From Nocardioidaceae bacterium SCSIO 66511 (GTDB lineage Bacteria > Actinomycetota > Actinomycetes > Propionibacteriales > Nocardioidaceae), in contig CP095846.1 of the NCBI GenBank assembly GCA_023100825.1, forward strand, positions 3,534,001-3,598,000: 64,000 nucleotides of DNA. The letters are read 5' to 3'. The notes beneath the pieces were generated by a model. The model ran no database searches and was not told the origin of the DNA. It was given only the letters and a program-made list of their open reading frames with translations. The position numbers were made by a program, and so were the translations under genes. This document shows positions 1 to 64,000 of this stretch, piece after piece. Within the stretch, counting starts at the first letter, position 1, and each line of letters begins with the position of its first letter.

Positions 1-16
1 GCAGGTGCTACGACGC

Positions 17-982
17 CTATTCCGCCGGCGGCTGCCAGCGGTCCGTACGTTCCATACCGGCCGCACGGCCCTTGGCGGAGATCACAAGTGCCATCTTGCG
101 CGACGCCTCGTCGATCATCTCGTCGCCGAGCATCGCGGCACCGGTCTTGCCGCCCGCTTCGGAGGTGCACCACTCGTACGCGTCGAGGATGTTCTCGGCG
201 TGGTCGTAGTCCTCCTGGCGGGGGCTGAACATCTCGTTGGCAGCCGCGACCTGGTCGGGGTGCAGGCACCACTTGCCGTCGAAGCCGAGCGCGGCCGACC
301 TCCCCGCGACCTTGCGGAACGCCTCGGTGTCGCGAACCTGCAGGTACGGGCCGTCGATTGCCTGCAGGTCATGCGCGCGAGCCGCCATCAGGATGCTCAT
401 CAAGATGTGGTGGTAGGCGTCGCCGACGTCGTACCCGGGCGGCTGCTCACCGACGACGAGCGACTTCATGTTGATGCTCGCCATGAAGTCGGCCGGGCCG
501 AAGATGATGGTCTCCACACGCGGGCTCGCGGTCGCGATCGGATCGACGTTGATCAGACCCTGTGCGTTCTCGATCTGAGCCTCGATGCCGATTCTGCCCG
601 GCTCGAGCCCGACCTCGGTCTCGATCTGGCTGAGCAGCATGTCGAGCGCCTTGACCTGCTCGGGGCTCTGCACCTTCGGCAGCATGATGCAGTCCAAGTT
701 GGCGCCGGCCCCTTCGACGACCTCGATCACATCGCGGTACGTCCACTGGGTCGTCCAGTCGTTGACTCGTACGACGCGGACCTTCTCGCCCCAGCCGCCT
801 TCGTTCAGCGCCGCGACGATGTTCTTGCGGGCATCCGGCTTCGCGAGCGGCGCGACGGCGTCCTCGATGTCGAGGAACACCTGGTCGGTGTCGAGGCCCT
901 TGGCCTTCTCCAGGAACCGCGGGTTCGAGCCGGGTACGGCCAGGCAGGAACGACGCGAGCGCAGGGGCGATGACTCAGACAT
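17..982 (-). CDS. HpcH/HpaI-family CoA-ester lyase (CitE/malyl-CoA lyase-like)
   Basis: 321-residue TIM-barrel lyase of the citrate lyase beta/malyl-CoA lyase family, which cleaves or forms 3-hydroxyacyl-CoA thioesters with Mg2+. Family marks seen: N-terminal RSCLAVPGSNPRFLEKA, the acidic FLDIEDAVAPLAK segment (about residue 35-47), the metal-site strand GIEAQIENAQGL and the FGPADFMASI loop. Length is typical of stand-alone actinobacterial CitE-like proteins, which are not part of a citrate lyase complex. The ATG at 982 is the natural start. Gene 2 follows 93 bp upstream on the same strand, so they need not be co-transcribed. Substrate (malyl-, citramalyl- or methylmalyl-CoA) cannot be told from sequence. 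Confidence 0.9.
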   Translation of the reverse strand: MSESSPLRSRRSCLAVPGSNPRFLEKAKGLDTDQVFLDIEDAVAPLAKPDARKNIVAALNEGGWGEKVRVVRVNDWTTQWTYRDVIEVVEGAGANLDCIMLPKVQSPEQVKALDMLLSQIETEVGLEPGRIGIEAQIENAQGLINVDPIATASPRVETIIFGPADFMASINMKSLVVGEQPPGYDVGDAYHHILMSILMAARAHDLQAIDGPYLQVRDTEAFRKVAGRSAALGFDGKWCLHPDQVAAANEMFSPRQEDYDHAENILDAYEWCTSEAGGKTGAAMLGDEMIDEASRKMALVISAKGRAAGMERTDRWQPPAE

Positions 983-1075
983 GCAGAACCTCCAGGTGGG
1001 TTGCCACCGGACTGTAACTCGTCAGTAGCACGCGCGGGAGACCTCTCGGGGGTGACGATGGGCACAGGCGACTGG

Positions 1076-1960
1076 TCAGTCGGCGGGTCCGACGGGCACC
1101 GAGTCGGCATCGGGCGGCCGGCGGGTCACGACCACCGCAAGCCCGGCGAGAATCAGGCAGAGGCCCACGTACACCCCGAAACCGGGTGCTTGCCCGAGGA
1201 ACACCCCGGCGAGCAACGCCGCCCCGGGCACCTCGAGCAGCAGGATCAGCGATACGAGGGTCGGGCTCATCACGGCGAGCAGATGGTTGAACAAGGAGTG
1301 CCCGAGCAGCTGCGCCGCGACCATCACGCCGACGATCGCCGCCCACGTACGCGCATCGAACCCGATCAGCTCCTGCCCGCTCGCCGTCGCGAAGACCAAC
1401 AGGACCGCTGCGCAGGTGGTGTAGCAGAGCGCCGTGTACGAGATGGTGCTCACGCGCCGACGCACGGCCGCGCCCGTCATCGTGTACAGCGCCGCGAACG
1501 CACCGCCCAAGAGGGCGAGCAGGTCGCCGACGAGCGCCCGCGTGGACAGGCTCAGGTCGACGCCCGATACGACCACGACACCGCCCACCGCGAGCAGCAG
1601 GCCAACGACAACACCCCCGTCGGCCGGCGTACCGCGAAGACGCTCGAAGAAGACGATCCAGCCGACCTGCAGACACACCAACGCCGTCGCCGATGCCACC
1701 GACGTCATCTTGAGCGAGGTCACCCAGGTGGCGAAGTGACCGGCGAGCATCGCTCCGGCGAAGACGATCGCGCGGAGGTCGCTCGACGTGAGCTCTCGCA
1801 GCTCGCGCCTGCGTACCGTTGCAGCGACGGGAAGGAGCAGGGCCGACGCCATCGCATTGCGCCAGAACGAGATCGCAAGTGCGGGCGCATTCGCACCGGC
1901 CATCAGCGGACCGGACGCCGAGACTCCGCAGAGGCCGATCAGCGCGAGCACAACGTTCAC
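1076..1960 (-). CDS. EamA/DMT-family membrane transporter
   Basis: 294-residue ten-helix drug/metabolite transporter of the EamA (RhaT-like) type, likely a small-metabolite exporter in the plasma membrane. Two EamA repeats are visible: residues about 1-140 and about 150-285, each rich in Leu/Ala/Val helices; the second holds LLALLGGAFAALYT and LLEVPGAALLAGVFLGQ. The open frame extends upstream to 2212, but that extension is Arg-rich and runs through a repeated non-coding element. I therefore choose the GTG at 1960, which gives VNVVLALIGLCGVSASGP, a normal first helix and family length. Substrate unknown. Confidence 0.8.
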   Translation of the reverse strand: MNVVLALIGLCGVSASGPLMAGANAPALAISFWRNAMASALLLPVAATVRRRELRELTSSDLRAIVFAGAMLAGHFATWVTSLKMTSVASATALVCLQVGWIVFFERLRGTPADGGVVVGLLLAVGGVVVVSGVDLSLSTRALVGDLLALLGGAFAALYTMTGAAVRRRVSTISYTALCYTTCAAVLLVFATASGQELIGFDARTWAAIVGVMVAAQLLGHSLFNHLLAVMSPTLVSLILLLEVPGAALLAGVFLGQAPGFGVYVGLCLILAGLAVVVTRRPPDADSVPVGPAD

Positions 1961-2064
1961 TGCGTAAGTGTCGCTGACCAGGCGTGACGTCGCGGCATCG
2001 GCACGGCGGCGGAGCGGCCTTTGCCGGTCCGCCTCGATTTCGCGGAGTCGCTCGGGCCGTCGTT

Positions 2065-2143
2065 TACCAAGTAAACATGGTGAAACTCCGCTCTGCGTGA
2101 CAGATGCGCCGTGCAAAGCGGAAGGTTGCCGTTCCCGGTGGTA
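2065..2143. repeat. 79-bp structured intergenic repeat, copy A
   Basis: First of three gap-free 79-bp copies (others at 17351 and 28630). It begins TACCA and ends TGGTA, a short terminal inverted repeat. The first 25 bases are identical in all copies and fold as GTTTAC-CAA-GTAAAC using two flanking bases. An internal stem pairs 2087-2099 with 2110-2122, by hand 12 of 13 positions including two G-T pairs. It lies upstream of the EamA gene and divergent from the MgtE_N gene. No protein is encoded consistently across copies. It may be a MITE-like or REP-like element; identity is unknown. Confidence 0.8.
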
Positions 2144-2197
2144 CGTACGTGGCTGACGTGGCAGAAGTCTGCTCACTCGCGCCGATCGTCGTGCGGT

Positions 2198-2270
2198 TTG
2201 CCTTGGTACCAAGGCAAGCGGTCACCGTCCCAAGGAACACTCCCCGTGGACAGTGACAACCGTCCTTGGG
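2198..2270. repeat. Two consecutive inverted repeats in the EamA/MgtE_N intergenic region
   Basis: A perfect 20-bp palindrome, TTGCCTTGGTACCAAGGCAA, occupies 2198-2217. It is followed by an 8-bp perfect inverted repeat, CCCAAGGA at 2229-2236 and TCCTTGGG at 2263-2270. Both contain the core CCTTGG/CCAAGG. They could be operator sites, a terminator-like structure or part of the composite repeat that starts at 2065. No second copy of the 20-mer was noticed in the window. Confidence 0.7.
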
Positions 2271-2282
2271 AAGCAACTCACC

Positions 2283-2434
2283 TTACCCCGCGGCCGCCCC
2301 GAAGTGGCAGGACGGCCGCCAAGCAACCGAGCCGAAGTGGCGCCTTCGCGCGCCGCCGCGTCTTTGCATCAACCGAAGTAGGCGAGGGAGCCGACAGCGA
2401 CGAGAAGCGCAGCGGCGGGTGGTCGCCGAAACCA
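2283..2434 (+). repeat. 83-bp shared block plus one ~51-bp degenerate unit
   Basis: 2283-2365 aligns without gaps to 28751-28833. By hand count it matches at about 62 of 83 positions, rising to 45 of 51 from the shared GCCGCCAA onward; both copies end CGCCGCGTCTTT. 2384-2434 then matches the degenerate unit family near 28.4-28.9 kb (GCCGAC, CGAGAAGCG, AGCGG and GTGGTCG in the same order). The same order of modules after a 79-bp element occurs at copy C, which suggests a composite element. The segment 1961-2497 otherwise holds no supported gene. Confidence 0.65.
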
Positions 2435-2497
2435 GGTGACGACGTTGCGCGCGGCATCACCGTCCGAAACCGGTCCGCCCGAGTACGCTCGGTAGCT

Positions 2498-3793
2498 GTG
2501 ACGACGCCAACCGGGACCACCGCGACGACCCGGATCTTCCTCGCCAGGCTCGTCGGCCAGGCGGTGTACGACCCATCCGGCGACCAGGTCGGCAAGGTGC
2601 GCGATGTCGTCGTGACCATCCGGCCGACGAATCCCCGGGTGCTCGGGCTCGTGGTCGAGGTTCTCGGGCGCCGACGGATCTTCCTGCCAATGACCCGGGT
2701 GACGTCACTCGACGGCGGGCAGGTCATCTCGACCGGAGTACTGAACGTACGCCGGTTCGAGCAGCGCGCCAGTGAACGTCTGGTCGTCGGCGAACTCTTC
2801 GACCGCACCGTCACGATCAAGTCGACCGAGATCACCGGAACGGTCTACGACCTCGCGATGGAGCAGCTTCGCGGAGGCGACTGGTTCCTGAGCCAGGTGG
2901 CGGTACGCGAGCGGGGCCGGCGGTTCGGTCGGCGCGGTTCCAGCCAGGTGGCCGACTGGGACGACGTCGTCGGCCTGACCGCAGAGCGGGCGCCGCAGGG
3001 AGCGACGCATCTGCTCGAGACGATGGACTCGATGCGTCCGGCCGACCTCGCCAACGCGTTGCACGACCTGACGTCCAAGCGGCGCTCCGAGATCGCTACC
3101 GAGCTTGGCGACGAGCGGCTGGCCGATGTCCTGGAGGAGTTGCCCGAGGCAGACCAGGTCGAGATCCTCGGCGCGCTCGACCCCGAACGCGCGGCGGACG
3201 TACTCGAGGAGATGTCGCCGGATGACGCCGCGGACCTCGTCGCGGAGCTGCCGGACCAGATCGCCGAGCGACTCCTCACCCTGATGGAGCCCGGTGACGC
3301 CGAGGACGTACGTCGGTTGCTGACGTACGAGGAGCGGACCGCCGGCGCGATGATGACCACCGAGCCGGTGATCGTGTCGACGGATGCGACTCTCGCCGAG
3401 GCACTCGCGCGCGTACGTGAGCCGGAGCTGAGCCCCTCGCTCGCGGCGATGGTTTACGTGTGCCGGGCGCCGCTCGAGACACCGACCGGCAAGTTCCTCG
3501 GCGTGGCGCACATCCAGGCGCTGTTACGTGACCCACCGTCGACGTTGGTGAGCGCGATCGCCGACAACGACATCGAATGGCCGCGACCCGAGTCTTCCCT
3601 CGAGGACGTCGCCCGGCTACTGGCCGCGTACAACATGATCGCGTGCCCGGTGGTCGATGACGCGTCCCATCTGCTCGGCGTCGTCACGGTCGACGACCTA
3701 CTCGACCATCTCCTGCCCAAGGGGTGGCGAGACCGGCGTACCGGTGACGGTGCGGCACCTGCCGCGGAGAGGTTCGAGGCCGATGGCATCTAG
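2498..3793 (+). CDS. MgtE N-terminal/CBS-domain protein (no transport domain)
   Basis: 431 residues. Order seen: PRC-barrel-like N-terminus (about 10-90, FLARLVGQAVYDPSGDQVGK), an MgtE intracellular N domain (about 170-290, with repeated LPEADQVEILGAL and MSPDDAADLVAELP helices) and two CBS motifs (about 295-410, TAGAMMTTEPVIV and MIACPVVDDASHLLGVV). The MgtE membrane domain is absent, so this is the soluble Mg2+/nucleotide-sensing half only. The frame is open from 2111, but the stretch before 2498 is repeat DNA. I choose the GTG at 2498 (VTTPTGTTATTRIF). It overlaps the DUF1003 gene by 11 bp. The equivalent mycobacterial pair is Rv1232c-Rv1231c. Confidence 0.85.
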   Translation: MTTPTGTTATTRIFLARLVGQAVYDPSGDQVGKVRDVVVTIRPTNPRVLGLVVEVLGRRRIFLPMTRVTSLDGGQVISTGVLNVRRFEQRASERLVVGELFDRTVTIKSTEITGTVYDLAMEQLRGGDWFLSQVAVRERGRRFGRRGSSQVADWDDVVGLTAERAPQGATHLLETMDSMRPADLANALHDLTSKRRSEIATELGDERLADVLEELPEADQVEILGALDPERAADVLEEMSPDDAADLVAELPDQIAERLLTLMEPGDAEDVRRLLTYEERTAGAMMTTEPVIVSTDATLAEALARVREPELSPSLAAMVYVCRAPLETPTGKFLGVAHIQALLRDPPSTLVSAIADNDIEWPRPESSLEDVARLLAAYNMIACPVVDDASHLLGVVTVDDLLDHLLPKGWRDRRTGDGAAPAAERFEADGI

Positions 3794-4313
3794 CGAGCGG
3801 CGGCTGCGCCTTGACCAGCCGGTCGACACTCGGCGCGTACGCCGGCCGGACTACGATCCCGAGACCTTCGGTCGGTTCGCCGAGACCTTCGCGCGCTTCA
3901 TGGGCACGGCCCGGTTCATCGGCTACATGACGGTGTTCATCGCCGTCTGGATCGTCTGGAACGTTCCGTGGGGCCCTGACCGGCCACGGTGGGACGAGTA
4001 CCCGTTCATCTTCTTGACCTTGATGCTCTCGCTACAGGCCTCGTACGCCGCACCGCTCATCCTGCTCGCCCAGAACCGGCAGGAAGGTCGAGACCGGGTC
4101 ACCCAAGAGCAGGACCGCACGGCGAACACCCGCGCGCACGCCGATATGGAGTTCCTCGCGCGCGAGGTCGCGAGCCTGCGCCAGGGCCTCGGCGAGGTGG
4201 CGACCCGCGATTTCCTGCGTTCGGAGCTACGGGCCCTGGCCGGCGAGCTCGATGCGCGCTCCGATCGAAACACCGGGCGTACCGACGGCGTATCCGACCC
4301 GGAGCGGGGGTGA
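3783..4313 (+). CDS. DUF1003 membrane protein
   Basis: 176 residues. The start ATG at 3783 lies inside the end of the MgtE_N gene (11-bp overlap), so the two are probably translationally coupled. The DUF1003 core is visible: two helices, FIGYMTVFIAVWIVWNV and YPFIFLTLMLSLQASYAAPLI, then the conserved LAQNRQEGRDR motif and a charged tail with coiled-coil character. DUF1003 proteins are small inner-membrane proteins of unknown function. Pairing with an MgtE_N/CBS protein suggests a role in divalent cation sensing or transport, which is inference. Confidence 0.85.
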   Translation: MASSERRLRLDQPVDTRRVRRPDYDPETFGRFAETFARFMGTARFIGYMTVFIAVWIVWNVPWGPDRPRWDEYPFIFLTLMLSLQASYAAPLILLAQNRQEGRDRVTQEQDRTANTRAHADMEFLAREVASLRQGLGEVATRDFLRSELRALAGELDARSDRNTGRTDGVSDPERG

Positions 4314-4340
4314 CGAGCACCGCGCCCGTAGCATCGAGAC

Positions 4341-5486
4341 ATGGCAGCAATCACCGAGGCTGCGGTACGCGAGACACTCGCGTCCGTCAACGATCCCGAG
4401 ATCAAGCGACCGATCACCGAGCTCGGCATGGTCGACGAGGTGAACGTCGACGGCGGCACCGTGACCGTACGTGTGCTGCTCACCGTGGCGGGATGTCCGA
4501 TGAAGGCGACGATCACCAACGACGTGACCGAGGCCCTGACTCGGCTCGACGGCGTCGACGACGTACAAGTCGACCTCGGGGTGATGTCGGAGGAGCAGCG
4601 CAAGGGACTCCAGGAGACGCTGCGCGGCGGCAAGTCCGAGCGCGAGATCCCGTTCGCGCGTCCCGACTCCCTCACCAAGATCTATGCGATCGCATCCGGT
4701 AAGGGCGGTGTCGGCAAGTCCTCGGTGACCGTCAACCTCGCACTCGCGATGGCCGAACAGGGTCTCAAGGTCGGCATCGTCGACGCCGACATCTACGGCC
4801 ATTCCGTCCCCGACATGCTCGGTGTCGGTGACCAGCGTCCGACGCAGGTCGAAGACATGATCATGCCCGTGCCCGTGCACGGCCTGAAGGTCATCAGCAT
4901 CGGCATGCTCAAACCGCGTAAGGATCAGGTCGTCGCTTGGCGCGGCCCGATGCTCGACCGCGCACTCGTACAGATGCTGAGCGATGTGTACTGGGGCGAC
5001 CTCGATGCCCTGCTGCTCGACCTGCCCCCGGGCACCGGTGACGTGGCGATCAGCCTCGGCCAGCACCTCGCGAACGCCGAGGTCATCGTCGTCACCACCC
5101 CGCAGCAGGCCGCGGCTTCGGTCGCCGAACGCGCAGGCACGATGGCATCGATGATGCATCAGCGTGTCGTCGGCGTCGTCGAGAACATGTCGTACCTCGA
5201 GCACCCGAGCAACCCCGGCGAGCGCATCGACGTGTTCGGCAGCGGCGGCGCAGAGACCGTCGCGTCGACGCTCAGTGAGCGTTTCGGCTACGACGTTCCG
5301 GTGCTCGCACATGTGCCCCTCGACCCCCGACTTCGCGAGGGCGGCGACAACGGGAAGCCGATCGTACTCACCGAGCCCGATTCGACCGCCGCTCGCGAAC
5401 TCACCGACGTCGCGAAGGGTCTCAGCGGGCGTTCCCGCGGGCTCGCCGGAATGCAACTGGGCCTCTCTCCGGCCAGCAGCCTCTGA
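4341..5486 (+). CDS. mrp: Mrp/NBP35-family P-loop ATPase (Fe-S carrier family)
   Basis: 381 residues. An N-terminal MIP18/DUF59-like domain (1-95, with AGCPMKATI) precedes the ATPase. The deviant Walker A GKGGVGKSS is at about 120-128, DADIYGHSVP follows, and switch II is LLLDLPPGTGD. Family members bind and transfer Fe-S clusters. The Cys-x-x-Cys normally found after VVENMSY is absent here (LEHPSNPGERIDVFG), as I recall also for mycobacterial Mrp, so cluster binding through that motif is not expected. It lies 27 bp after the DUF1003 gene and 18 bp before tatB, probably one transcript. Confidence 0.9.
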   Translation: MAAITEAAVRETLASVNDPEIKRPITELGMVDEVNVDGGTVTVRVLLTVAGCPMKATITNDVTEALTRLDGVDDVQVDLGVMSEEQRKGLQETLRGGKSEREIPFARPDSLTKIYAIASGKGGVGKSSVTVNLALAMAEQGLKVGIVDADIYGHSVPDMLGVGDQRPTQVEDMIMPVPVHGLKVISIGMLKPRKDQVVAWRGPMLDRALVQMLSDVYWGDLDALLLDLPPGTGDVAISLGQHLANAEVIVVTTPQQAAASVAERAGTMASMMHQRVVGVVENMSYLEHPSNPGERIDVFGSGGAETVASTLSERFGYDVPVLAHVPLDPRLREGGDNGKPIVLTEPDSTAARELTDVAKGLSGRSRGLAGMQLGLSPASSL

Positions 5487-5504
5487 TCTGACGGGACGGC
5501 GACG

Positions 5505-5864
5505 ATGTTCGATATCGGACCTGCGGAGATCCTGGTCGTCGCCATCGTCGCCATCGTGGTGTTCGGCCCGGACAAACTGCCGCAGTTCGCACGGCAGGCG
5601 GGCCGGTTCCTGCGTACGGCGAGACGCATGATGGACGACGCCAAATCCGATCTGGCCGCCGAGATGGGCGACGACTTCGACGGCCTCAAGGATCTCAACC
5701 TGCGCGAGCTCGATCCGCGCGAGATCGTCCGCCGCAACGTGATCGAGGCGATGGACTCAGACGACGACGATCCCGATCCCGGGCCCGAGGCACCGCGCAA
5801 ACGCCGTGGTCATCGGCCACTCGGCATCGGTGAGCGCCCGCCGTACGACTCCGAGGCCACGTAG
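5505..5864 (+). CDS. tatB: Twin-arginine translocase subunit TatB
   Basis: 119 residues with TatA/TatB architecture: a short N-terminal membrane helix (PAEILVVAIVAIVVF, residues 6-20) bearing the conserved Glu8, a GPDKLP hinge, an amphipathic helix (QFARQAGRFLRTARRMMD) and a charged, disordered tail. Length and the long acidic tail favour TatB over TatA. TatB with TatC forms the receptor for folded Tat substrates. In mycobacteria tatB also sits beside sigE-rseA; here it points towards the anti-sigma gene and is co-oriented with mrp. Confidence 0.88.
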   Translation: MFDIGPAEILVVAIVAIVVFGPDKLPQFARQAGRFLRTARRMMDDAKSDLAAEMGDDFDGLKDLNLRELDPREIVRRNVIEAMDSDDDDPDPGPEAPRKRRGHRPLGIGERPPYDSEAT

Positions 5865-5874
5865 ACCCGCCCCC

Positions 5875-5936
5875 GAAGTTCGGTGCGAATTGCACCACGT
5901 ACGCCGCGAAGCACGGTGCAATTCGCACCGAACTTC
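5875..5936. terminator. Perfect 22-bp inverted repeat between convergent tatB and anti-sigma genes
   Basis: Arm 5875-5896 is the exact reverse complement of 5915-5936, with an 18-base loop. A further GCCCCC (5869-5874) and GGGGGC (5942-5947) could extend the structure around a short bulge. It starts 10 bp after the tatB stop and ends 17 bp before the anti-sigma stop, the position expected for a bidirectional terminator. There is no T-tract. A mobile palindrome is the alternative reading. Confidence 0.75.
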
Positions 5937-5953
5937 ATCCCCGGGGGCGGTCA

Positions 5954-7198
5954 CTACGGTGCGACCCAGGACCCCATCTGCCGCAGACCGCTCTCGACCC
6001 GGTCGACGGCGCCGTTCTCGATCCGCTCGTGCGGGAGCTCCTCGAAGGCGGCGCGAAGCCTGCGCGGGTCGGCATCGGTGACGACCGTGTAGACGACGCC
6101 GCCGGCCGACCAGACGGCGATGTTCGGATCGCCCGTACGTACCCAGACCGCGGCGCCGCCGAGCTTGCGCCGCTCGAACCCGGCGAGGCCGGACTGGTCG
6201 AGCGTGCCCCGCTGCTCGTACACGGCGAGCCGACTGAGCCCGTCGCTGTAGGTGAGTCGTACGACATTGTCGGCGCCGAGGTCGACCCAGTGTCCGCGGA
6301 TTCGCCCCATATCGCGCGCGAGCAGATCGTGACACGCCCAACCGGACTTCGTGAGCGTATCCATCGTTCGCGCGCTGATCGGAGTGACAGTCGCATCGTC
6401 GTCTCCGAGGGAGGCGGCGGTTCGCGTATCGAAGTCGCGGCTGTCGACCACCGCGCCGTCATCGCCGTACAGCAATCGGCGCAGCAGCTGTCCGGTCGAA
6501 GCGTCCAGCCAGAAGACGGCTGCGACCCGACCGCCACGGGACGCGCGCACCTCAACCGCCTGCCGCCCGTCGATCCGGCCGGACGTACCGGTCGTGATGC
6601 GGTAGTTGCGGATCAGCTGGTCGAGGTAACTCGAGTCTCCCGAGGCATCACGCAACAGCTCGACGGCGTCCTCGTCATCGGCGGCAACTCTCGAGCGCCG
6701 GTCGGCCAGCAGCGACGACGATGCCACCTCGACGGTGTCGACCGCCGCAGGAGCGGCCACTCGGTCGCCGCCTGAGCGCAGCTTGGGCGCCGATTCGTTG
6801 AAGTCGGCCGCGAAGCGTTCGACCGGCGGGCGCACGGCACCCTGACCCGGATCGGCAGGAGCGCCGATGATGTACGCGAGTGCGGTCACCGTCACCGTCG
6901 CACCCGAGACCGCGACGAGGGCGAGAAAGGCGCTGGACCTCAGGCAGCGGTCCAGCCAGCCCGAGGATCGGGGTTCCGGGACGGCCGCGAGTCGTTGTAC
7001 GTCGGAAAGCGAGGCGAGTAGGTGGTCAGGGGCGCGTACCTCACCGAGCGTGGTCATCCGCGACTTCAGGAGCCGCTGCTCGCGTACGTTTCGCCGGCAT
7101 TCGTCACATTGTGCGACGTGGGCCTCAGCAATGCGACGCTCGTCGTCCGGCAGCTGGCCGTCGACAAACGCCGCGATGCGATCACCCAGATGTGTCAT
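5954..7198 (-). CDS. Zinc anti-sigma factor with RseB-like C-terminal domain
   Basis: 414 residues. The N-terminal ZAS domain has H27-x3-C31-x2-C34 ([12 protein letters not shown]) and should hold sigma-E inactive at the membrane. A single membrane helix is at about 92-112 ([21 protein letters not shown]). The outer region (about 190-410) reads like a MucB/RseB lipid-sensing fold: [38 protein letters not shown]. Classical RseA proteins lack this part, and RseB is usually a separate protein, so this seems to be a natural fusion. It overlaps sigE by 4 bp (ATGA), so they are translationally coupled. Confidence 0.85.
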
Positions 7199-7791
7199 TG
7201 GGCTCCTGTTGGCACCGCGTCCAACGGCCCGGCGAACCGCGTGCGGCCGACGCCTGGTGCGCGGTGCGCAAGCGCGCGCCGCAGCTGCTGGCGGCCACGA
7301 TGGATCCGGGAGCGGACCGTGCCGAGCTTCACGCCGAGCGTATCGGCGATCTCCTCATATGACAGTCCCTCCATGTCACACAGCACGACCGCTACCCGGA
7401 AGTCCTCCGAGAGCGACGCCAGCGCCTCTTCCACATCGGGGTCGAGGTTGGCGTCGTAGACGGCATACTCAGGCGACGGGTCAGAGCCGGCGAACCGCTC
7501 CTCCGCACCGTCGGCGAAGCCGTCGAAACGGAACTTCTGACGCCGGCGAACACGGTCGAGGAACAAGTTGGTGGTGATGCGGTGGAGCCAGCCCTCGAAC
7601 GACCCCGGAACGAAGCTGTCGAGCGAGCGGAACACCCGGATGAAAACCTCCTGCGTGAGGTCCTCGGCATCGTGCTTGTTGCCGGTGAGGCGGTACGCGA
7701 GCCGGTAGACACGTGTCGAGTGCTGCTCGACGATCTCTGCCCATTCGGCCACGGTCGACTCCTCGGCGACAGTCTGCTCGGTGCTCGTCAT
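7195..7791 (-). CDS. sigE: ECF RNA polymerase sigma factor SigE
   Basis: 198 residues. Region 2 (about 25-95) contains [20 protein letters not shown] and [18 protein letters not shown]; region 4 (about 130-182) contains [19 protein letters not shown] and the helix-turn-helix [15 protein letters not shown]. It directs transcription of cell-envelope stress genes and is held by the anti-sigma factor encoded immediately downstream. The neighbour across the promoter is an O-methyltransferase, as at mycobacterial sigE (Rv1220c-Rv1221). A matching ECF promoter lies upstream at 7851-7877. Confidence 0.93.
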
Positions 7792-7850
7792 GACGGTGCT
7801 CCTTAACCCCTGAGTTACCGGATCACCATCGTGTCTGTCTCACCTGAGAG

Positions 7851-7877
7851 AACGCCCAGAAATGGATGACCGTTCCC
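7851..7877 (-). promoter_or_regulatory. ECF-type promoter of sigE (probable autoregulation)
   Basis: Reading the minus strand, GGGAAC (7877-7872) and CGTT (7854-7851) are separated by 17 bases. This fits the SigE/ECF consensus GGGAACY-N15-16-CGTT known from mycobacteria. Transcription would begin about 50 bases upstream of the sigE ATG. The match implies positive autoregulation by SigE. Confidence 0.65.
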
Positions 7878-8008
7878 CAAGAGGGCACAGGGAGCGGAAA
7901 TCGCCGGATCGTCGGCGTCGTCGCAACGGCCACCTCCGGCAGCGGCCCGGCGCGAGGCACTAGGCTGACCCAGAGGATCACACGAAGGAGCCGACCATCG
8001 CTACCGAG

Positions 8009-8635
8009 ATGACACCCCAGAGTTGGGCGTACGCCGAGACGTACCTCGATGAGGACGAACACATCGCGGCCGCGCGCATCCGTGCCGCCGAGGTCGGCGT
8101 GAGCCCGATCGGGTCGGGCGGCGGCTCGGTCCTCACCTTCCTCGCCTCGCTCACCGGCGCGCAGTCCGTCGTCGAGATCGGCACCGGCACCGGCGTGTCG
8201 GGGCTTTGGCTGCTGCGCGGAATGCGCGCCGACGGCGTACTCACCTCCGTCGACATCGAGGCCGAGCACCAACGGCTGGCCCGAGAGGCGTTCACCGACG
8301 CGGGCATACCGTCCCAGCGGTACCGCCTCATCTCGGGCTCCGCGCTCGAGGTCCTCCCGCGGCTCACCGACGGCCACTACGACCTGATCTTCGTCGATGC
8401 CGCCAAGGCCGAGTACGTCGGCTACCTCGACGAGGCCTCCCGCCTCCTGCGTCCGGGGGGCGTCGTGGCGTTCGACAACGCCCTGTGGGGCGGTCGGGTC
8501 GCCGATACGGCACAACGTGACGCCGCTACGACCACGATTCGAGAGCTCGGCCGTACCGTCCGCGATGACGAGCGGTTCGTCTCGGTGCTCCTCCCGGTCA
8601 GCGACGGCCTGCTGGTCGCGCAGAAGGCCCACTGA
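8009..8635 (+). CDS. Class I SAM-dependent O-methyltransferase
   Basis: 208 residues of the methyltransferase 3 (catechol/caffeoyl-CoA OMT-like) family. SAM motif I is VVEIGTGTGVSGLWLL, the acidic residue follows in SVDIEAEHQ, and the metal/catalytic stretch is YDLIFVDAAKAEY with FDNALWGGRV. The ATG at 8009 lies 18 bases from the best ribosome site, AAGGAG at 7985-7990. An in-frame ATC at 7997 lies 6 bases from that site, so initiation four codons upstream is possible. Divergent from sigE as in mycobacteria. The methyl acceptor is unknown. Confidence 0.88.
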   Translation: MTPQSWAYAETYLDEDEHIAAARIRAAEVGVSPIGSGGGSVLTFLASLTGAQSVVEIGTGTGVSGLWLLRGMRADGVLTSVDIEAEHQRLAREAFTDAGIPSQRYRLISGSALEVLPRLTDGHYDLIFVDAAKAEYVGYLDEASRLLRPGGVVAFDNALWGGRVADTAQRDAATTTIRELGRTVRDDERFVSVLLPVSDGLLVAQKAH

Positions 8636-8666
8636 CGGCCGGTCACCCGCCTCGACGCGGTTCGCT

Positions 8667-9128
8667 CTAGCGGCGACGCCACCAGCGGCGCTTCGGCGGC
8701 GCGGCTTCGGCCGGCTCGTCGCGGCCGAGCTCGCGGGCGCGACGTAACTCCGCCCACCTGGCGACCATGTCGTCGACGTCGACGAGCGGTGCGATGACCT
8801 GCGGGATGCCCGAGGGGGCGGGCCGCAGACGGTCCTGTTTGACCCTCCGGTTGAAGTCGTCGAGCACCTCGCGCACCGTGTGCTCGCGGGGGATGTCGGC
8901 GAGCGACGCCGGGAACCCTTCGGCCTCTTTGCGCAACTGCACGGCGCTCGGGAGAACGGCCGACATGTCGAGCCGTTCGCGTTCGATCAGTCCCTTGACC
9001 CACCAGTCGGGGTCTTCGGTGCTGGTGAGGTTCAGCGGCTTGCCGGCGCCCGGCAGATCGTCGAACGCGCCCCGATTCTGCGCGGCTTGGATCTGTCGTT
9101 CGACGGCGTTCATACCCGGGTCGCTCAT
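8667..9128 (-). CDS. DUF1992 (DnaJ-homologue-C28-like) protein
   Basis: 153 residues. The N-terminal DUF1992 signature is clear: MNAVERQIQAAQNRGAFDDL, then PGAGKPLNL and DPDWWVKGLIERE. The family is named after a DnaJ-related eukaryotic protein, but function is unknown. The rest is helical, with a basic C-terminus ending KRRWWRRR that could bind membrane or nucleic acid. The ATG at 9128 gives the conserved beginning; the longer upstream frame is non-conserved Arg/Cys-rich sequence. Convergent with the methyltransferase gene. Confidence 0.85.
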   Translation of the reverse strand: MSDPGMNAVERQIQAAQNRGAFDDLPGAGKPLNLTSTEDPDWWVKGLIERERLDMSAVLPSAVQLRKEAEGFPASLADIPREHTVREVLDDFNRRVKQDRLRPAPSGIPQVIAPLVDVDDMVARWAELRRARELGRDEPAEAAPPKRRWWRRR

Positions 9129-9259
9129 GGTTTCCACCCCACATCGTCGGCACATCCAGCGTACGCGCGACGCCGCACCCTGCGACAGCGACGGTTCGAC
9201 CGGAGTACGAACGGGTAACTCCTGCACCGGAACCGATCGACCGCGACAAGGAGAGCGAC

Positions 9260-9889
9260 ATGAGACGTACAACCGCATTCGCGGCCGCGCTGGTCATGAC
9301 AGCAGGGCTGTCCACCGCCGCGCCCGCAGCGCAGGCCGACTCGCCTGCCCCGGTCATCACGGCCGTCGAGGCCGCCGCGGCGTGGCACGTCATCCCGTTC
9401 GAACACCAGTGGCAGGAGACGGGCTACTGGTGCGGTCCCGCCGCGACCCGGGTGGCGTTGACCGCCGTCGGCCAGTACCCGTCGCAGGCTGACCTCGCCG
9501 GCGAACTGCCGACCGACGAGGGTGGCACCGACCACATCAGCCAGGTCACCAATGTGCTCAACAACCACGGCGCCGGCAACTACGTGACGACCGAGATGCC
9601 GAATGACCCGCCGACGGCCGAGCAGGAGCAGAAGCTCTGGGACGACATCGTGCGAACCGTCGACCAGGACCGCGCCGTCGTCGCCAACATCGTCGCGCCC
9701 GCGGGTAACCACCCTCCGGGCTACCCGAACGAGACGATCTACCACTACGTCTCGATCGTCGGCTACAACCCGGACACCAGCCAGGTGTACGTCGCGGACT
9801 CAGCGCAGTTCAGCCAGGGTACGTACTGGCTGGACTTTCATCAGATGGCGACGCTCATCCCGCCGAAGGGCTACTCGGCACTCGCCTGA
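9260..9889 (+). CDS. Secreted C39-like papain-fold peptidase
   Basis: 209 residues. A Sec signal peptide (about 1-26, MRRTTAFAAALVMTAG...AAQA) precedes a C39-type domain. The likely catalytic Cys is in TGYWCGPAATR, the His in YHYVSIVGYN and the Asp in VYVADSA, in the right order and spacing for peptidase C39_2. No protease-processing or ABC partner is nearby, so it is probably an extracellular hydrolase and not a bacteriocin exporter domain. Ribosome site AAGGAGAG precedes the ATG at 9260. Target unknown. Confidence 0.8.
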   Translation: MRRTTAFAAALVMTAGLSTAAPAAQADSPAPVITAVEAAAAWHVIPFEHQWQETGYWCGPAATRVALTAVGQYPSQADLAGELPTDEGGTDHISQVTNVLNNHGAGNYVTTEMPNDPPTAEQEQKLWDDIVRTVDQDRAVVANIVAPAGNHPPGYPNETIYHYVSIVGYNPDTSQVYVADSAQFSQGTYWLDFHQMATLIPPKGYSALA

Positions 9890-9899
9890 ACCGGCCGGC

Positions 9900-10244
9900 T
9901 CAGGCCTCGTACGTCGCCGAGGGCGCAAATCCATCGCCGCCCTCGGCGACGGCGACGATCGTGCACTCCTCGATGGAGATCGGCGATGTTCCGACGATCA
10001 CCGAGCCCGGCGACTCGGCGGCCGTCTCCGAGAATGACTTCTGGAACGCTGCGCGGGCGGCGTCGGACTCGAAGACGTAGCAGCCCTCGAACCACTCGCC
10101 CTCTCGCGCCCGCCAGGTCTTGAACCGTAAACCGTCCATGCCGCTGAAGCGCTCGTGCGACGTGTCGCGTACGTAGGCGCGCAGACGGTCGAGCGTGTCG
10201 TCGGGCGCATCGGCAAGCGACCACCGAACATTCAGACCGTGCAC
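9900..10244 (-). CDS. Small YdhR/ABM-like dimeric alpha-beta barrel protein
   Basis: 114 residues from a GTG at 10244, four bases past the end of the upstream DUF3117 gene. The pattern VRWSLADAPDDTLDRLRAY, then FKTWRAREGEWFEGCYVFES and AARAAFQKSF, looks like a monooxygenase-type ferredoxin-like barrel (YdhR or antibiotic-biosynthesis monooxygenase). Family assignment rests on pattern only. An ATG at 10283 would give a longer form that overlaps the upstream gene and is less likely. Function unknown. Confidence 0.65.
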   Translation of the reverse strand: MHGLNVRWSLADAPDDTLDRLRAYVRDTSHERFSGMDGLRFKTWRAREGEWFEGCYVFESDAARAAFQKSFSETAAESPGSVIVGTSPISIEECTIVAVAEGGDGFAPSATYEA

Positions 10245-10248
10245 GGCG

Positions 10249-10413
10249 TCAGCCGATGCCCTGCAACAGTGTCCCGAGCTCACCGGCCTCGTCAGCGTTC
10301 AGCTCGACGACCAACCGGCCACCCCCTTCGAGCGGGACGCGCATGACGATTCCGCGTCCTTCCTTGGTGACCTCCATCGGGCCGTCTCCGGTCCGTGGCT
10401 TCATGGCCGCCAT
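10249..10413 (-). CDS. DUF3117 small conserved protein
   Basis: 54 residues, nearly all conserved family sequence: MAAMKPRTGDGPMEVTKEG, then GRGIVMRVPLEGGGRLVVEL. DUF3117 is an actinobacterial signature protein (mycobacterial Rv1211) of unknown function. The ATG at 10413 is preceded by GGAAGGGG at 7-8 bases. The longer open frame upstream is not conserved. Short spacing to the next gene suggests a two-gene operon. Confidence 0.92.
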   Translation of the reverse strand: MAAMKPRTGDGPMEVTKEGRGIVMRVPLEGGGRLVVELNADEAGELGTLLQGIG

Positions 10414-10593
10414 GCGGTTACCCCTTCCGTAGTGACACGCGGCTCCCGGCGACAGCGGCGGGAGATGTGCGAAATGCCTCACACCATTATTCCCTATGCC
10501 GCTTTCGGCGGGAAACACTGCCAGGACAGTTGGAGTCGCCTGCATGCGGCAGACTCTTCGACAGAGCCCCGGATGTCATGCCAAGGAGCGCAG

Positions 10594-11394
10594 ATGAGCG
10601 AAGTCGCCGACGCAGTCACCTATGACGTGAGCAGTCACGTCGCCACGATCACGCTGAATCGTCCCGATTCGATGAACAGCCTCACGGAGCAGTCAAGGGC
10701 AGAGCTCAAGGACGCGCTGCACCGGGCCTCGGCTGACTCCGAAGCGCGTGCCGTGGTGCTCACGGGCTCGGGTCGAGCGTTCTGCGTCGGGCAAGACCTC
10801 AACGAGCACGTCGCCCAGCTGCGCGATAAGCCGATCGAGGAGGTGTGGTCGGTCGTCGCGGCCGACTACGCACCCATGGCCACGGCTATCGCAACCATGC
10901 CAAAGCCGGTGATCGCTGCGATCAATGGCGTCGCGGCCGGCGCCGGGGCATCGCTCGCGTTCGCCGCCGACTTCCGGATACTCGCCGAGCCGGCCAGTTT
11001 CAACCTCGCATTCGCCAACATCGCGCTGTCGTGCGACACCGGCGCTTCCTGGACACTGCCCCGGCTGGTCGGCCACGCCAAGGCGACGGAGCTGCTGTTG
11101 ATGCCGCGTACCGTCGGCTCCGCCGAGGCGCTCTCCCTCGGCCTCGCCACTACGGTCGTTCCGGTCGACGAGCTCGACGCACACGTACGGGAGCTCGCGC
11201 TCAAGCTGGCCGCGGGTCCGACGCTCGCGTACGCCTCGATCAGGCGCGCGCTTGCGTACGCGGCGACGAACAGCCTGGTCGACGCACTCGAGTACGAAGG
11301 TCAGAAGATGGCGCTGACCGGCGCCTCGAACGACCATCGTGCCGCCGTCGCGGCGTTCCTCGCCAAGGAGACGCCGAACTTCGAGGGCCGCTGA
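10594..11394 (+). CDS. Enoyl-CoA hydratase/isomerase family protein
   Basis: 266-residue crotonase-fold enzyme. The oxyanion-hole segments are visible: VVLTGSGRAFCVGQDL (about 48-63) and AAINGVAAGAGASLAFAADF (about 108-127), with NIALSCDTGASWTLPRLVG downstream. The FCVGQDL variant resembles PaaG/EchA-type hydratases and isomerases. The ATG at 10594 has AAGGAG 6 bases upstream; the longer frame from 10195 is antisense to two other genes and is not used. The gene is divergent from DUF3117 and stands alone. Substrate not assignable. Confidence 0.9.
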   Translation: MSEVADAVTYDVSSHVATITLNRPDSMNSLTEQSRAELKDALHRASADSEARAVVLTGSGRAFCVGQDLNEHVAQLRDKPIEEVWSVVAADYAPMATAIATMPKPVIAAINGVAAGAGASLAFAADFRILAEPASFNLAFANIALSCDTGASWTLPRLVGHAKATELLLMPRTVGSAEALSLGLATTVVPVDELDAHVRELALKLAAGPTLAYASIRRALAYAATNSLVDALEYEGQKMALTGASNDHRAAVAAFLAKETPNFEGR

Positions 11395-11403
11395 CGCGCC
11401 GGA

Positions 11404-12159
11404 TCAGCGGCGACGGCCGCCGACCGCGCGCAGCAGACCGCGCGGGGCGACCTTGGTGAGGTAGCGCTTCTTCGGCGACCTACCGAGCTCGACGGTGACC
11501 GCCGCACCGCTTCGACGCTTGTTGAACCATTGCGTCATCGTGCCGTGGCATTTGCCGCCGCAGCTGAACGACTTGCGCGGTAAGTGCAGGTACCTCGACA
11601 ACCGCCGGGCGAGCTTCGAGGTCTTCGGACCCGATGAGTCGACACCGTGCAGCGGCTGGTGGAACGACACGACATAGCGAGGTTTCGTACGGCGCAGGAA
11701 ACGCATCATGACGCGAGTCTCGCGTTCGGACTTGGGTCGCGGTCCGGATTCGTAGGCTCCGTCGAGATCCTTCCACCGCACCGGATAGTTGCGGTTCAGG
11801 TCGACGCCGTGCGCGTTCTTGCGGTGGTGTCGCCGGGCGCCGTCCGGATTGTAGGTGGGAACGACCCAGAGGTTGACGCCACGGATCTTGCGACCGTTGC
11901 GCAGACTCCAGAGGATGCGCCGTGGCGCCAGCTCATTGCCGTGCATCGCCGCCATGGCCACGACGGTCCGCTTGGCCTTGGGATTGCCGAGCTGCCAGGC
12001 ACGGATGGGCTTGCCGTTGACGCTCTTGCCGATCACCTTGACTTTGACCACCGCGGGGTGAACCGGACCGCGAGTCCCTTCGTCTGCCGGCGCCGGAGCG
12101 CTCAGCGCCGTAGCAGCCAGTGCCATCACCGCTGTCGCCGTTGCCATTCGCCGAATCAT
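11404..12159 (-). CDS. Secreted M14-family zinc carboxypeptidase (murein peptide amidase-like)
   Basis: 251 residues with a signal peptide (about 1-26). Zinc ligands are in AMHGNELAPRR (His and Glu) and YVVSFHQPLHG (His). Substrate-binding NPDGARRHHR and DLNRNYP follow the usual M14 order, and the catalytic Glu is in VTVELGRS. Related small enzymes (MpaA-like) cleave gamma-D-Glu-diaminopimelate in peptidoglycan peptides, a reasonable guess here. ATG at 12159 with GGGAGGT at good spacing. It converges with the enoyl-CoA hydratase gene, 9 bp apart. Confidence 0.85.
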   Translation of the reverse strand: MIRRMATATAVMALAATALSAPAPADEGTRGPVHPAVVKVKVIGKSVNGKPIRAWQLGNPKAKRTVVAMAAMHGNELAPRRILWSLRNGRKIRGVNLWVVPTYNPDGARRHHRKNAHGVDLNRNYPVRWKDLDGAYESGPRPKSERETRVMMRFLRRTKPRYVVSFHQPLHGVDSSGPKTSKLARRLSRYLHLPRKSFSCGGKCHGTMTQWFNKRRSGAAVTVELGRSPKKRYLTKVAPRGLLRAVGGRRR

Positions 12160-12175
12160 CGGAACCTCCCGGTCA

Positions 12176-12517
12176 TCAGGTTTCTGGATGAGTGCGCCCG
12201 GTCGCCGTCGGGTCGTCCGGGTCGTGCTCTGCCGGCGCGTCGCCGGACAGCTCACGTACGGACAGCTCCGCTCCGAGTCGGGCCAGCAGCGCGTCGACCT
12301 CCTCGCGGCGATAGCCCCTGAAGCCGATCGTGAACTCGACGTCACGCAAGTCGTCGGCGCGTAGTGCCCGGTCGGCGGGTAGCGTGACATCACGGCGATC
12401 GTCGTACGTCTGCGCCATCGTCAGCCCGCCGCGGGAGGCGACGACGAACGTCGCCGCGAGCACGGCGGCGATGATGATGCACAGGAACCACGTCACGCAC
12501 CGATGGTGCCATGACAC
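12176..12517 (-). CDS. Small membrane protein with DivIVA-like segment
   Basis: 113 residues from a GTG at 12517, or about 106 from the GTG at 12496; neither has a strong ribosome site. One membrane helix (CIIIAAVLAATFVVA) is followed by a cytoplasmic region with RADDLRDVEFTIGFRGYRREEVDALLARL, which matches the actinobacterial DivIVA-domain pattern. Mycobacterial Rv1209 occupies the equivalent position. Its start lies only 12 bp from the divergent folP2-like gene, so they share a promoter region. A role in polar growth or wall synthesis is inference. Confidence 0.72.
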   Translation of the reverse strand: MSWHHRCVTWFLCIIIAAVLAATFVVASRGGLTMAQTYDDRRDVTLPADRALRADDLRDVEFTIGFRGYRREEVDALLARLGAELSVRELSGDAPAEHDPDDPTATGRTHPET

Positions 12518-12529
12518 TCAGGAGAACGG

Positions 12530-13393
12530 ATGGACCTGCGCGTAGGGAGTCTCGTCGTACGCCCAGGCGAGTACGCGGTGATGGCGATCATCAACCGGAC
12601 CCCGGACTCGTTCTACGACGCGGGCGCTACGTACGCATTCGACGCCGCGTTGGAGCGCGTCGACGAAGTGGTCGAGCAGGGCGCCGACATCATCGACATC
12701 GGCGGCGTCAAGGCCGGCTACGGCGACGAGGTCGACCCAACCGAGGAGCTTCGTCGTACGGCCGGCTTCGTCGAAGCCGTGCGTTCGCGGCATCCGGACC
12801 TGCCGATCAGCGTCGACACCTGGCGTGGCGACGTCGCGCACGTCCTGTGCGGGCTCGGCGCCGACCTGGTCAACGACACCTGGGCGGGCCACGATCTCGA
12901 GATAGCCGCCGTCGCCGCGGAGAACGACGCGGGACTCGTCTGCAGCCACACCGGCGGGCTCCCGCCTCGTACAGACCCGCACCGCGTTGCGTACGACGAC
13001 GTTGTTGCCGACGTCGTACACACGACGACCGCACTCGCCGAACGCGCGACCGAGCTCGGCGTCGATCCCGAGCGCATCCTGGTCGACCCGACCCATGACT
13101 TCGGCAAGAACACCAGACACAGCCTCGAACTCACCCGCCGTCTCGGTGAGCTCGTGGCGACCGACTGGCCGGTCCTCGTCGCGCTGTCGAACAAGGACTT
13201 CATCGGCGAGACCCTCGATGCTCCTCGCGACGGTCGGCTCGCGGGCACCATCGCCGCAACGGTCGTATCCGCCCTGGCGGGCGCCAGAGTGTTCCGTGCG
13301 CACGACGTACGCGAGACCCGGCAGGCGCTCGACATGGTCGCGTCGATCGCGGGCGACCGGCCGCCCGCGGTCGCCCGCCGCGCCCTCGCCTGA
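12530..13393 (+). CDS. folP2: FolP2-like dihydropteroate synthase paralogue
   Basis: 287-residue TIM barrel. The pterin-site motif reads MAIINRTPDSFYDAGATY, where true DHPS has a Val after Asn; the Arg and the following FYDAG match mycobacterial FolP2 (Rv1207), reported to lack DHPS activity. GADIIDIGGVKAGYG replaces the usual GADIIDVGGEST, and ISVDTWR replaces ISIDTY. Both changes affect substrate loops, so dihydropteroate synthesis is doubtful. The ATG at 12530 has AGGAGA 7 bases upstream. In mycobacteria the gene neighbours gpgS, which is not seen here. Confidence 0.82.
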   Translation: MDLRVGSLVVRPGEYAVMAIINRTPDSFYDAGATYAFDAALERVDEVVEQGADIIDIGGVKAGYGDEVDPTEELRRTAGFVEAVRSRHPDLPISVDTWRGDVAHVLCGLGADLVNDTWAGHDLEIAAVAAENDAGLVCSHTGGLPPRTDPHRVAYDDVVADVVHTTTALAERATELGVDPERILVDPTHDFGKNTRHSLELTRRLGELVATDWPVLVALSNKDFIGETLDAPRDGRLAGTIAATVVSALAGARVFRAHDVRETRQALDMVASIAGDRPPAVARRALA

Positions 13394-13404
13394 GCTCCGC
13401 GAAA

Positions 13405-13485
13405 TACCACGGGCCCATAGGAAACCCCGCCGCTACGTAGCAAGTTTGCTACCGAGCGGCGACGAATTGCTACGGGCCCGTGGTA
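13405..13485. terminator. Nested palindrome between convergent folP2 and LOG genes
   Basis: The outer arms 13405-13420 and 13470-13485 match at 15 of 16 positions (core TACCACGGGCCC). Inside, CGCCGCT (13428-13434) pairs with AGCGGCG (13455-13461), and GTAGCAA (13437-13443) faces TTGCTAC (13446-13452). The whole 113-bp gap folds into one long interrupted hairpin. Its position suggests a bidirectional terminator; the complexity also fits a palindromic mobile repeat. Confidence 0.72.
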
Positions 13486-13507
13486 ATCCACGTCCCGCCC
13501 GTACGCC

Positions 13508-14257
13508 CTACACCGCTGACGTGGTGAAGTGGCTCAGGGCATCGTCGACGTCGTCGGTGAGGTGGAACCGATCGAGGTCGGCCGGGGCGATCTTGCCGTC
13601 GGCGAGGACGGTGTCTCGTAGCCAGTCGATGAGGCCCGACCAGTACGCGGTGCCGAGGAGTACGACCGGGAACGACGTCACCTTCTGGGTCTGCGCGAGC
13701 GTGATCGCCTCGAACAGCTCGTCGAGCGTGCCGAGCCCTCCCGGCATCACGATGTAGCCCTGCGCGTACTTCACGAACATCGTCTTGCGGGCGAAGAAGT
13801 AGCGGAACGTGATGCCGACATCGACCCAGTCGTTCAGCCCCTGCTCGAACGGCAGCTCGATACCGAGTCCGACCGAGACTCCGCCTGCCTCGGACGCACC
13901 TTTGTTCGCCGCCTCCATCGCGCCCGGACCACCCCCGGTGATCACGGCGTACCCGGCCTCGACGAGCCCGCGACCTACCGCCTCGCCGAGTGCGTACGTC
14001 GGATCGTCGCGTTTCGTCCTCGCCGACCCGAACACCGATACGGCCGGGCCGAGCTCGGCCAACATGCCGAAGCCTTCGATGAACTCCGACTGGATACGGA
14101 GTACTCGCCACGGGTCCGTGTGCACCCAGTCGGTCGGTCCGCGCGAGTCGAGCAGCCGCTGGTCGGTCGTACCCGGTTCGACCTGCGCACGGCGCAGCCG
14201 CACCGGCCCGCGCTGATGCTCACGCGGCCGCTTCGGTCCCGGGTCGTGGTCTGTCAT
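13508..14257 (-). CDS. LOG-family protein (TIGR00730, cytokinin riboside phosphoribohydrolase-like)
   Basis: 249-residue Rossmann-fold protein. The two LOG signatures are present: GGGPGAMEAANKGA (about 110) and MPGGLGTLDELFEAITLAQ (about 172). LOG enzymes hydrolyse nucleoside 5-prime monophosphates to free base and ribose phosphate, releasing cytokinins in some bacteria. The N-terminal 60 residues are a longer extension than in minimal LOG proteins. Mycobacterial Rv1205 lies in the same place near dapE and folP2. The ATG at 14257 is used. Confidence 0.9.
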   Translation of the reverse strand: MTDHDPGPKRPREHQRGPVRLRRAQVEPGTTDQRLLDSRGPTDWVHTDPWRVLRIQSEFIEGFGMLAELGPAVSVFGSARTKRDDPTYALGEAVGRGLVEAGYAVITGGGPGAMEAANKGASEAGGVSVGLGIELPFEQGLNDWVDVGITFRYFFARKTMFVKYAQGYIVMPGGLGTLDELFEAITLAQTQKVTSFPVVLLGTAYWSGLIDWLRDTVLADGKIAPADLDRFHLTDDVDDALSHFTTSAV

Positions 14258-14312
14258 GACCGCAGGCTAACCGAGCATCCCGCACGAACTCGCCACCAAC
14301 CGGCGCGCGTTC

Positions 14313-15371
14313 TCAGCTGAGCCAGTCACGGAGTCGCGACTCGACCCGACGCAGGTGCTCGACGGGTACGCGTTCATCCTGCTTGTGCGCGAAGACGGGG
14401 TCACCCGGGCCGTAGTTGACTGCCGGGATGCCGAGTGCGGTGAACTGCGCGACGTCGGTCCAGCCGAACTTCGGGTTCGCCTCTCCCCCGACTGCCTCGA
14501 CGAACGCCGCGGCCGCCGGGCGGTCCAGGCCGGGCAGGGCACCTGGCGCAAGATCGGTCACCTCGAGCTCGAAACCGTCGAACACCTCGCGTACATGGGC
14601 GAGCGCTTCGTCGGCCGAACGGTCGGGTGCGAAGCGGTAGTTGACCGTCACCCGGGCTTCGTCCGGCACCACATTGCCCGCGACGCCCCCGCGTACTCCC
14701 ACCGCGTTGAGCCCTTCGCGGTACGTGAGGCCGTCGATGACGGGCGTACGCGGCTCGTAGTCGACCAGTCTGGCGAGGATCGGACTCGCGGCGTGGATCG
14801 CGTTCGAGCCCATCCACGAACGCGCACTGTGGGCGCGTACGCCGCGGGTGATGACCTCGACGCGCAACGTGCCCTGGCAGCCTGCCTCGACGACGGCGTT
14901 CGACGCCTCCATCAGGATCGCGAAATCGCCCGACAGCCAGTCGGGGTGCTCCCGCGCCAGACGGCCGAGCCCGTTGTACTTCGCCTCGATCTCCTCGGCC
15001 TCGTAGAAGACGTAGGTCACATCGCGCACCGGCTCCGGCACCGTGGCCGCCATCCGCAGCGCGATCGCGACGCCGCCCTTCATATCGCAAGCGCCGAGAC
15101 CATGCAGGAACCCACCGTCGAGCTGCGACGGCAGATTGTCGTTGACCGGCACCGTGTCGAGGTGTCCGGCGATCACCACGCGTTCGTCGCGGCCGAGGTC
15201 GGTGCGGGCCACCATCGTGTGCCCGTCGCGTACAAGAGACAGATGCGGCAACGGCGTCAGCGCTTGCTCGACCGCATCGGCGATCTCCGCCTCGTTACGA
15301 CTCACCGACTCGATGTCCACCAGGGCAGCGGTGAGCGAGACGACGTCGGTGTGCAGGTCGATCGAGGCCAT
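14313..15371 (-). CDS. dapE: Succinyl-diaminopimelate desuccinylase DapE
   Basis: 352-residue M20 metallohydrolase. Metal ligands and catalytic residues are in VIAGHLDTVPVNDN (His, Asp), GLGACDMKGG (Asp), FYEAEEIE (Glu pair) and ILMEASNAV. The dimerisation-domain loop is GVRAHSARSWMGSNAIH. It converts N-succinyl-LL-diaminopimelate to succinate and LL-diaminopimelate for lysine and peptidoglycan. I use the ATG at 15371 (MASIDLHTD); the open frame runs to 15899, but that extension is antisense to the histidine kinase. The other pathway enzymes, DapD and DapC, are at 20188 and 25746. Confidence 0.92.
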   Translation of the reverse strand: MASIDLHTDVVSLTAALVDIESVSRNEAEIADAVEQALTPLPHLSLVRDGHTMVARTDLGRDERVVIAGHLDTVPVNDNLPSQLDGGFLHGLGACDMKGGVAIALRMAATVPEPVRDVTYVFYEAEEIEAKYNGLGRLAREHPDWLSGDFAILMEASNAVVEAGCQGTLRVEVITRGVRAHSARSWMGSNAIHAASPILARLVDYEPRTPVIDGLTYREGLNAVGVRGGVAGNVVPDEARVTVNYRFAPDRSADEALAHVREVFDGFELEVTDLAPGALPGLDRPAAAAFVEAVGGEANPKFGWTDVAQFTALGIPAVNYGPGDPVFAHKQDERVPVEHLRRVESRLRDWLS

Positions 15372-15521
15372 GGCACATTTCATCATCTGGGGCGACGTAC
15401 TCCGCGCGGCGTACGCGATAGTGCACCTCCAGGCCGATGAAACTGCCGCACAGCTGAAATACCGTGACAGCGAAACCGGTCGTCGACGGGTAGACGACCG
15501 GTCCGAGCGAGGAGTCCACGC

Positions 15522-16664
15522 GTGAGCCAGACCGCGACCGAGCGCAGCGCCGTGCGTAAGTACTGGCCGTACGCCGCAGTTGCCGTGCTCACGTTCGTCA
15601 CCTTGATGGGCACGATTCACTCCGGTGCCGGCCAGCCCCACAGTCGCGATGTCGACGCACTCGCCGTCGTGATCGCATTGGCCTGTCCACTCAGCCTGCT
15701 TCTCCTCCCCCGCTATCCGACGGCCGTGCTCGGTCTCGTGCTGGCTCTCTCGGGCGTGTACCTGGCACTCGACTACCCGTACGGCCCGATCCTGGTGAGC
15801 GCCGGCATCACGCTGATCGGCAACGTGGTCCGCGGCAACCGCATCGTCGGCTGGGTCGGCGGGGCCGTCTTGTACGCCGTGCTGGTCATCACGGCACATG
15901 TGTTGGGTGACGAGGACTGGTCGTGGCCAGCGGCCTTTGGCGTCGCGGCCTGGGTACTGCTGCTGCTCGTCATCGGCGAGTTCATCCGGGTGCGGCTCGA
16001 GCGAAGTGCTGCGTCACGGCACGCCCGCGCCGAGACCGAGCGCCGCCGAGCCAATGAGGAACGCCTACGAATCGCCCGCGAACTGCATGACGTGGTTGCA
16101 CACCATATGTCGCTGATCAACGTCCAAGCGGGCGTAGCGCTGCACCTGATCGACCGTGAGCCCGAGCGCATCGCACCCGCACTCGAGACGATCAAGGCGT
16201 CGAGCAAGGAGGCACTCGGTGACTTGCGCTCGTTGATCGACGTCCTGCGCGAGCACGAAGAGGCGGCTCCGCGCCAACCGCTCGCGAGGTTCCGGTCGCT
16301 GGACACACTGATCGACCGCAGCGCACACGCCGGTCTGACCGTGAGCGAGCACGTGTCCGGTACGGAGCGCCCACTGCCCGCGGCGGTGGAGACGGCCGCG
16401 CACCGCATCATCCAAGAGGCGATAACGAACGTCGTCCGACATGCCGATGCCGACCGCGCATCGGTCAGTCTCGACTACGGTGCTGACATGCTGACGGTGC
16501 GCATCGATGACAACGGTCATGTCGACCCCGACCAATTGACCTGGGGCAACGGCTTACGCGGCATGCAGGAGCGCGCATCATCGCTCGGCGGCACGCTCGA
16601 CGTCACCAAGGCACCGGCCGGAGGCATTCGGATCTCGGTGGCGCTGCGGACGGACGCTCGATGA
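15522..16664 (+). CDS. NarL-system sensor histidine kinase (HPK7 type)
   Basis: 380 residues. The membrane region (about 15-145) has several hydrophobic helices with short loops. The dimerisation helix has RIARELHDVVAHHMS, with the phospho-acceptor His near 189, and the ATPase domain has AAHRIIQEAITNVVRHA (N box) and GNGLRGMQERASSLGG (G box). Start is GTG at 15522 with GGAG seven bases upstream. The next gene overlaps by 4 bp, a standard kinase-regulator pair. No extracytoplasmic sensor domain is visible, so a membrane signal is likely. Divergent from dapE. Confidence 0.92.
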   Translation: MSQTATERSAVRKYWPYAAVAVLTFVTLMGTIHSGAGQPHSRDVDALAVVIALACPLSLLLLPRYPTAVLGLVLALSGVYLALDYPYGPILVSAGITLIGNVVRGNRIVGWVGGAVLYAVLVITAHVLGDEDWSWPAAFGVAAWVLLLLVIGEFIRVRLERSAASRHARAETERRRANEERLRIARELHDVVAHHMSLINVQAGVALHLIDREPERIAPALETIKASSKEALGDLRSLIDVLREHEEAAPRQPLARFRSLDTLIDRSAHAGLTVSEHVSGTERPLPAAVETAAHRIIQEAITNVVRHADADRASVSLDYGADMLTVRIDDNGHVDPDQLTWGNGLRGMQERASSLGGTLDVTKAPAGGIRISVALRTDAR

Positions 16665-17326
16665 TCCGCGTCGCGCTGGCCGATGACCAGCTGCTCGTAC
16701 GTGCCGGTCTGCGCGCGCTGCTCGACGCCGAGCCCGATATCGAGGTCGTAGGCGAGGCCTCGGACGGCGAGGAAGCCGTCGCACTCGTGCGCGCCGAACA
16801 CCCCGATGTGGTGCTGATGGACATCCGGATGCCAGGCACCGACGGCTTGCAAGCGACCGGCGCCATCACCGCCGACGACGAGCTCGAGGGCACCCGCATC
16901 GTGATCCTGACGACCTTCGACCTCGACGAGTACGTCTTCGAGGCCATCCGCCTCGGCGCGAGCGGGTTCCTGGTCAAGGACACAGAGCCAATGGAGTTGC
17001 TCGCCGGCGTACGAGCGGTCGCCGGCGGAGAGGCGCTGCTGTCGCCGCGGGTCACTCGCCGGCTGATCGCGGAGTTCGCACAACGCAGCCGAGAGTCGGC
17101 TGTCTCCGCCGAGGTCGACCTACTCACCGAACGCGAGCGCGAGATCGTCGCCCTCGTAGGTCAAGGGCTGTCCAACGACGAGATCGCCGAGCAGCTCGTG
17201 GTGAGCCCCGCAACCGCCAAGACCCATGTCAGCCGCTCGATGATCAAACTCGGTGTACGCGACCGCGCCCAGCTCGTGGTCGTCGCGTACGAGAGCGGAC
17301 TCGTCAAACCCGGCTGGACGGCCTAG
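16661..17326 (+). CDS. NarL/LuxR-family response regulator
   Basis: 221 residues. The receiver domain (1-120) carries the acidic pair DD near residue 8, the phospho-accepting Asp in VVLMDIRMPG (about 54) and Lys in FLVKDTEP. The LuxR helix-turn-helix is in the last 65 residues (LTEREREIVALVGQGLSNDE, then IAEQLVVSPATAKTHVSRS). Overlaps the kinase gene by 4 bp. The following ABC exporter, 270 bp downstream, is a plausible target, as for many drug- or bacitracin-sensing systems, but this is inference. Confidence 0.93.
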   Translation: MIRVALADDQLLVRAGLRALLDAEPDIEVVGEASDGEEAVALVRAEHPDVVLMDIRMPGTDGLQATGAITADDELEGTRIVILTTFDLDEYVFEAIRLGASGFLVKDTEPMELLAGVRAVAGGEALLSPRVTRRLIAEFAQRSRESAVSAEVDLLTEREREIVALVGQGLSNDEIAEQLVVSPATAKTHVSRSMIKLGVRDRAQLVVVAYESGLVKPGWTA

Positions 17327-17350
17327 CGCCCCTTCGGTTCAGTGGTCGAT

Positions 17351-17429
17351 TACCAAGTAAACATGGTGAAACTCCACCTTGCATGGCAGATACGCCGTGC
17401 AAAGTGAGAGGCTGCCATGCCCGCTGGTA
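17351..17429. repeat. 79-bp structured intergenic repeat, copy B
   Basis: Same length as copies A and C, beginning TACCA and ending TGGTA. The internal stem is 17373-17385 with 17396-17408 (about 11 of 13 pairs), and two further G-C pairs can extend it. Position 4 of the stem is A-T here and in copy C, but G-C in copy A, a compensating change. The left hairpin has one mismatch (GATTAC against GTAAAC). This copy lacks the downstream 83-bp block and the ~53-bp units. The rest of the gap 17430-17596 shows no other feature. Confidence 0.8.
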
Positions 17430-17596
17430 CGTAAGCGGCGAGCTGTCGCCCGACCGAACACCACAGCGGGCGAATGGCGGCAGCCCGTACGTACCCCGAT
17501 CGGCGTACGTGCGGAGCCTCCCCACGAGCGACGACGCGCACCCCCGTCGGACGCGACGATCGAGACGATCGTTCGCCACCACCAACGGGAGTCACC

Positions 17597-18520
17597 ATGT
17601 CGACAACACCGGCCGTCGAGGTACGCGGCCTGTCCAAGCACTACCCGAACGGCGTTCGCGCCGTCGACTCGATCAGCCTGACCGTCGAGCGCGGCGAGGT
17701 GTACGGCTTCCTCGGCCCGAACGGCGCCGGCAAGACCACGACCGCGAGGATGCTGCTGGGGCTGATCAAACCGACCAGCGGGACGGTCTCGGTACTCGGC
17801 CGCGCACCGGGTGATCCCGAAGCACTGGCGCGTATCGGCGCACTGATCGAGGGTCCCGGCTTCTACCCGTTCCTGTCGGGGCGCGACAACCTGCGCGTAC
17901 TCGCCCGGTACGCTGGTGTCGACCGAAATCGGATCGACGAGGTGCTCGAGGTCGTCGACCTGAGCGCACGCGCCCACGATCGCTTCAACGGGTACTCGCT
18001 CGGCATGAAGCAGCGGCTCGGCGTCGCAGCCGCGCTCCTGAAGGATCCGGACCTCGTCATCCTCGACGAGCCGACGAACGGGCTCGACCCGGCAGGGATG
18101 CGCGATATGCGTGGGCTCATCCGGTCGCTCGGCGACGAGGGGCGAACCGTCGTACTCTCCAGCCATCTCCTGCGCGAGGTGCAGCAGGTCTGCGATCGGG
18201 TGGGTGTCATCAACCAGGGCAAGGTGCTGACCGAGAGCACGGTCGCCGAGCTTCGGGGTGCCGCTGAGCTGCGGATCACCACCGACGAGCCGGTACGCGC
18301 AGCTCAGCTCGTGCGGTCGATGCGCGAGGTCGACGGTGTCGCAGTCGACGGCACCACGCTGCGCCTGTCCGTCGACGAGTCGTACACAGCAGCTGTCAAC
18401 CGCGCCCTCGTAGGCGCCGGTATCGACGTGCTCGAGCTCCGCCGCGAAGAGCGCGAGCTCGAGGACGTCTTCTTCGAACTGACCAGCAACAACTCGACCA
18501 AGGAGCCCAGCCATGTATGA
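17597..18520 (+). CDS. ABC transporter ATP-binding protein
   Basis: 307 residues. Walker A GPNGAGKTT (about 42), signature region GYSLGMKQRLG (about 135), Walker B DLVILDEPTNGLDPAG (about 153) and the H-loop SSHLL. The C-terminal 80 residues are the accessory domain common in ABC-2 exporters of the bacitracin/drug resistance type (BcrA-like). The ATG at 17597 has GGGAG upstream; the frame is open from 17474 but without support. The stop overlaps the permease start by 8 bp. Confidence 0.92.
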   Translation: MSTTPAVEVRGLSKHYPNGVRAVDSISLTVERGEVYGFLGPNGAGKTTTARMLLGLIKPTSGTVSVLGRAPGDPEALARIGALIEGPGFYPFLSGRDNLRVLARYAGVDRNRIDEVLEVVDLSARAHDRFNGYSLGMKQRLGVAAALLKDPDLVILDEPTNGLDPAGMRDMRGLIRSLGDEGRTVVLSSHLLREVQQVCDRVGVINQGKVLTESTVAELRGAAELRITTDEPVRAAQLVRSMREVDGVAVDGTTLRLSVDESYTAAVNRALVGAGIDVLELRREERELEDVFFELTSNNSTKEPSHV

Positions 18521-19355
18521 CGTCATGCGTGCGGAGCTGTTCAAGCTGCGCAAACGACCGGCCGTGTGGACCCTGCTCGCCGCCGCCATCGTCTTGAACC
18601 AGATCTTCGGGTACGTCGTGCCGTACATGTCGTACTCATCCGGGGAGGAGAACGGCTTCATCGGCGACATACCCAGCTCGGCCGTGCTCGCCGGGATGAT
18701 GCCCGACCAGATCAACTCCAACACGTTGGGCGCGTTCCCTGTGTTCGCCGGCGCGTTGGCCCTCGTGCTCGGCGCATTGGTTGCGGGCGGCGAGTACGGG
18801 TTCGGAACCGTCAAAACCCTGCTCACACAGCGACCTGGTCGGTTCACGACCATCGCCGGGCAGCTCGGGGCAGTCATCGTCGCGGTCGCGGCCGGCGTCG
18901 CGGTGCTGTACGTACTCGGGTTCGCCAGCGCGATCGGAGTCGGCATGGTCGAAGGCGTGGACCTGCCGTGGCCGAGTGTGCAGTCGGTGATCGCCGGTTA
19001 CGCGGCCGGCGTACTCATCATGACGATGTGGGCGGTGCTCGGCATGGTGCTCGGTACCACGATGCGCAGCATTGCCCTGCCCATCGGGCTCGGAGTCGTG
19101 TGGGTGCTCGGCGTGGAGCTGCTCATCTCGTCGATGGCGTCAACGTTGTCCGTCCTCGAGTCGGCACGAGAGATGCTGCCTGGAGTGAACGCCGGCTCGG
19201 TCGTGTCACAGTGGCTCGACGCGGGCATGGGCGAGGCCCCGCCTGGAGTCGAGTCGGTGGTCTCCGTCGATCGCGGCCTGCTGACCATCGCGCTGTACGT
19301 TGCCGTCGGTGCCGCGGTTTCGGTGGTCGTCGCCAAGCGGCGCGATGTGGCGTGA
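18513..19355 (+). CDS. ABC-2 type permease
   Basis: 280 residues with six predicted helices, including [52 protein letters not shown] and [18 protein letters not shown]. It starts [16 protein letters not shown], typical of ABC-2 permeases of the YhaP/BcrB group. Eight-base overlap with the ATPase gene implies coupling and a two-gene exporter. Substrate unknown; envelope-active compounds are plausible given the upstream two-component system. Confidence 0.88.
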
Positions 19356-19361
19356 TTGGCG

Positions 19362-19430
19362 CGTTTTCCGTTTGTATCCCTCGCGCACAGCTACAAACCT
19401 ATTGGAGCTATGCGTGATAGCTACAAAACG
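19362..19430. terminator. Three-way-junction-like palindrome between convergent genes
   Basis: Outer CGTTTT (19362-19367) pairs with AAAACG (19425-19430). Inside are two separate perfect hairpins: GTTTGTA/TACAAAC (19370-19376, 19392-19398) and AGCTAT/ATAGCT (19406-19411, 19417-19422). The element fills almost the entire 81-bp gap between the ABC permease stop and the VOC gene stop. A bidirectional terminator is the likely role. It is much more AT-rich than its surroundings. Confidence 0.7.
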
Positions 19431-19436
19431 TCAGCG

Positions 19437-20120
19437 TCAGTCGGTGAAGACGCAGAACTCGTTGCCCTCGGGGTCGGCCATGACCGTCCAGCCGATCTCG
19501 GGGTCGCGGGCACGTAGCACGGTTGCGCCGGCGCCCTTGAGATCCTCGAGGGCGTCGGCGCTGTCGACCGTGACGTCCCAGTGGATGCGGTTCTTCACCG
19601 TCTTCGGCTCCGGAACGGCCGCGAAGTCGATCGAGTCGAAGGGCGCTCCCGGGATCTCGTCGACGTACGCGAAGTCCTCTTCGTCTTCGCGTCCCATCCG
19701 CGCGCCGAGGACATCGGCCCACCACGTCGCGATTCGTACCGGGTCGCGACTGTCGACGCCGATCTCGTACAGCCGGTACGCGGGAACCTGCTCGCGTACG
19801 AAGACGCACATCTCGCCGCCTTCCGGGTCACCCATGACCGTCCACGGCTGCCCGGACCACTCCGGCAGCACCGTCGCTCCGAAGCCTTCGTACTCGGCGA
19901 CAGAGGCCGCGTGTACGTCGATGTGCACACGCTGCTTGACCGTTCGAGGCTCGGGCACCTGGTTGATCCAGACGCCGTGCTGCGGTGTCGGGCCGCGTAG
20001 CACGATGTCGTCGGTGTCGTATCGATACACGTCGAGCCCGAGAGCCGACGCCCAGAAGCCACTCATCCGCTCCGCGTCGGAAACGTCGATGACCAGGTCT
20101 TTGAACGTTGCGATCGGCAT
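19437..20120 (-). CDS. Two-domain VOC (glyoxalase/dioxygenase-fold) protein
   Basis: 227 residues made of two tandem VOC modules: the first (1-112) ends [15 protein letters not shown], the second (113-227) ends [16 protein letters not shown], an internal duplication. Each has the beta-alpha-beta-beta-beta order and a terminal Glu-containing strand. Proteins of this type are metalloenzymes, or binding and resistance proteins for small molecules; function is not assignable. A GTG directly precedes the ATG at 20120; I use the ATG, with GAGG four bases upstream. Confidence 0.85.
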
Positions 20121-20187
20121 CACCTCAACGTACCTTCTCGACAGCCGATGCGCGGGCCGCTGGAGTCACCTGGGTAGCGTTGGACGC

Positions 20188-21132
20188 ATGACCCAAACCT
20201 CCACAGCAGCCGAGTGTGCCTGGGCCTTCGGCATCGCGACCGTGACGGCCGACGGATCCGTGCTCGACGTGTGGTACCCGACGCCGCTTCTCGGCGCTCC
20301 CGAAGAGGTCAGTGAGCCGGCCGGTCTCACCGCTGCCGAAGGCGACGACGACGTTCGCCAGGTACGCCGGGTGGTCGTACGCACCGTCATCGACGACCTG
20401 ACGGCGCCGCCGCAGGACGCGTACGACGCGTACCTGCGCCTGCATCTGCTGTCGCACCGGCTCGTACGCCCGCACGGCCAGAACCTCGACGGCATCTTCG
20501 GCGTACTCACGAACGTCGTGTGGACCTCGATCGGCCCGTGCGCGGTAGACGGGTTCGAGGAGACCCGCATGCGCGCGCGTGCGGCCGGCCAGCACGTCTC
20601 GGTGTCCAGCATCGACAAGTTCCCCCGCATGACCGACTATGTGATCCCGTCGGGCGTACGTATCGGTGACGCCGACCGCGTTCGACTCGGCGCGCATCTC
20701 GCCGACGGCACGACCGTCATGCATGAGGGGTTCGTCAACTACAACGCCGGTACGCTCGGCCACTCGATGATCGAGGGGCGGGTCTCCGCCGGTGTCGTCG
20801 TCGACGACGGGTCCGACGTCGGCGGCGGAGCATCGATCATGGGCACGCTCTCCGGTGGCGGCAAGCAGGTCATCAGCATCGGCAAGAACTGCCTACTCGG
20901 GGCGAACTCCGGTCTCGGCATCTCACTCGGCGACGACTGCGTCGTTGCCGCCGGTTGCTACGTGACGGCCGGTACGAAGGTCACCCTTCCCGACGGCAAC
21001 GTCGTCAAGGCCGCCGAGCTGTCGGGCTCCGACGGCCTGCAGTTCTGGACCAACAGCCAGACCGGTGCGATCGAAGCACGTCCGCGTTCAGGTCAGCGCA
21101 TCGAGCTCAACGCAGCACTGCACGCGAACTGA
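20188..21132 (+). CDS. dapD: Tetrahydrodipicolinate N-succinyltransferase DapD
   Basis: 314 residues. Central and C-terminal left-handed beta-helix hexapeptide repeats include [33 protein letters not shown] and [19 protein letters not shown]. The actinobacterial-type N-terminal domain has the conserved [17 protein letters not shown]. It succinylates tetrahydrodipicolinate with succinyl-CoA, the first step of the succinylase branch to diaminopimelate. Start is the ATG at 20188 ([15 protein letters not shown]); the frame extends far upstream through an antisense shadow. Divergent from the VOC gene. Confidence 0.93.
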
Positions 21133-21142
21133 CAACACCGCC

Positions 21143-22123
21143 ATGTCCGCAGTCTCGCCGGCGCCGACGCGTCCTCGCCGTCGACTTCTCATCCCGCTCA
21201 CCCTCGTCCTCGTACTTGTGGTCGGTGCCGGCGTCGTCGCCTGGCGTAGCGGCATCAACCCGCTCGCGCGTACCGACGTGTGCACGGTTGTCTTCGACGA
21301 CGGCACCGACATCGAGCTGGACACCGAACAGGCCGAGAACGCGTCGCTGATGGCGGCGATCGCACAACAGCGCGGCCTTCCTGCCCGCGCAGTGTCGATC
21401 GCGATCGCGACGGCATACCAGGAGTCGAAGATCCACAACGTCGATCACGGCGACCGCGACTCCGTCGGGCTGTTTCAGCAGCGGCCGTCGCAGGGATGGG
21501 GCAAAGCTCGCCAGATCATGCGCCCTGCGTACGCGATCGGCGCGTTCTACGACGAGCTCGAGACGATCGACGGCTACCGTTCGATGGACCTGCACGACGC
21601 CGCCCAGGCCGTGCAGCGCTCGGCCGACGGGAGCGCGTACGAGCAGCACGAGCTCCCGGCACGATCCATCGCATCGGCCCTGACCGGCAACAGCCCGGCG
21701 ACCTTCTCCTGCACCATCGACTCGCCCGATGACAGCGACCAGGCGGAGCGGCGCAACGGACTGACCGATAACGCACGAGCCATGCTGCGCGACGTCCGTA
21801 CGGCTTTCGGTGACCTCCAGGTCGGCGGCTTCGCTCCCGGCGGTGTCGACAGTGGACATTCGGAGGGTTCTGCGCACTACGACGGACGGGCGGTCGACTT
21901 CTTCTTCAAACCCGTCAACTCGGGGTCCAAGCTCGCGGGCTGGTCCCTTGCCCACTACGCGGTCGCCAATGCCGACCGTCTCGACATCAAAACCGTCATC
22001 TACGACGACAAGATCTGGACGGCCTGGCGGTCCTCATCGGGCTGGCGCGACTACGACGCGCCGTCGGGAGCGAACCAAGCGACCCTTCGCCACCTCGACC
22101 ACGTACACGTCGACGTCGCGTGA
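21143..22123 (+). CDS. Membrane-anchored ARB-07466-like protein, possible wall hydrolase
   Basis: 326 residues. A basic N-terminus (RPRRR) and one membrane helix (LLIPLTLVLVLVVGAGVVAW) anchor an extracytoplasmic region. The first half contains VSIAIATAYQESKIHN and SVGLFQQRPSQGWG, which resemble lysozyme-like or lytic transglycosylase sequences (Glu in YQES). The C-terminal part GHSEGSAHYDGRAVDFFF resembles ARB-07466/M15-type domains. Such proteins are widespread in actinobacteria and poorly characterised; peptidoglycan hydrolysis is inferred. It follows dapD by 10 bp and is probably co-transcribed. Confidence 0.78.
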   Translation: MSAVSPAPTRPRRRLLIPLTLVLVLVVGAGVVAWRSGINPLARTDVCTVVFDDGTDIELDTEQAENASLMAAIAQQRGLPARAVSIAIATAYQESKIHNVDHGDRDSVGLFQQRPSQGWGKARQIMRPAYAIGAFYDELETIDGYRSMDLHDAAQAVQRSADGSAYEQHELPARSIASALTGNSPATFSCTIDSPDDSDQAERRNGLTDNARAMLRDVRTAFGDLQVGGFAPGGVDSGHSEGSAHYDGRAVDFFFKPVNSGSKLAGWSLAHYAVANADRLDIKTVIYDDKIWTAWRSSSGWRDYDAPSGANQATLRHLDHVHVDVA

Positions 22124-22252
22124 GGATGCGCGACCTCTAAGCCGCGCTTATACCTCCCTCGCGAATCTCCCTCTACTCGGCTGCGCTCCGATGTGATCGG
22201 ATCGGTCCGGCGCGACGCGCGTCGACGGGACCGACCGACGGAAGGACTCACC

Positions 22253-23617
22253 GTGGAAGCGCTGCACACCGCGATCGCGATCATCGGCATCATCGCCTTG
22301 ATCATCGTCTTGAAGGTCGACCCGGTCATCTCGCTGGTCCTCGGGTCCATCTATCTGGGACTTGCCGCCGGGCTCGGGTTCGAGGACACGGTCAGCACGA
22401 TCGCGACGGGCTTCGGCGACATCATGGCCGAGGTCGGCTTGTTGATCGGCTTCGGCGTGTTGATGGGCTCGTTGATGTTCGCGACGGGAGCGTTACAACG
22501 ACTGGTCGAGCTACTTCTCCGTGTCCTCGGCGCCCACAGGCTCCCGTACGCGATGAGCGCGGTGATGACCACGCTCTTCCCGTCGATCTATGTCGACGTG
22601 CAGCTCGTTCTCGCAGCACCGCTGGCCCGCTCGGCCGCGCCCGACCTCGGCCGTAACGGGCTCGGCATGATGGGCGGCGCACTCTCGTCGGGCATCCTCG
22701 TCGGCTACGTGTTCGTGGTGCCGGGACTCGGCACTGTTTCCATCGCCGGTCTCCTCGGCGTACCTCTCGGCACGATGCTCCTCTACGGCATTCCGATCGG
22801 CCTGATCACCGCTGTCCTCACCACCTTCATCTACGGGCGAATCCTCCGACTCGGGTTCTGGAACCCCGACAAGGACGAGCGTCCGTCGGAGGCGCTGCTC
22901 GAGGAGGAGGCGCTGGCGGCCGAGCGCGCCAACGTCGACAGCGCGGAACCCGACACCCGGCGGCTGCCGCTGGCGGTCGCACTGCTGCCGATCCTCGTGT
23001 CGCTGGTGATGATCGCGACCGCAGCCATCGCCGACGCCGCCGGCGTCGAGTCCGAGATCCTGCGATTCGTCGGCAACCCGGTGCTGGCGCTGTTCGTCGG
23101 TCTACTCGGCGCGTACGTCCTCGCCAAGCTCTCGATCGGCAACGAGCGCACGGACGAGGCGATCACCAAGGGGCTGAACACCACCGGCCAGATCCTGCTC
23201 ATCACCGGCGTCGGCGGGTCGCTCGGTGCCGTGATCGCAGCGACCGGGCTGGAGGATGTGCTGCGCGACCTGTTCTCCGCCGAATCGGGTACGTCGGTGG
23301 TTGTCAGCATCCTCCTCGCCTGGTTCGTGGCCGCCCTCCTGCACCTCGCGATCGGGTCGATCTCGGTCGCCGCGATCGTCGCCGCCGGGATCCTCGCCCC
23401 GGTCATGGGCGACCTCGACGTACCTGCGGCCATCATCGGGCTGGCGATCGGAGCCGGCGCGCTGTTCGCACTGCAGGTGAACAGCAACTTCTTCTGGATG
23501 TTCCAGACCCTGCTCGGCGTCTCGACGCGGGGCGCGCTGAAGGCGCTGACGTTCGTGACCGCGCTCGCGTCGGTGGTGTCGCTGCCGATGATCATCCTGC
23601 TCAGCTTGGTGGTGTAG
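22253..23617 (+). CDS. GntP-family organic acid permease
   Basis: 454 residues, about 12 hydrophobic helices, beginning VEALHTAIAIIGIIALIIVL from a GTG at 22253 with GGAAGGA upstream. GntP family marks include FGVLMGSLMFATGALQRLV and ALLHLAIGSISVAAIVAAGI. Family members take up gluconate, glycerate or related hydroxy acids by proton symport. The CoA-transferase gene starts 4 bp after its stop, and a LysR gene follows. The cluster suggests import and CoA activation of a carboxylic acid. Confidence 0.85.
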   Translation: MEALHTAIAIIGIIALIIVLKVDPVISLVLGSIYLGLAAGLGFEDTVSTIATGFGDIMAEVGLLIGFGVLMGSLMFATGALQRLVELLLRVLGAHRLPYAMSAVMTTLFPSIYVDVQLVLAAPLARSAAPDLGRNGLGMMGGALSSGILVGYVFVVPGLGTVSIAGLLGVPLGTMLLYGIPIGLITAVLTTFIYGRILRLGFWNPDKDERPSEALLEEEALAAERANVDSAEPDTRRLPLAVALLPILVSLVMIATAAIADAAGVESEILRFVGNPVLALFVGLLGAYVLAKLSIGNERTDEAITKGLNTTGQILLITGVGGSLGAVIAATGLEDVLRDLFSAESGTSVVVSILLAWFVAALLHLAIGSISVAAIVAAGILAPVMGDLDVPAAIIGLAIGAGALFALQVNSNFFWMFQTLLGVSTRGALKALTFVTALASVVSLPMIILLSLVV

Positions 23618-23621
23618 ACCG

Positions 23622-24800
23622 TTGATCCAACCGCTCTCGGGAGTGACGGTGGTGTCACTCGAACAAGCCATCGCAGCGCCGTACGCGAGTCGGCAGCTCG
23701 CCGACCTCGGCGCCCGGGTGATCAAGATCGAGCGACCCGGAGTCGGCGACTTCGCCCGGGCGTACGACTCGCGCGTCGACGGTATGAGCTCACATTTCGT
23801 CTGGACGAACCGCAACAAGGAGTCGCTCACCCTCGACATCAAGGCCCCGGACGGCCTGTCGATCGTCGAGCAGCTGATCGCCGAGGCAGATGTGTTCATC
23901 CAGAACCTCGCACCCGGCGCAACTACGAGGGCAGGGCTCGGAGCGGAGGCCCTCCAGGCGACGAACCCAGGACTGATCGTCTGCGATATCTCCGGCTACG
24001 GGAGCCCCGGTCCGTACGAGACGATGAAGGCGTACGACCTGATGGTGCAGAGCGAGGCCGGGCTGCTTTCGGTGACCGGCACCCCCGATGACGTGTCGAA
24101 GGTCGGCATCTCCGTCTCCGATATCGCCGCCGGCATGTACGCGTACAGCTCGATCCTCGCAGCGCTGATCGAACGCGGCCGCACGGGCAAGGGCGCACAT
24201 CTCGATGTGTCCATGCTGGAAGCCACCGTCGAGTGGATGGGTTTTCCGATGTACTACGCGTACGACGGTGCCGAGCCGCCCGCACGCGCGGGAGCCGCAC
24301 ACGCGACCATCTACCCGTACGGGCCGTTCACGACCGGCGATGGCCTGGTCGTCATGATGGCGATCCAGAACGAACGTGAATGGCTGGCCTTCTGCACCGA
24401 CTTCCTCGGCGACCGGCAGATCGCCACCCACCCGTCGTACGTCTCGAACGCGGAACGCAACCACAACCGCGAGACGCTCGGCGCGATCATCGCGAATCGG
24501 TTCGCCGAGCTCACGGCCGACGAGGCGACGAGCATCCTCGCCTCGATCCCCGTCGCGTACGCACGGGTCAACGAGATGCGCGATGTGTGGTCGCATCGCC
24601 AGCTGGCGGCGCGGGGACGGTGGCATCAGCTGACAACTCCCAACGGTTCGGTGCCCGCGCTCACGCCACCTGGGTTCGACGCCGACGACCCACGGATGGA
24701 CGCAGTGCCTGCGCTCGGTGAACACACCCGTTCCATCCTTGCCGAGCTCGGTCGGTCCGACGATGAGATCGACCGACTGATCACGGCCGGGGTGGTCTGA
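23622..24800 (+). CDS. CaiB/BaiF (class III) CoA-transferase
   Basis: 392 residues. N-terminal LSGVTVVSLEQAIAAPYASRQLADLGARVIK is the class III signature (quoted in part: LEQAIAAPYASRQLADLG). The catalytic Asp lies in GYGSPGPYETMKAYDLMVQ, and HLDVSMLEATVEWM is the usual second motif. These enzymes move CoA between carboxylates (formyl-, succinyl-, carnitinyl-CoA and others). Start is a TTG at 23622, 4 bp after the permease stop, consistent with coupling. Donor and acceptor are unknown. Confidence 0.88.
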   Translation: MIQPLSGVTVVSLEQAIAAPYASRQLADLGARVIKIERPGVGDFARAYDSRVDGMSSHFVWTNRNKESLTLDIKAPDGLSIVEQLIAEADVFIQNLAPGATTRAGLGAEALQATNPGLIVCDISGYGSPGPYETMKAYDLMVQSEAGLLSVTGTPDDVSKVGISVSDIAAGMYAYSSILAALIERGRTGKGAHLDVSMLEATVEWMGFPMYYAYDGAEPPARAGAAHATIYPYGPFTTGDGLVVMMAIQNEREWLAFCTDFLGDRQIATHPSYVSNAERNHNRETLGAIIANRFAELTADEATSILASIPVAYARVNEMRDVWSHRQLAARGRWHQLTTPNGSVPALTPPGFDADDPRMDAVPALGEHTRSILAELGRSDDEIDRLITAGVV

Positions 24801-24835
24801 AGGGCAGACGTCGCGAGACCGCCTATCGTCGGTCT

Positions 24836-25759
24836 GTGGACATCGGTCAGTTGCGCGACTTCATCGCCGTGCTCGACTCCGGCAGCCTCACCAAGGCCGC
24901 CGCTTCCCTGCACGTCTCCCAGCCGGCAATCAGTCAGCGCATGGCTCAGTTGGAAAGTGAGCTGGGCGTACGCCTGCTCGAGCGCGGCCCGCGCGGCATC
25001 GAGGCGACCCCGGCCGGGCGCGAGCTCTACCGCGACGCGCAGCAGGTCGTACGCCAGTTCGACCGGCTCGGCACGGGAGTACGAGCCCCGGGCGGCATCC
25101 GCGGCCCGGTCGCGGTCGGGCTCCCGTCGACTGTCGCCGTCCACCTGGCGCCTGCCCTCTACTCCTGGACCAAGCGACACCATCCGGGAGTACATCTGCA
25201 GTTGTTCGAGTCGATGAGCGGGTACATCCAAGAGCTTCTGCAGCGGGGGCGGATGGACCTCGCGGTCCTCTACAGTGACGACGCCTCCGCGCGGCCGACG
25301 CAGACCCCTCTGTACGCCGAGGAGCTCTACCTGTTCGGCGATCCGGGGTCGCGCCTTGCCGCTGCTTCGGAGATTGCGGTGCGCGATCTCCAAGAGGTCT
25401 CGATCGTCGCTCCGGGAGACCGCAGCAACCTACGTGCACTGATCGACCGCGCCTTCTCGGCCCATGGGATGACGCCGCGCATCGTTGCCGACGTCGAGTC
25501 GCTCGGCGCCATGATCCGGATCGCCGAAAGCGGTGACGCGTGTGCCGTACTCCCGTTGTCGAGCCTCGGGCACAGGTTCGCCGGGACGGCAGAGGTCCGC
25601 CGCATCGTCGAACCCGTCCTCGAACGCTATGTCGCTGTCTGCGCCGCCGCCGAGTTCTACGAGCCGCGCGCGGCCGTCGATGCGGTCCGGCGCGGCATCG
25701 TCGAAGTGACCAGATCCCTTGCAGAGAAGGGAGACTGGCAAGGGATCAGACTGATCTGA
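24836..25759 (+). CDS. LysR-family transcriptional regulator
   Basis: 307 residues. The N-terminal winged helix-turn-helix is visible (MDIGQLRDFIAVLDSGSLTK, AAASLHVSQPAISQRMAQLE), followed by a periplasmic-binding-like effector domain (about 90-295). GTG start at 24836, 35 bp after the CoA-transferase, same strand. Most LysR genes are divergent from their targets, so the co-directional position here is less usual. It most likely controls the upstream permease/CoA-transferase pair in response to the carboxylate. Its stop overlaps the convergent dapC gene by 14 bp. Confidence 0.92.
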   Translation: MDIGQLRDFIAVLDSGSLTKAAASLHVSQPAISQRMAQLESELGVRLLERGPRGIEATPAGRELYRDAQQVVRQFDRLGTGVRAPGGIRGPVAVGLPSTVAVHLAPALYSWTKRHHPGVHLQLFESMSGYIQELLQRGRMDLAVLYSDDASARPTQTPLYAEELYLFGDPGSRLAAASEIAVRDLQEVSIVAPGDRSNLRALIDRAFSAHGMTPRIVADVESLGAMIRIAESGDACAVLPLSSLGHRFAGTAEVRRIVEPVLERYVAVCAAAEFYEPRAAVDAVRRGIVEVTRSLAEKGDWQGIRLI

Positions 25760-26870
25760 GTCGATCGCAGGCGGTTGCCACCCGCTCATCGGTCGCCGTG
25801 AAGGCGATACGTACGTGGCGCTCACCAGCCCGGCCGTAGAAGTTGCCGGGTGCGACCAGGATGCCTCGGTCAGCCAGCCACGCCGCCGTGTCAAGACAGG
25901 GCTCGTCGCGGGTCGCCCACAGGTAGAGCGCACCCTGCGAGTAGTCGATGCGGAACCCCGCAGACTCGAAGGCGCCGAGCAACTGCTTGCGCCGGTCGGC
26001 GTAGCGCGCACGCTGCTCGTCGACATGCGCGTCGTCGTCGAACGCCGCGACGAGGGCAGACTGCTGCGGGCCGGGCATCAACAGGCCGAGGTTCTGTCGT
26101 ACGGCAAGTAGCTCGGCCACGACCTTCGGGTCGCCGATCGCGAACCCGCCGCGATAGCCGGCGACGTTCGACCGCTTGGACAACGAGTGCACGGCGAGTA
26201 CGCCTTCGAAGGACCCGCCGCAGACCTCCGAGTCGAGCACCGAAACAGGGCGTTCACCCTCCCAGGCGCATTCGAGATAACACTCGTCACTCACGACGAG
26301 AGTGCCCCGCTCGCGGGCCCACTCGACCACCTTGCGCAGGTGGGCGACCGGCAGGATGCGGCCGGTCGGGTTCGACGGCGAGTTGAGCCATACGATCGCC
26401 GGAGCCTGCGGTCCGAGCGCGGACGTCGAATCACTCACGACGACGTCGGCGCCGGCGAACCGCGCTCCGACCTCGTACGTCGGGTAGGCAAGCTCCGGGA
26501 TGACAACCGTGTCGCCGGGGCCGACGCCAAGGTGCACGGCCAGCCCTGCGATCAGCTCCTTCGAGCCGACCGCGGGAAGAACGCAGTCAGCTCCGACGCC
26601 CTCGATGCCGAATCGGCGCGCAAGCCAACCGCCGACCGAGGCGCGGAGTTCGGGGGTGCCGATCGTCTTGGGATAACCCGGCGAATCGGCGGCGTCGGCG
26701 AGAGCGCGCTGGACCAGCTCCGGAGTGGGGTCGACCGGTGTGCCGATCGACAGGTCGACGATACCGTCCGGATGCCGAGCGGCACGCGCTTTCGCATCGA
26801 CGAGGGTGTCCCAGGGAAAGCCCGGCAGGCGACGCGATACGGCGTCGCGCAGCAACTTGGTGTCCATCAT
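25746..26870 (-). CDS. dapC: Succinyldiaminopimelate transaminase DapC
   Basis: 374-residue class I/II aminotransferase. The PLP-binding Lys is in SLSKRSNVAGYRGGF; NSPSNPTGRIL carries the cofactor Asn, and the C-terminal Arg is in RHVRIAFTAT. Actinobacterial DapC proteins have this length and sit beside fdxA/fdxC, as here and in mycobacteria (Rv1177-Rv1178). It transaminates N-succinyl-2-amino-6-ketopimelate with glutamate. The ATG at 26870 follows AGAGGG; a GTG at 26894 is possible. The gene lies 66 bp after fdxA. Confidence 0.88.
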   Translation of the reverse strand: MMDTKLLRDAVSRRLPGFPWDTLVDAKARAARHPDGIVDLSIGTPVDPTPELVQRALADAADSPGYPKTIGTPELRASVGGWLARRFGIEGVGADCVLPAVGSKELIAGLAVHLGVGPGDTVVIPELAYPTYEVGARFAGADVVVSDSTSALGPQAPAIVWLNSPSNPTGRILPVAHLRKVVEWARERGTLVVSDECYLECAWEGERPVSVLDSEVCGGSFEGVLAVHSLSKRSNVAGYRGGFAIGDPKVVAELLAVRQNLGLLMPGPQQSALVAAFDDDAHVDEQRARYADRRKQLLGAFESAGFRIDYSQGALYLWATRDEPCLDTAAWLADRGILVAPGNFYGRAGERHVRIAFTATDERVATACDRLRSV

Positions 26871-26936
26871 CAGCACCCTCTGCGAATCGCACACCGCCCC
26901 GCTCGATCGGGGTGCAGCGGCGCTCCGGCGAGCTCG

Positions 26937-27260
26937 TCAGTCCTGGTTCTGCGGCGGAAGCGCGGCGATCATCGGGTGGTCCTTGTCGATCTCACCCATC
27001 TTGGCGGCGCCTCCGGGCGAGCCGAGGTCGTCGAAGAAGTCGACGTTCGCCGCGTAGTAGTCCTTCCACTCCTCGGGCGTGTCGTCCTCGTAGAAGATCG
27101 CCTCGACCGGGCACACCGGCTCACACGCGCCGCAGTCGACGCATTCGTCGGGATGGATGTAGAGCATCCGCTTGCCCTCGTAGATGCAGTCGACAGGGCA
27201 CTCGTCAACGCATCCGCGGTCCTTAACGTCCACACACGGCTGCGCGATGACGTACGTCAC
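26937..27260 (-). CDS. fdxA: 7Fe ferredoxin FdxA
   Basis: 107 residues. The N-terminal half holds two cluster motifs: QPCVDVKDRGCVDECPVDC (3Fe-4S/4Fe-4S, with the spacing of seven-iron ferredoxins) and CVDCGACEPVCPVEAIF. The tail EEWKDYYAANVDFFDDLG is typical of actinobacterial FdxA/FdxC. It is a low-potential electron carrier for cytochromes P450 and other oxidoreductases in the cytosol. The ATG at 27260 has a strong AAGGAGGA upstream. It probably shares a transcript with dapC. Confidence 0.95.
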   Translation of the reverse strand: MTYVIAQPCVDVKDRGCVDECPVDCIYEGKRMLYIHPDECVDCGACEPVCPVEAIFYEDDTPEEWKDYYAANVDFFDDLGSPGGAAKMGEIDKDHPMIAALPPQNQD

Positions 27261-27370
27261 GGATTCCTCCTTGAGTCGCGGTGACGGACCGATTTCGTCC
27301 GTCAGGATCTAGTATCACGCGTGCCCGGAGACGCCTCGCAATGAGGTCCATCTGACGGACGGGAGTACGC

Positions 27371-28351
27371 ATGTCGTTGAACGAGTCGATGGTGGGTCTG
27401 CGGATGAGCGTACGCACGCTCGTACCCGGTGAGGTCGGCCCGACCGGCGGTCCGGCGATGACCGATGTGATCGGACGCGTACTCGCAGTCGACGCCGGCC
27501 ATGCGACGATCGAGCGGCGCGACGGCGAGCTCGTCGACATCCGAATCGAGGACGTAGTCGTGGCGCGGCAGGTGCCCGACGGACGTCGGCGGGTTCGTAC
27601 CCGCCCCGCGCTCGACTTCACCGCCGACGAGCTCGCCCGGATCTGTACCCGTGGCTGGCCGCCGATCGAGACCGAGCCCCTCGGCGAATGGCAGCTGCGA
27701 GCGGCGGATGGCTTCACCGGCAGGGCAAACTCCGCGGCAGTGCACGGAGACCCGGGTCTACCGTTGTCCGACGCCCTCACGCGGATCACGCACTTCTACG
27801 CAGAGCGCGACCTGCCGGCAAAGGCGCAGGTGATCGACGGTTCGGTGTGGGAGTCCAGGTTCGCGGAGGCCGGCTGGGTGGGTATCGGCGGCACGCACGA
27901 CCACGCGATCGTGCAGGTCGCGGACCTTCGTGATGCCGTGACGCACGTACCTCGCGAAGACCATGACGTCAGCGTCACCGACCGCGCGGACGACGACTGG
28001 CTCGGGTTATACGGGCGTGCCGCGACCAGCGCACCTGCAGCTGCCCGCGCCGTCCTCGAAGGTCCGCCGACGGTCGGATTCGTACGCATCGGCGACCCGC
28101 TCATCGCGATCGGCCGCGTCGTCGTCACCGGTGAATGGGCCGGCATGAGCTGCGTCGAAGTCGCACCGGCACAGCAACGACATGGCCTCGGCCGGCGCGT
28201 CGTCGACGCATCGCTGCGTTGGGCCACCGAACACGGCGCCGACAAGGCGTACCTGCAGACGATGGCCCACAATGATGCGGCGCTCGCCCTGTACGCGCGG
28301 TACGGATTCGCCGACCATCACACGTATCGGTATCTGACCCCGGGTGGGTAG
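27371..28351 (+). CDS. GNAT-family N-acetyltransferase with N-terminal extension
   Basis: 326 residues. The catalytic GNAT domain is C-terminal (about 195-320): VEVAPAQQRHGLGRRVVDA is the acetyl-CoA loop and AYLQTMAHNDAALALYARYG the C-terminal motif. The first 190 residues include a small beta domain (VIGRVLAVDAGHATIERRDG) and a second degenerate GNAT-like half. Divergent from fdxA with 110 bp between. A ~770-bp non-coding island follows. Substrate unknown. Confidence 0.85.
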   Translation: MSLNESMVGLRMSVRTLVPGEVGPTGGPAMTDVIGRVLAVDAGHATIERRDGELVDIRIEDVVVARQVPDGRRRVRTRPALDFTADELARICTRGWPPIETEPLGEWQLRAADGFTGRANSAAVHGDPGLPLSDALTRITHFYAERDLPAKAQVIDGSVWESRFAEAGWVGIGGTHDHAIVQVADLRDAVTHVPREDHDVSVTDRADDDWLGLYGRAATSAPAAARAVLEGPPTVGFVRIGDPLIAIGRVVVTGEWAGMSCVEVAPAQQRHGLGRRVVDASLRWATEHGADKAYLQTMAHNDAALALYARYGFADHHTYRYLTPGG

Positions 28352-28355
28352 CCCG

Positions 28356-28515
28356 CTTCGGTTCGATTACCGCCGCCTCGGCTCGGTTTCGCTGTCGGCT
28401 CTCCCGTTTCTTCGATACGACTACTCACCGCTTCGCTTCTCGCTTCGGTCGGCATTCCCGCTCCTTCGGCGCGACCACCCGTCTGCCTGATTTCCGCCTC
28501 GCTGTCGGCATCCCG
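28356..28515 (-). repeat. Three tandem degenerate ~53-bp units (minus orientation)
   Basis: Units at 28356-28406, 28407-28460 and 28461-28515 (51, 54 and 55 bp). Read on the minus strand, each begins CGGGA, then GCCGAC, a variable purine-rich middle (CGAG or CGAA), GGC or GCGG, then GTNGTCG and CGAAG. The third unit matches the plus-oriented unit at 28905 very closely (CAGGCAG followed by CGGGT and GTCG). On the plus strand the region looks like a TTCGCTTC-rich pyrimidine tract. No gene is supported between 28352 and 29116. Confidence 0.7.
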
Positions 28516-28629
28516 TCGCGTTCTGGCTCGGCAAAGGACGCGGCGACGCGGGAGCCGCAGCTACGACCTCGGGTTGCTTGCCGGCTACCCCGGACCGGTC
28601 GGCCTTGGCGGGGTCGGTGGGTGGTCGTT

Positions 28630-28708
28630 TACCAAGTAAACATGGTGAAACTCCACTTAGCACGGCATGGGCACCGTGCAAAGTGGGACGCTGCCGAGCC
28701 CATTGGTA
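28630..28708. repeat. 79-bp structured intergenic repeat, copy C
   Basis: Terminal inverted repeat TACCAA (28630-28635) and TTGGTA (28703-28708), the longest of the three copies. Left hairpin GTTTAC-CAA-GTAAAC at 28627-28641. The internal stem 28652-28664 with 28675-28687 pairs at 12 of 13 positions. Column 4 is A-T (G-C in copy A), and column 12 is C-G (T-G in A and B), so pairing is kept through substitutions. The block CCGTGCAAAG on the 3-prime arm is invariant in all copies. Confidence 0.8.
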
Positions 28709-28750
28709 CGCCAGCGACTACCGGTACGGATGTGACGTCGTAACCGAACG

Positions 28751-28833
28751 TTACCCCGATCCCATATTAAGGTGGCGAGGAAGCCGCCAACCAACCGAAC
28801 CGAAATGACGCCTCCGCGCGTCGCCGCGTCTTT
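28751..28833 (+). repeat. 83-bp shared block, second copy
   Basis: Gap-free match to 2283-2365: both begin TTACCCCG and end CGTCTTT, and GCCGCCAA lies 32 bases in from the start in both. The left third is poorly conserved and the right two-thirds well conserved. It lies 43 bp after 79-bp copy C, against 140 bp after copy A. No reading frame is preserved between the copies. Confidence 0.65.
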
Positions 28834-28849
28834 TTGCCGGCCAAAGGGC

Positions 28850-28959
28850 CGGGAATGCCGACCGCGAGCGGACGCAGGCAGACGTGTGGTCGAGCCGAAG
28901 CAACAGGGAAAGCCGACCGCGAGCCGGAATCAGGCAGTCGGGTAGTCGAACGGGCAGAG
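28850..28959 (+). repeat. Two tandem ~55-bp units in plus orientation
   Basis: Units 28850-28904 and 28905-28959 share GCCGACCGCGAG, CAGGCAG and the GTCG end with the minus-oriented units upstream of copy C. A third unit seems to begin at 28960 and decays. The inverted arrangement, units-element-block-units, gives the island the shape of a composite repeat with long imperfect inverted flanks. 28960-29060 shows nothing further. Confidence 0.68.
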
Positions 28960-29063
28960 CGGGGATGCGGGCCGACACGACACCCACAGGTACGACCCCG
29001 CCGAACCGCATTCGCAGAATCTCTTGCCGCCGAGGCGTGCGCGGGGTCAGAATCGACGTATCA

Positions 29064-29103
29064 GTGTTGCGCTATCCAATCATGGTTGCGCAATATGCAA
29101 CAC
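29064..29103. promoter_or_regulatory. Operator-like repeats upstream of fhs
   Basis: GTGTTGC (29064-29070) and GCAACAC (29097-29103) form a perfect 7-bp inverted repeat. Inside it GTTGCGC occurs twice (29066 and 29085, 19 bp apart), and GTTGCGCAATATGCAAC (29085-29101) is a 5-bp-arm palindrome. The form recalls IclR-family boxes, but the regulator is unknown. The sites end 2 bases before AGGAGG (29106-29111) of fhs, so a bound protein would block initiation. Confidence 0.6.
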
Positions 29104-29116
29104 CTAGGAGGCACTG

Positions 29117-30829
29117 ATGACAGAGCCCGCGACCTCCATCCCGTCCGACCTGGCGATCTCGCGGGCTGCCGTCCCGCGTCCGCTCACCGAGGTCGCTGCC
29201 GAGATGGGCATCGGCGCACACCTACTCGAACCCTACGGACACGCCGCCGCGAAGATCTCCCTCGACGCGATCGATGAGCTCCGCGATCGACCGCGTGCGA
29301 AGTACGTCGTCGTCAGCGCGATGACGCCGACCCCGCTCGGCACCGGCAAGACAACGACTTCGGTCGGCCTCGCCCAAGGCTTCAAACACATCGGCAAGCT
29401 GGGCATCGCGGCACTGCGACAGCCCTCGATGGGGCCGACGTTCGGCATCAAGGGAGGCGCTGCCGGAGGCGGCTACTCCCAGGTGATCCCGATGGAGGCG
29501 CTGAACCTGCACCTCACCGGCGATATGCACGCGGTCACCGCGGCGCACAACCTACTGTCGGCGATGCTGGCCAACCACCTGCACAAGGGCAATGCACTAC
29601 GCATCGACCCGCACCGCATCACCTGGCGGCGCGTACTCGACGTCAACGATCGCGACCTACGCCAAATCGTCAGCGGCCTCGGCGGGCGTACGAACGGCAC
29701 CCCGGCCGAGACGGGCTTCGACATCACGGCCGCGAGCGAGGTGATGGCACTGCTCGCGCTGTCCACCTCACTACGAGATCTACGCGAACGCCTCGGCCGC
29801 ATCGTCGTCGCGTACGACGTGGACGGCGAACCCGTCACCGCCGAGATGCTCAAGGCGGCGGGGTCGATGTGCGTACTCCTGCGCGATGCGCTCCAGCCGA
29901 ACCTGATGCAGACCGTCGAGCAGACGCCGGTCCTCATCCACTGCGGGCCGTTCGGCAACATCGCCACCGGCAACTCGTCCGTCGTCGCCGACCTGATCGC
30001 GATCCACGGCGGCGACTACCTCGTCACCGAAGCCGGGTTCGGCGCCGACATCGGGGCCGAGAAGTTCTTCAACATCAAGTGCCGAGCATCCGGACTCACC
30101 CCGGACGCTGCCGTCGTGGTCGCCGGCGTACGCGATCTGAAGACGCACTCCGGCAAGTACAAAGTGACCGCCGGTAAGCCGCTGCCCGAGCAGATGCTGG
30201 TCGAGAATCCCGACGACGTGCACGCCGGAGCATCGAACCTGCGGCGCCAGCTTGCGAACATTCGCCGGCACGGCGTCAACCCGGTCGTCGCCGTGAACGC
30301 CTTCCCGAGTGACTACGAAAGCGAACAACAGGCGATCCTCGACATCGCCGCAGAGGAAGGCGCGTACGCGGCGGTGAGCCACCACTTCACCCGGGGCGGC
30401 AAGGGCGCAATCGACCTCGCCCAGGCCGTTGCGGCCGCATGCGACGCGCCGTCGTCGTACGAGCGCCTCTACCCCGACGACATGTCGTTGACCGACAAGA
30501 TCGACACGATCGCCCGCGAGATGTACGGCGCCGACGGCATCGACGTGTCACCGGTCGCCGCACGCCAGCTGCAGTCGTACGAACAGAACGGCTTCGGCAA
30601 CCTTCCGGTGTGCATCGCGAAGACGCATCTCTCCCTCACCGACGATCCGAGTCGCAAGGGGGCACCGACCGGCTGGCGACTGCCCGTACGCGAAGTGCGC
30701 GCATCCGTCGGTGCCGGGTTCATCTACCCGATCTGTGGGACGATGCAGACGATGCCCGGCCTCTCCTCGGCGCCCGCAGCAGAGCGGATCGACATCGACG
30801 AGGAGGGCAACATCGTCGGGCTGTCGTAG
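29117..30829 (+). CDS. fhs: Formate-tetrahydrofolate ligase
   Basis: 570 residues. ATP-dependent ligase making 10-formyl-tetrahydrofolate from formate. The N-terminal P-loop is TPLGTGKTTTSVGLAQG (about 72), followed by the family stretches RQPSMGPTFGIKGGAAGGGY and GFDITAASEVMALLAL; the C-terminus has SVGAGFIYPICG. Length is typical. The ATG at 29117 has AGGAGG five bases upstream. The next gene encodes a methenyl-THF cyclohydrolase-like enzyme, so the pair links formate to the one-carbon pool. Probably repressed through the operator repeats at 29064. Confidence 0.95.
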   Translation: MTEPATSIPSDLAISRAAVPRPLTEVAAEMGIGAHLLEPYGHAAAKISLDAIDELRDRPRAKYVVVSAMTPTPLGTGKTTTSVGLAQGFKHIGKLGIAALRQPSMGPTFGIKGGAAGGGYSQVIPMEALNLHLTGDMHAVTAAHNLLSAMLANHLHKGNALRIDPHRITWRRVLDVNDRDLRQIVSGLGGRTNGTPAETGFDITAASEVMALLALSTSLRDLRERLGRIVVAYDVDGEPVTAEMLKAAGSMCVLLRDALQPNLMQTVEQTPVLIHCGPFGNIATGNSSVVADLIAIHGGDYLVTEAGFGADIGAEKFFNIKCRASGLTPDAAVVVAGVRDLKTHSGKYKVTAGKPLPEQMLVENPDDVHAGASNLRRQLANIRRHGVNPVVAVNAFPSDYESEQQAILDIAAEEGAYAAVSHHFTRGGKGAIDLAQAVAAACDAPSSYERLYPDDMSLTDKIDTIAREMYGADGIDVSPVAARQLQSYEQNGFGNLPVCIAKTHLSLTDDPSRKGAPTGWRLPVREVRASVGAGFIYPICGTMQTMPGLSSAPAAERIDIDEEGNIVGLS

Positions 30830-30843
30830 GTGGAGGCACGCAA

Positions 30844-31416
30844 TTGGGCTGGGCGGACGGCGACTACCTCGGGCGTCCGCTGCGTGAGCTGATGGCCGAC
30901 GTCGGCGGATCGGATCCGGTGCCCGCCGCCGGATCGACCGCGGCAGCGACCGGCGCACTCGCGGCGGCACTCACCGCGAAGGTGGCCCGCCGATCTCGAA
31001 AACGACTGTCCGACGCCGACGAGCTCGCCGAGCGTGCCGACCGACTGCGATCGCGACTCGAGCCGCTCGTCACCCTCGACGCGGAGGCGTACGCCGCCGT
31101 ACTCGCCGCACGTCGCGACGGTGTGGACACCAAACCCACCTGGAAAGAAGCCGCCTCCTGGCCCGAGACGATCGCGTACGTGTGCGCCGACATCGCCGAC
31201 CTCGCCGCTCACCTGACCGCGGAGGGCAACCCGAACCTGCGCTTCGACGCCTCGGGCGCAGCTTCTTTTGCCGCCGCGACTGCAGAGGTCGCAAGCGCCC
31301 TGGTTGCCGCGAACGAGGGCGGAGTCGAGTCGGTACGCGCGGCTGCCGACCGTGCCCGGCAGGCGGCCGACCGTGCGGTGTCGTCGACCGGGCTCAGCGA
31401 CGACCGCGACACTTGA
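30844..31416 (+). CDS. fchA: Formiminotransferase-cyclodeaminase/FchA-like methenyl-THF cyclohydrolase
   Basis: 190 residues of the FTCD_C/FchA fold, an all-helical enzyme. Marks seen: PLRELMADVGGSDPVPAAGS, STAAATGALAAALTAKVARR, and GNPNLRFDASGAASFAAATA near the C-terminus. FchA interconverts 5,10-methenyl-THF and 10-formyl-THF, the step after fhs. Start is a TTG at 30844 (LGWADGDYLG) with GTGGAGG upstream; the longer frame is a shadow of fhs. It overlaps the convergent VanW gene by 23 bp. The symbol is by family and context. Confidence 0.83.
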   Translation: MGWADGDYLGRPLRELMADVGGSDPVPAAGSTAAATGALAAALTAKVARRSRKRLSDADELAERADRLRSRLEPLVTLDAEAYAAVLAARRDGVDTKPTWKEAASWPETIAYVCADIADLAAHLTAEGNPNLRFDASGAASFAAATAEVASALVAANEGGVESVRAAADRARQAADRAVSSTGLSDDRDT

Positions 31417-33064
31417 TGCGCGCCACCGGAGCGTAGGACGACGAGAACGAGTCGCTCCGCGCCTTCGAGTCGGCGATCTTCACCGTACGCCGCACCTTCA
31501 CCGCGAACCCCGCAACGCCAGACCGCGGGCTGCAGGCCCTCCCCTTGCGTACTCGCACGGGCTTGCGGACGTTCTGCCGGGAACCGCGATCCAGCTCGAC
31601 GTCGGCCCGCCGCGACCCCCATACCTCGACGTGCACCGACGTTCGCTTCTTGCCCGCGTCGGCGTACGCGACGATCACAACCGGGTGGTCGGCGACCGTC
31701 GCCAGGCGCAGATTGCGGCCGCCGTACGCCACAGCCGCATCACGTCCGATCGGCAGCCGCTCGACGTACGTACGGTGTGCATGTCGCTCCGGTACGACCA
31801 GGCCTGCTTTCAGCCCGGCGTTGAACAGCGTCGTCGCCACCTGCGAGGCGCCCTCGCCGTTCCCGCCCGACCGTCGCGGCTCCCGCACGGCGGCGTTGAA
31901 GGAAAACGGATGACCTGCGCGAATGAGCGAGTCGTCGATCCTGCCAGCGATCTCGCCCACGTCGACTCCCCGACCGCGCCGGAAGCGGGTGGTGTAACTC
32001 GCTACCTTGCGTTGGATGGCGAGGTTCTTGGCATCCGCGGTACGAAAGCCTGCGCGGCGTTTCACCGTTTCGAGACGCACGACGCGCTTCGCCGCAGCCT
32101 TCCGCTCCAGGGCCTTCGCCACCTGCCGGGCCGTGCCACCCGTGCGTACGCCGCGGCCGGCCACGTCACTGACGATCTTCGGCCGGTCGCCACGGATCAC
32201 GACGGTCGCGGGCTTGGGCGTCCTGCGGACGTCTTTCGTCTTCGACATCACCAGCTCACGGAACCGGTCGTTGTCGACCTTCGCCGCCAGCCGGCCGTCG
32301 ACCGGACCGAAGTGCACCATCGACCGCACCTCAGCCGGCGAGAGCTTGAACGTCTTGTCCGCCACCCGTAGGCGCAGCGGCGAGCCGACGGCAGTCTTGA
32401 CCGGACCACTCAGCGCAGCATTCAGCTCGGCGGACGACACGGTGGGCTTCGCAGTGACGACCGGAATGGCTTCGTCCTCGTGCTCCTCGACGAACTGGGT
32501 ACGTATCAACTCCTCGAGGTCGGCTCGATGCACCTTGCGTCCCTGCTCACCACGGCGTACGTCGAGCCCGTCACCGTCGAAGCGAACCCGCGGCTCGACC
32601 GGAGCCTGGTCGATCCCAGACGCGATGTCGTCGATCTTCGCGTCGAGCTTGCGCTGGTCGACGGTGACGACCGGGTCGAGCCGATCGTTGCCGACCAGGT
32701 TGGTCAGCATGTCGACCGGGTTCCACGTCCGGCCGCCGCCCGCCGACGCGACGCTCTGCTCGATGTGGAGTTCGAGGCCGACGTCGCCCGGTTTGATCTT
32801 GTACTCGTCGTTCTCGTGGTAGAACGTGAGCGTCTGCCGGGTGTGTGGCGCGAGATCGGCGTTGAGCCGCTCCTCTGCCTGTTCGGGCGTCAGCCCGCCG
32901 ACCCCGACTCCACCGATCCTGGTACCCGTCGGCAGCCGGTTGCCGAGCAGGAAATGCCCCGCGACGTACATCCCGCCGAGCAGGATCACGAGTCCGGCGA
33001 TCGCGAACCACGTGCCACGACGCTCGCGCTTCTTCAGCTCGGATCGGGGTGCCTTCGATGTCAC
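31394..33064 (-). CDS. VanW-family cell-envelope protein
   Basis: 556 residues. A cytoplasmic basic tail and one membrane helix (WFAIAGLVILLGGMYVAGHFLL, about 20-40) anchor an external region. Two putative peptidoglycan-binding YkuD-like spacer repeats (about 50-330, with TRIGGVGVGGLTPEQAEERL) are followed by the VanW domain (about 370-470): RIDDSLIRAGHPFSFNAAV and EGASQVATTLFNAGLKAGL. VanW proteins are associated with peptidoglycan or glycopeptide response, but the mechanism is unknown. GTG start at 33064. Last gene of the mshB-side run on this strand, 84 bp after flavin reductase. Confidence 0.87.
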   Translation of the reverse strand: MTSKAPRSELKKRERRGTWFAIAGLVILLGGMYVAGHFLLGNRLPTGTRIGGVGVGGLTPEQAEERLNADLAPHTRQTLTFYHENDEYKIKPGDVGLELHIEQSVASAGGGRTWNPVDMLTNLVGNDRLDPVVTVDQRKLDAKIDDIASGIDQAPVEPRVRFDGDGLDVRRGEQGRKVHRADLEELIRTQFVEEHEDEAIPVVTAKPTVSSAELNAALSGPVKTAVGSPLRLRVADKTFKLSPAEVRSMVHFGPVDGRLAAKVDNDRFRELVMSKTKDVRRTPKPATVVIRGDRPKIVSDVAGRGVRTGGTARQVAKALERKAAAKRVVRLETVKRRAGFRTADAKNLAIQRKVASYTTRFRRGRGVDVGEIAGRIDDSLIRAGHPFSFNAAVREPRRSGGNGEGASQVATTLFNAGLKAGLVVPERHAHRTYVERLPIGRDAAVAYGGRNLRLATVADHPVVIVAYADAGKKRTSVHVEVWGSRRADVELDRGSRQNVRKPVRVRKGRACSPRSGVAGFAVKVRRTVKIADSKARSDSFSSSYAPVARIKCRGRR

Positions 33065-33148
33065 TTCGGTCGCTCCTGGGTGCCCGCAGACCGGGCGTCG
33101 GCCAGCGCGGAGTCTACCGAAGCAGCCCTGCTCGCCGCCTCGGCCGGG

Positions 33149-33685
33149 TCAGTCGGCCGAAGAGTCGCCGGAGGTCTTCTCGCTCTCCTCGGAGCGTACG
33201 AGGCTCGCGTAGTGGGAGCGGTAGTAGAGCAGCGGGTCATCGCCGTCGCCGACCTCGGCGTGCAGGACCTTTCCGACGACGATCGTGTGGTCGACCCCGT
33301 CGTAGGTCTGCCAGGTCTCGCATTCCAACCAAGCGAGCGCACCGTCGATGAGCACCGCGTCGATCGTCTTCGCCGGGCGGTGCTCTACCCGGTGCAGCTG
33401 GTTGTCGAGCGGACGGCCGCGGGTGGCGAACCAGGTTGCCGCGGCCTGGTTGTCCTCGGAAAGGATGGAAACCGCCCACGTGCGCGACTTGTCGACCGCA
33501 GCATGGAACCGGTTCTTGTGGTCGATGCAGACGAGTACGAGCGGTGGATCGAGGGCGACGGAGGTGAATGCGCTCGCGGTGAGAGCGTGATCCTTGCCGT
33601 CGATCCGGGTAGTGACGACCGTGACGCCGCTCGCGAACCTCCCGAGCGCGCCCCGGAACGCAGACTGGTCAACGGGTTGAGGCAC
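33149..33685 (-). CDS. Flavin reductase-like FMN-binding protein
   Basis: 178 residues. Flavin reductase domain marks: RGALGRFASGVTVVTTRIDG, HALTASAFTSVALDPPLVLV and the His in HTIVVGKVLHAEVG. Such proteins reduce FMN/FAD with NAD(P)H to feed two-component monooxygenases or act as oxygenases themselves; no partner monooxygenase is in the window. GTG start at 33685, two bases after the DUF6113-like gene stop, so it is part of the mshB operon. Confidence 0.9.
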   Translation of the reverse strand: MPQPVDQSAFRGALGRFASGVTVVTTRIDGKDHALTASAFTSVALDPPLVLVCIDHKNRFHAAVDKSRTWAVSILSEDNQAAATWFATRGRPLDNQLHRVEHRPAKTIDAVLIDGALAWLECETWQTYDGVDHTIVVGKVLHAEVGDGDDPLLYYRSHYASLVRSEESEKTSGDSSAD

Positions 33686-33687
33686 AC

Positions 33688-34080
33688 CTAAATCGTAGGC
33701 GCTGTCTTTCCGGAGGTCGGCCGGGGACCGGTCATCGAAACGACAACGGCAGCGCCGACGACGACGAGACCGCCGATCAGCATGGTGTAACCGATCCAGT
33801 CGGAGGCGAAGAGGTAGTCGCCCTCAGGGCGGCCGCTGAACAGATACATGAACATGACCGCCCAACCGACCGCGGCGCAGATCGCACCGATCGGCCGGTC
33901 GTCGAGCAGAGCTGCCGCGCGGACCACGAGATACGACGCGGTCAGCGACAGCGCCAGACCCCACGGCAGCTCGACGCCGAACGGAGACCAGACGTGGCGG
34001 TGTGCGATGAGCGCCGCAAGACAGACGACCGCGCCGGCAACGCCGAACGCCGCGCGTACCAACAGCTGTCGAGCGGGCAC
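33688..34080 (-). CDS. Small four-helix membrane protein (DUF6113-like)
   Basis: 130 residues with four hydrophobic helices: FGVAGAVVCLAALIAH, WGLALSLTASYLVVRAAAL, IGAICAAVGWAVMFMYLFSG and YTMLIGGLVVVGAAVVVSMTG (quoted in parts). The GRPEGDYLFASD loop is characteristic of a protein found next to mshB in actinobacteria (mycobacterial Rv1171). GTG start at 34080, six bases after the mshB stop, which indicates coupling. Function unknown. Confidence 0.78.
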   Translation of the reverse strand: MPARQLLVRAAFGVAGAVVCLAALIAHRHVWSPFGVELPWGLALSLTASYLVVRAAALLDDRPIGAICAAVGWAVMFMYLFSGRPEGDYLFASDWIGYTMLIGGLVVVGAAVVVSMTGPRPTSGKTAPTI

Positions 34081-34086
34081 GGGGCG

Positions 34087-34992
34087 CTACGCCACGCCGC
34101 CGAACAGGTCGGACTCCAGTTCGCCGTCAGGCGCGGAGCTCGCGCCCTTGGCGAGCCGGTAGTGCTCCACACCCCAGACCTGGTTGCCGATGTCGTTCGA
34201 GAACGCGAAGAACGGGCTGTCGTCGGTGATCTGAGTCGCATGAGCGCGCATCGCGTCCAGCTTCGCCTCAACGTACGCCGTGCCGTCGATCTCGGCATCG
34301 AGGTCGATGTCTTCGGAGACCATCGGCGGCAACTGACCATCGGGGTCCATGCCCTCGAACGTCGTGGTGTCGCCGGTTGCGCGGATCGCGCGAAGGCCTT
34401 CGCGCATGCGCGAGGCAGACATCGCATTCCAGTAGATCTTCGGGATGTCCCACGCTTCGCCGAGGTCGCGTCGATACGACGGGACTGCGGCCAGGCTCGC
34501 CGCATAGTGGGCGACCCGGTGAGCCTGCACATGGTCGGGATGCCCGTACGCGCCGAACTCGTCGTACGTGAGCAGGACCTGCGGGCGTACCTCGCGGATG
34601 ACCTCCACCAGATGCAAGGCAGCCTCGAGCAGATCGGCACGCCAGAACGAGTCGTCGCTGACATCGGGCGGAACCGCCGCGGCGCCGTCGTCGGTGTGGA
34701 TCATGCCCGAGTCGCGGTAACGCCCTGCGCCGCCGAGGAAGCGATGGTCGTTCACGCCGAGGATCTCCATCGCCTTGGTCAGCTCACCGATGCGGTGCTC
34801 CCCGAGTCCGTCGTCCTGATCGGCGGCCAGATGCGCCAGCTCGGGTACGAGCACCTCGCCGAGCTCACCGAGAGTGCAGGTCACCAACGTGACCTGAGCG
34901 CCCTCTGCCGCGTATTTGGCCATCGTGGCGCCGTTGCCGATGGTCTCGTCGTCGGGGTGGGCATGTACGAGCAGGAGGCGGCGATCTGTCAT
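34087..34992 (-). CDS. mshB: GlcNAc-Ins deacetylase MshB (mycothiol synthesis)
   Basis: 301 residues, LmbE-like fold. Zinc site: [16 protein letters not shown] (His and Asp of AHPDDE) and [14 protein letters not shown] (His of HPDH). The enzyme removes acetate from GlcNAc-inositol, the third enzymatic step of mycothiol synthesis, so the host makes mycothiol. Length matches MshB (about 300); the related Mca is of similar size, but the neighbouring small membrane gene favours MshB. I use the ATG at 34992 (MTDRRLLLV); the frame is open further upstream as a shadow of the S9 peptidase gene. Confidence 0.9.
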
Positions 34993-35079
34993 GGCGTCAA
35001 GACTAGTGCGTTGCGCCGACACGACCTGTGGTTCGGGCCAGACCAGGGTTGCGACGGCGGCTCCGCTTAGGGTTCCACC

Positions 35080-37173
35080 ATGACTGACGCCGTCTCGTTT
35101 CCTCGGTTGTACGCCCGCACGCTCCGCTTCACGCTCGGCACTCCGCGCAACCTGCGCGTGACGCCGGACGGTGAGCGAGTCCTGTTCGTTCGTACCCCGT
35201 CCGGAACGTCTCGTACGGGCGCCCTCTGGTCGTACGACGTGGCCGATGCGAGCGAGCGGCTCGTCGCCGACCCCGATGTTCTCCTCGGTGAACTCGGCGA
35301 GCAGCTCTCGGCAGAGGAGCGCGCCCGACGGGAGCGCAGCCGGGAAACCGCGAGCGGCATCGTCGGCTACACGATCGACGCCGCGGCGACCGTCGCGGTA
35401 TTCGCACTCTCCGGATCTGCCTGGATCGCAGACCTTTCCGGCGAGGGCGCCAGAGAGCTCCCGTCGACCGGCGCAGTGATCGATCCGCACATCGATCCGA
35501 CGGGCCGCACGATCGCCTATGCGAGCGGCAGTTCGCTGCGGGTGATCGATGCGGACGGCGCGAACGACCGTGCACTCGTCGAGCCCGACAACGACGACGT
35601 CGTCTGGGGTCAGGCGGAGTTCGTGGCAGCTGAGGAGATGGAGCGCTACCGCGGATTCTGGTGGGCGCCCGACGGTCGATCCCTGCTCGTCGAGCGCTAC
35701 GACAACAGCGCGGTACCTGTTTGGTACGTGGCTGACCCGGCCAATCCCGATACCGAACCGGTCGCCCACCGCTACCCTGCTGCCGGTTCGGCCAACGCCG
35801 ACGTCAGCCTATGGCACATCGGCCTCGACGGTACGCGTCGGCGAATCGACTGGGATTCCGATGCGTACCCGTACCTCACGCGGGTCAGCTGGGGGCCGAC
35901 CGGCTCGCCGCTACTCCAGGTGATGTCGCGCGACCAGCGCACCGCGCAGATCTGCGACATCGACATCGAGTCGGGCTCAACGACGCTCGTACGCGAGCTG
36001 CACGACGACACCTGGCTCGATCTGTTCATCGGCGCGCCCGCGTACGCACCCGACGGTCGACTCGTCACCGTCGAACCCGATTCAGACACGAACCGGGTAG
36101 CGCTCGACGGCGAACCGATCAGCCCGGTCGGCCTGCAGGTACGCACGATCCTCAGCATCGACGACCGCGGCATTCTGGTCGCCGCGAACGACGACCCGAC
36201 CGAGCTGCACCTCGTACGCATCGGACTCGACGGGTCGGTCAACCGACTGACTGCCGGCGGAGGCGTGCACGGTGGCTCGGCAGCAGAGTCCACGATGGTC
36301 GTCGTACGCTCGGCTCTGGACCTCGATGCCAGCACCGTGACGGTGTATCGAGACGGCGGCGAGATCGGCCAGATCTCCAACCTGGCAGAGGATCCGGGAT
36401 TCCGTGCGCGGGTCGAATCCGTGACGGTCGGCGAGCGGAACCTACACGCGGCCGTGCTGTTCCCTCGCGACCACCGCCCGGGCTCCCGTCGGCTCCCGGT
36501 GCTGATGGACCCCTATGGCGGCCCGCACGCGCTGCGCAACGTGAAATCTGCGCGCGCCTTCCTCCTGCCGCAATGGCTCGCAGACCAAGGCTTCTGCGTG
36601 ATCGTCTCCGACGGTCGCGGCACACCAGGTCGCGGCCCAGCCTGGGATCGCGCAATCCGTGACGACTTCGTCGGCGCAACGCTCGACGATCAAGTCGACG
36701 TGCTCGCCGGAGTGGCACACGCGTACCCCGACGACCTCGACACGAGCCGAGTTGCGATGACCGGCTGGTCGTACGGCGGCTATCTGTCTGCCCTCGCCGT
36801 GCTTCGCCGACCGGACGTCTTCCATGCCGGCGTCGCCGGCGCACCCGTCACCGACTGGCGCCTCTACGACACCTTCTACACCGAGCGCTACCTCGGACAC
36901 CCAGACGACCAACCCGACGTGTACGACCGCAACTCCCTCAGCGAACTCGCCGGCGGCCTCGAGCGGCCGTTGATGATCATCCACGGCCTGGTCGACGACA
37001 ACGTCGTCGTCGCACATTCGCTGCGGCTCTCGTCGGCGCTACTCGCGGCCGGGAAGCCGCATGAGGTGCTCCCGCTCACCGGTGTCACGCATATGACCCC
37101 GCAGGAGAAGGTCGCCGAGAACCTGCAAGTGCTGCAGGTGGAGTTCATCAAGCGGAGCTTGGGGGTTGGGTAG
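35080..37173 (+). CDS. S9-family prolyl oligopeptidase (DPP-IV-like)
   Basis: 697 residues. The N-terminal DPP-IV beta-propeller (about 30-420) includes [26 protein letters not shown] and the EE pair ([10 protein letters not shown]) that binds the substrate amino terminus in DPP-IV. The alpha/beta-hydrolase domain has catalytic Ser in [11 protein letters not shown] (about 565), Asp in HGLVDDNVV (about 643) and His in [10 protein letters not shown] (about 675). It should release N-terminal dipeptides or cleave after proline. No signal peptide is seen, so it is likely cytosolic. Divergent from mshB. Confidence 0.92.
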
Positions 37174-37427
37174 CGGTCGCGGCGGCGTTCCTTTGTCCTT
37201 CTCGCTTCGTCGGTTCCTGTCCTTCGTCGTTTCCCGCCGCTGCGGTTCTCTCCCTCACGGTTTCCGCGCACTTCGGTTCTCTTCTTGGCGGCGACGACGC
37301 CGGGTACGCGCCGGTTGCCGCCTTCCCCGCGACCATCCCGCTTCACCAGTTGGCGCTTTCACGGTTCTCCGTCGTTCGCCGATTTCCCTTTAAAACAAGG
37401 CGATTCGGCGCCCTCTTCTCTTGCCCA
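37174..37427. other. Pyrimidine-rich non-coding leader region
   Basis: 254 bp between the S9 peptidase stop and the DUF222 promoter. The strand shown is rich in CTTC, TTCG and TTCC motifs with low purine content. A few stretches (CTTCTCGCTTCG followed by TCGG) resemble the minus-oriented units at 28.4 kb, but the match is weak and I do not assign it to that family. No gene is supported here. Confidence 0.5.
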
Positions 37428-37449
37428 TCGAACACTTTTGCGATACAAT
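37428..37449 (+). promoter_or_regulatory. SOS-box-like operator overlapping a leaderless promoter
   Basis: TCGAACACTTTTGCGA (37428-37443) matches the actinobacterial LexA box TCGAAC-N4-GTTCGA at 10 of 12 positions. TACAAT (37444-37449) is a strong -10 hexamer directly after it. Only seven bases separate that hexamer from the ATG at 37457, so the transcript is probably leaderless. No ribosome-binding site is present, in agreement. LexA control is inferred from the box. Confidence 0.6.
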
Positions 37450-37456
37450 AGGTTCC

Positions 37457-38962
37457 ATGTTCGAGCCGCAGACCTACACCCGCCTCCGCGACCTCGCGGG
37501 TCGGGCTGCGAACGCTTCCGATGCCGTTGGTCTTGCGACTGATGAGCAGCTTTGTGGCGCACTTCGGGATCTGCAGTCGGCACTGGATCTGCTCGACGGG
37601 GTACGCGCCTCCCTGTTCGCGCAGTTGAAGGAGTCTGAGGCCCACAAGTCCGACGGCGCCTCCACGGTCGCCGGGTGGGCCCGCCAAGAGTTGCGGATGG
37701 GGCTCGGCGAGTCACGCCGTCACACCAAAGCCGGCCAGACCCTCAAGACGTTGCCGAAGGTTGCCGCCGCTCTGGATGCCGGGACGATTCGGGGTGCGCA
37801 TGTCGACGAGTTCACCGTCGGCGTCACCAAGGTCGGCGTCGACATCATGACGAACCTGCAAGACGTACTGCTGCCGATCGCCCGCGAGTGTGAGCCCCGG
37901 GATCTGCGGGTGGCGATCAACGAACTCAACGACATCGTGAACTGCGAAGAACGCGATAAGGCGTACCAGCGGGGCATGAACAAACGCGACATCCGGGTCG
38001 ACAAATGCGGTGACGGCTACTACGTCTCCGGGATGCTCGACCCCGTCACCGGAGCAAAGTTCTCCCAATGGCTCAAAACCGTGTCAATGCCCGAATACGA
38101 CGGCGACGACCGCCCACCCTCCGACCGCCGCGTCGACGGACTCGGACGGATGCTCGACGACCAAAACACCCCACCACCACCAGAAGACAACCAGCAGCAG
38201 ACCTCAGACGAGCAGCCCGGTGAGCAGGAAGAGCAGCAGCCCGGGCAGGAGCCGTCGAGGCCGCGCCGGCGTGCCGACACCACCCTGCTCGTCCTCGCCG
38301 ACCTCGAAACCCTCCTGCGCCTCCCCGGCGCCCGTCCGGCCACCCTCGTCGGGTTCGGACCCATCGGCCCGCAACTCCTCGGCTACCTCACCTGCGGAGC
38401 CGATACATCAGGTGTCCTCACCCACGGGGTCACTGGCGGCACGGTCCCGCAGGCCGACGTCCTCAACGTCGGGCGTACCAGCCGCCTCGCCACGACAGCG
38501 CAACGCAAAGCGATCACCGCCCGACAAGACGGCATCTGCGCGAACCCCGGCTGCGGATCCACGTTCCTGGAGTTCCACCACGTCAACTGGTGGAACCGCG
38601 ACGGCGGGCGTACCGACCTGTCCAATTTGGTCGGAATCTGCGGCGGCTGCCACCACCTCGTCCACCAAAACAAGCTCATCATCCGAGCCGACGGGCACGG
38701 CGGCTTCACGTTCCACCGCTCCACCGGCACGATCATCGACGACCACGCCCGCATCACCAAACAACGCGTCCGCGACCTCATCGCCACAATCCGCCACACC
38801 GCCGAAACCGGCGACAACACCGAACCAAGACCGACAGCACCGGAGCCACCACCCAGGCCACGGATCGACACCGGCTGGCTCACCCCACTCACACCAGACC
38901 AACGATCACCCGGCGAACAACACCTCTACGCTCACCTCGACCTGCACCGGGGCACGTCTTAG
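37457..38962 (+). CDS. DUF222/HNH endonuclease (13E12 repeat family)
   Basis: 501 residues. DUF222 domain (about 1-330), including AGWARQELRMGLGESRRHTK and GTIRGAHVDEFTVGV, then a low-complexity linker rich in Gln, Glu and Pro (about 235-285), and an intact HNH nuclease: CANPGCGSTFLEFHHVNWW and GICGGCHHLVHQNK give the zinc cysteines and catalytic His residues. These proteins are multicopy in actinobacteria and tied to REP13E12 elements; function is unsettled. The ATG at 37457 lies 7 bases from a -10 hexamer and an SOS-like box. No truncation is seen. Confidence 0.88.
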   Translation: MFEPQTYTRLRDLAGRAANASDAVGLATDEQLCGALRDLQSALDLLDGVRASLFAQLKESEAHKSDGASTVAGWARQELRMGLGESRRHTKAGQTLKTLPKVAAALDAGTIRGAHVDEFTVGVTKVGVDIMTNLQDVLLPIARECEPRDLRVAINELNDIVNCEERDKAYQRGMNKRDIRVDKCGDGYYVSGMLDPVTGAKFSQWLKTVSMPEYDGDDRPPSDRRVDGLGRMLDDQNTPPPPEDNQQQTSDEQPGEQEEQQPGQEPSRPRRRADTTLLVLADLETLLRLPGARPATLVGFGPIGPQLLGYLTCGADTSGVLTHGVTGGTVPQADVLNVGRTSRLATTAQRKAITARQDGICANPGCGSTFLEFHHVNWWNRDGGRTDLSNLVGICGGCHHLVHQNKLIIRADGHGGFTFHRSTGTIIDDHARITKQRVRDLIATIRHTAETGDNTEPRPTAPEPPPRPRIDTGWLTPLTPDQRSPGEQHLYAHLDLHRGTS

Positions 38963-39019
38963 ATCCTCTGGGCGTCCGGGCCCGTCGACGTGTCACCGCC
39001 CAGTCGGTACGGTCGACAT

Positions 39020-39307
39020 ATGAGCGAGATCCTGAGCAACGAACAGCTCCACGCGGCAATGGCAGAACACCCCCACTGGGAGGTTCGCGAGGGCATGCTC
39101 GTGCGCTCGGTGCAGGCGTCTACCTTCCCCGAGGGCATTCGGCTGGTCGACGCGGTCGCAGAACGCGCCGAGGCCGCTCAGCATCATCCCGATATCGACA
39201 TCCGCTGGACCACCGTGACGTTTGCGCTGACGACTCACTCCGAGGGTGGCATCACCGCGAAAGACGTCGAGATGGCCGCCCAGATCGACACCCTCATCGA
39301 CGGCTGA
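39020..39307 (+). CDS. Pterin-4a-carbinolamine dehydratase
   Basis: 95 residues. The PCD signature is clear: AEAAQHHPDIDIRWTTVTF carries the catalytic HHP motif, and ALTTHSEGGITAKDVEMAAQ the closing helix. The enzyme dehydrates 4a-hydroxytetrahydrobiopterin and recycles pterin cofactor. No phenylalanine hydroxylase is nearby; some bacterial homologues take part in molybdopterin or folate metabolism instead. The ATG at 39020 is used. The end overlaps the convergent DUF1203 gene by 14 bp. Confidence 0.9.
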   Translation: MSEILSNEQLHAAMAEHPHWEVREGMLVRSVQASTFPEGIRLVDAVAERAEAAQHHPDIDIRWTTVTFALTTHSEGGITAKDVEMAAQIDTLIDG

Positions 39308-39770
39308 CGGCAACGAACATGAAGCAGCCGTGCAATATGTTGCGGCTGTGCACCTGAACAACCCCCGGTGCAGCGAGTACTTCTTCCAGTTCGCGCTCCG
39401 GGTCCGTGCCGTCATGCGTACGCGACGCGTCGTGGATCCAACCGAGCTCGTCGTACGCCCGCAGCACCTGCGGACGGCCGCGCCAATCACTCGGGTAAGC
39501 CCCATCGGCGGGACCGGCACATGTGTGGCGATGGACGTAGACGGCTCCGGTCTCGCTGTACGGGCTGCGCGGCATCGGCGGGCGGTAGCCGAACAGCATG
39601 ATGGCCTCACCGAACCGTGCATCGCGCAGGCAGCAGCGCAACGGCTCGCCGCCGACCGCGCACAGGTCAACGGCAGGCGTGCCTGCGTAGTCGACGAACG
39701 ACGTACGCACGTCGTCGAGCTCGGCGGCATCGATCGGACTGATCGTGAAAGGTCGGGTTCTCGTTGTCAT
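39294..39770 (-). CDS. DUF1203 protein
   Basis: 158 residues. Typical pattern: PLRCCLRDARFGEAIMLFGY, SPYSETGAVYVHRHTC and VVQVHSRNILHGCFMFV. DUF1203 proteins are small and of unknown function; conserved His and Cys residues near the middle (HRHTCAG) could bind metal. Start ATG at 39770. It stands 46 bp downstream of the antiporter gene end, same strand, and could be read through from it... the antiporter lies at lower priority downstream, so co-transcription is uncertain. Confidence 0.85.
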   Translation of the reverse strand: MTTRTRPFTISPIDAAELDDVRTSFVDYAGTPAVDLCAVGGEPLRCCLRDARFGEAIMLFGYRPPMPRSPYSETGAVYVHRHTCAGPADGAYPSDWRGRPQVLRAYDELGWIHDASRTHDGTDPERELEEVLAAPGVVQVHSRNILHGCFMFVAVSRR

Positions 39771-39816
39771 ACCTCGCAGACGCTGCGTCCCGACCATCCG
39801 TGAGATCGGCCGCGGA

Positions 39817-41700
39817 CTAGCCGGTCACGTGGTGCACGAAGCACCAGCGCCAGGCCTCGCCCGGCTCGAAGCTGCGCATCACGGCATGGTCGCTGCTCTT
39901 CCAATGCGCTGACGCGTGCCGACCCGGCGAGGAGTCACAGCACCCGATGTATCCGCACACCATGCACTCGCGCAGATGCACCCAGGTTGCCCCCTCCTCC
40001 AGACACTGCTCACAGCCCTCGGGCGTACGCGGGCGCGGCACGTCGACGTACGTACGTAGGTCCGCACACTTGCCTCGGTTTCCTGATGGCACCAGGTCCA
40101 CCTCTCTCTGCGAGGTCGTCGTGCCGTCTGCTGAGCGATCGAGGATCGTCTCCTCCACATCGAGCGCATCGAGCACCTGCCGGAGCACGGTCTGGTCGAC
40201 GAGTCCGTTGCGGCGGATCCGCAGTACCTCCTCGCGCTCCGACTCCAGCATCGCATCGCGCAGCCTCGCGTACTGCGCCGAAGGCGGTTCACTGGAACCG
40301 CCCAGCCGCTCCCATACGGCGTTCGCCCGATCGAGTGAACGCTGCTGCAGCCGCCGGACCACCTCATCGGGTTCATCCCCGGTGAGCTCGTTGTCGAGGC
40401 GTTTCAGGCCGGCGCGAGCCGCACGCTGGTAGACCGTCGCCTCCTGCAGATGATCCTCGTGCGGGTCGGGAGGACGCAGATCCAGCCGGCGTACGAGCGG
40501 CGGCAGGGTGAGGCCCTGGATGAGCAGGGTTCCGGCAGTGACGAAGAACGCGACCGCGACGAACACCTCGCGGTACGGGGTGTCCTCGGGCAACAGGAAT
40601 ACCGCGGCGAGTGTCACGACGCCGCGCATTCCCGCCCAGGACACGACGGTCGTGAACTGCCACGGTGGGCTCGGATCGACCCGTCGGACCGCCGGGATCA
40701 TTCGCGGTACGTACGTCGCCGGGAACACCCAGCAGAACCGCAGGACGATCGTCGCAACCAACGTGGCGACGCAGGTCCACACGATCGTCGACGTCGCGAG
40801 GTCGCTGTCGCCCAGATCGGAGAGGACCGAACGTACCTGCAACCCGATCAGCAAGAACACGGTGTTCTCGAGCAAAAACCCGATCGTCGCCCAGATCGTC
40901 CGCTCGAACACACGCGACGAAGCCGACTGGATCACCGGAGCCTTGTGCCCGAGCAGCAGGCCCGCGACGACGACGGCGAGCACACCGGACGCATGGATCT
41001 CCTCTGCCGGGATGTAAGCGATCCAAGGCGTGAGGATCGAAATCGACACGTCCGTCAGCGTGTCCGTGACCCGCCGGCGTACCCAGCCGACCACCACGGC
41101 GACGACCACTCCGATCGCGATGGCACCCAGCGACGAGACCACGAGGTCGGCGCCAACGGCCCACACCGTCACACCACCGGCGCCCATCGCCGCGATCGCA
41201 GTGCGCAGGGTGACCAAGGCGGTCGCGTCGTTGACCAGGCTCTCGCCCTCGAGAATCGTGACGATGCGGCGCGGCATCCCGACCCGCCGCGCGATCGAGG
41301 TGGCTGCGACCGCGTCCGGCGGCGCCACGACGGCGCCCAGTGCGAGCGCCGCGGCGAGTGGGACCGGCAGCAGCCACCAGATGAGCAACCCGATCCCGAG
41401 CGTCGTGAACACGACCAATCCGACCGACAGCAGCGCGATCGGGCGCTTGTTCCGCCGGAAGTCGATCAGCGACGTACGGATCGCCGCCGCGTACAGCAGC
41501 GGTGGCAGCAGGCCGAGCAGAACCAGATCGGGCGTCAGGGCGACGTCGGGGATGAACGGTACGTACGACCCGACGAACCCGGCGACGACCAACACCAGCG
41601 GCGCGGGGATCCCGGTGCGGCGAGCGAGCGCGCTGACCGCGACGACGCAGGTGACGATGACGACCATGGTGACGGCGATGTGCACGGTGCCTATTCTCAC
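39817..41700 (-). CDS. CPA1 Na+/H+ antiporter with C-terminal UBP zinc finger
   Basis: 627 residues. About 12 helices (1-410) of the NhaP/CPA1 type, with GAVVAPPDAVAATSIARRVG and LEGESLVNDATALVTLR as the ion-site motifs. A cytosolic helical region (about 420-540) follows, and the last 85 residues are a ubiquitin-hydrolase-type zinc finger: GCEQCLEEG, WVHLRECMVCGYIGCCD and the His series HASAHWKSSDH. It should exchange Na+ or K+ for protons; the finger may sense or tether. The track start is a GTG at 41700, with another GTG at 41685. Confidence 0.88.
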   Translation of the reverse strand: MRIGTVHIAVTMVVIVTCVVAVSALARRTGIPAPLVLVVAGFVGSYVPFIPDVALTPDLVLLGLLPPLLYAAAIRTSLIDFRRNKRPIALLSVGLVVFTTLGIGLLIWWLLPVPLAAALALGAVVAPPDAVAATSIARRVGMPRRIVTILEGESLVNDATALVTLRTAIAAMGAGGVTVWAVGADLVVSSLGAIAIGVVVAVVVGWVRRRVTDTLTDVSISILTPWIAYIPAEEIHASGVLAVVVAGLLLGHKAPVIQSASSRVFERTIWATIGFLLENTVFLLIGLQVRSVLSDLGDSDLATSTIVWTCVATLVATIVLRFCWVFPATYVPRMIPAVRRVDPSPPWQFTTVVSWAGMRGVVTLAAVFLLPEDTPYREVFVAVAFFVTAGTLLIQGLTLPPLVRRLDLRPPDPHEDHLQEATVYQRAARAGLKRLDNELTGDEPDEVVRRLQQRSLDRANAVWERLGGSSEPPSAQYARLRDAMLESEREEVLRIRRNGLVDQTVLRQVLDALDVEETILDRSADGTTTSQREVDLVPSGNRGKCADLRTYVDVPRPRTPEGCEQCLEEGATWVHLRECMVCGYIGCCDSSPGRHASAHWKSSDHAVMRSFEPGEAWRWCFVHHVTG

Positions 41701-41749
41701 AGCCGCGCCCTAACCGGTTCGGGCTATGCGCACGCTAAGGTCTTGCGCG

Positions 41750-42868
41750 ATGACCTCCTTCCCCTCCCGCATCGCGTTGTCCGTCGCTGCCCTCGTTGCC
41801 GCCTCACTGCTCGTTTCATGCTCGTCCGACGACGACACCGGGGCCGATGCACCGGCCGATCGTCCCGAGTCGCGCACGCTGACGCCCGACAGCGGCCACA
41901 AGAGCGAGAAGGCCGCCTCGAGACCTGAATCGCGCACGGCAGATCCCGAGGACGACGCCGCCGAGGAGCCCGCTCCCTCTGACGAGCCGGAGGATCCGGA
42001 GCCGACCGCCGAATCGGACGACGAACCACCGGCCGAACGCCCCGACGCGGGCCCGTCGCGTACCCGGATCGCACCCAACCTCCCGGCGGGTGACGAGGGC
42101 GTACTCGACGGTCGACGGATGGTCGCGTTGTACGGGGTGCCCGGAACGCCTTCCCTCGGTGCACTCGGCGAACAACCGCTCGACGCCTCCATCACCCGGG
42201 TCAAAAAGCTCGCCGAGCAGTACGAGAAGTTCACCGACGACGAGGTCGTGCCGACCTTCGAGATCATCGCGAGCGTCGCGTCGACGAGCGCCGGCGGCGA
42301 CGGAGACTTCTCGTCCGAGTTGTCGCTGTCGAGCCTTCGCCCCTGGGTGGAGCGGGCCGCTGAGGAAGGTGTCTACGTCGTACTCGATCTGCAGCCCGGA
42401 CGCAACGGATTCGAGCGCCAGGCCAAGCGGTACGCGCCGCTGCTCAAGTACCCCCATGTCGGGCTCGCGCTGGACCCGGAATGGCGGCTCGGGCCGAACC
42501 AGCGTCACCTCGAGCAGATCGGCTCGGTGCACGGTGACGAGGTCAACGCCACCATCGACTGGCTGGCCGACCTCACCCGCCAGGAGAAGCTGCCGCAGAA
42601 GCTTGTCGTACTCCATCAGTTCCGTACGTCGATGATCGTCGACCGAAAGCGCGTCCGTACCGACCGCGACGAAGTCGAGGTGCTGATCCACGCCGACGGT
42701 CAGGGCGCGCAGGCCGCCAAACGCGGAACCTGGCGGACACTCCACCAGGGCGCGCCAAAGGATGTGCGCTGGGGCTGGAAGAACTTCATCGACGAGGACC
42801 ACCCGATGCTGACGCCGAAGCAGACGTACCAGGTGCGCCCGCGGCCCGACTTCGTCAGCTATCAGTAG
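41750..42868 (+). CDS. Lipoprotein of unknown function with acidic linker
   Basis: 372 residues. Signal peptide with lipobox LLVSC (Cys about residue 24). A disordered Asp/Glu/Pro/Ser linker (25-105) precedes a folded domain: RRMVALYGVPGTPSLGALGE, VPTFEIIASVAST, GVYVVLDLQPGRNGFE and HVGLALDPEWRLG. These alternating strand-helix patterns suggest a TIM-barrel, glycosidase-like fold, but no catalytic pair is recognised. ATG at 41750. Divergent from the antiporter, with only 49 bp between. Its end overlaps the VOC gene by 14 bp. Confidence 0.75.
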   Translation: MTSFPSRIALSVAALVAASLLVSCSSDDDTGADAPADRPESRTLTPDSGHKSEKAASRPESRTADPEDDAAEEPAPSDEPEDPEPTAESDDEPPAERPDAGPSRTRIAPNLPAGDEGVLDGRRMVALYGVPGTPSLGALGEQPLDASITRVKKLAEQYEKFTDDEVVPTFEIIASVASTSAGGDGDFSSELSLSSLRPWVERAAEEGVYVVLDLQPGRNGFERQAKRYAPLLKYPHVGLALDPEWRLGPNQRHLEQIGSVHGDEVNATIDWLADLTRQEKLPQKLVVLHQFRTSMIVDRKRVRTDRDEVEVLIHADGQGAQAAKRGTWRTLHQGAPKDVRWGWKNFIDEDHPMLTPKQTYQVRPRPDFVSYQ

Positions 42869-43337
42869 CGGCCGCTCGCTCGATCTCGGCGAGGTCGATC
42901 TTGCCCATCTGCAACATCGCCGCCATTGCCCGCTGCGCCTTCTGCCGGTCGGGGTCCGCGACCAGCTCATTCAGCCGGGTCGGCGTGATCTGCCACGAGA
43001 CGCCATACCTGTCCTTGAGCCAGCCGCATGGGCCGTGCTGGCCACCAGAGCCGAGAGCCTCCCAGTAGTGATCGACCTCGCGCTGATCGGCGCAGTCGAC
43101 GACGAACGAGATCGACTCGTCGAACTTGAACCCCGCCTGCCCGCCGTTGAGAACCATGAACGGCCGCCCGTCGAGTACGAACGACACGGTCATCACAGTC
43201 CCTTCGGGTAACGGTCCGGCCGATCCGTAGTACGTCACCTCGGTGACCTCCGAGTTCGGGAAGACGCTCGTATAGAACTCTGCGGCGTCCTTCCCGTGCT
43301 CGCCGTCGAACCATAGGCAGTTCGTGATGCTTGGCAT
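42855..43337 (-). CDS. PhnB-like VOC protein
   Basis: 160 residues. Begins MPSITNCLWFDGEHGKDAAE and has FVLDGRPFMVLNGGQAGFKF, followed by HYWEALGSGGQHGPCGWLKD, the standard PhnB/3-demethylubiquinone methyltransferase-like VOC pattern; annotation as a methyltransferase is a known misnomer. Usually a homodimeric small-molecule binder or enzyme of unknown substrate. ATG at 43337 with AAAGGAGGG upstream; the frame extends to 43385 without support. Confidence 0.88.
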   Translation of the reverse strand: MPSITNCLWFDGEHGKDAAEFYTSVFPNSEVTEVTYYGSAGPLPEGTVMTVSFVLDGRPFMVLNGGQAGFKFDESISFVVDCADQREVDHYWEALGSGGQHGPCGWLKDRYGVSWQITPTRLNELVADPDRQKAQRAMAAMLQMGKIDLAEIERAAATDS

Positions 43338-43374
43338 GGGCGTTCCCTCCTTTGCGCCGCGTCGCACCGCGGCA

Positions 43375-43397
43375 GCTTCGTACAAATCAGACGAAGC
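43375..43397. promoter_or_regulatory. Inverted repeat upstream of PhnB-like and metallopeptidase genes
   Basis: GCTTCGT (43375-43381) and ACGAAGC (43391-43397), a perfect 7-bp inverted repeat with a 9-base spacer, lie in the 182-bp divergent gap. It is 38 bp upstream of the PhnB-like start. An operator is more likely than a terminator in this position. Confidence 0.45.
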
Positions 43398-43519
43398 AAG
43401 TGCGTGGAAGTCATCGCACCACGGTTATGGCACGAGGTCGCGAGTTTGAGATTCGCCCGCATGGGAAGGTACTCGCTGCGGCGCGAACTCCTCGCCCGCG
43501 AATACCCCGGAGGTAGCGC

Positions 43520-44929
43520 GTGTACGGAGTCCGACGTCGAGTCAGCATCATCGCAGCGGCCACACTGGCATCCGCTGCGATCACAGCCGGGGCATTCGCC
43601 ACCCCGGCGAGCGACGACGAGCCGCTGACGCAGCTGAGCACGCAGACCGTACGCGGTGAACGTGCGCTCGATACGTACGCCGGACGCGTCGACGACCTGG
43701 CCCGGCGCAACGGGCTCGAGACCGACCAGCTGCGGCAGATCCTCACCGACGACTCCACCAGCCGGATCGACTCGGACGCACGACTGTTCTATGTGGAGCC
43801 GACGGCGCCGCGTCGTGCGCGTACGACGAAGGCCGAGTCCAGTGTCACCCCCGCAGACGTACCCGAGGACGTATTCGCCCTGCACAGCAGGCCCGACTCG
43901 CATCGCGTCATCTATCTCGACTTCAACGGCCACACGATCACCGGCACGGCCTGGAACGAGTCGAAGGGCACTGATCCGGTAGAGGTCACGCCGTACGACA
44001 CCGACGGCGACCCGGCGACGTTCGGCGCCGACGAACAAGCCGTTGTGTACGAGGTGTGGCAACGCATTGCGGAGGACTACTCGACGCTCGACGTCGACGT
44101 CACAACCGAAGATCCAGGCGACGCCGCGATCAACCGCTCCGACCAGAACGACCTCGACTACGGCACTCGGCTGCTCGTCGACCCCACCGACTGGTACCAG
44201 TCGGAGTGTGGCTGCGGCGGCGTCGCGTACGTCGGAGTCTTCGACAACGCCGATGAAGGCAAGTATCAGCCCGCCTTGGTCTTCACCGACGGCGTCGGCA
44301 CCGGGGCCAAGAACATCGCAGAGGCCGCGTCACATGAGGTTGGCCACAACCTCGGGCTGAGCCACGACGGGACGTCGGCGGAGGGCTACTACTCCGGTCA
44401 CGGGCCGTGGGCCCCGATCATGGGCGTCGGTTACAGCAAGGCGATCACCCAGTGGAGCAAGGGCGAGTACGCCGACGCCAACGAACAGCAGGACGACTAT
44501 GCCGTCATGGGTGAGAACGGCACCGCTCTGCTCGACGACGACCACGGCGACTCCGAGGACGCGGCGACGACCCTCGAGCCCGGTACTCCGGTCGCCGGCG
44601 TGTCAGCGGCCGAAGGCGATGCCGACTACTTCGAGTTCACCGCCACCGCGGGTGAGCACACCATTTCGGCGTCTCCCGCCGCGGTCGGCGCGAACCTCGA
44701 CATCAAACTGACGCTGCTCGATGCCGCGGGCGAGGTCATCGGCACGTACGACCCGGCCGCGGAGCAGGTCGACGACGCGACGGCGAAGGGGCTCGACGCG
44801 ACCGCCACCGAGACGCTCGAGGACGGTACGTACTACCTGCGCGTCGAAGGCACCGGCTTCGCGAACCCGCTCGACACCGGGTACTCCACCTACGGCAGCC
44901 GCGGAGCGTACACGGTCAAGGTCTCCTGA
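43520..44929 (+). CDS. Secreted zinc metallopeptidase with PPC domain
   Basis: 469 residues. Signal peptide (about 1-28) from a GTG at 43520, a pro-region rich in charged residues (30-115), then the catalytic domain. The zinc motif is EAASHEVGHNLGLSHDGTS (HEXXHxxGxxH, about 272-284), with a downstream Met-turn in APIMGVGYSK, so it is a metzincin-type enzyme. The C-terminal 110 residues form a bacterial pre-peptidase beta-sandwich (DADYFEFTATAGEHTISASP and GTYYLRVEGTG). Extracellular proteolysis is expected. Confidence 0.87.
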   Translation: MYGVRRRVSIIAAATLASAAITAGAFATPASDDEPLTQLSTQTVRGERALDTYAGRVDDLARRNGLETDQLRQILTDDSTSRIDSDARLFYVEPTAPRRARTTKAESSVTPADVPEDVFALHSRPDSHRVIYLDFNGHTITGTAWNESKGTDPVEVTPYDTDGDPATFGADEQAVVYEVWQRIAEDYSTLDVDVTTEDPGDAAINRSDQNDLDYGTRLLVDPTDWYQSECGCGGVAYVGVFDNADEGKYQPALVFTDGVGTGAKNIAEAASHEVGHNLGLSHDGTSAEGYYSGHGPWAPIMGVGYSKAITQWSKGEYADANEQQDDYAVMGENGTALLDDDHGDSEDAATTLEPGTPVAGVSAAEGDADYFEFTATAGEHTISASPAAVGANLDIKLTLLDAAGEVIGTYDPAAEQVDDATAKGLDATATETLEDGTYYLRVEGTGFANPLDTGYSTYGSRGAYTVKVS

Positions 44930-45068
44930 CCACTCATCGAAGCAGCGACCCCGGATGCGCCCGTCGGCGCACTGAGGCAGCGGATTAGGCTGAAACCCGC
45001 GTGAAGACCCGGGAGCGGCGCTCGTTTGCCGCTGCCCTCTGCTGCAACCTCGAGGAGAGACCCCGAAC

Positions 45069-47287
<2,219 letters not shown>

Positions 47288-47288
<1 letters not shown>

Positions 47289-47746
47289 TGCCGGAGCCAG
47301 TGACAGACGACCAGCTCGCGAGCCTCCTCGACGCCGCGATCGACCTCACCCGGCAGCGATTCGCCGCCGATGAGCCCGACGTCGGGGCGGCTGCGATGCT
47401 GCTCGAGGACGGGTCCGTCGTCACGAGCACGACGCCGGACTACTTCAACAAGATGGTCGACGTCTGCCAGGAGACGGGCTCGCTTCTCGAGGCATTCAAA
47501 CGCAATCTGACGGTCACGGCCAGCGTGTGCGTTGGCAGGGTCGCTGCAGAGACGTTCCTGGTGTTGAGCCCGTGTGGCGTGTGCCTCGAACGCCTGATCA
47601 GCCACGGTCCCGACGTACGCGTCGCCGTTCCTGATGACGGCGACGCGACGCGGGCCCGATGGGTGCCGGTGAGCGAGGCGCATCCGTACTTCTGGGGCAG
47701 GATCTGGACCGAGAAGATCCCGTACCCGGGCGCCGACCACGACTGA
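47288..47746 (+). CDS. Cytidine/blasticidin deaminase-like protein
   Basis: 152 residues. The deaminase zinc site is present but with the Cys variant: VCQETGSLLEAFKRN (Cys and catalytic Glu, where many CDAs have Cys-Ala-Glu) and SPCGVCLERLISHG (second motif PCxxC). Size and motifs fit the CDA family, close to blasticidin-S deaminase-like proteins. Substrate may be cytidine or another aminopyrimidine. Its ATG shares a base with the ICD stop, so translation is probably coupled. Confidence 0.78.
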
Positions 47747-47761
47747 GCCTCCCGCCGCGTA

Positions 47762-48586
47762 TCAGGCACCGCTCGGTACGGACTCGCGCAACGCCGCCTT
47801 CGCCAGCCGAGTGAGGCCCGCGCGTACGCCTGCGTCGCGCGCCTGCGGGTGGGGCTCGGCGACCTCGAAGCGGTCGAAGTAGCAACCCGTCGTCATCGCG
47901 AGCGCCGAGTCGAGCGCGAGACGGAGTACCGGAAGTACACCGTCCTCGACGCTCGTCGCGGGCTCGAAGCCGCTGTCGCGGACCATCCTTGTCGCCATCA
48001 GATGCGCCGGATGCACGGCATTCACTGTGACGCCACGCGGCGCGAGCTCGGCTCCGAGCTCGATGGTGTCCATGATCAGCGCCAGCTTGCTGCGGCAGTA
48101 CGCCTCGACACCCTCGTACCCGTTGACGAAGCCGATGTCGGCGAGATCGACAGGTGCCTGTCCGATCGACGCGATGTTGATGATCCGCCCCTGTGGCGCT
48201 GCTTCGAGCAGTGGCGCAAGGGCCCGGTTGAGTTGGTACGGGCCGAGATAGTTGCCCACCATTCGCAGCTCGTGCCCACCCGAGTTCGTCTCTCGTACGG
48301 TTGGGTCGGTGCCACCGCCGACTGCAGCGTTGTTCACCAGAATCTCGAGCGACTCGACCATGGCGGTGACGTCGCTCGCCATGGCGGCGACATCGTGCGG
48401 CTCGGTGAGGTCAGCTCGAACCGTACGTACGCTGCTGCCGAAGGCGTCGAGCTCGGCAGTGAGCGCTCGTAATCGCTCGCTGTCCCGCCCGTGCACCACG
48501 AGGTTGAATCCGGCGACGGCGAGGTGGCGGGCGAGCGCGCGCCCCAGGCCCGACGTCGCTCCGGTGATCAAAGCTGTTCTATCCAT
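47762..48586 (-). CDS. SDR-family NAD(P)-dependent oxidoreductase
   Basis: 274 residues. Cofactor motif TGATSGLGRALARHL (TGxxxGxG, residues 9-23), NNAAVGG, catalytic Ser in IINIASIGQ and the YxxxK of EAYCRSKLALI. Extended C-terminal region resembles retinol dehydrogenase-like SDRs. The ATG at 48586 lies next to two MarR-type operators, and the divergent MarR gene probably controls it. Substrate unknown. Confidence 0.9.
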   Translation of the reverse strand: MDRTALITGATSGLGRALARHLAVAGFNLVVHGRDSERLRALTAELDAFGSSVRTVRADLTEPHDVAAMASDVTAMVESLEILVNNAAVGGGTDPTVRETNSGGHELRMVGNYLGPYQLNRALAPLLEAAPQGRIINIASIGQAPVDLADIGFVNGYEGVEAYCRSKLALIMDTIELGAELAPRGVTVNAVHPAHLMATRMVRDSGFEPATSVEDGVLPVLRLALDSALAMTTGCYFDRFEVAEPHPQARDAGVRAGLTRLAKAALRESVPSGA

Positions 48587-48588
48587 GG

Positions 48589-48622
48589 CTTGATTATTAT
48601 CAAGACCTTGATAGAAATCAAG
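48589..48622. promoter_or_regulatory. Twin MarR-type operators
   Basis: Two perfect palindromes with identical arms: CTTGATTATTATCAAG (48589-48604) and CTTGATAGAAATCAAG (48607-48622), centres 18 bp apart. The arms CTTGAT/ATCAAG are 6 bp each with a 4-bp centre. They fill half of the 67-bp gap between the divergent SDR and MarR genes. The arrangement suggests cooperative autoregulated repression of both. Confidence 0.8.
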
Positions 48623-48653
48623 AGCCAGATGTCGGTCGAGATAGGATCGCGGC

Positions 48654-49088
48654 ATGAGCCTGGCACCCGACGAGCGACTCGGACTCGACATCAAGCGGGC
48701 CGAGCAGACCCTGATGGCGGCCAAGACGAGCGCACTGCGAGCACACGGCCTGACCGTCGCGCAGTACGCAGCGCTCTACGCGCTCGCGGAGAACCCTGGG
48801 ATCTCCGGCGCCGGCTTGGCCCGGGCCTGCCTGGTCACTCCGCAGGCGGCTGCCGCGGTCCTCAAAACACTTGAGTCACGTGGCCTCATTGCACGCTCGC
48901 GCAACGAGTGGAACCTCAACGTCCGGGAATCCGCGCTTACCGACGCTGGGCGCCGTCTCCTCGCCGCCGCCGACCAGACGGCCGTACGAATCGAACAACG
49001 AATGTACGACGCCCTGACCGTTCGCGAGCGCACGCAGCTCAAGCGGCTGCTCGCCGCCTGCACGGACGCGCTGGGTACCGACTCCTGA
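48654..49088 (+). CDS. MarR-family transcriptional regulator
   Basis: 144 residues. Winged helix-turn-helix visible: GLTVAQYAALYALAENPGIS, GAGLARACLVTPQAAAAVLK, then LESRGLIARSRNEWN. The C-terminal helix (TVRERTQLKRLLAACTDAL) should form the dimer. Two palindromic operators lie directly upstream. It probably represses itself and the divergent SDR gene until a ligand binds. ATG at 48654. Confidence 0.92.
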   Translation: MSLAPDERLGLDIKRAEQTLMAAKTSALRAHGLTVAQYAALYALAENPGISGAGLARACLVTPQAAAAVLKTLESRGLIARSRNEWNLNVRESALTDAGRRLLAAADQTAVRIEQRMYDALTVRERTQLKRLLAACTDALGTDS

Positions 49089-49089
49089 C

Positions 49090-50520
49090 TCAGAAGAACA
49101 GCGGCGCCACCAGGAAGCCGATGCTCGTAATCGCCGCGTACACGACGAAGAACGCGAGCAGGAACCCCATCACGTCGCGGAACCCGAGCCGCGCGATAGC
49201 GAGCAGCGGCAGTGCCCAGAACGGCTGGATCGCATCGGTGGCCATATCGCCCCATGCGTACGCGAGCACGGTCAGGTCGAGGGGTACGCCGAGCTTATCT
49301 GCCGCCTCCGCGAGGTAGGACGCCTCGATCGCGAACTTCGAACCGCCCGAGGGTACGAAGAAGTTGAGGATTCCTGAGTACCAGTAGACGAGCACCGGGA
49401 AGGTCTGCTCATTCGCGATCGAGGTGAACCAGTCGGCGATGCGCTCGCTGAAGCCGGTTGCCGTGATCATCCCCAGAATGCCGGCGTAGAAGGGGAACTG
49501 GATGACCACGCCCCACATGAAGTTGCCACCGCGTTCGGCGGCGCGCAGGAGTGAGCGGGGCGTGCCGTGTAGCAGGATCCCGAGGAACAAGAAGATGAAG
49601 TTGACGGCGTTCAGGGTGATGCCCGACAGCACGCCGTCATCGAGCGAGCTGAAGTACAGCACGAGGTAGATGAGCCCGCCGATGCCGATGATCATGTTCG
49701 GCCAGCGCGACATCTCGATGCGCTCGGCAGGCGTCGGTTTCGCACCGGCCGCTGCCATCGCTCCGGGACCATCCGAGCTCGCACCGTCTGCGTCGACCGA
49801 CTCGTCGGCCTCGAGCACCTCGCGCGGAGGGGGCACCACCTTGTCGGCGCGCGGGTGGAGCAGCGGAGCCATGGCGACCCAGAGCAGGATCGCGATCAGC
49901 ACCATCAGCAGGTTGAACGCCGAGAAGATCGTCTGCGTGACCGGGATGACGCCGAAGTACTCCTCTGCGAAGTGGCCCGGCGTCGCGACCAAGAGCGGCG
50001 AGCTGGCCGAGAGGCCGGCATGCCAGGTGCCTGCCATACCGAGGTACGCGCACGCGACCAGCAGCCGGTAGTCGACCTTCGGCTGGCGTGCTGCCATGTA
50101 GCGCACGAGCACCGCCGAACCGACCAGCCCGAGACCCCAGTTGATCAGCACGAGCAGCATGCTGGTCGCCGCCATGACGGCAACGGCACTCTTCGGCCCC
50201 TTGGGCTTGTCGGCCACCCAGGTCAGGAAGCGCCGGAACGGCGGCGAGGTCGCGACGACGTAGCCGGTCAGGATGATCAGCGCCATCTGCATGCCGAACT
50301 CGAGCAGAGCCCAGAACCCGTCGCCCCAGCCGCGTACGAGGTCCTCTGCCTTGCCGATCGAGTAGTCGCCCGGCGAGAGGAAGAACGCCAGGACGAAGAC
50401 GACGAACGTGAGCAGGACGACGATGACCCAAGCATCGGGCACCCATCTCAAGCTCCACCGTGACAAGCCGTCGGCGACCCGCTGTGGAAGCGTCTCCTTG
50501 GTCGCAGCACTGTCGGACAT
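49090..50520 (-). CDS. Short-chain fatty acid transporter (AtoE/TIGR00366 family)
   Basis: 476 residues and about 11 helices. Family stretches: RWVPDAWVIVVLLTFVVFVL at the start, GYVVATSPPFRRFLTWVADK, LLVLINWGLGLVGSAVLVRY and SGILNFFVPSGGSKFAIEAS near the C-terminus (parts). These proteins import butyrate or acetoacetate. The ATG at 50520 is used; an ATG four codons upstream (50532) also fits. It is co-directional with the molybdopterin oxidoreductase gene (40 bp upstream), so they may be one unit. The gene ends 2 bp past the MarR stop. Confidence 0.88.
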   Translation of the reverse strand: MSDSAATKETLPQRVADGLSRWSLRWVPDAWVIVVLLTFVVFVLAFFLSPGDYSIGKAEDLVRGWGDGFWALLEFGMQMALIILTGYVVATSPPFRRFLTWVADKPKGPKSAVAVMAATSMLLVLINWGLGLVGSAVLVRYMAARQPKVDYRLLVACAYLGMAGTWHAGLSASSPLLVATPGHFAEEYFGVIPVTQTIFSAFNLLMVLIAILLWVAMAPLLHPRADKVVPPPREVLEADESVDADGASSDGPGAMAAAGAKPTPAERIEMSRWPNMIIGIGGLIYLVLYFSSLDDGVLSGITLNAVNFIFLFLGILLHGTPRSLLRAAERGGNFMWGVVIQFPFYAGILGMITATGFSERIADWFTSIANEQTFPVLVYWYSGILNFFVPSGGSKFAIEASYLAEAADKLGVPLDLTVLAYAWGDMATDAIQPFWALPLLAIARLGFRDVMGFLLAFFVVYAAITSIGFLVAPLFF

Positions 50521-50560
50521 GGTCTTCACCATCCTGATTCGGAGTTGGGGTACGCGTGGG

Positions 50561-53500
50561 TCACGCGTCGAGAGTGAGGTCGGTGACGGGCACCGCTTGG
50601 CAGGTCAGGCAGGATCGCTCGTCATCGGGGTCGGCGTCGGGCACCAGGTAGCCGACGGAGCCGGCGGCTACGGGCACCATGCAGGTCTCGCACTCCCCGG
50701 ACCGACAGCCGGCGCTGATCTGCACGCCCTCCCGCTCGGCGAGGTCGAGCAGCGTGCCGGACGACGCCTGCCATTCGGCCGTACGATCGGAGCGCGCGAA
50801 CCGGACCCGATGCCGCGCCGACGGGTCGGGCTGCCAGGTCGGCGTCGGAGTGGTGAATCGCTCGCTGAAGATGTCGTACGCGGGCACACCTCGCGTGATG
50901 AGTCCGGCGCGTACGTCGGCGATCATCGCTTCGGGGCCGCATACGTAGAAGCGCGCGCGACGCTCGATCAGATCGGCATCGACCGCCGCCGCCGTGACTC
51001 GACCGTGCTCGTCGAAGTCGATCCCGTTGCGGTCGTCGGTCGACGGCCGCGTGAAGTACGTACGCATGCGCAACCCGGACATCGTCTCGGACAGCTCTCG
51101 CAGGCGGTCGCCGAACAGGTGATGCGCACCGTCGCGCGACGAGTACAGCAGCCGGATCTCGGCGTGCGGTCTACGCCGTGCCAGGTGCTCGAGGTAGCCG
51201 ACGAACGGGGTGATTCCCACCCCACCCGCGACCAGCACGACCGGAAGGTCGGGCTCGGTGGGAAGGCGGAACCGACCGGCCGGCGACGTCACGTCGACGA
51301 CATCGTCGACCCTGGTCTCGTCGACGAGGTGACGCGAGACCACCCCCTCACGTTTGACAGTGATGGGGAGCATTCCCGCAGCCGCCGTGCCGACCTCGCC
51401 GGACAGTGAGTACGAACGCGTACCGCTCTCGTGCTCTGCCGTCAGCTGCCGCACCGTGACCTCGACGTGCTCACCCGGCGCGCAGACGGCCAACGGTGCG
51501 CCGTCGGCCGGCGAGAGCTGCAACGTGACGGCGTCGGCGGCCGCACGCTCGACGCTAGCGACCCGAAACGGCTTCGGCCCTGCCCACGACGCTTGTTCGG
51601 CGCGTTCGATGTCGCACATGGTCGCCCGCATCGGCACCGAGCCGCTGATCGGATCGACGTTGACCCCGTCGATGATCCGGTTGTAGTTGCTGCCGGAGTC
51701 GTCGAACGGGTCGTACCCGGGCAACCCGAGATCGGGCGCCGACTCCCACCAGCCGTACTCGCTGACGAGCACGCGCGGATGCAGCGACTCGTCATAGCGC
51801 GCTCGCATCCGGATCCGGCCGTGGCGGGTGCGCAGGTGGACCCAGTCTCCGTTCGCAATGCCCTTCTCGTACGCGAGCTCGGGGCTGATGTCGACCGACG
51901 GCTCCCGCGCACGCGTACGCAGGCTGGTGATTCCGCGCTGCTGGCTGTGGCAGTACCGCGCCGACTTCGTGGACGTGAGTACGTACCCGAGGCCGGAGTC
52001 GCCAGCGGGGCCGGCCGCCGGTTCGATGTGCGACGGCACCGGCTCGTACCCGTGCCGGAGGAGTCGCTCCGAGTACAACTCGACCCGGCGAGTCGGAGTC
52101 GAAAACCCTCGTACGCCACCGTCGGTCTTCTCCGCGTACGTCGCGTATCGCTGCTGTAGCGGCACTCTGAGCCCTTCTGGGTGTGCGCGCAGGTCTGCCA
52201 GCCCGAAGGGCAGCGGGTCGAGAACCCACTCCCAGGCAGCGTCGAGGTCGCCGCCGAAGAACTCGTCGCCGAGGCCGAGCCGCACTGCCAGGTCGAACAC
52301 GATCTCCAGATCGGACCGGCTGCGGCCGACCGGCGGCACCATGCGTCGACGCAGCTGGACGAGCTCCTGCGCAGCCGTGTCGATCTCGAACCCGAGGCGT
52401 AGCGCTTCACGCTCCCACGGCGTGTTGACGGGGAGCACGATATCGGCGAGCTCGGCCGTCGGAGTCATGAACTGGTTGCAGTGCACGTGAAAGTCGAGAC
52501 TCTGCAATGCCTCTCGCCCACGTCGCGTATCCGCCTGCGATACAAGGGAGTTGGCGCCGAACCCGATCAGTGCGCGTACGGCGTACGGCTGGTCGTCGAG
52601 CATCGCGTCATAGAGGTCGTGGGCCGTCACCCAACCCTGCGACGGCGGGCCGAGCGGCCGGTCGGTGAGCCCGAGTGTCTTCGCGCGCTGCTCGTCGGCG
52701 AGCTGGTCGAATGCCGTGATCGGGTTTGTCGGCGGGGCCGACGGGACGAGGTTGCCGCCGCGCTGCTCGGCGCTTCCGGTGAGTGCGTACAGGCAGGCGA
52801 TCGCGCGGTCGGTTTGGGTCGCGTTCGTGTGCTGGCCGACGCCGGTCCAGGTGTAGTACGCGGTCGACCCGGCGTCAGCGATTGCGTCGGCTAGCGCGAG
52901 TACGTCGGACTCCGGCACCCACGTGGCCGCCTCGACCCGCTCGGGGGTCCACTGGGCACATTCCTTCGCATACAGGGCGAACGCGGGTTCGCACGTCACC
53001 TCGACGCCGTCGACCTCGACCACGACCTCACCGTGCAATGCGAAGTCGTCGACATCGGCAGGCGGTGCTTGCGTCGTGTCGTAGACGCACATGTCCTCAC
53101 CGTCATACGCGACGTACGCATCGGTTTGCGAGTCTGCGATGTCACGACCGCGCAGGAAGTGCCCGGTGTCCCGTCGGACGAGCAGCGGACCGTTCGTCCA
53201 GCGGCGAACGAAACCGGCGTCGTAGCGGTGCGACGACATCAGCTGCCGCGCGAGCCCGAGCGCGAGCGCCGCGTCGGATCCGGGGCGTACCCGCAACCAA
53301 AGGTCGGCTGTCTGTGCGCTGCCTGCGCGCCGCGGGTCGACGACTGCGACCCGCGCTCCCCGCGACTGCGCGTCGGCGATGACCGTCGACTGGGCGAGCC
53401 ACGTACGGGCCGGGTTGTGGCCCCAGAGCAGAATCAGATCGGCATTCGCGTAGTCCGGGTTGGCGATCCCGCGCCCGTACGTGAACGCATGGGCGTGGTC

Positions 53501-53950
53501 CTTGTGCCAGTTGCAGATCTCGGTGGCGTACGCGATGTTCGGGCAGCCGAAGAGCCGGGCAAAGCGTTCGACCCAGTCGATCGAATCGGACATCGGGGTG
53601 CCGCTCGGCGAGGTGACGGCGAACGCAACGCCTTCCGGCCCGTGCTCCTCGCGTACGGCGCCGATGCGCCCAGCAACCGTTGCCATCGCCTCGTCCCACC
53701 CGATCTCGACCCATCCGGGGTCGACGTCAGACTTCGGGTTCGTGCGCTTCAACGGCGTCGTGAGCCGCCGCGGGCTGTGCACCAACTCGGGCGCCGCGCG
53801 ACCCTTCGAGCACAAAGCACCACCAGTGGGGTGGTCCGGGTCGGGTTCGACACCGACCAGCCGATCGCCCTGCACGGAGTAGACGGCGCCGCAGCGGGAC
53901 CGGCACAGCGTGCAGAAGCCACGCACGCGCTCCACCCCATTGGGTGCCAT
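50561..53950 (-). CDS. Molybdopterin oxidoreductase fused to flavin reductase and 2Fe-2S ferredoxin
   Basis: 1129 residues. Order: 4Fe-4S site (12-45, CTLCRSRCGAVYS and GALCSKG), molybdopterin domain of the DMSO-reductase family (about 50-560; ATEICNWHKDHAHAF probably supplies the metal ligand Cys), dinucleotide-binding domain (about 640-780), then an FNR-like FAD/NAD module (about 787-1035; RSYSLSG, VAGGVGITPFVGYLEHL, FYVCGPEAM) and a C-terminal plant-type ferredoxin (CRSGECETC and SCLTCQA). It carries a complete NAD(P)H-to-molybdenum electron path in one chain. Substrate unknown. ATG at 53950; an earlier frame is unsupported. Confidence 0.88.
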   Translation of the reverse strand: MAPNGVERVRGFCTLCRSRCGAVYSVQGDRLVGVEPDPDHPTGGALCSKGRAAPELVHSPRRLTTPLKRTNPKSDVDPGWVEIGWDEAMATVAGRIGAVREEHGPEGVAFAVTSPSGTPMSDSIDWVERFARLFGCPNIAYATEICNWHKDHAHAFTYGRGIANPDYANADLILLWGHNPARTWLAQSTVIADAQSRGARVAVVDPRRAGSAQTADLWLRVRPGSDAALALGLARQLMSSHRYDAGFVRRWTNGPLLVRRDTGHFLRGRDIADSQTDAYVAYDGEDMCVYDTTQAPPADVDDFALHGEVVVEVDGVEVTCEPAFALYAKECAQWTPERVEAATWVPESDVLALADAIADAGSTAYYTWTGVGQHTNATQTDRAIACLYALTGSAEQRGGNLVPSAPPTNPITAFDQLADEQRAKTLGLTDRPLGPPSQGWVTAHDLYDAMLDDQPYAVRALIGFGANSLVSQADTRRGREALQSLDFHVHCNQFMTPTAELADIVLPVNTPWEREALRLGFEIDTAAQELVQLRRRMVPPVGRSRSDLEIVFDLAVRLGLGDEFFGGDLDAAWEWVLDPLPFGLADLRAHPEGLRVPLQQRYATYAEKTDGGVRGFSTPTRRVELYSERLLRHGYEPVPSHIEPAAGPAGDSGLGYVLTSTKSARYCHSQQRGITSLRTRAREPSVDISPELAYEKGIANGDWVHLRTRHGRIRMRARYDESLHPRVLVSEYGWWESAPDLGLPGYDPFDDSGSNYNRIIDGVNVDPISGSVPMRATMCDIERAEQASWAGPKPFRVASVERAAADAVTLQLSPADGAPLAVCAPGEHVEVTVRQLTAEHESGTRSYSLSGEVGTAAAGMLPITVKREGVVSRHLVDETRVDDVVDVTSPAGRFRLPTEPDLPVVLVAGGVGITPFVGYLEHLARRRPHAEIRLLYSSRDGAHHLFGDRLRELSETMSGLRMRTYFTRPSTDDRNGIDFDEHGRVTAAAVDADLIERRARFYVCGPEAMIADVRAGLITRGVPAYDIFSERFTTPTPTWQPDPSARHRVRFARSDRTAEWQASSGTLLDLAEREGVQISAGCRSGECETCMVPVAAGSVGYLVPDADPDDERSCLTCQAVPVTDLTLDA

Positions 53951-53969
53951 CGGGACCTCGACTAGTACT

Positions 53970-53985
53970 CGGTAATCGACTACCG
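53970..53985. promoter_or_regulatory. Palindrome in the divergent Mo-enzyme/GntR gap
   Basis: CGGTAATCGACTACCG: 5-bp arms CGGTA/TACCG around ATCGAC, in the 87-bp gap. FadR-type GntR regulators bind short palindromes of this kind near their own gene, so it may be the operator of the GntR protein. Only this one site was noticed. Confidence 0.5.
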
Positions 53986-54037
53986 TCCAGAGAATGCCGA
54001 GACCAGGGCACGGTGTCAAGGTCACCGAGGGGGTTCA

Positions 54038-54745
54038 ATGAGCGACGAAGCACCGACAAAGCCGACGACCGGCGCAGCGCGCGCCAGCCTCGCAGCCGAG
54101 CGATTGCCGCGGTCGGAGAGCCTGCGCGACGGCGCCCTTCGCATCCTGCGTAATGCCGTGGTGTCCGGCGAGGTACGCGACGGCGAGCTGTACTCGGTCG
54201 CCGAGCTCGCCCGACAGCTCGGCATCTCGGCGAGCCCGGTACGCGAGGCGATGCTGACCCTCGTCAACGACGGCATCATGGAGCCGGTACGCAATCGCGG
54301 CTTCCGCATCACCCCGATCGACGACGACGACCTCGCAGAAATCGTCGCCCTGCGCCGGATGCTCGAGGTGCCCGCCGTCGCCGGGCTCGCCGAACGCGAT
54401 CTCTCCGCCGACCTGCCGAACCTTCGCGAGCTGGCCACCCAGATCGAGCGCACGGCTGCGCGCGGCGATGTGCAGGCATTCCTCGCCGCCGACCGAGAGT
54501 TCCACCTCGCACTCCTGTCGCTGACCGGCAATCGGCGGCTGGTCGACACGGTCGCCAAGCTGCGCGACCAGACTCGGCTCTACGGACTTCGGGCCTTGGC
54601 CGACGAGGGTCAGCTCGACCCGTCCGCGGCCGAGCACCACGCGATCCTGGAGGCGCTTTCCGAGCACGACGCAGCCAGGGTCGAAGGGCTCATGGACCGC
54701 CATCTCGCTCATATCCAAGATGAATGGGCCAACGGTCCGACCTGA
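54038..54745 (+). CDS. GntR-family regulator (FadR/FCD type)
   Basis: 235 residues. The N-terminal winged helix-turn-helix is visible (LYSVAELARQLGISASPVRE, AMLTLVNDGIMEPVRNRGFR). The C-terminal FCD ligand domain has the metal-binding pattern ADREFHLALLSLTGNRRLVD and AAEHHAILEALSEHDA, with His residues that usually hold zinc or nickel near the effector. Ligands are typically small organic acids. Divergent from the fused molybdoenzyme gene, which it probably controls. ATG at 54038 with no strong ribosome site (GAGGGGG at 8 bases). Confidence 0.92.
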   Translation: MSDEAPTKPTTGAARASLAAERLPRSESLRDGALRILRNAVVSGEVRDGELYSVAELARQLGISASPVREAMLTLVNDGIMEPVRNRGFRITPIDDDDLAEIVALRRMLEVPAVAGLAERDLSADLPNLRELATQIERTAARGDVQAFLAADREFHLALLSLTGNRRLVDTVAKLRDQTRLYGLRALADEGQLDPSAAEHHAILEALSEHDAARVEGLMDRHLAHIQDEWANGPT

Positions 54746-54786
54746 TCAGTCAGCACCTCGGGGTCTCACGGGCATACCGTGGACAC

Positions 54787-55884
54787 ATGAGCGTCGATCC
54801 TCCGGGCGTACGGCTGCGGTACGGCGCCGAGCGAACCGAGGCGGTCGACGCACTCGCAGACCGGCTGGAGCAGGTCGCCGGCATCGAGCCGCTGCTCGAT
54901 GATCTGAACCGGCGAGCGCGACGGCTTCCCGCACCGGGCGCGGCTGTCGGCGCGAGTCTGCGCTGGAACTTGCACGACTCGTTCGACCGCCGCTGGTGGC
55001 CGCAAGGTGTGACGTCGACCGCGGACGCGTACGACCATGAGAGCATCGCCGGACGGCGCCTGCTCGCCGTGAGCTGGTACGCGAAGCCGCGACGCGGCGT
55101 ACGCAAAGGGAGCCGGATCACCTTTCTCGACCTCGACTCACGTGCTTACCGCCATGTGTTGCTGGTCGTGCCGTCGCTCGATCAAACCGGTCGACTCCGA
55201 CTGGATCCCCTACACGTCCATGCGGGCGGCATCGTGTGGCACGCGAACCGGATGCACATCGCCGCAACCAGACAAGGTCTCTACACGGCCTGCCTCGACC
55301 GCCTGCTGCGGGTTCCCGACCGTCGCCGCGTACGCGACCGCGACGACCTCGGCATCGACGGCGACCAAGTTGCGACCGCCGGTTACCGCTATGTGCTCCC
55401 GGTCTGCTCCAGATACCTCGCCGAGTCAGACGACGACGTCGAACCGTTCCGGTTCTCCTTCGTGTCGCTCACCCGGAGCCCGACCGAGCCGCTGCTCGTG
55501 GCGGGCGAGTACGGCCGGGGCACCATGACCAGACGACTCGCGACGTTCGCGGTCGATCCGAACAGCGGCGAGTTGGTCACCGACGCCGACGGAGCAGCTC
55601 ACCCACGCCTGTACGACAACGGCGTACGGAACATGCAGGGTGCGGTCGTCGCCGACGGCACCTGGTACGTCACCCGATCACGTGGCCCGTGGGGTCGCGG
55701 GAGCATCTGCGCCGGGGATCCCGATGACCTCGTCGAGTATCAGCGCGCCCTCCCGATGGGCCCCGAGGACCTCACTTACTGGCCCTCGACGGACCGGCTC
55801 TGGACGGTCTCCGAGTGGCCCGGCCGACGCTGGGTCATCGGCGTCGACGCGAGCCAGCTGCGGCGTCAGGAAGCCTGCCGGTAG
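54787..55884 (+). CDS. Uncharacterised propeller-like protein
   Basis: 365 residues, ATG at 54787. No signal peptide. Repeated strand patterns such as GRRLLAVSWYAKPRRGVRKG, RLRLDPLHVHAGGIVWHANR, GVRNMQGAVVADGTWYVTR and SRGPWGRGSI suggest blades of a beta-propeller with a secretion-free cytosolic location, as in hypothetical proteins of Nocardioides-like bacteria. No catalytic motif recognised. Its end overlaps the convergent secreted protein gene by 19 bp. Function unknown. Confidence 0.72.
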   Translation: MSVDPPGVRLRYGAERTEAVDALADRLEQVAGIEPLLDDLNRRARRLPAPGAAVGASLRWNLHDSFDRRWWPQGVTSTADAYDHESIAGRRLLAVSWYAKPRRGVRKGSRITFLDLDSRAYRHVLLVVPSLDQTGRLRLDPLHVHAGGIVWHANRMHIAATRQGLYTACLDRLLRVPDRRRVRDRDDLGIDGDQVATAGYRYVLPVCSRYLAESDDDVEPFRFSFVSLTRSPTEPLLVAGEYGRGTMTRRLATFAVDPNSGELVTDADGAAHPRLYDNGVRNMQGAVVADGTWYVTRSRGPWGRGSICAGDPDDLVEYQRALPMGPEDLTYWPSTDRLWTVSEWPGRRWVIGVDASQLRRQEACR

Positions 55885-56873
55885 ACGAAGTCCTCGAGTG
55901 ACACCGTCAGCTCGTCGCGGTTGTCGCGATGGCGCAGGCAGTACGACGTGGGGTACCAGCCGGACTTCTGCCAGCCCTTCGGCTGTTTGAACTCACGGCA
56001 GACGTCATCGCCTCCGGACCGCAGTCCGTCGAGAGTCTCGTGCGTGACCATCGCCTCGTGGAACGTGACCTCGCCGTTCCAGACACCGTAGATCCAGGTA
56101 TGGGTGAACCGCTCGCCGTTGAACTCCGGTGCGGTCGGGTCGACGAGGTGGTTGCCCATCGCCGGCTCGACGGCATCCATATCGGCGTAGTCGGGGGCCA
56201 GGTACCGATCCGCCGGCAGCCGCTTGCCCAGCTTGTAGTCGTCGCAGTTGACCAGCTGAGGGCACGGACCCGGACGGATCGCGGTGCGCTCGGCGTCGTC
56301 GTTCAGGTAGAAGTGCACGTCGAAGTGCGGCAGGTCGTACACGCCGGGCGGAGTGTGCCCGTGCACGTTCCAGTTGTTCAGCACGTACGTGTAGGGAGTG
56401 TCGACCTTGTCGACGAAACGTGGGTTGAGATCGAGCTGGTTCTCGTACCCGCCGGCGCACTCCGTCATCGGGTCGACGGTGCCGTCACCGTCCTTGTCGA
56501 AGCACCATTTGCCGTCGGTCGGCGGATCGTGGGGCAACCCGTCGAGTGCGTCATCGGACATGATCATGCCCACCGCAACCGGCTTCGAGCCGACCACCTG
56601 GCTGTACGCCGTGATCTTCCCGTCGCCGAGCTCGGCATGCTCGCCGTACTCCGCACACGGTCCCCGATACGCCGGCGTGTGCTCGACCAGCCGGTCGACG
56701 GCGGCGCTCGGCAACCGCATGGTGACTTCCCAGCGCGGTGACTGGGTGGAGCTCACGCACACCCATTCGGCATTCGTACGTTGCGTCACGGTCGTTGTGG
56801 TGGCACTCGCGCTCGGCATCGTGAGTGCGGCGACGACGAGTACGAGCAGAGTGGCGATTCGGCCGGCCTTCAT
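55866..56873 (-). CDS. Secreted protein of unknown function
   Basis: 335 residues. Signal peptide (about 1-25, MKAGRIATLLVLVVAALTMP then ASA). The mature part has several Cys (WVCVSS, GPCAEYG, GKWCFDKDGD, MTECAGG, CPQLVNCDDY, DVCREFK, SYCLRH), probably disulphides, and a calcium-like DKDGDGTVDP loop. HFDVHFYLND and HGHTPPGVYDLPHFD are His-rich stretches that could bind metal. No family is recognised with confidence. ATG at 56873. Confidence 0.75.
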   Translation of the reverse strand: MKAGRIATLLVLVVAALTMPSASATTTTVTQRTNAEWVCVSSTQSPRWEVTMRLPSAAVDRLVEHTPAYRGPCAEYGEHAELGDGKITAYSQVVGSKPVAVGMIMSDDALDGLPHDPPTDGKWCFDKDGDGTVDPMTECAGGYENQLDLNPRFVDKVDTPYTYVLNNWNVHGHTPPGVYDLPHFDVHFYLNDDAERTAIRPGPCPQLVNCDDYKLGKRLPADRYLAPDYADMDAVEPAMGNHLVDPTAPEFNGERFTHTWIYGVWNGEVTFHEAMVTHETLDGLRSGGDDVCREFKQPKGWQKSGWYPTSYCLRHRDNRDELTVSLEDFVYRQAS

Positions 56874-56972
56874 GGTCCCTCCATGCCTCGGGTGGACCAA
56901 GCGTCTCGAGGCTCGCTGTCAGTTCGGTCTCAGTTCGCTGCCGCCGCGCCGGCGTCCTCGTCGGACGGGCGC

Positions 56973-57761
56973 TCAGCGTCGCCAGAGGTACGGCGTCGTC
57001 GTCGAGGCCTTGACCAGACCGGAGCGCTCGAGGATCGGTCGGGAGAACTCCGTGGAGTCGCTGTTGATCAGCGTCTTGCCCGCGGCCAACGCCGACCTGG
57101 CGCGCGCCGACGTCAGCGCGCGGTAGATGCCGCGCCCTCGCCACTCGGGCAGCGTCGCTCCGCCCCAGATTCCCGCGAAGTCGGTGCCGGGCACGGGCTC
57201 CAGCCGGCCGGCGCTGACGATCCGGCCGTCGACCTCTGCGACCCAGAGCTCCAGCTCGTCGCCACGCGCCAACTGCGCCAGGGTCATCGTGGCGATCTCG
57301 TCTGCCAGCGAGTCGTTGAAGACCTCGTCCTGCATCGCGGCCATCGCGCGTACGTCGGTCTCATCGGTGACCGTACGCAGGGTCACACCCGCGGGCAGCG
57401 CCACGTCGACCGCGAGCGCCCGCGCATCCCCGATCATGATCGACTCGGGATCCTCGGCAACGAACCCGGCCGCAAGGAGCGCGTCGTACAGACCCGGCGC
57501 ATGGTCATGGGCGCGGGTCTTCCACTCGACTCGGGTGATCTCGGGGTCGTTGCGATAGCGATCGAGCACCGAAGGAACGAGAGCGCGGATCTCGGCCTCG
57601 TCCGCCCCGCCGAGATCGCGGTAGGTGACGAACCCGCGCCCTCCCGGAAACGTGATGAGGCGCAGCGGCCCCTCACGGACGACCTCCAGCGCGCTCGGCG
57701 TCTCGGCGTCGGTCCGCAGTTGCTCGTCGTACGCCTTCAACAGCGCGGCGGGATCAGTCAC
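56973..57761 (-). CDS. GNAT-family acetyltransferase
   Basis: 262 residues. The catalytic domain is C-terminal: GATLPEWRGRGIYRALTSAR is the acetyl-CoA-binding loop and TEFSRPILERSGLVKAST the end motif. The N-terminal half has the first degenerate lobe of a tandem GNAT. The final TPYLWRR closes at the gene end. GTG start at 57761. Substrate unknown. Confidence 0.88.
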   Translation of the reverse strand: MTDPAALLKAYDEQLRTDAETPSALEVVREGPLRLITFPGGRGFVTYRDLGGADEAEIRALVPSVLDRYRNDPEITRVEWKTRAHDHAPGLYDALLAAGFVAEDPESIMIGDARALAVDVALPAGVTLRTVTDETDVRAMAAMQDEVFNDSLADEIATMTLAQLARGDELELWVAEVDGRIVSAGRLEPVPGTDFAGIWGGATLPEWRGRGIYRALTSARARSALAAGKTLINSDSTEFSRPILERSGLVKASTTTPYLWRR

Positions 57762-57830
57762 CGCGTAAGCGTGCGTTGCCGATCGCTCGCTCGCAACCGA
57801 TTTTGTCGGCCAGCAGGGCCGTGGCCGTAC

Positions 57831-58211
57831 CTACGCGCCCGGGTGCATCGGCGCCTGCAGCTGGGCAACGAGCGCGGCGGCATCGGACTTCTCGGCGCCG
57901 AACCCGAGCGACGCGATCCGCTTGCCGCTGGGTACGTGCCGCAGTAGCTTCCCGTCGAGCGCCAGATCGGCCGGCGAGGACACCGGGAACCGCTTGACGG
58001 TCATGCCGAGCGCGTTACACATGCGTACTTCGCCGGGCTCGATCCGCAGCATCGGGTTGATCAGCTGGAGCGCGCCGAGCAGGGTCAACACCGCGCCGGC
58101 GAACACGCCGAACCACTGCGGACCGATCAGTGAGGTCGCCAGCAGCAGCACGCCGACCACGAGTGCGGCGATGGCCAAGGGCTTGCTGTGACGAACGGTC
58201 ATCGAATTCAT
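57831..58211 (-). CDS. Small two-helix membrane protein
   Basis: 126 residues. Two membrane helices (IAALVVGVLLLATSLIG and FGVFAGAVLTLLGALQLI) are followed by a cytosolic beta-rich part with RIEPGEVRMCNALGMTVKRF and LLRHVPSGKRIASLGFGAEK, a PH-like pattern seen in small actinobacterial membrane proteins. ATG at 58211. Function unknown. It stands alone: the GNAT gene ends 69 bp away. Confidence 0.72.
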   Translation of the reverse strand: MNSMTVRHSKPLAIAALVVGVLLLATSLIGPQWFGVFAGAVLTLLGALQLINPMLRIEPGEVRMCNALGMTVKRFPVSSPADLALDGKLLRHVPSGKRIASLGFGAEKSDAAALVAQLQAPMHPGA

Positions 58212-58258
58212 GGCCCGCAGTCTAGGTAAGCGCCGGCCCACCCCGTCCTCGCCCGCAG

Positions 58259-58768
58259 TCACCTCGCCGATTCGAGCGATTCGGTCAGCGCCCGGAGAGC
58301 CTTGGAGCAGGTGCGCTGCTTGATCAGGCCCTCTCTCGCATGCGCAGTGACATGGACCTGCTGGTCGAACCAGACGAGCTGGATGACGCACGGGTTCATG
58401 CGCGCAGTCCCGGAACCGACGACACCCACCATCTCGATCGGCCCGGGCTCTCCCCCGGCTGGATTTCCCGTACGCTCCTGGGCTCGGCCTTCGAAGAATT
58501 TGTCCCGTACGACGCGAACGTTCTGCTCAGTTCGCGGCACTTGGAGTGTTCGCTGCTCGCCGTCGAGTTTGGTCAGGTGGCGCGTACCGAATCGCGCACC
58601 GATGCGGCCGCCCGACGTCCCGCCTGCTCTGCCGGCCAGACCACCGCCGAGGGCGCCGCCGACACCACCGCCCCAGGCACCGATGTCGCCGAGCGCTCCC
58701 TCCAACAGGTGCACGACCTGGTCGATCGTCAACAGCGGCGACGGCACATCGTTCACGGGGAAGAACAC
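58259..58768 (-). CDS. Hypothetical protein with glycine-zipper segment
   Basis: 169 residues from an ATG at 58768, overlapping the end of the upstream GNAT gene by 16 bp. A glycine-rich helix (AWGGGVGGALGGGLAGRAGG, about 32-51) could insert into membrane. The remainder (RTLQVPRTEQNVRVVRDKFF, IQLVWFDQQVHVTAHAREG) looks like an ordinary soluble domain. Reading frames on the opposite strand here are Arg- and Pro-rich and look like shadows. Function unknown. Confidence 0.55.
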   Translation of the reverse strand: MFFPVNDVPSPLLTIDQVVHLLEGALGDIGAWGGGVGGALGGGLAGRAGGTSGGRIGARFGTRHLTKLDGEQRTLQVPRTEQNVRVVRDKFFEGRAQERTGNPAGGEPGPIEMVGVVGSGTARMNPCVIQLVWFDQQVHVTAHAREGLIKQRTCSKALRALTESLESAR

Positions 58769-59322
58769 CTAGCCCAGTCGCGCCGTAGCAAGCCGTACAC
58801 CCACGAGTCGGAGACGTCGCCATTGACGATGCAGTCTTCGCGCAGAGTCCCCTCGCGTACGAACCCGAGCTTCTCGAGAACACGGGCCGATGCGAGGTTG
58901 CGGGTGTCGGTCTCGGCTTGGACCCGATTGAGGTCGACCGTGTCGAAGGCCCACCCGAGCAGGGCACCCGCGGCCTCCGTCGCGTAGCCGTGGCCCCACG
59001 CGGACTCGGCGAGGCAGTAGCCGAGGGAGGCGCTGCGAAACTCGGGATTCCAACTGTTGAACGTGCACCAGCCGACGAACGCACGATCGGAGCAGCGTTC
59101 GATGGCCGTACGCGCGCCGCTGCCCTCTTCGGACATCCGGCGGCATCCGGCAAGGAAACGAGCGACGGACGACCGCTCCGTCCACGGCGGAGAGTCCCAG
59201 TAGCGCAGCACGTACGCGTTGCTCTGCAGCGCAAAGAGACCGTCGCCGTCGGAGTCCGCGAACGGACGCAGTCGCAGGCGTTCGGTCTCCAACGTCGGAG
59301 TCGGCAGCGGCATGCCGATCAT
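58753..59322 (-). CDS. GNAT-family acetyltransferase (RimJ/RimL type)
   Basis: 189 residues. Begins MPLPTPTLETERLRLRPFAD, the RimJ/L opening; SLGYCLAESAWGHGYATEAA is the acetyl-CoA loop and TRNLASARVLEKLGFVREGT the conserved end motif. The family acetylates ribosomal protein N-termini or small molecules. ATG at 59322; an internal ATG three codons later is possible. Overlaps the downstream hypothetical gene by 16 bp. Confidence 0.9.
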   Translation of the reverse strand: MIGMPLPTPTLETERLRLRPFADSDGDGLFALQSNAYVLRYWDSPPWTERSSVARFLAGCRRMSEEGSGARTAIERCSDRAFVGWCTFNSWNPEFRSASLGYCLAESAWGHGYATEAAGALLGWAFDTVDLNRVQAETDTRNLASARVLEKLGFVREGTLREDCIVNGDVSDSWVYGLLRRDWARCSSP

Positions 59323-59378
59323 CGTCGCACCCGCTGGGCGAAGTTGCGCAACGGGCTCACGACGAAGTCTGAACTCGC

Positions 59379-59732
59379 TCAGGAGACCACAGGACGGACG
59401 ATCTCGGCGATGCGCTTCTCAGTCGTTTCGTCTAAGTCCTCGAAGTACCACGCGGCCGGCATCAGGGCACCGTCGACTCCACCTGCGGCACGGAAGTCGG
59501 CCTTTTCTGTGATCGCTAGATTCATGCGTTCATCGTTGCGCAGCGTCACCAGCGCCGGTGTGCTCGCCGACATGGCGTAGGCCGGCATTCCGTACCAGAT
59601 CCGCGGCTTCAAGGTGGGGGCCGTAGCGACGATGATCTCGTGCGCACGGCGCATGATCGACCGCCGGGGTTCGGCCATCTTCTCGATCTTGTCGATCACC
59701 TGGCTGAGGTTCTTTTCGTCCTTGGACGACAT
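59379..59732 (-). CDS. DUF1801 (YdhG-like) protein
   Basis: 117 residues. The pattern IMRRAHEIIVATAPTLKPRI, WYGMPAYAMSAS and NLAITEKADFRA is typical of DUF1801/YdhG proteins, frataxin-like fold relatives, sometimes called iron chaperones without firm proof. ATG at 59732. Solitary gene; the 285-bp gap before it (59733-60017) holds only the CACGTG pair noted separately. Confidence 0.85.
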   Translation of the reverse strand: MSSKDEKNLSQVIDKIEKMAEPRRSIMRRAHEIIVATAPTLKPRIWYGMPAYAMSASTPALVTLRNDERMNLAITEKADFRAAGGVDGALMPAAWYFEDLDETTEKRIAEIVRPVVS

Positions 59733-59845
59733 GTCATGTCCTCTCGTCGGCCGATGTCAAGAATCGGCAGCATGAAGTCGGTGCATCTGTGCACCGCACC
59801 CCATCCGGACATGTCCCGAACTGCGCGGGCCTCTCCGCGATGATT

Positions 59846-59862
59846 CACGTGATCGTCACGTG
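59846..59862. promoter_or_regulatory. Paired CACGTG hexamers in a divergent gap
   Basis: CACGTG at 59846-59851 and 59857-59862, separated by ATCGT; the two self-complementary hexamers can form a 6-bp hairpin with a 5-base loop. It lies in the gap between the DUF1801 gene and the lipoprotein gene. It could be an operator or a small terminator; nothing else is seen in 59733-60017. Confidence 0.35.
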
Positions 59863-60017
59863 GAAGTGCCTTCGGGTGGCGTGAACCACCGGCTTCAGGG
59901 TACACGGTGCGCGACGAATCGCACCTCCGAAAAGGCAACCTGCCCGCAGTTCCAGCGACGGAGCCGCCAGCCTACTGACCGGGCGACGGCGCAGGCCGGG
60001 CTGGGAGGATGGAGTAC

Positions 60018-60545
60018 ATGACTGCCGACGACAGGATCCGCAGCAGCACAAGGAGGCGGGCGCTTCTCCTCGGGCCGCTGGTCCTCCCGCTGCTCGCCGG
60101 TTGCGGCATTCTCGGCGACGGCGTCACCGGCTGCGAGCAACACGAGGAACCCGTCACCTGCCAGCGCGACGAGCGCTTCACGCTCGCGGGCACGGACATC
60201 GTCGTCGACGAGCTCGAGACCATCACCGAGGCCGGAGACGATGGGGAGGACAAGGCCCGCGTAGAGGCACAGGTCGCGCTCGACGGCGCGGCGACCGGTG
60301 AGCTACGAGCGGAGCTGCACGTCGTTGACACGCTGACCGATGAGGGGCTCGTGATCGGTTCCGGCGAGGACCATCTGGATGCCGGTGAGCAGACCATCGC
60401 ATGGGACTTCAGCGGCCGCGGCTTCGCAAAGCGCATCCAGTTCGACCGATTCCCGCCCGATATCCGCATCGTGTTCGGTGACGACGACCACGAGGTTACG
60501 GTGACAGTGATGAGCGTCGAGTACACCCCGCAAGAAGACGGATGA
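60018..60545 (+). CDS. Lipoprotein of unknown function
   Basis: 175 residues. A basic twin-Arg-like start (STRRRALLLGP) precedes LPLLAGC, a lipobox with Cys near residue 29. Mature part is acidic with strands (FTLAGTDIVVDELETIT, ARVEAQVALDGAATGELRAE) and ends with a DDDHEVTVTVMSVEY tail. The start ATG at 60018 has GGGAGG nine bases upstream; the ATG at 60009 sits directly on that site. The RRR run before the hydrophobic segment could also suit Tat export. Function unknown. Confidence 0.75.
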   Translation: MTADDRIRSSTRRRALLLGPLVLPLLAGCGILGDGVTGCEQHEEPVTCQRDERFTLAGTDIVVDELETITEAGDDGEDKARVEAQVALDGAATGELRAELHVVDTLTDEGLVIGSGEDHLDAGEQTIAWDFSGRGFAKRIQFDRFPPDIRIVFGDDDHEVTVTVMSVEYTPQEDG

Positions 60546-60616
60546 ACCGGCAAACTGTCTTCCCAACGCCAGCTACACCACCCGCTGACCACAACCAGAT
60601 CAGGGAGATCACAGCC

Positions 60617-60943
60617 ATGACTCACGACATCCCCGAACCGGTCGCCTCGTTCCTGGCCGCTGTCAACGCCCATGACAAGAACGCGTTCAAGGACGCCTTC
60701 GTCGCCGAACCCGTCGTCGACGACTGGGGCCGTACGTTCACCGGCACCGACCAGGTCACCGCGTGGAGCGACGTTGAGTTCATCGGCTCCTCCCCCACGC
60801 TGACCGTCACCGACGTCTCGACGAAACCGGGATCGGTCACCGTGGTCGGCGATTGGAAGTCCAATCACGCCAACGGACTCTCCAGTTTCAACTTCGACCT
60901 GGACGGCGACAAGATCGCCAAGATGACCATTCGCGAAGGCTGA
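60617..60943 (+). CDS. SnoaL/NTF2-like small protein
   Basis: 108 residues, ATG at 60617 with AGGGAG upstream. The cone-shaped NTF2 pattern is visible: VASFLAAVNAHDKNAFKDAF, VVDDWGRTFTGTDQVTAWSD and SSFNFDLDGDKIAKMTIREG. Members include polyketide cyclases, dehydratases and many unknowns, often binding a small hydrophobic ligand. A 71-bp gap separates it from the lipoprotein gene upstream; co-transcription is possible. A terminator follows at 60957. Confidence 0.8.
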   Translation: MTHDIPEPVASFLAAVNAHDKNAFKDAFVAEPVVDDWGRTFTGTDQVTAWSDVEFIGSSPTLTVTDVSTKPGSVTVVGDWKSNHANGLSSFNFDLDGDKIAKMTIREG

Positions 60944-60956
60944 TCGGCAGGCGACA

Positions 60957-60990
60957 CAGTGCGCTCACGAACGTTGTCGTGAGCGCACTG
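60957..60990. terminator. Bidirectional hairpin terminator
   Basis: CAGTGCGCTCACGA (60957-60970) and TCGTGAGCGCACTG (60977-60990) are perfect 14-bp arms with a 6-base loop, ACGTTG. It lies between the convergent SnoaL-like and nucleotidyltransferase genes, which end 14 bp and 28 bp away. There is no T-tract, as is common in high-GC actinobacteria. Confidence 0.85.
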
Positions 60991-61017
60991 CGTGCTCGAA
61001 CCTGCACGCGACGACCA

Positions 61018-61728
61018 TCACAGATCGCTCGGCTTCTCGCCTCGTACCAATCCGGCCTGCAGAAATCCGCCGACGGAGTCGAGCACTGCCCGACAGCTCT
61101 CCAGCAGAGCGTGGTCATCGTGACCTCCGCCGTCGACCCATGCGACAAGGTCGAACTCGTCATCGTGCGCGCGCAACTCGCGCAACAGCCACTTCCCCGT
61201 CCCGACCCAACAGTTGCTCGACAGTAGCGCCAGTTCAGCCGCCTCTTTCCACGCCGCAGCCATCGCCACGGCACGGACACCGGTGTCAGAGGTATCCCCG
61301 ATATCGTCCAGCACTGCCGAGAGGCTGTACCGACGCAGTCTCAGCTGATCCGGATCAAGGGGTGCCGGACCAGCTTCGAGCAGGCTCCGCGAGTTCGCAG
61401 CAAGCTGTTCACCAAGCAGACCCGGGACCAGGGGCAGCCCTTGTCCGATGAGCCGATCGAGCACAGGACGGCGTTCCCTGCGCCCCTTGTCCAGCCACGA
61501 TTCAAGCGCGTTACGCCCATACACGAACGCTTCGACGAGCTGTCCTTCGTAGAGGGTTGTCTCCACGAACGACGTCGCCGACCAGTCGTCCGGGAGCAAA
61601 ACCAGGACGTCCAAGTCCGACGACTCCGTTGCTTCGCCGGATGCCGAACTGCCTCCAAGAAAGGCCGCCAACGCCTGCGGATAGTTGGCCCGTACGAACG
61701 ACTGAGCTCGTCTCACGAAGTCAGTCAT
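61018..61728 (-). CDS. Nucleotidyltransferase-domain protein
   Basis: 236 residues. The nucleotidyltransferase fold signature is present: AAFLGGSSASGEATESSDLD with the GGS loop, and the metal-binding DxD in SSDLDVLVLLP (about residue 36-40). The helical C-terminal half (RLRRYSLSAVLDDIGDTSDT onward) resembles aminoglycoside or minimal nucleotidyltransferase regulators. ATG at 61728. Whether it transfers nucleotides to a drug, a protein or RNA is unknown. Confidence 0.8.
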   Translation of the reverse strand: MTDFVRRAQSFVRANYPQALAAFLGGSSASGEATESSDLDVLVLLPDDWSATSFVETTLYEGQLVEAFVYGRNALESWLDKGRRERRPVLDRLIGQGLPLVPGLLGEQLAANSRSLLEAGPAPLDPDQLRLRRYSLSAVLDDIGDTSDTGVRAVAMAAAWKEAAELALLSSNCWVGTGKWLLRELRAHDDEFDLVAWVDGGGHDDHALLESCRAVLDSVGGFLQAGLVRGEKPSDL

Positions 61729-61785
61729 CGAGGCGATCCTCGCACACATCGCCGATGCGCAAACCACTCAGCGACTTGCCCATGC

Positions 61786-62382
61786 TCAGGACAGCAGCGC
61801 CTTGAGCCCGGCGACCAGAACTACTTCTGGGTCCCCGTGGTACGCCCCGTGCAGCGCGGCGTACTCCGGCGCCTGCCGAGCATCCACCGCGGCCTCGTGC
61901 TCGTGTCCGGCGACCGACGCAGTCGTTGCGCTCCCGATGACAAAGTTCGACACCGCGTACGCGTCACCGAGGGGATCCGACGAACCGAGCTCGATGAAGA
62001 GGACACAGATGCGCTCAGACAGTTGCAGGTAGTTCGGTCCCCTCGGTGCACGCAGCGCGATGACCTGACAAGCCCACGGGTGGCGGACCAGATGCCGGAA
62101 GTACGCAAGCATCAGTTCATCGAGCGTCGCGTCACGCGTTGCCGCCTGCAAGTCGGCGTCGGACCCGAGTGCATGGTCAAGCGCCAGGTCAAAGAGGTCG
62201 TCGCTCGACGAAAGCCGGGAGTAGAGACTTGCCGCTGCGACGTCGAGGCGTTGCGCAACCGCCCGGACAGTCAGGGCATTTGGGCCACCTTCATCGAGAA
62301 GCTCGGCAGCGACCTCCCCGACCTGCGCCACGTCGACTGCACGCGCGCGTTGCGCGGACTTCTGATGGGACCAATAGCTCAC
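61786..62382 (-). CDS. TetR-family regulator
   Basis: 198 residues. The helix-turn-helix is ALTVRAVAQRLDVAAASLYS (about 37-56), the usual TetR position; the C-terminal WHG-like domain has YFRHLVRHPWACQVIALRAP. GTG start at 62382 (VSYWSHQKSAQRARA). It is divergent from the GNAT gene, with a palindromic AACA-G-TGTT site in the 37-bp gap. Probably controls itself and the GNAT gene. Confidence 0.85.
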   Translation of the reverse strand: MSYWSHQKSAQRARAVDVAQVGEVAAELLDEGGPNALTVRAVAQRLDVAAASLYSRLSSSDDLFDLALDHALGSDADLQAATRDATLDELMLAYFRHLVRHPWACQVIALRAPRGPNYLQLSERICVLFIELGSSDPLGDAYAVSNFVIGSATTASVAGHEHEAAVDARQAPEYAALHGAYHGDPEVVLVAGLKALLS

Positions 62383-62396
62383 AATCTCACCTTATC

Positions 62397-62409
62397 CGAA
62401 CAGTGTTAG
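62397..62409. promoter_or_regulatory. TetR operator-like palindrome
   Basis: CGAACAGTGTTAG: AACA and TGTT flank a single G, and the outer bases also pair in part. It lies in the 37-bp gap between the divergent TetR and GNAT starts, so a bound dimer would cover both promoters. Assignment to the neighbouring TetR protein is inference. Confidence 0.5.
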
Positions 62410-62419
62410 GTTAGGGAAC

Positions 62420-63154
62420 ATGTTGAAGGCTTCCCTGCTGCCACTCCGGAGCGACCGGGTCGTGCTCCGAGCCATGCGCCGCGAAGATGCCGGCGCGTAC
62501 GCTGCCGGCACCAGTGATCCCTCCGTACGCGAGTACGCGCACCTACCCGAGCCGGAGTACACCGAAGAGTCCGTCCTCGCCCTCATCGAGGGACCCATCA
62601 AGGAAGGCCTTGCCAGCGGTGACCTCGCCGTACTGACCATGACGGTCCCGTCAACCGACGAGTTCGCCGGCAGCCTCGTACTCTTCGGACCCACCGGCAC
62701 CTCCATCGAGGTGGGCTTCTGGGTGCATCCCGACTATCGAGGTCGGGGGCTGTCCGCGGACGCCCTCGCACTCGCCCATGACTTCGCTCGACGCAGCGGG
62801 TTCACCACCGTGACTGCCCGAACGGCCCCGAAGAACTCCGCATCCCAACGGACACTCGACCGCTCGGGCTACCTGAGGAGTGGATCGGCACCAGGCACCA
62901 CACCAGCCGGCGAAAGCATGGACTTGCTGCACTACCGTCGCCCACTGGAACCACCCAACCCTTCGGGCTCAACGGACCTTCGCGAGAACGCCGTTGGACA
63001 GGGCGACGGATCCGTTTCCGAACCGGTGACGACTGCGGAAGCCCGGGATCAGCTACCGAACCCTGGCTCCCGCGATGCACAGACACATCGTGCTCCTCAC
63101 CAGCAGCAGAACGCCGCCCCGACCGGTCGAAGCACTGATCGCCCACCTGACTGA
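62420..63154 (+). CDS. GNAT-family acetyltransferase with disordered tail
   Basis: 244 residues. GNAT domain in residues 1-175: GFWVHPDYRGRGLSADALAL is the acetyl-CoA loop and NSASQRTLDRSGYLRSGSAP the end motif. The last 65 residues are Pro/Ser/Gln-rich (EPPNPSGSTDLRENAVGQGD and onward) and look non-globular. Because the GNAT domain is complete by residue 175, the tail may be a read-through of lost sequence. ATG at 62420, divergent from the TetR gene. Substrate unknown. Confidence 0.82.
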   Translation: MLKASLLPLRSDRVVLRAMRREDAGAYAAGTSDPSVREYAHLPEPEYTEESVLALIEGPIKEGLASGDLAVLTMTVPSTDEFAGSLVLFGPTGTSIEVGFWVHPDYRGRGLSADALALAHDFARRSGFTTVTARTAPKNSASQRTLDRSGYLRSGSAPGTTPAGESMDLLHYRRPLEPPNPSGSTDLRENAVGQGDGSVSEPVTTAEARDQLPNPGSRDAQTHRAPHQQQNAAPTGRSTDRPPD

Positions 63155-63225
63155 GGCTTCCGGTGAACCGAACGTCGACCCGTCCCCGACGTGAGACAGA
63201 CGTTCGGCACCCGAGAGACAAAGCC

Positions 63226-63290
63226 TTGACATCCTACCCTGATGCCGTAACCTGACATGCCAGTTACTACTAACTGGTCAAACAGGTTAC
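63226..63290 (+). promoter_or_regulatory. Promoter with a 44-bp nested palindrome
   Basis: TTGACA (63226-63231) is a good -35 hexamer, and TAACCT (63248-63253) a -10-like hexamer 16 bases on. Starting at 63247, GTAACCTG pairs with CAGGTTAC (63283-63290), and inside it CCAGTTA (63260-63266) pairs with TAACTGG (63271-63277). The palindrome covers the -10 and ends 16 bp before the CGNR start codon. A strong operator for the CGNR protein is the simplest reading. Confidence 0.7.
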
Positions 63291-63306
63291 GGCGAAGGGT
63301 CGGGGC

Positions 63307-63903
63307 ATGGTGCAGCAGATCCGGACATGGGATGGACAGGAGTGGCGGTTTGATCCAGGTGCCCTGTTCCTGGACTTCGTCTACACCGGCGACTTTGAAG
63401 TCGGCCCTTGGCGCGAAGGAATGGTCTTCACCGCCCAGGAGCTCGATGCGTGGCTCGCAGAGCACGTCGCGCGCGACCTCAAACCTGCGACCCCGCATGA
63501 GCTCGAGCAGGCTCTCGCGCTGCGCGAGTGCCTCACCCGGCTCGTCAAGGCCGCCGCGGGGATTGGCGATCAGGCCGACGACGGCGATGTTTCGTTCGTC
63601 TCGCGGGTCGCGTCCCGCCCTGACGTCCCGCCGGTATTCCCGGGCCACCTGCCGGAGGGTGATTCGAAGACGGATCATGCGCTGTCGACCATCGCGCGCG
63701 ACGCAGTCATCCATCTGCGCGACCACTCTGACCGGCTACGCAATTGCAACGGCCTGGACTGCCCGATGGTCTTCCTCGACCTGTCGCGCGCCGGCAAGCG
63801 CACGTGGTGCTCCATGTCCCGCTGCGGCAATAGAGCCAAAGCCCGCGCCTTCAGATCCAGGATTGCCGACCAGAAGAGCACTAGAGGAGGAGCAACGAAA
63901 TGA
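63307..63903 (+). CDS. CGNR zinc-finger/ABATE-domain regulator
   Basis: 198 residues. The N-terminal ABATE domain has LFLDFVYTGDFEVGPW and ELEQALALRECLTRLV. The C-terminal CGNR zinc finger has LRNCNGLDCPMVFLDLSRAG, KRTWCSMSRCGNRAKARAF: Cys pairs C-x4-C and C-x4-C followed by GNR, the family signature. Proteins of this type are DNA-binding regulators of uncharacterised regulons. ATG at 63307 with GAAGGG upstream. The stop overlaps the next start by 4 bp (ATGA). Confidence 0.9.
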   Translation: MVQQIRTWDGQEWRFDPGALFLDFVYTGDFEVGPWREGMVFTAQELDAWLAEHVARDLKPATPHELEQALALRECLTRLVKAAAGIGDQADDGDVSFVSRVASRPDVPPVFPGHLPEGDSKTDHALSTIARDAVIHLRDHSDRLRNCNGLDCPMVFLDLSRAGKRTWCSMSRCGNRAKARAFRSRIADQKSTRGGATK

Positions 63904-64000
63904 CCCGACACATCGTCATCACCGAGAACATCACCCTGGACGGAGTGGTCGAGAACGATGGCACGTGGTTCGACCCGACCGACGACTCCGAGCAAGGGCG
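63900..64000 (+). CDS. Dihydrofolate-reductase-like (RibD C-terminal) protein, partial
   Basis: Begins ATG at 63900, overlapping the CGNR stop (ATGA), and runs off the window end after 33 complete codons. MTRHIVITENITLDGVVEND and the following GTWFDP match the opening of the DHFR-like/RibD C-terminal domain family. Coupled translation suggests the CGNR protein regulates this gene. Only the N-terminus is visible. Confidence 0.7.
   Translation, partial: MTRHIVITENITLDGVVENDGTWFDPTDDSEQG

Follow-up and report, generated by a model that had tools for sequence, protein, structure and literature searches.

The gap between a GNAT gene and fhs in this actinobacterial genome holds one defined element, the widespread part of which is a head of about 93 bp: a chain of short palindromes that recurs dozens of times in the same chromosome and, in other letters, across genera. 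We consider it probable that this island belongs to a family of dispersed, non-autonomous DNA elements that live in a REP/BIME- or MITE-like way and are mobilised by a protein encoded elsewhere. The window, which is the whole stretch of 64,000 nucleotides analysed, covers positions 3534001-3598000 of the single 4.61-Mb contig of this genome (G000); G001 is a sister species in the same genus. Neighbouring genes score above cut-off with the DapC_actino and FdxA_Actino models, on which basis we take the host as actinobacterial; fhs passes the cut-off of its NCBIfam model, and the GNAT product lies nearest to the N-acetylglutamate synthase model, below that model's cut-off. In window coordinates the island is laid out as follows.

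28352..29116, no strand: the GNAT-fhs intergenic gap holding the element, 765 bp between the ORFs at 27371-28351 and 29117-30829
28356..28515, minus strand: left array of three degenerate ~54-bp units, from inverted pairs I1-I3 and pairwise identities
28516..28850, plus strand: type-1 core of ~335 bp, from an alignment of 35 copies (mean pairwise identity 80%)
28524..28550, no strand: left inner arm, 81% complementary to 28817-28843 (inverted pair I4)
28622..28714, plus strand: head of ~93 bp with palindrome A, hairpin B and a degenerate A' tail (model R2, 77.2 bits, E 9e-23; itself one of the 51 rows used to build R2)
28627..28650, plus strand: palindrome A, a 24-mer motif, from genome-wide motif matches
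28653..28686, plus strand: hairpin B, centred 31 bp from the midpoint of A
28817..28843, no strand: right inner arm (inverted pair I4)
28850..28959, plus strand: right array, two ~54-bp units in the opposite orientation to those on the left

The original prediction had read the island as a composite element or hot spot rather than ordinary spacer, with unit arrays in opposite orientation around a 79-bp repeat. Its 765-bp gap is exact, the last base of GNAT being 28351 and the first of fhs 29117, and the arrays do read leftward (~28356-28515) and rightward (~28850-28959) around a core with a repeated head, as inverted pairs I1-I4 attest. The 79-bp copy proves to be a piece of the longer head at 28622-28714. 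The units at 28461-28515 and 28905-28959 are inverted copies of one another but hardly near identical, agreeing at 42 of 56 aligned positions (75%); the better inverted partner of the former is 28850-28904 (46/57, 81%). Shuffled unit controls gave a mean identity of 54% and a maximum of 66%.

Dispersal within the genome is extensive. A search with the 605-bp stretch met many other places in its own genome: 117 matching pieces after scoring 40 of 131 candidates, with 76-82% identity at the 39 best non-self places. The 24-mer of palindrome A has 71 genome matches at three or fewer mismatches, and its reversed control has none. Among the fetched loci, 74 heads were counted at up to five mismatches. 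By pattern, 39 are type 1, with a core like that in the GNAT-fhs gap, 16 are type 2, in which a second head variant ('beta') follows 134-155 nt downstream of the first, and 19 are others, with neither inner arm detected in seven, only the left in nine and only the right in three. The window itself holds three further heads.

2057..2149, plus strand: head of a type-2 copy (R2 match)
2191..2284, plus strand: second head, variant 'beta' (A is GTTTGCCTTGGTACCAAGGCAAAC-like), in tandem behind the first in the same type-2 copy (R2, E 4e-11)
17343..17435, plus strand: head with no arm detected, directly past a gene's stop codon (R2 match)

A weak R2 match at 13399-13493 on the minus strand (E 0.0065) is possibly a decayed head.

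In G000 the head is usually enclosed by long inverted arms and by arrays of ~54-bp units, a composite that reaches up to ~600 bp; these terminal arms and units are present in most copies and went undetected in seven of the 74 heads. Unit matches number 129, against 10 for the reversed control; of the 100 that were listed, 90 have a head no more than 700 bp away and 10 are elsewhere. All 90 point inward, 45/45 on the left side and 45/45 on the right, so opposite orientation is a rule of the element. Unit matches at G000:C1 3088522-3089158, 2604904-2604975 and 3524090 have none of the 74 heads nearby and are possible decayed elements. The sister species showed one large composite of the G000 kind, with inverted arms and flanking units (L120 1912-2020; G001:C1, ~968.4 kb), when 15 of 119 candidates were scored; the other sister copies seen are short heads.

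Pairwise identity among the 35 aligned type-1 cores ranges from 65 to 97%, and the 97%-identical pair lies 1.9 Mb apart. We count this pair, and the 71 matches set against a control of zero, as evidence of dispersal. In the closest pair, GCGACTAC marks where similarity begins, and an inverted GTCGC within a unit marks where it stops. The left limit of this pair is matched by one other of the four pairs compared and differs in two, and no consistent target-site duplication appears at the limits of the four. In the cores, 75 of 299 columns are invariant against 6.2 expected under a uniform rate; this unevenness is only a hint of constraint, since shared ancestry of the copies inflates it.

The head is a chain of palindrome A (about 24-34 bp), hairpin B and A', the last either full or reduced to a degenerate or half copy. 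In the sister, A is almost constant, TTTACCATGT-NN-ACATGGTAAA, and in all 11 copies seen with two A sites the A starts are 62 bp apart. The triplets flanking A there (L045, L051, L056-L065, L108-L117) are of few types (ATG/CAT, ACC/GGT, ACG/CGT) and usually pair; left and right are sometimes mixed, as if halves had been exchanged at A. The sequence of A differs from genome to genome; within a genome it hardly changes in G234 but is loose in G125. B varies rather little in G042 and G037. The centres of A and B are 31 bp apart wherever both palindromes were recovered in 40 loci of four other genomes, the script having misplaced or missed one of them in a few mutated copies (L144, L145, L156, L171, L173). 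Over all 74 G000 heads, unselected for form, 70 carry B at +31 and form 8 or more of its 12 pairs; L079, L083, L088 and L089 are the exceptions. A cross-genome alignment (A3) of 51 chosen heads from 11 genomes is gap-free at this spacing. It takes in 28 of the 40 loci, 10 of the 74 G000 heads, 8 of 32 sister rows and L125, L127, L129, L132 and L134, and leans to well-formed copies because ill-fitting rows were removed on inspection: L131 (centre misjudged by the script), L133 (B at +33.5), L171 and L173. L131 and L133 nonetheless match R2. A appears to behave like a sequence-specific site, and B more like a structure preserved because it is symmetric.

The 24-mer of A is confined to two of 197 genomes of the family, G000 and G001, so covariance models were needed to see the wider group. 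Model R1, built on 55 heads (34 of the 74 G000 heads and 21 of the sister's 32 oriented rows), detects the family at E<=0.01 in 39 of 293 genomes sampled from the order, in 12 of 38 genera. R2 finds them in 33 of 394 genomes of the class and 15 of 138 genera at E<=1e-5, and in two of 396 genomes of the phylum, G000 and one family member, at a stricter E<=1e-7; both cut-offs and samples differ among these counts. Ten phylum-sample genomes of 7-10 Mb, among those listed, are all negative, and a 7.9-Mb genome of the class sample (G681) is matched at one place on both strands (3e-8). Copy numbers per genome are lower bounds, as at most 14 (R1) or 10 (R2) candidates were scored in each. Some of the weak class matches may be other hairpins; L184, the sole match outside the order that was inspected, has the same head layout. 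An exact A pattern met one MAG contig in a genome contig collection from which this genome and its near relatives are possibly absent, and we take that hit as chance. It is the head, and not the arms, that recurs between genera.

Comparison with relatives argues that the element arrived by insertion. The sister is collinear with G000 around the GNAT-fhs locus and lacks the element there (L118, G001:C1:747000-748400), with 172 nt between the aligned flanks against 705 nt in G000. Its gap holds another strong hairpin of ~61 nt, CGCGAGTGGCGCA...TGCGCCACTCGCG, which fits a hot spot. The reading of the island as a composite element or hot spot is thus supported, with the same composite present dozens of times in G000 and missing at this junction in the sister; in this one relative the sequence is not conserved as a single block at the locus, the finding that would have spoken for a local regulatory role. 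Different repeats seem to use the same gap in the two species. The sister hairpin leaves no clean empty site to read, so we turned to a copy in G042 that lies between convergent stop codons. Matches to this query occur in 21 of 24 genomes of that genus (G042 included), and nine relatives, whose two flanks share a contig, could be scored. In six the junction is short and lacks the element (G129, G073, G094, G120, G079, G135), and in three it is occupied by other DNA (G084, G056, G111); no R2 head was found in the nine junctions (L186-L194) at E<=0.01. We count these six, with the sister GNAT-fhs gap, as evidence of insertion. In G073 and G084 (L187, L186) the gap between the orthologous convergent genes carries other small palindromic or tandem repeats. 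We compared 23 sister loci, of which two overlap and one (L062) lacks an A site, with the G000 element loci; in no case did the shared flank exceed 200 bp, the only long matches being those of L055 to the element itself. The loci are few and so are the shared sites expected by chance, which means that this result opposes vertical conservation more than it supports any mechanism. At the place of the head at 17343 the sister has ~1.9 kb of other DNA, uninformative on absence.

Copies favour the 3' ends of genes, in five of six genomes taken together. Gene calls came from a simple codon-based finder trained on 32 window ORFs and applied unchanged to the other genomes. Intergenic positions account for 71 of 74 heads in G000 (32 convergent, 31 codirectional, 8 divergent), 38 of 40 loci in four other genomes (19, 15 and 4) and 19 of 20 in the sister (3, 14 and 2). 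The background, 28 window gaps longer than 60 bp, is small and includes element gaps; it has 5 convergent, 13 codirectional and 10 divergent, and the convergent-to-divergent balance of the copies differs from it (Fisher p 0.0009). Gene 3' ends face the element on 168 of 256 sides against 23 of 56 in the window gaps (p 0.0008): 95/142 in G000, 53/76 in the four other genomes and 20/38, or no bias, in the sister. In some cases a copy takes up almost the whole gap from one stop codon to the other.

Pairing in the head is maintained through two-sided changes. Across the 51 heads, 161 cells carry two-sided pair changes, against 47 with shuffling and 18-32 with slid partners. These cross-genome counts are inflated, as the models that located heads outside G000 and G001 had pairing and spacing built in; because the models reward pairing, the within-genome test is the better one. 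In G234, the 13 fetched copies (also fetched by R1) give 22 two-sided cells where shuffling gives 8.8; every one of the 22 falls in B, and A is almost invariant. Counting the pairs that take two or more Watson-Crick types inside a single genome gives six in G234, four in G001, three in G037, two in G000 and one each in G125 and G042. The within-genome effect is therefore strong in one genome and weak in several.

These counts bear on whether the symmetry serves RNA or DNA. It is very improbable that the element is a structured non-coding RNA or a cis-regulatory leader. The core at 28524-28843, folded as single-strand DNA, does far better than its shuffles (z = -5.4), and the long stem of 35 G000 cores leans to A·C over G·U (90 against 69 cells; 29 against 13 pairs, p 0.02, the pairs not being independent), which on the opposite strand reads as a G·U lean, the pattern expected of a minus-strand RNA. 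Selection for a plus-strand RNA should leave more G·U than A·C. The A3 heads, however, show no G·U preference, with 34 G·U against 47 A·C cells and 17 against 24 genome-by-pair events (p 0.35); we disfavour the RNA reading. G000 heads alone split by part, B with 102 G·U and 183 A·C and A with 80 and 20, each through few pairs. Nor do the codirectional copies prefer an orientation toward genes (17 ++, 14 --), and Rfam has no match above gathering in the window (four below, E 1-6.4). A plus-strand G·U excess from RNAalifold is discounted, since that structure was chosen with G·U allowed; it disappears, leaning the opposite way, with pairs common to both strands' structures. A coding reading was rejected as well, the 76-codon frame being open in only 16 of 35 copies. 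As the wobble counts name no consistent RNA strand, palindromes at the level of DNA are favoured, and a better fit is offered by symmetry of DNA, as a duplex dyad or an extruded hairpin, or by a palindrome-repairing process.

A mobiliser was sought in several ways. The Y1/RAYT family (PF01797) has no match in either genome of the genus, G000 or G001, at E<=10; the same model matched in 10 of 14 control genomes, six of them above cut-off. Among 143 proteins (at least 80 residues, trimmed to 330) flanking 72 fetched G000 loci, with two window-only heads excluded, no recurrent transposase was found in the 25 commonest of 186 Pfam families, and no neighbour-gene enrichment was seen in the families listed. 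One exact pattern, searched in a viral collection with a phage origin in mind, met no stretches.

Our preferred explanation, the dispersed element, would work as follows. A protein made elsewhere would recognise palindrome A, the palindromes would be extruded as single-strand or cruciform DNA, and the same protein would copy the element to new places, so that mobility would be the cause of the dispersal and a single strand its probable intermediate. Copies may survive chiefly a short way downstream of stop codons, and most of all in convergent gaps, as places where they would do least harm or where a two-sided hairpin could also end transcription from both sides; the host may draw some benefit from the element. 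Against this explanation stand the missing mobilising gene, the lack of an established target-site duplication, the left limit of similarity that lies elsewhere in two of four pairs, the sister without a 3'-end bias, the looseness of A in G125, the fairly constant B of G042 and G037, and the lean of the G000 long stem to A·C over G·T.

It is unlikely, in our judgement, that the copies are essentially bidirectional transcription terminators or stabilisers of mRNA 3' ends, grown similar by gene conversion or repeated capture. The 3' ends that face the element in G000 and the four other genomes would suit this, as would the snug fit between stop codons, the CTTTT that follows a GC-rich stem in the inner arms and the two terminator-like sites found at the right inner arm against 0.8 expected. 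Termination, however, needs neither a recurring A, nor 31-bp spacing, nor composites of 600 bp; 14 of the 128 intergenic copies lie between divergent genes, and the unbiased sister fits poorly. We give similarly little credence to chromosome-organising or supercoil-absorbing sites, in which palindromes about three helical turns apart would bind a dimeric protein, for example at positively supercoiled convergent junctions. The 31-bp centre spacing, the 62-bp A-A' spacing of all 11 double-A sister copies, the near-invariant A of G001 and G234 and the convergent bias agree with such sites, but sister species have no positions in common, A differs between genomes, and in G234 the letters of B change with pairing kept. 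Both roles are compatible secondary uses of a dispersed element and not its exclusive rivals.

An ordinary MITE, a deletion derivative of an IS whose long inverted arms would be transposase-binding ends, seems less likely still. It would account for the long arms and units, the 80% mean identity of the 35 cores and the two recent copies bounded by matching inverted ends; it sits badly with the seven G000 heads lacking a detectable inner arm, the single arm-bearing sister composite (15 of 119 candidates scored), the recurrence between genera of the head instead of the arms, and the lack of a consistent target duplication at the limits compared. It is tempting to speculate further that the dispersed element represents an undescribed class of actinobacterial mobile DNA, made of phased 31-bp palindrome chains with drifting letters in which spacing and pairing are kept at the level of DNA, A is read by a non-RAYT protein that spreads the chains and convergent-stop gaps are preferred. 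This is possible, yet we hold it to be rather less than an even chance. A literature search found no description of the element; coverage of subscription papers was poor, and one may be in print.

The genome-specific A site offers a handle for finding the protein. Copies that fit so tightly between convergent stop codons also allow a direct test of whether the element acts in termination or supercoiling. If the family is REP-like and widespread in Actinobacteridae, it would imply a second way to spread hairpin DNA, since RAYT transposases are the usual hypothesis and the Actinobacteridae sampled in PMC6006769, as far as its relevant sections go, have one Y1 subclass.

MITEs such as Correia elements and RUP are non-autonomous, intergenic and bear inverted arms, and tandem or bidirectional intrinsic terminators place hairpins between convergent stop codons. 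The element resembles the former in all three respects, but its recurring part is an internal palindrome chain and no target duplication is established. It resembles the latter in its hairpins between convergent stop codons, and differs in having an A sequence that recurs within a genome and a fixed spacing. The closest likeness is to REP, BIME and REPIN sequences, which the sections of PMC6006769 and PMC3116915 devoted to them describe as short extragenic palindromes in dozens of copies, with genome-specific sequence, a conserved layout and inverted pairs. Their spread is usually ascribed, in corresponding parts of PMC3116915 and PMC3733652, to RAYT transposases, and the survey portion of PMC6006769 lists for the Actinobacteridae sampled only subclass 1.1 Y1 genes, apparently an IS200-like class. 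The five actinobacterial terms looked for are absent from the main text of PMC3733652 and from that of the MITE review PMC10969869. The CGTC-tagged REPs treated in a part of PMC3733652 are, like our element, dispersed palindromes with no known cognate transposase, but by eye the heads have no conserved CGTC. Unlike REP and REPIN, the element comes with no match to the Y1/RAYT model in G000 or G001, the two genomes searched, and, by eye, with no GTAG/GTGG hairpin foot common across genomes, GTGG lying near A in many G000 heads and not being common to other genomes. Because the RAYT partner and the tetranucleotide foot are missing, we do not file it as a REP. In layout and behaviour it is nevertheless REP/BIME-like, being extragenic, palindromic and present in many copies, with genome-specific letters, a conserved layout and inverted pairs, to which it adds a chain of palindromes at a fixed 31-bp spacing.
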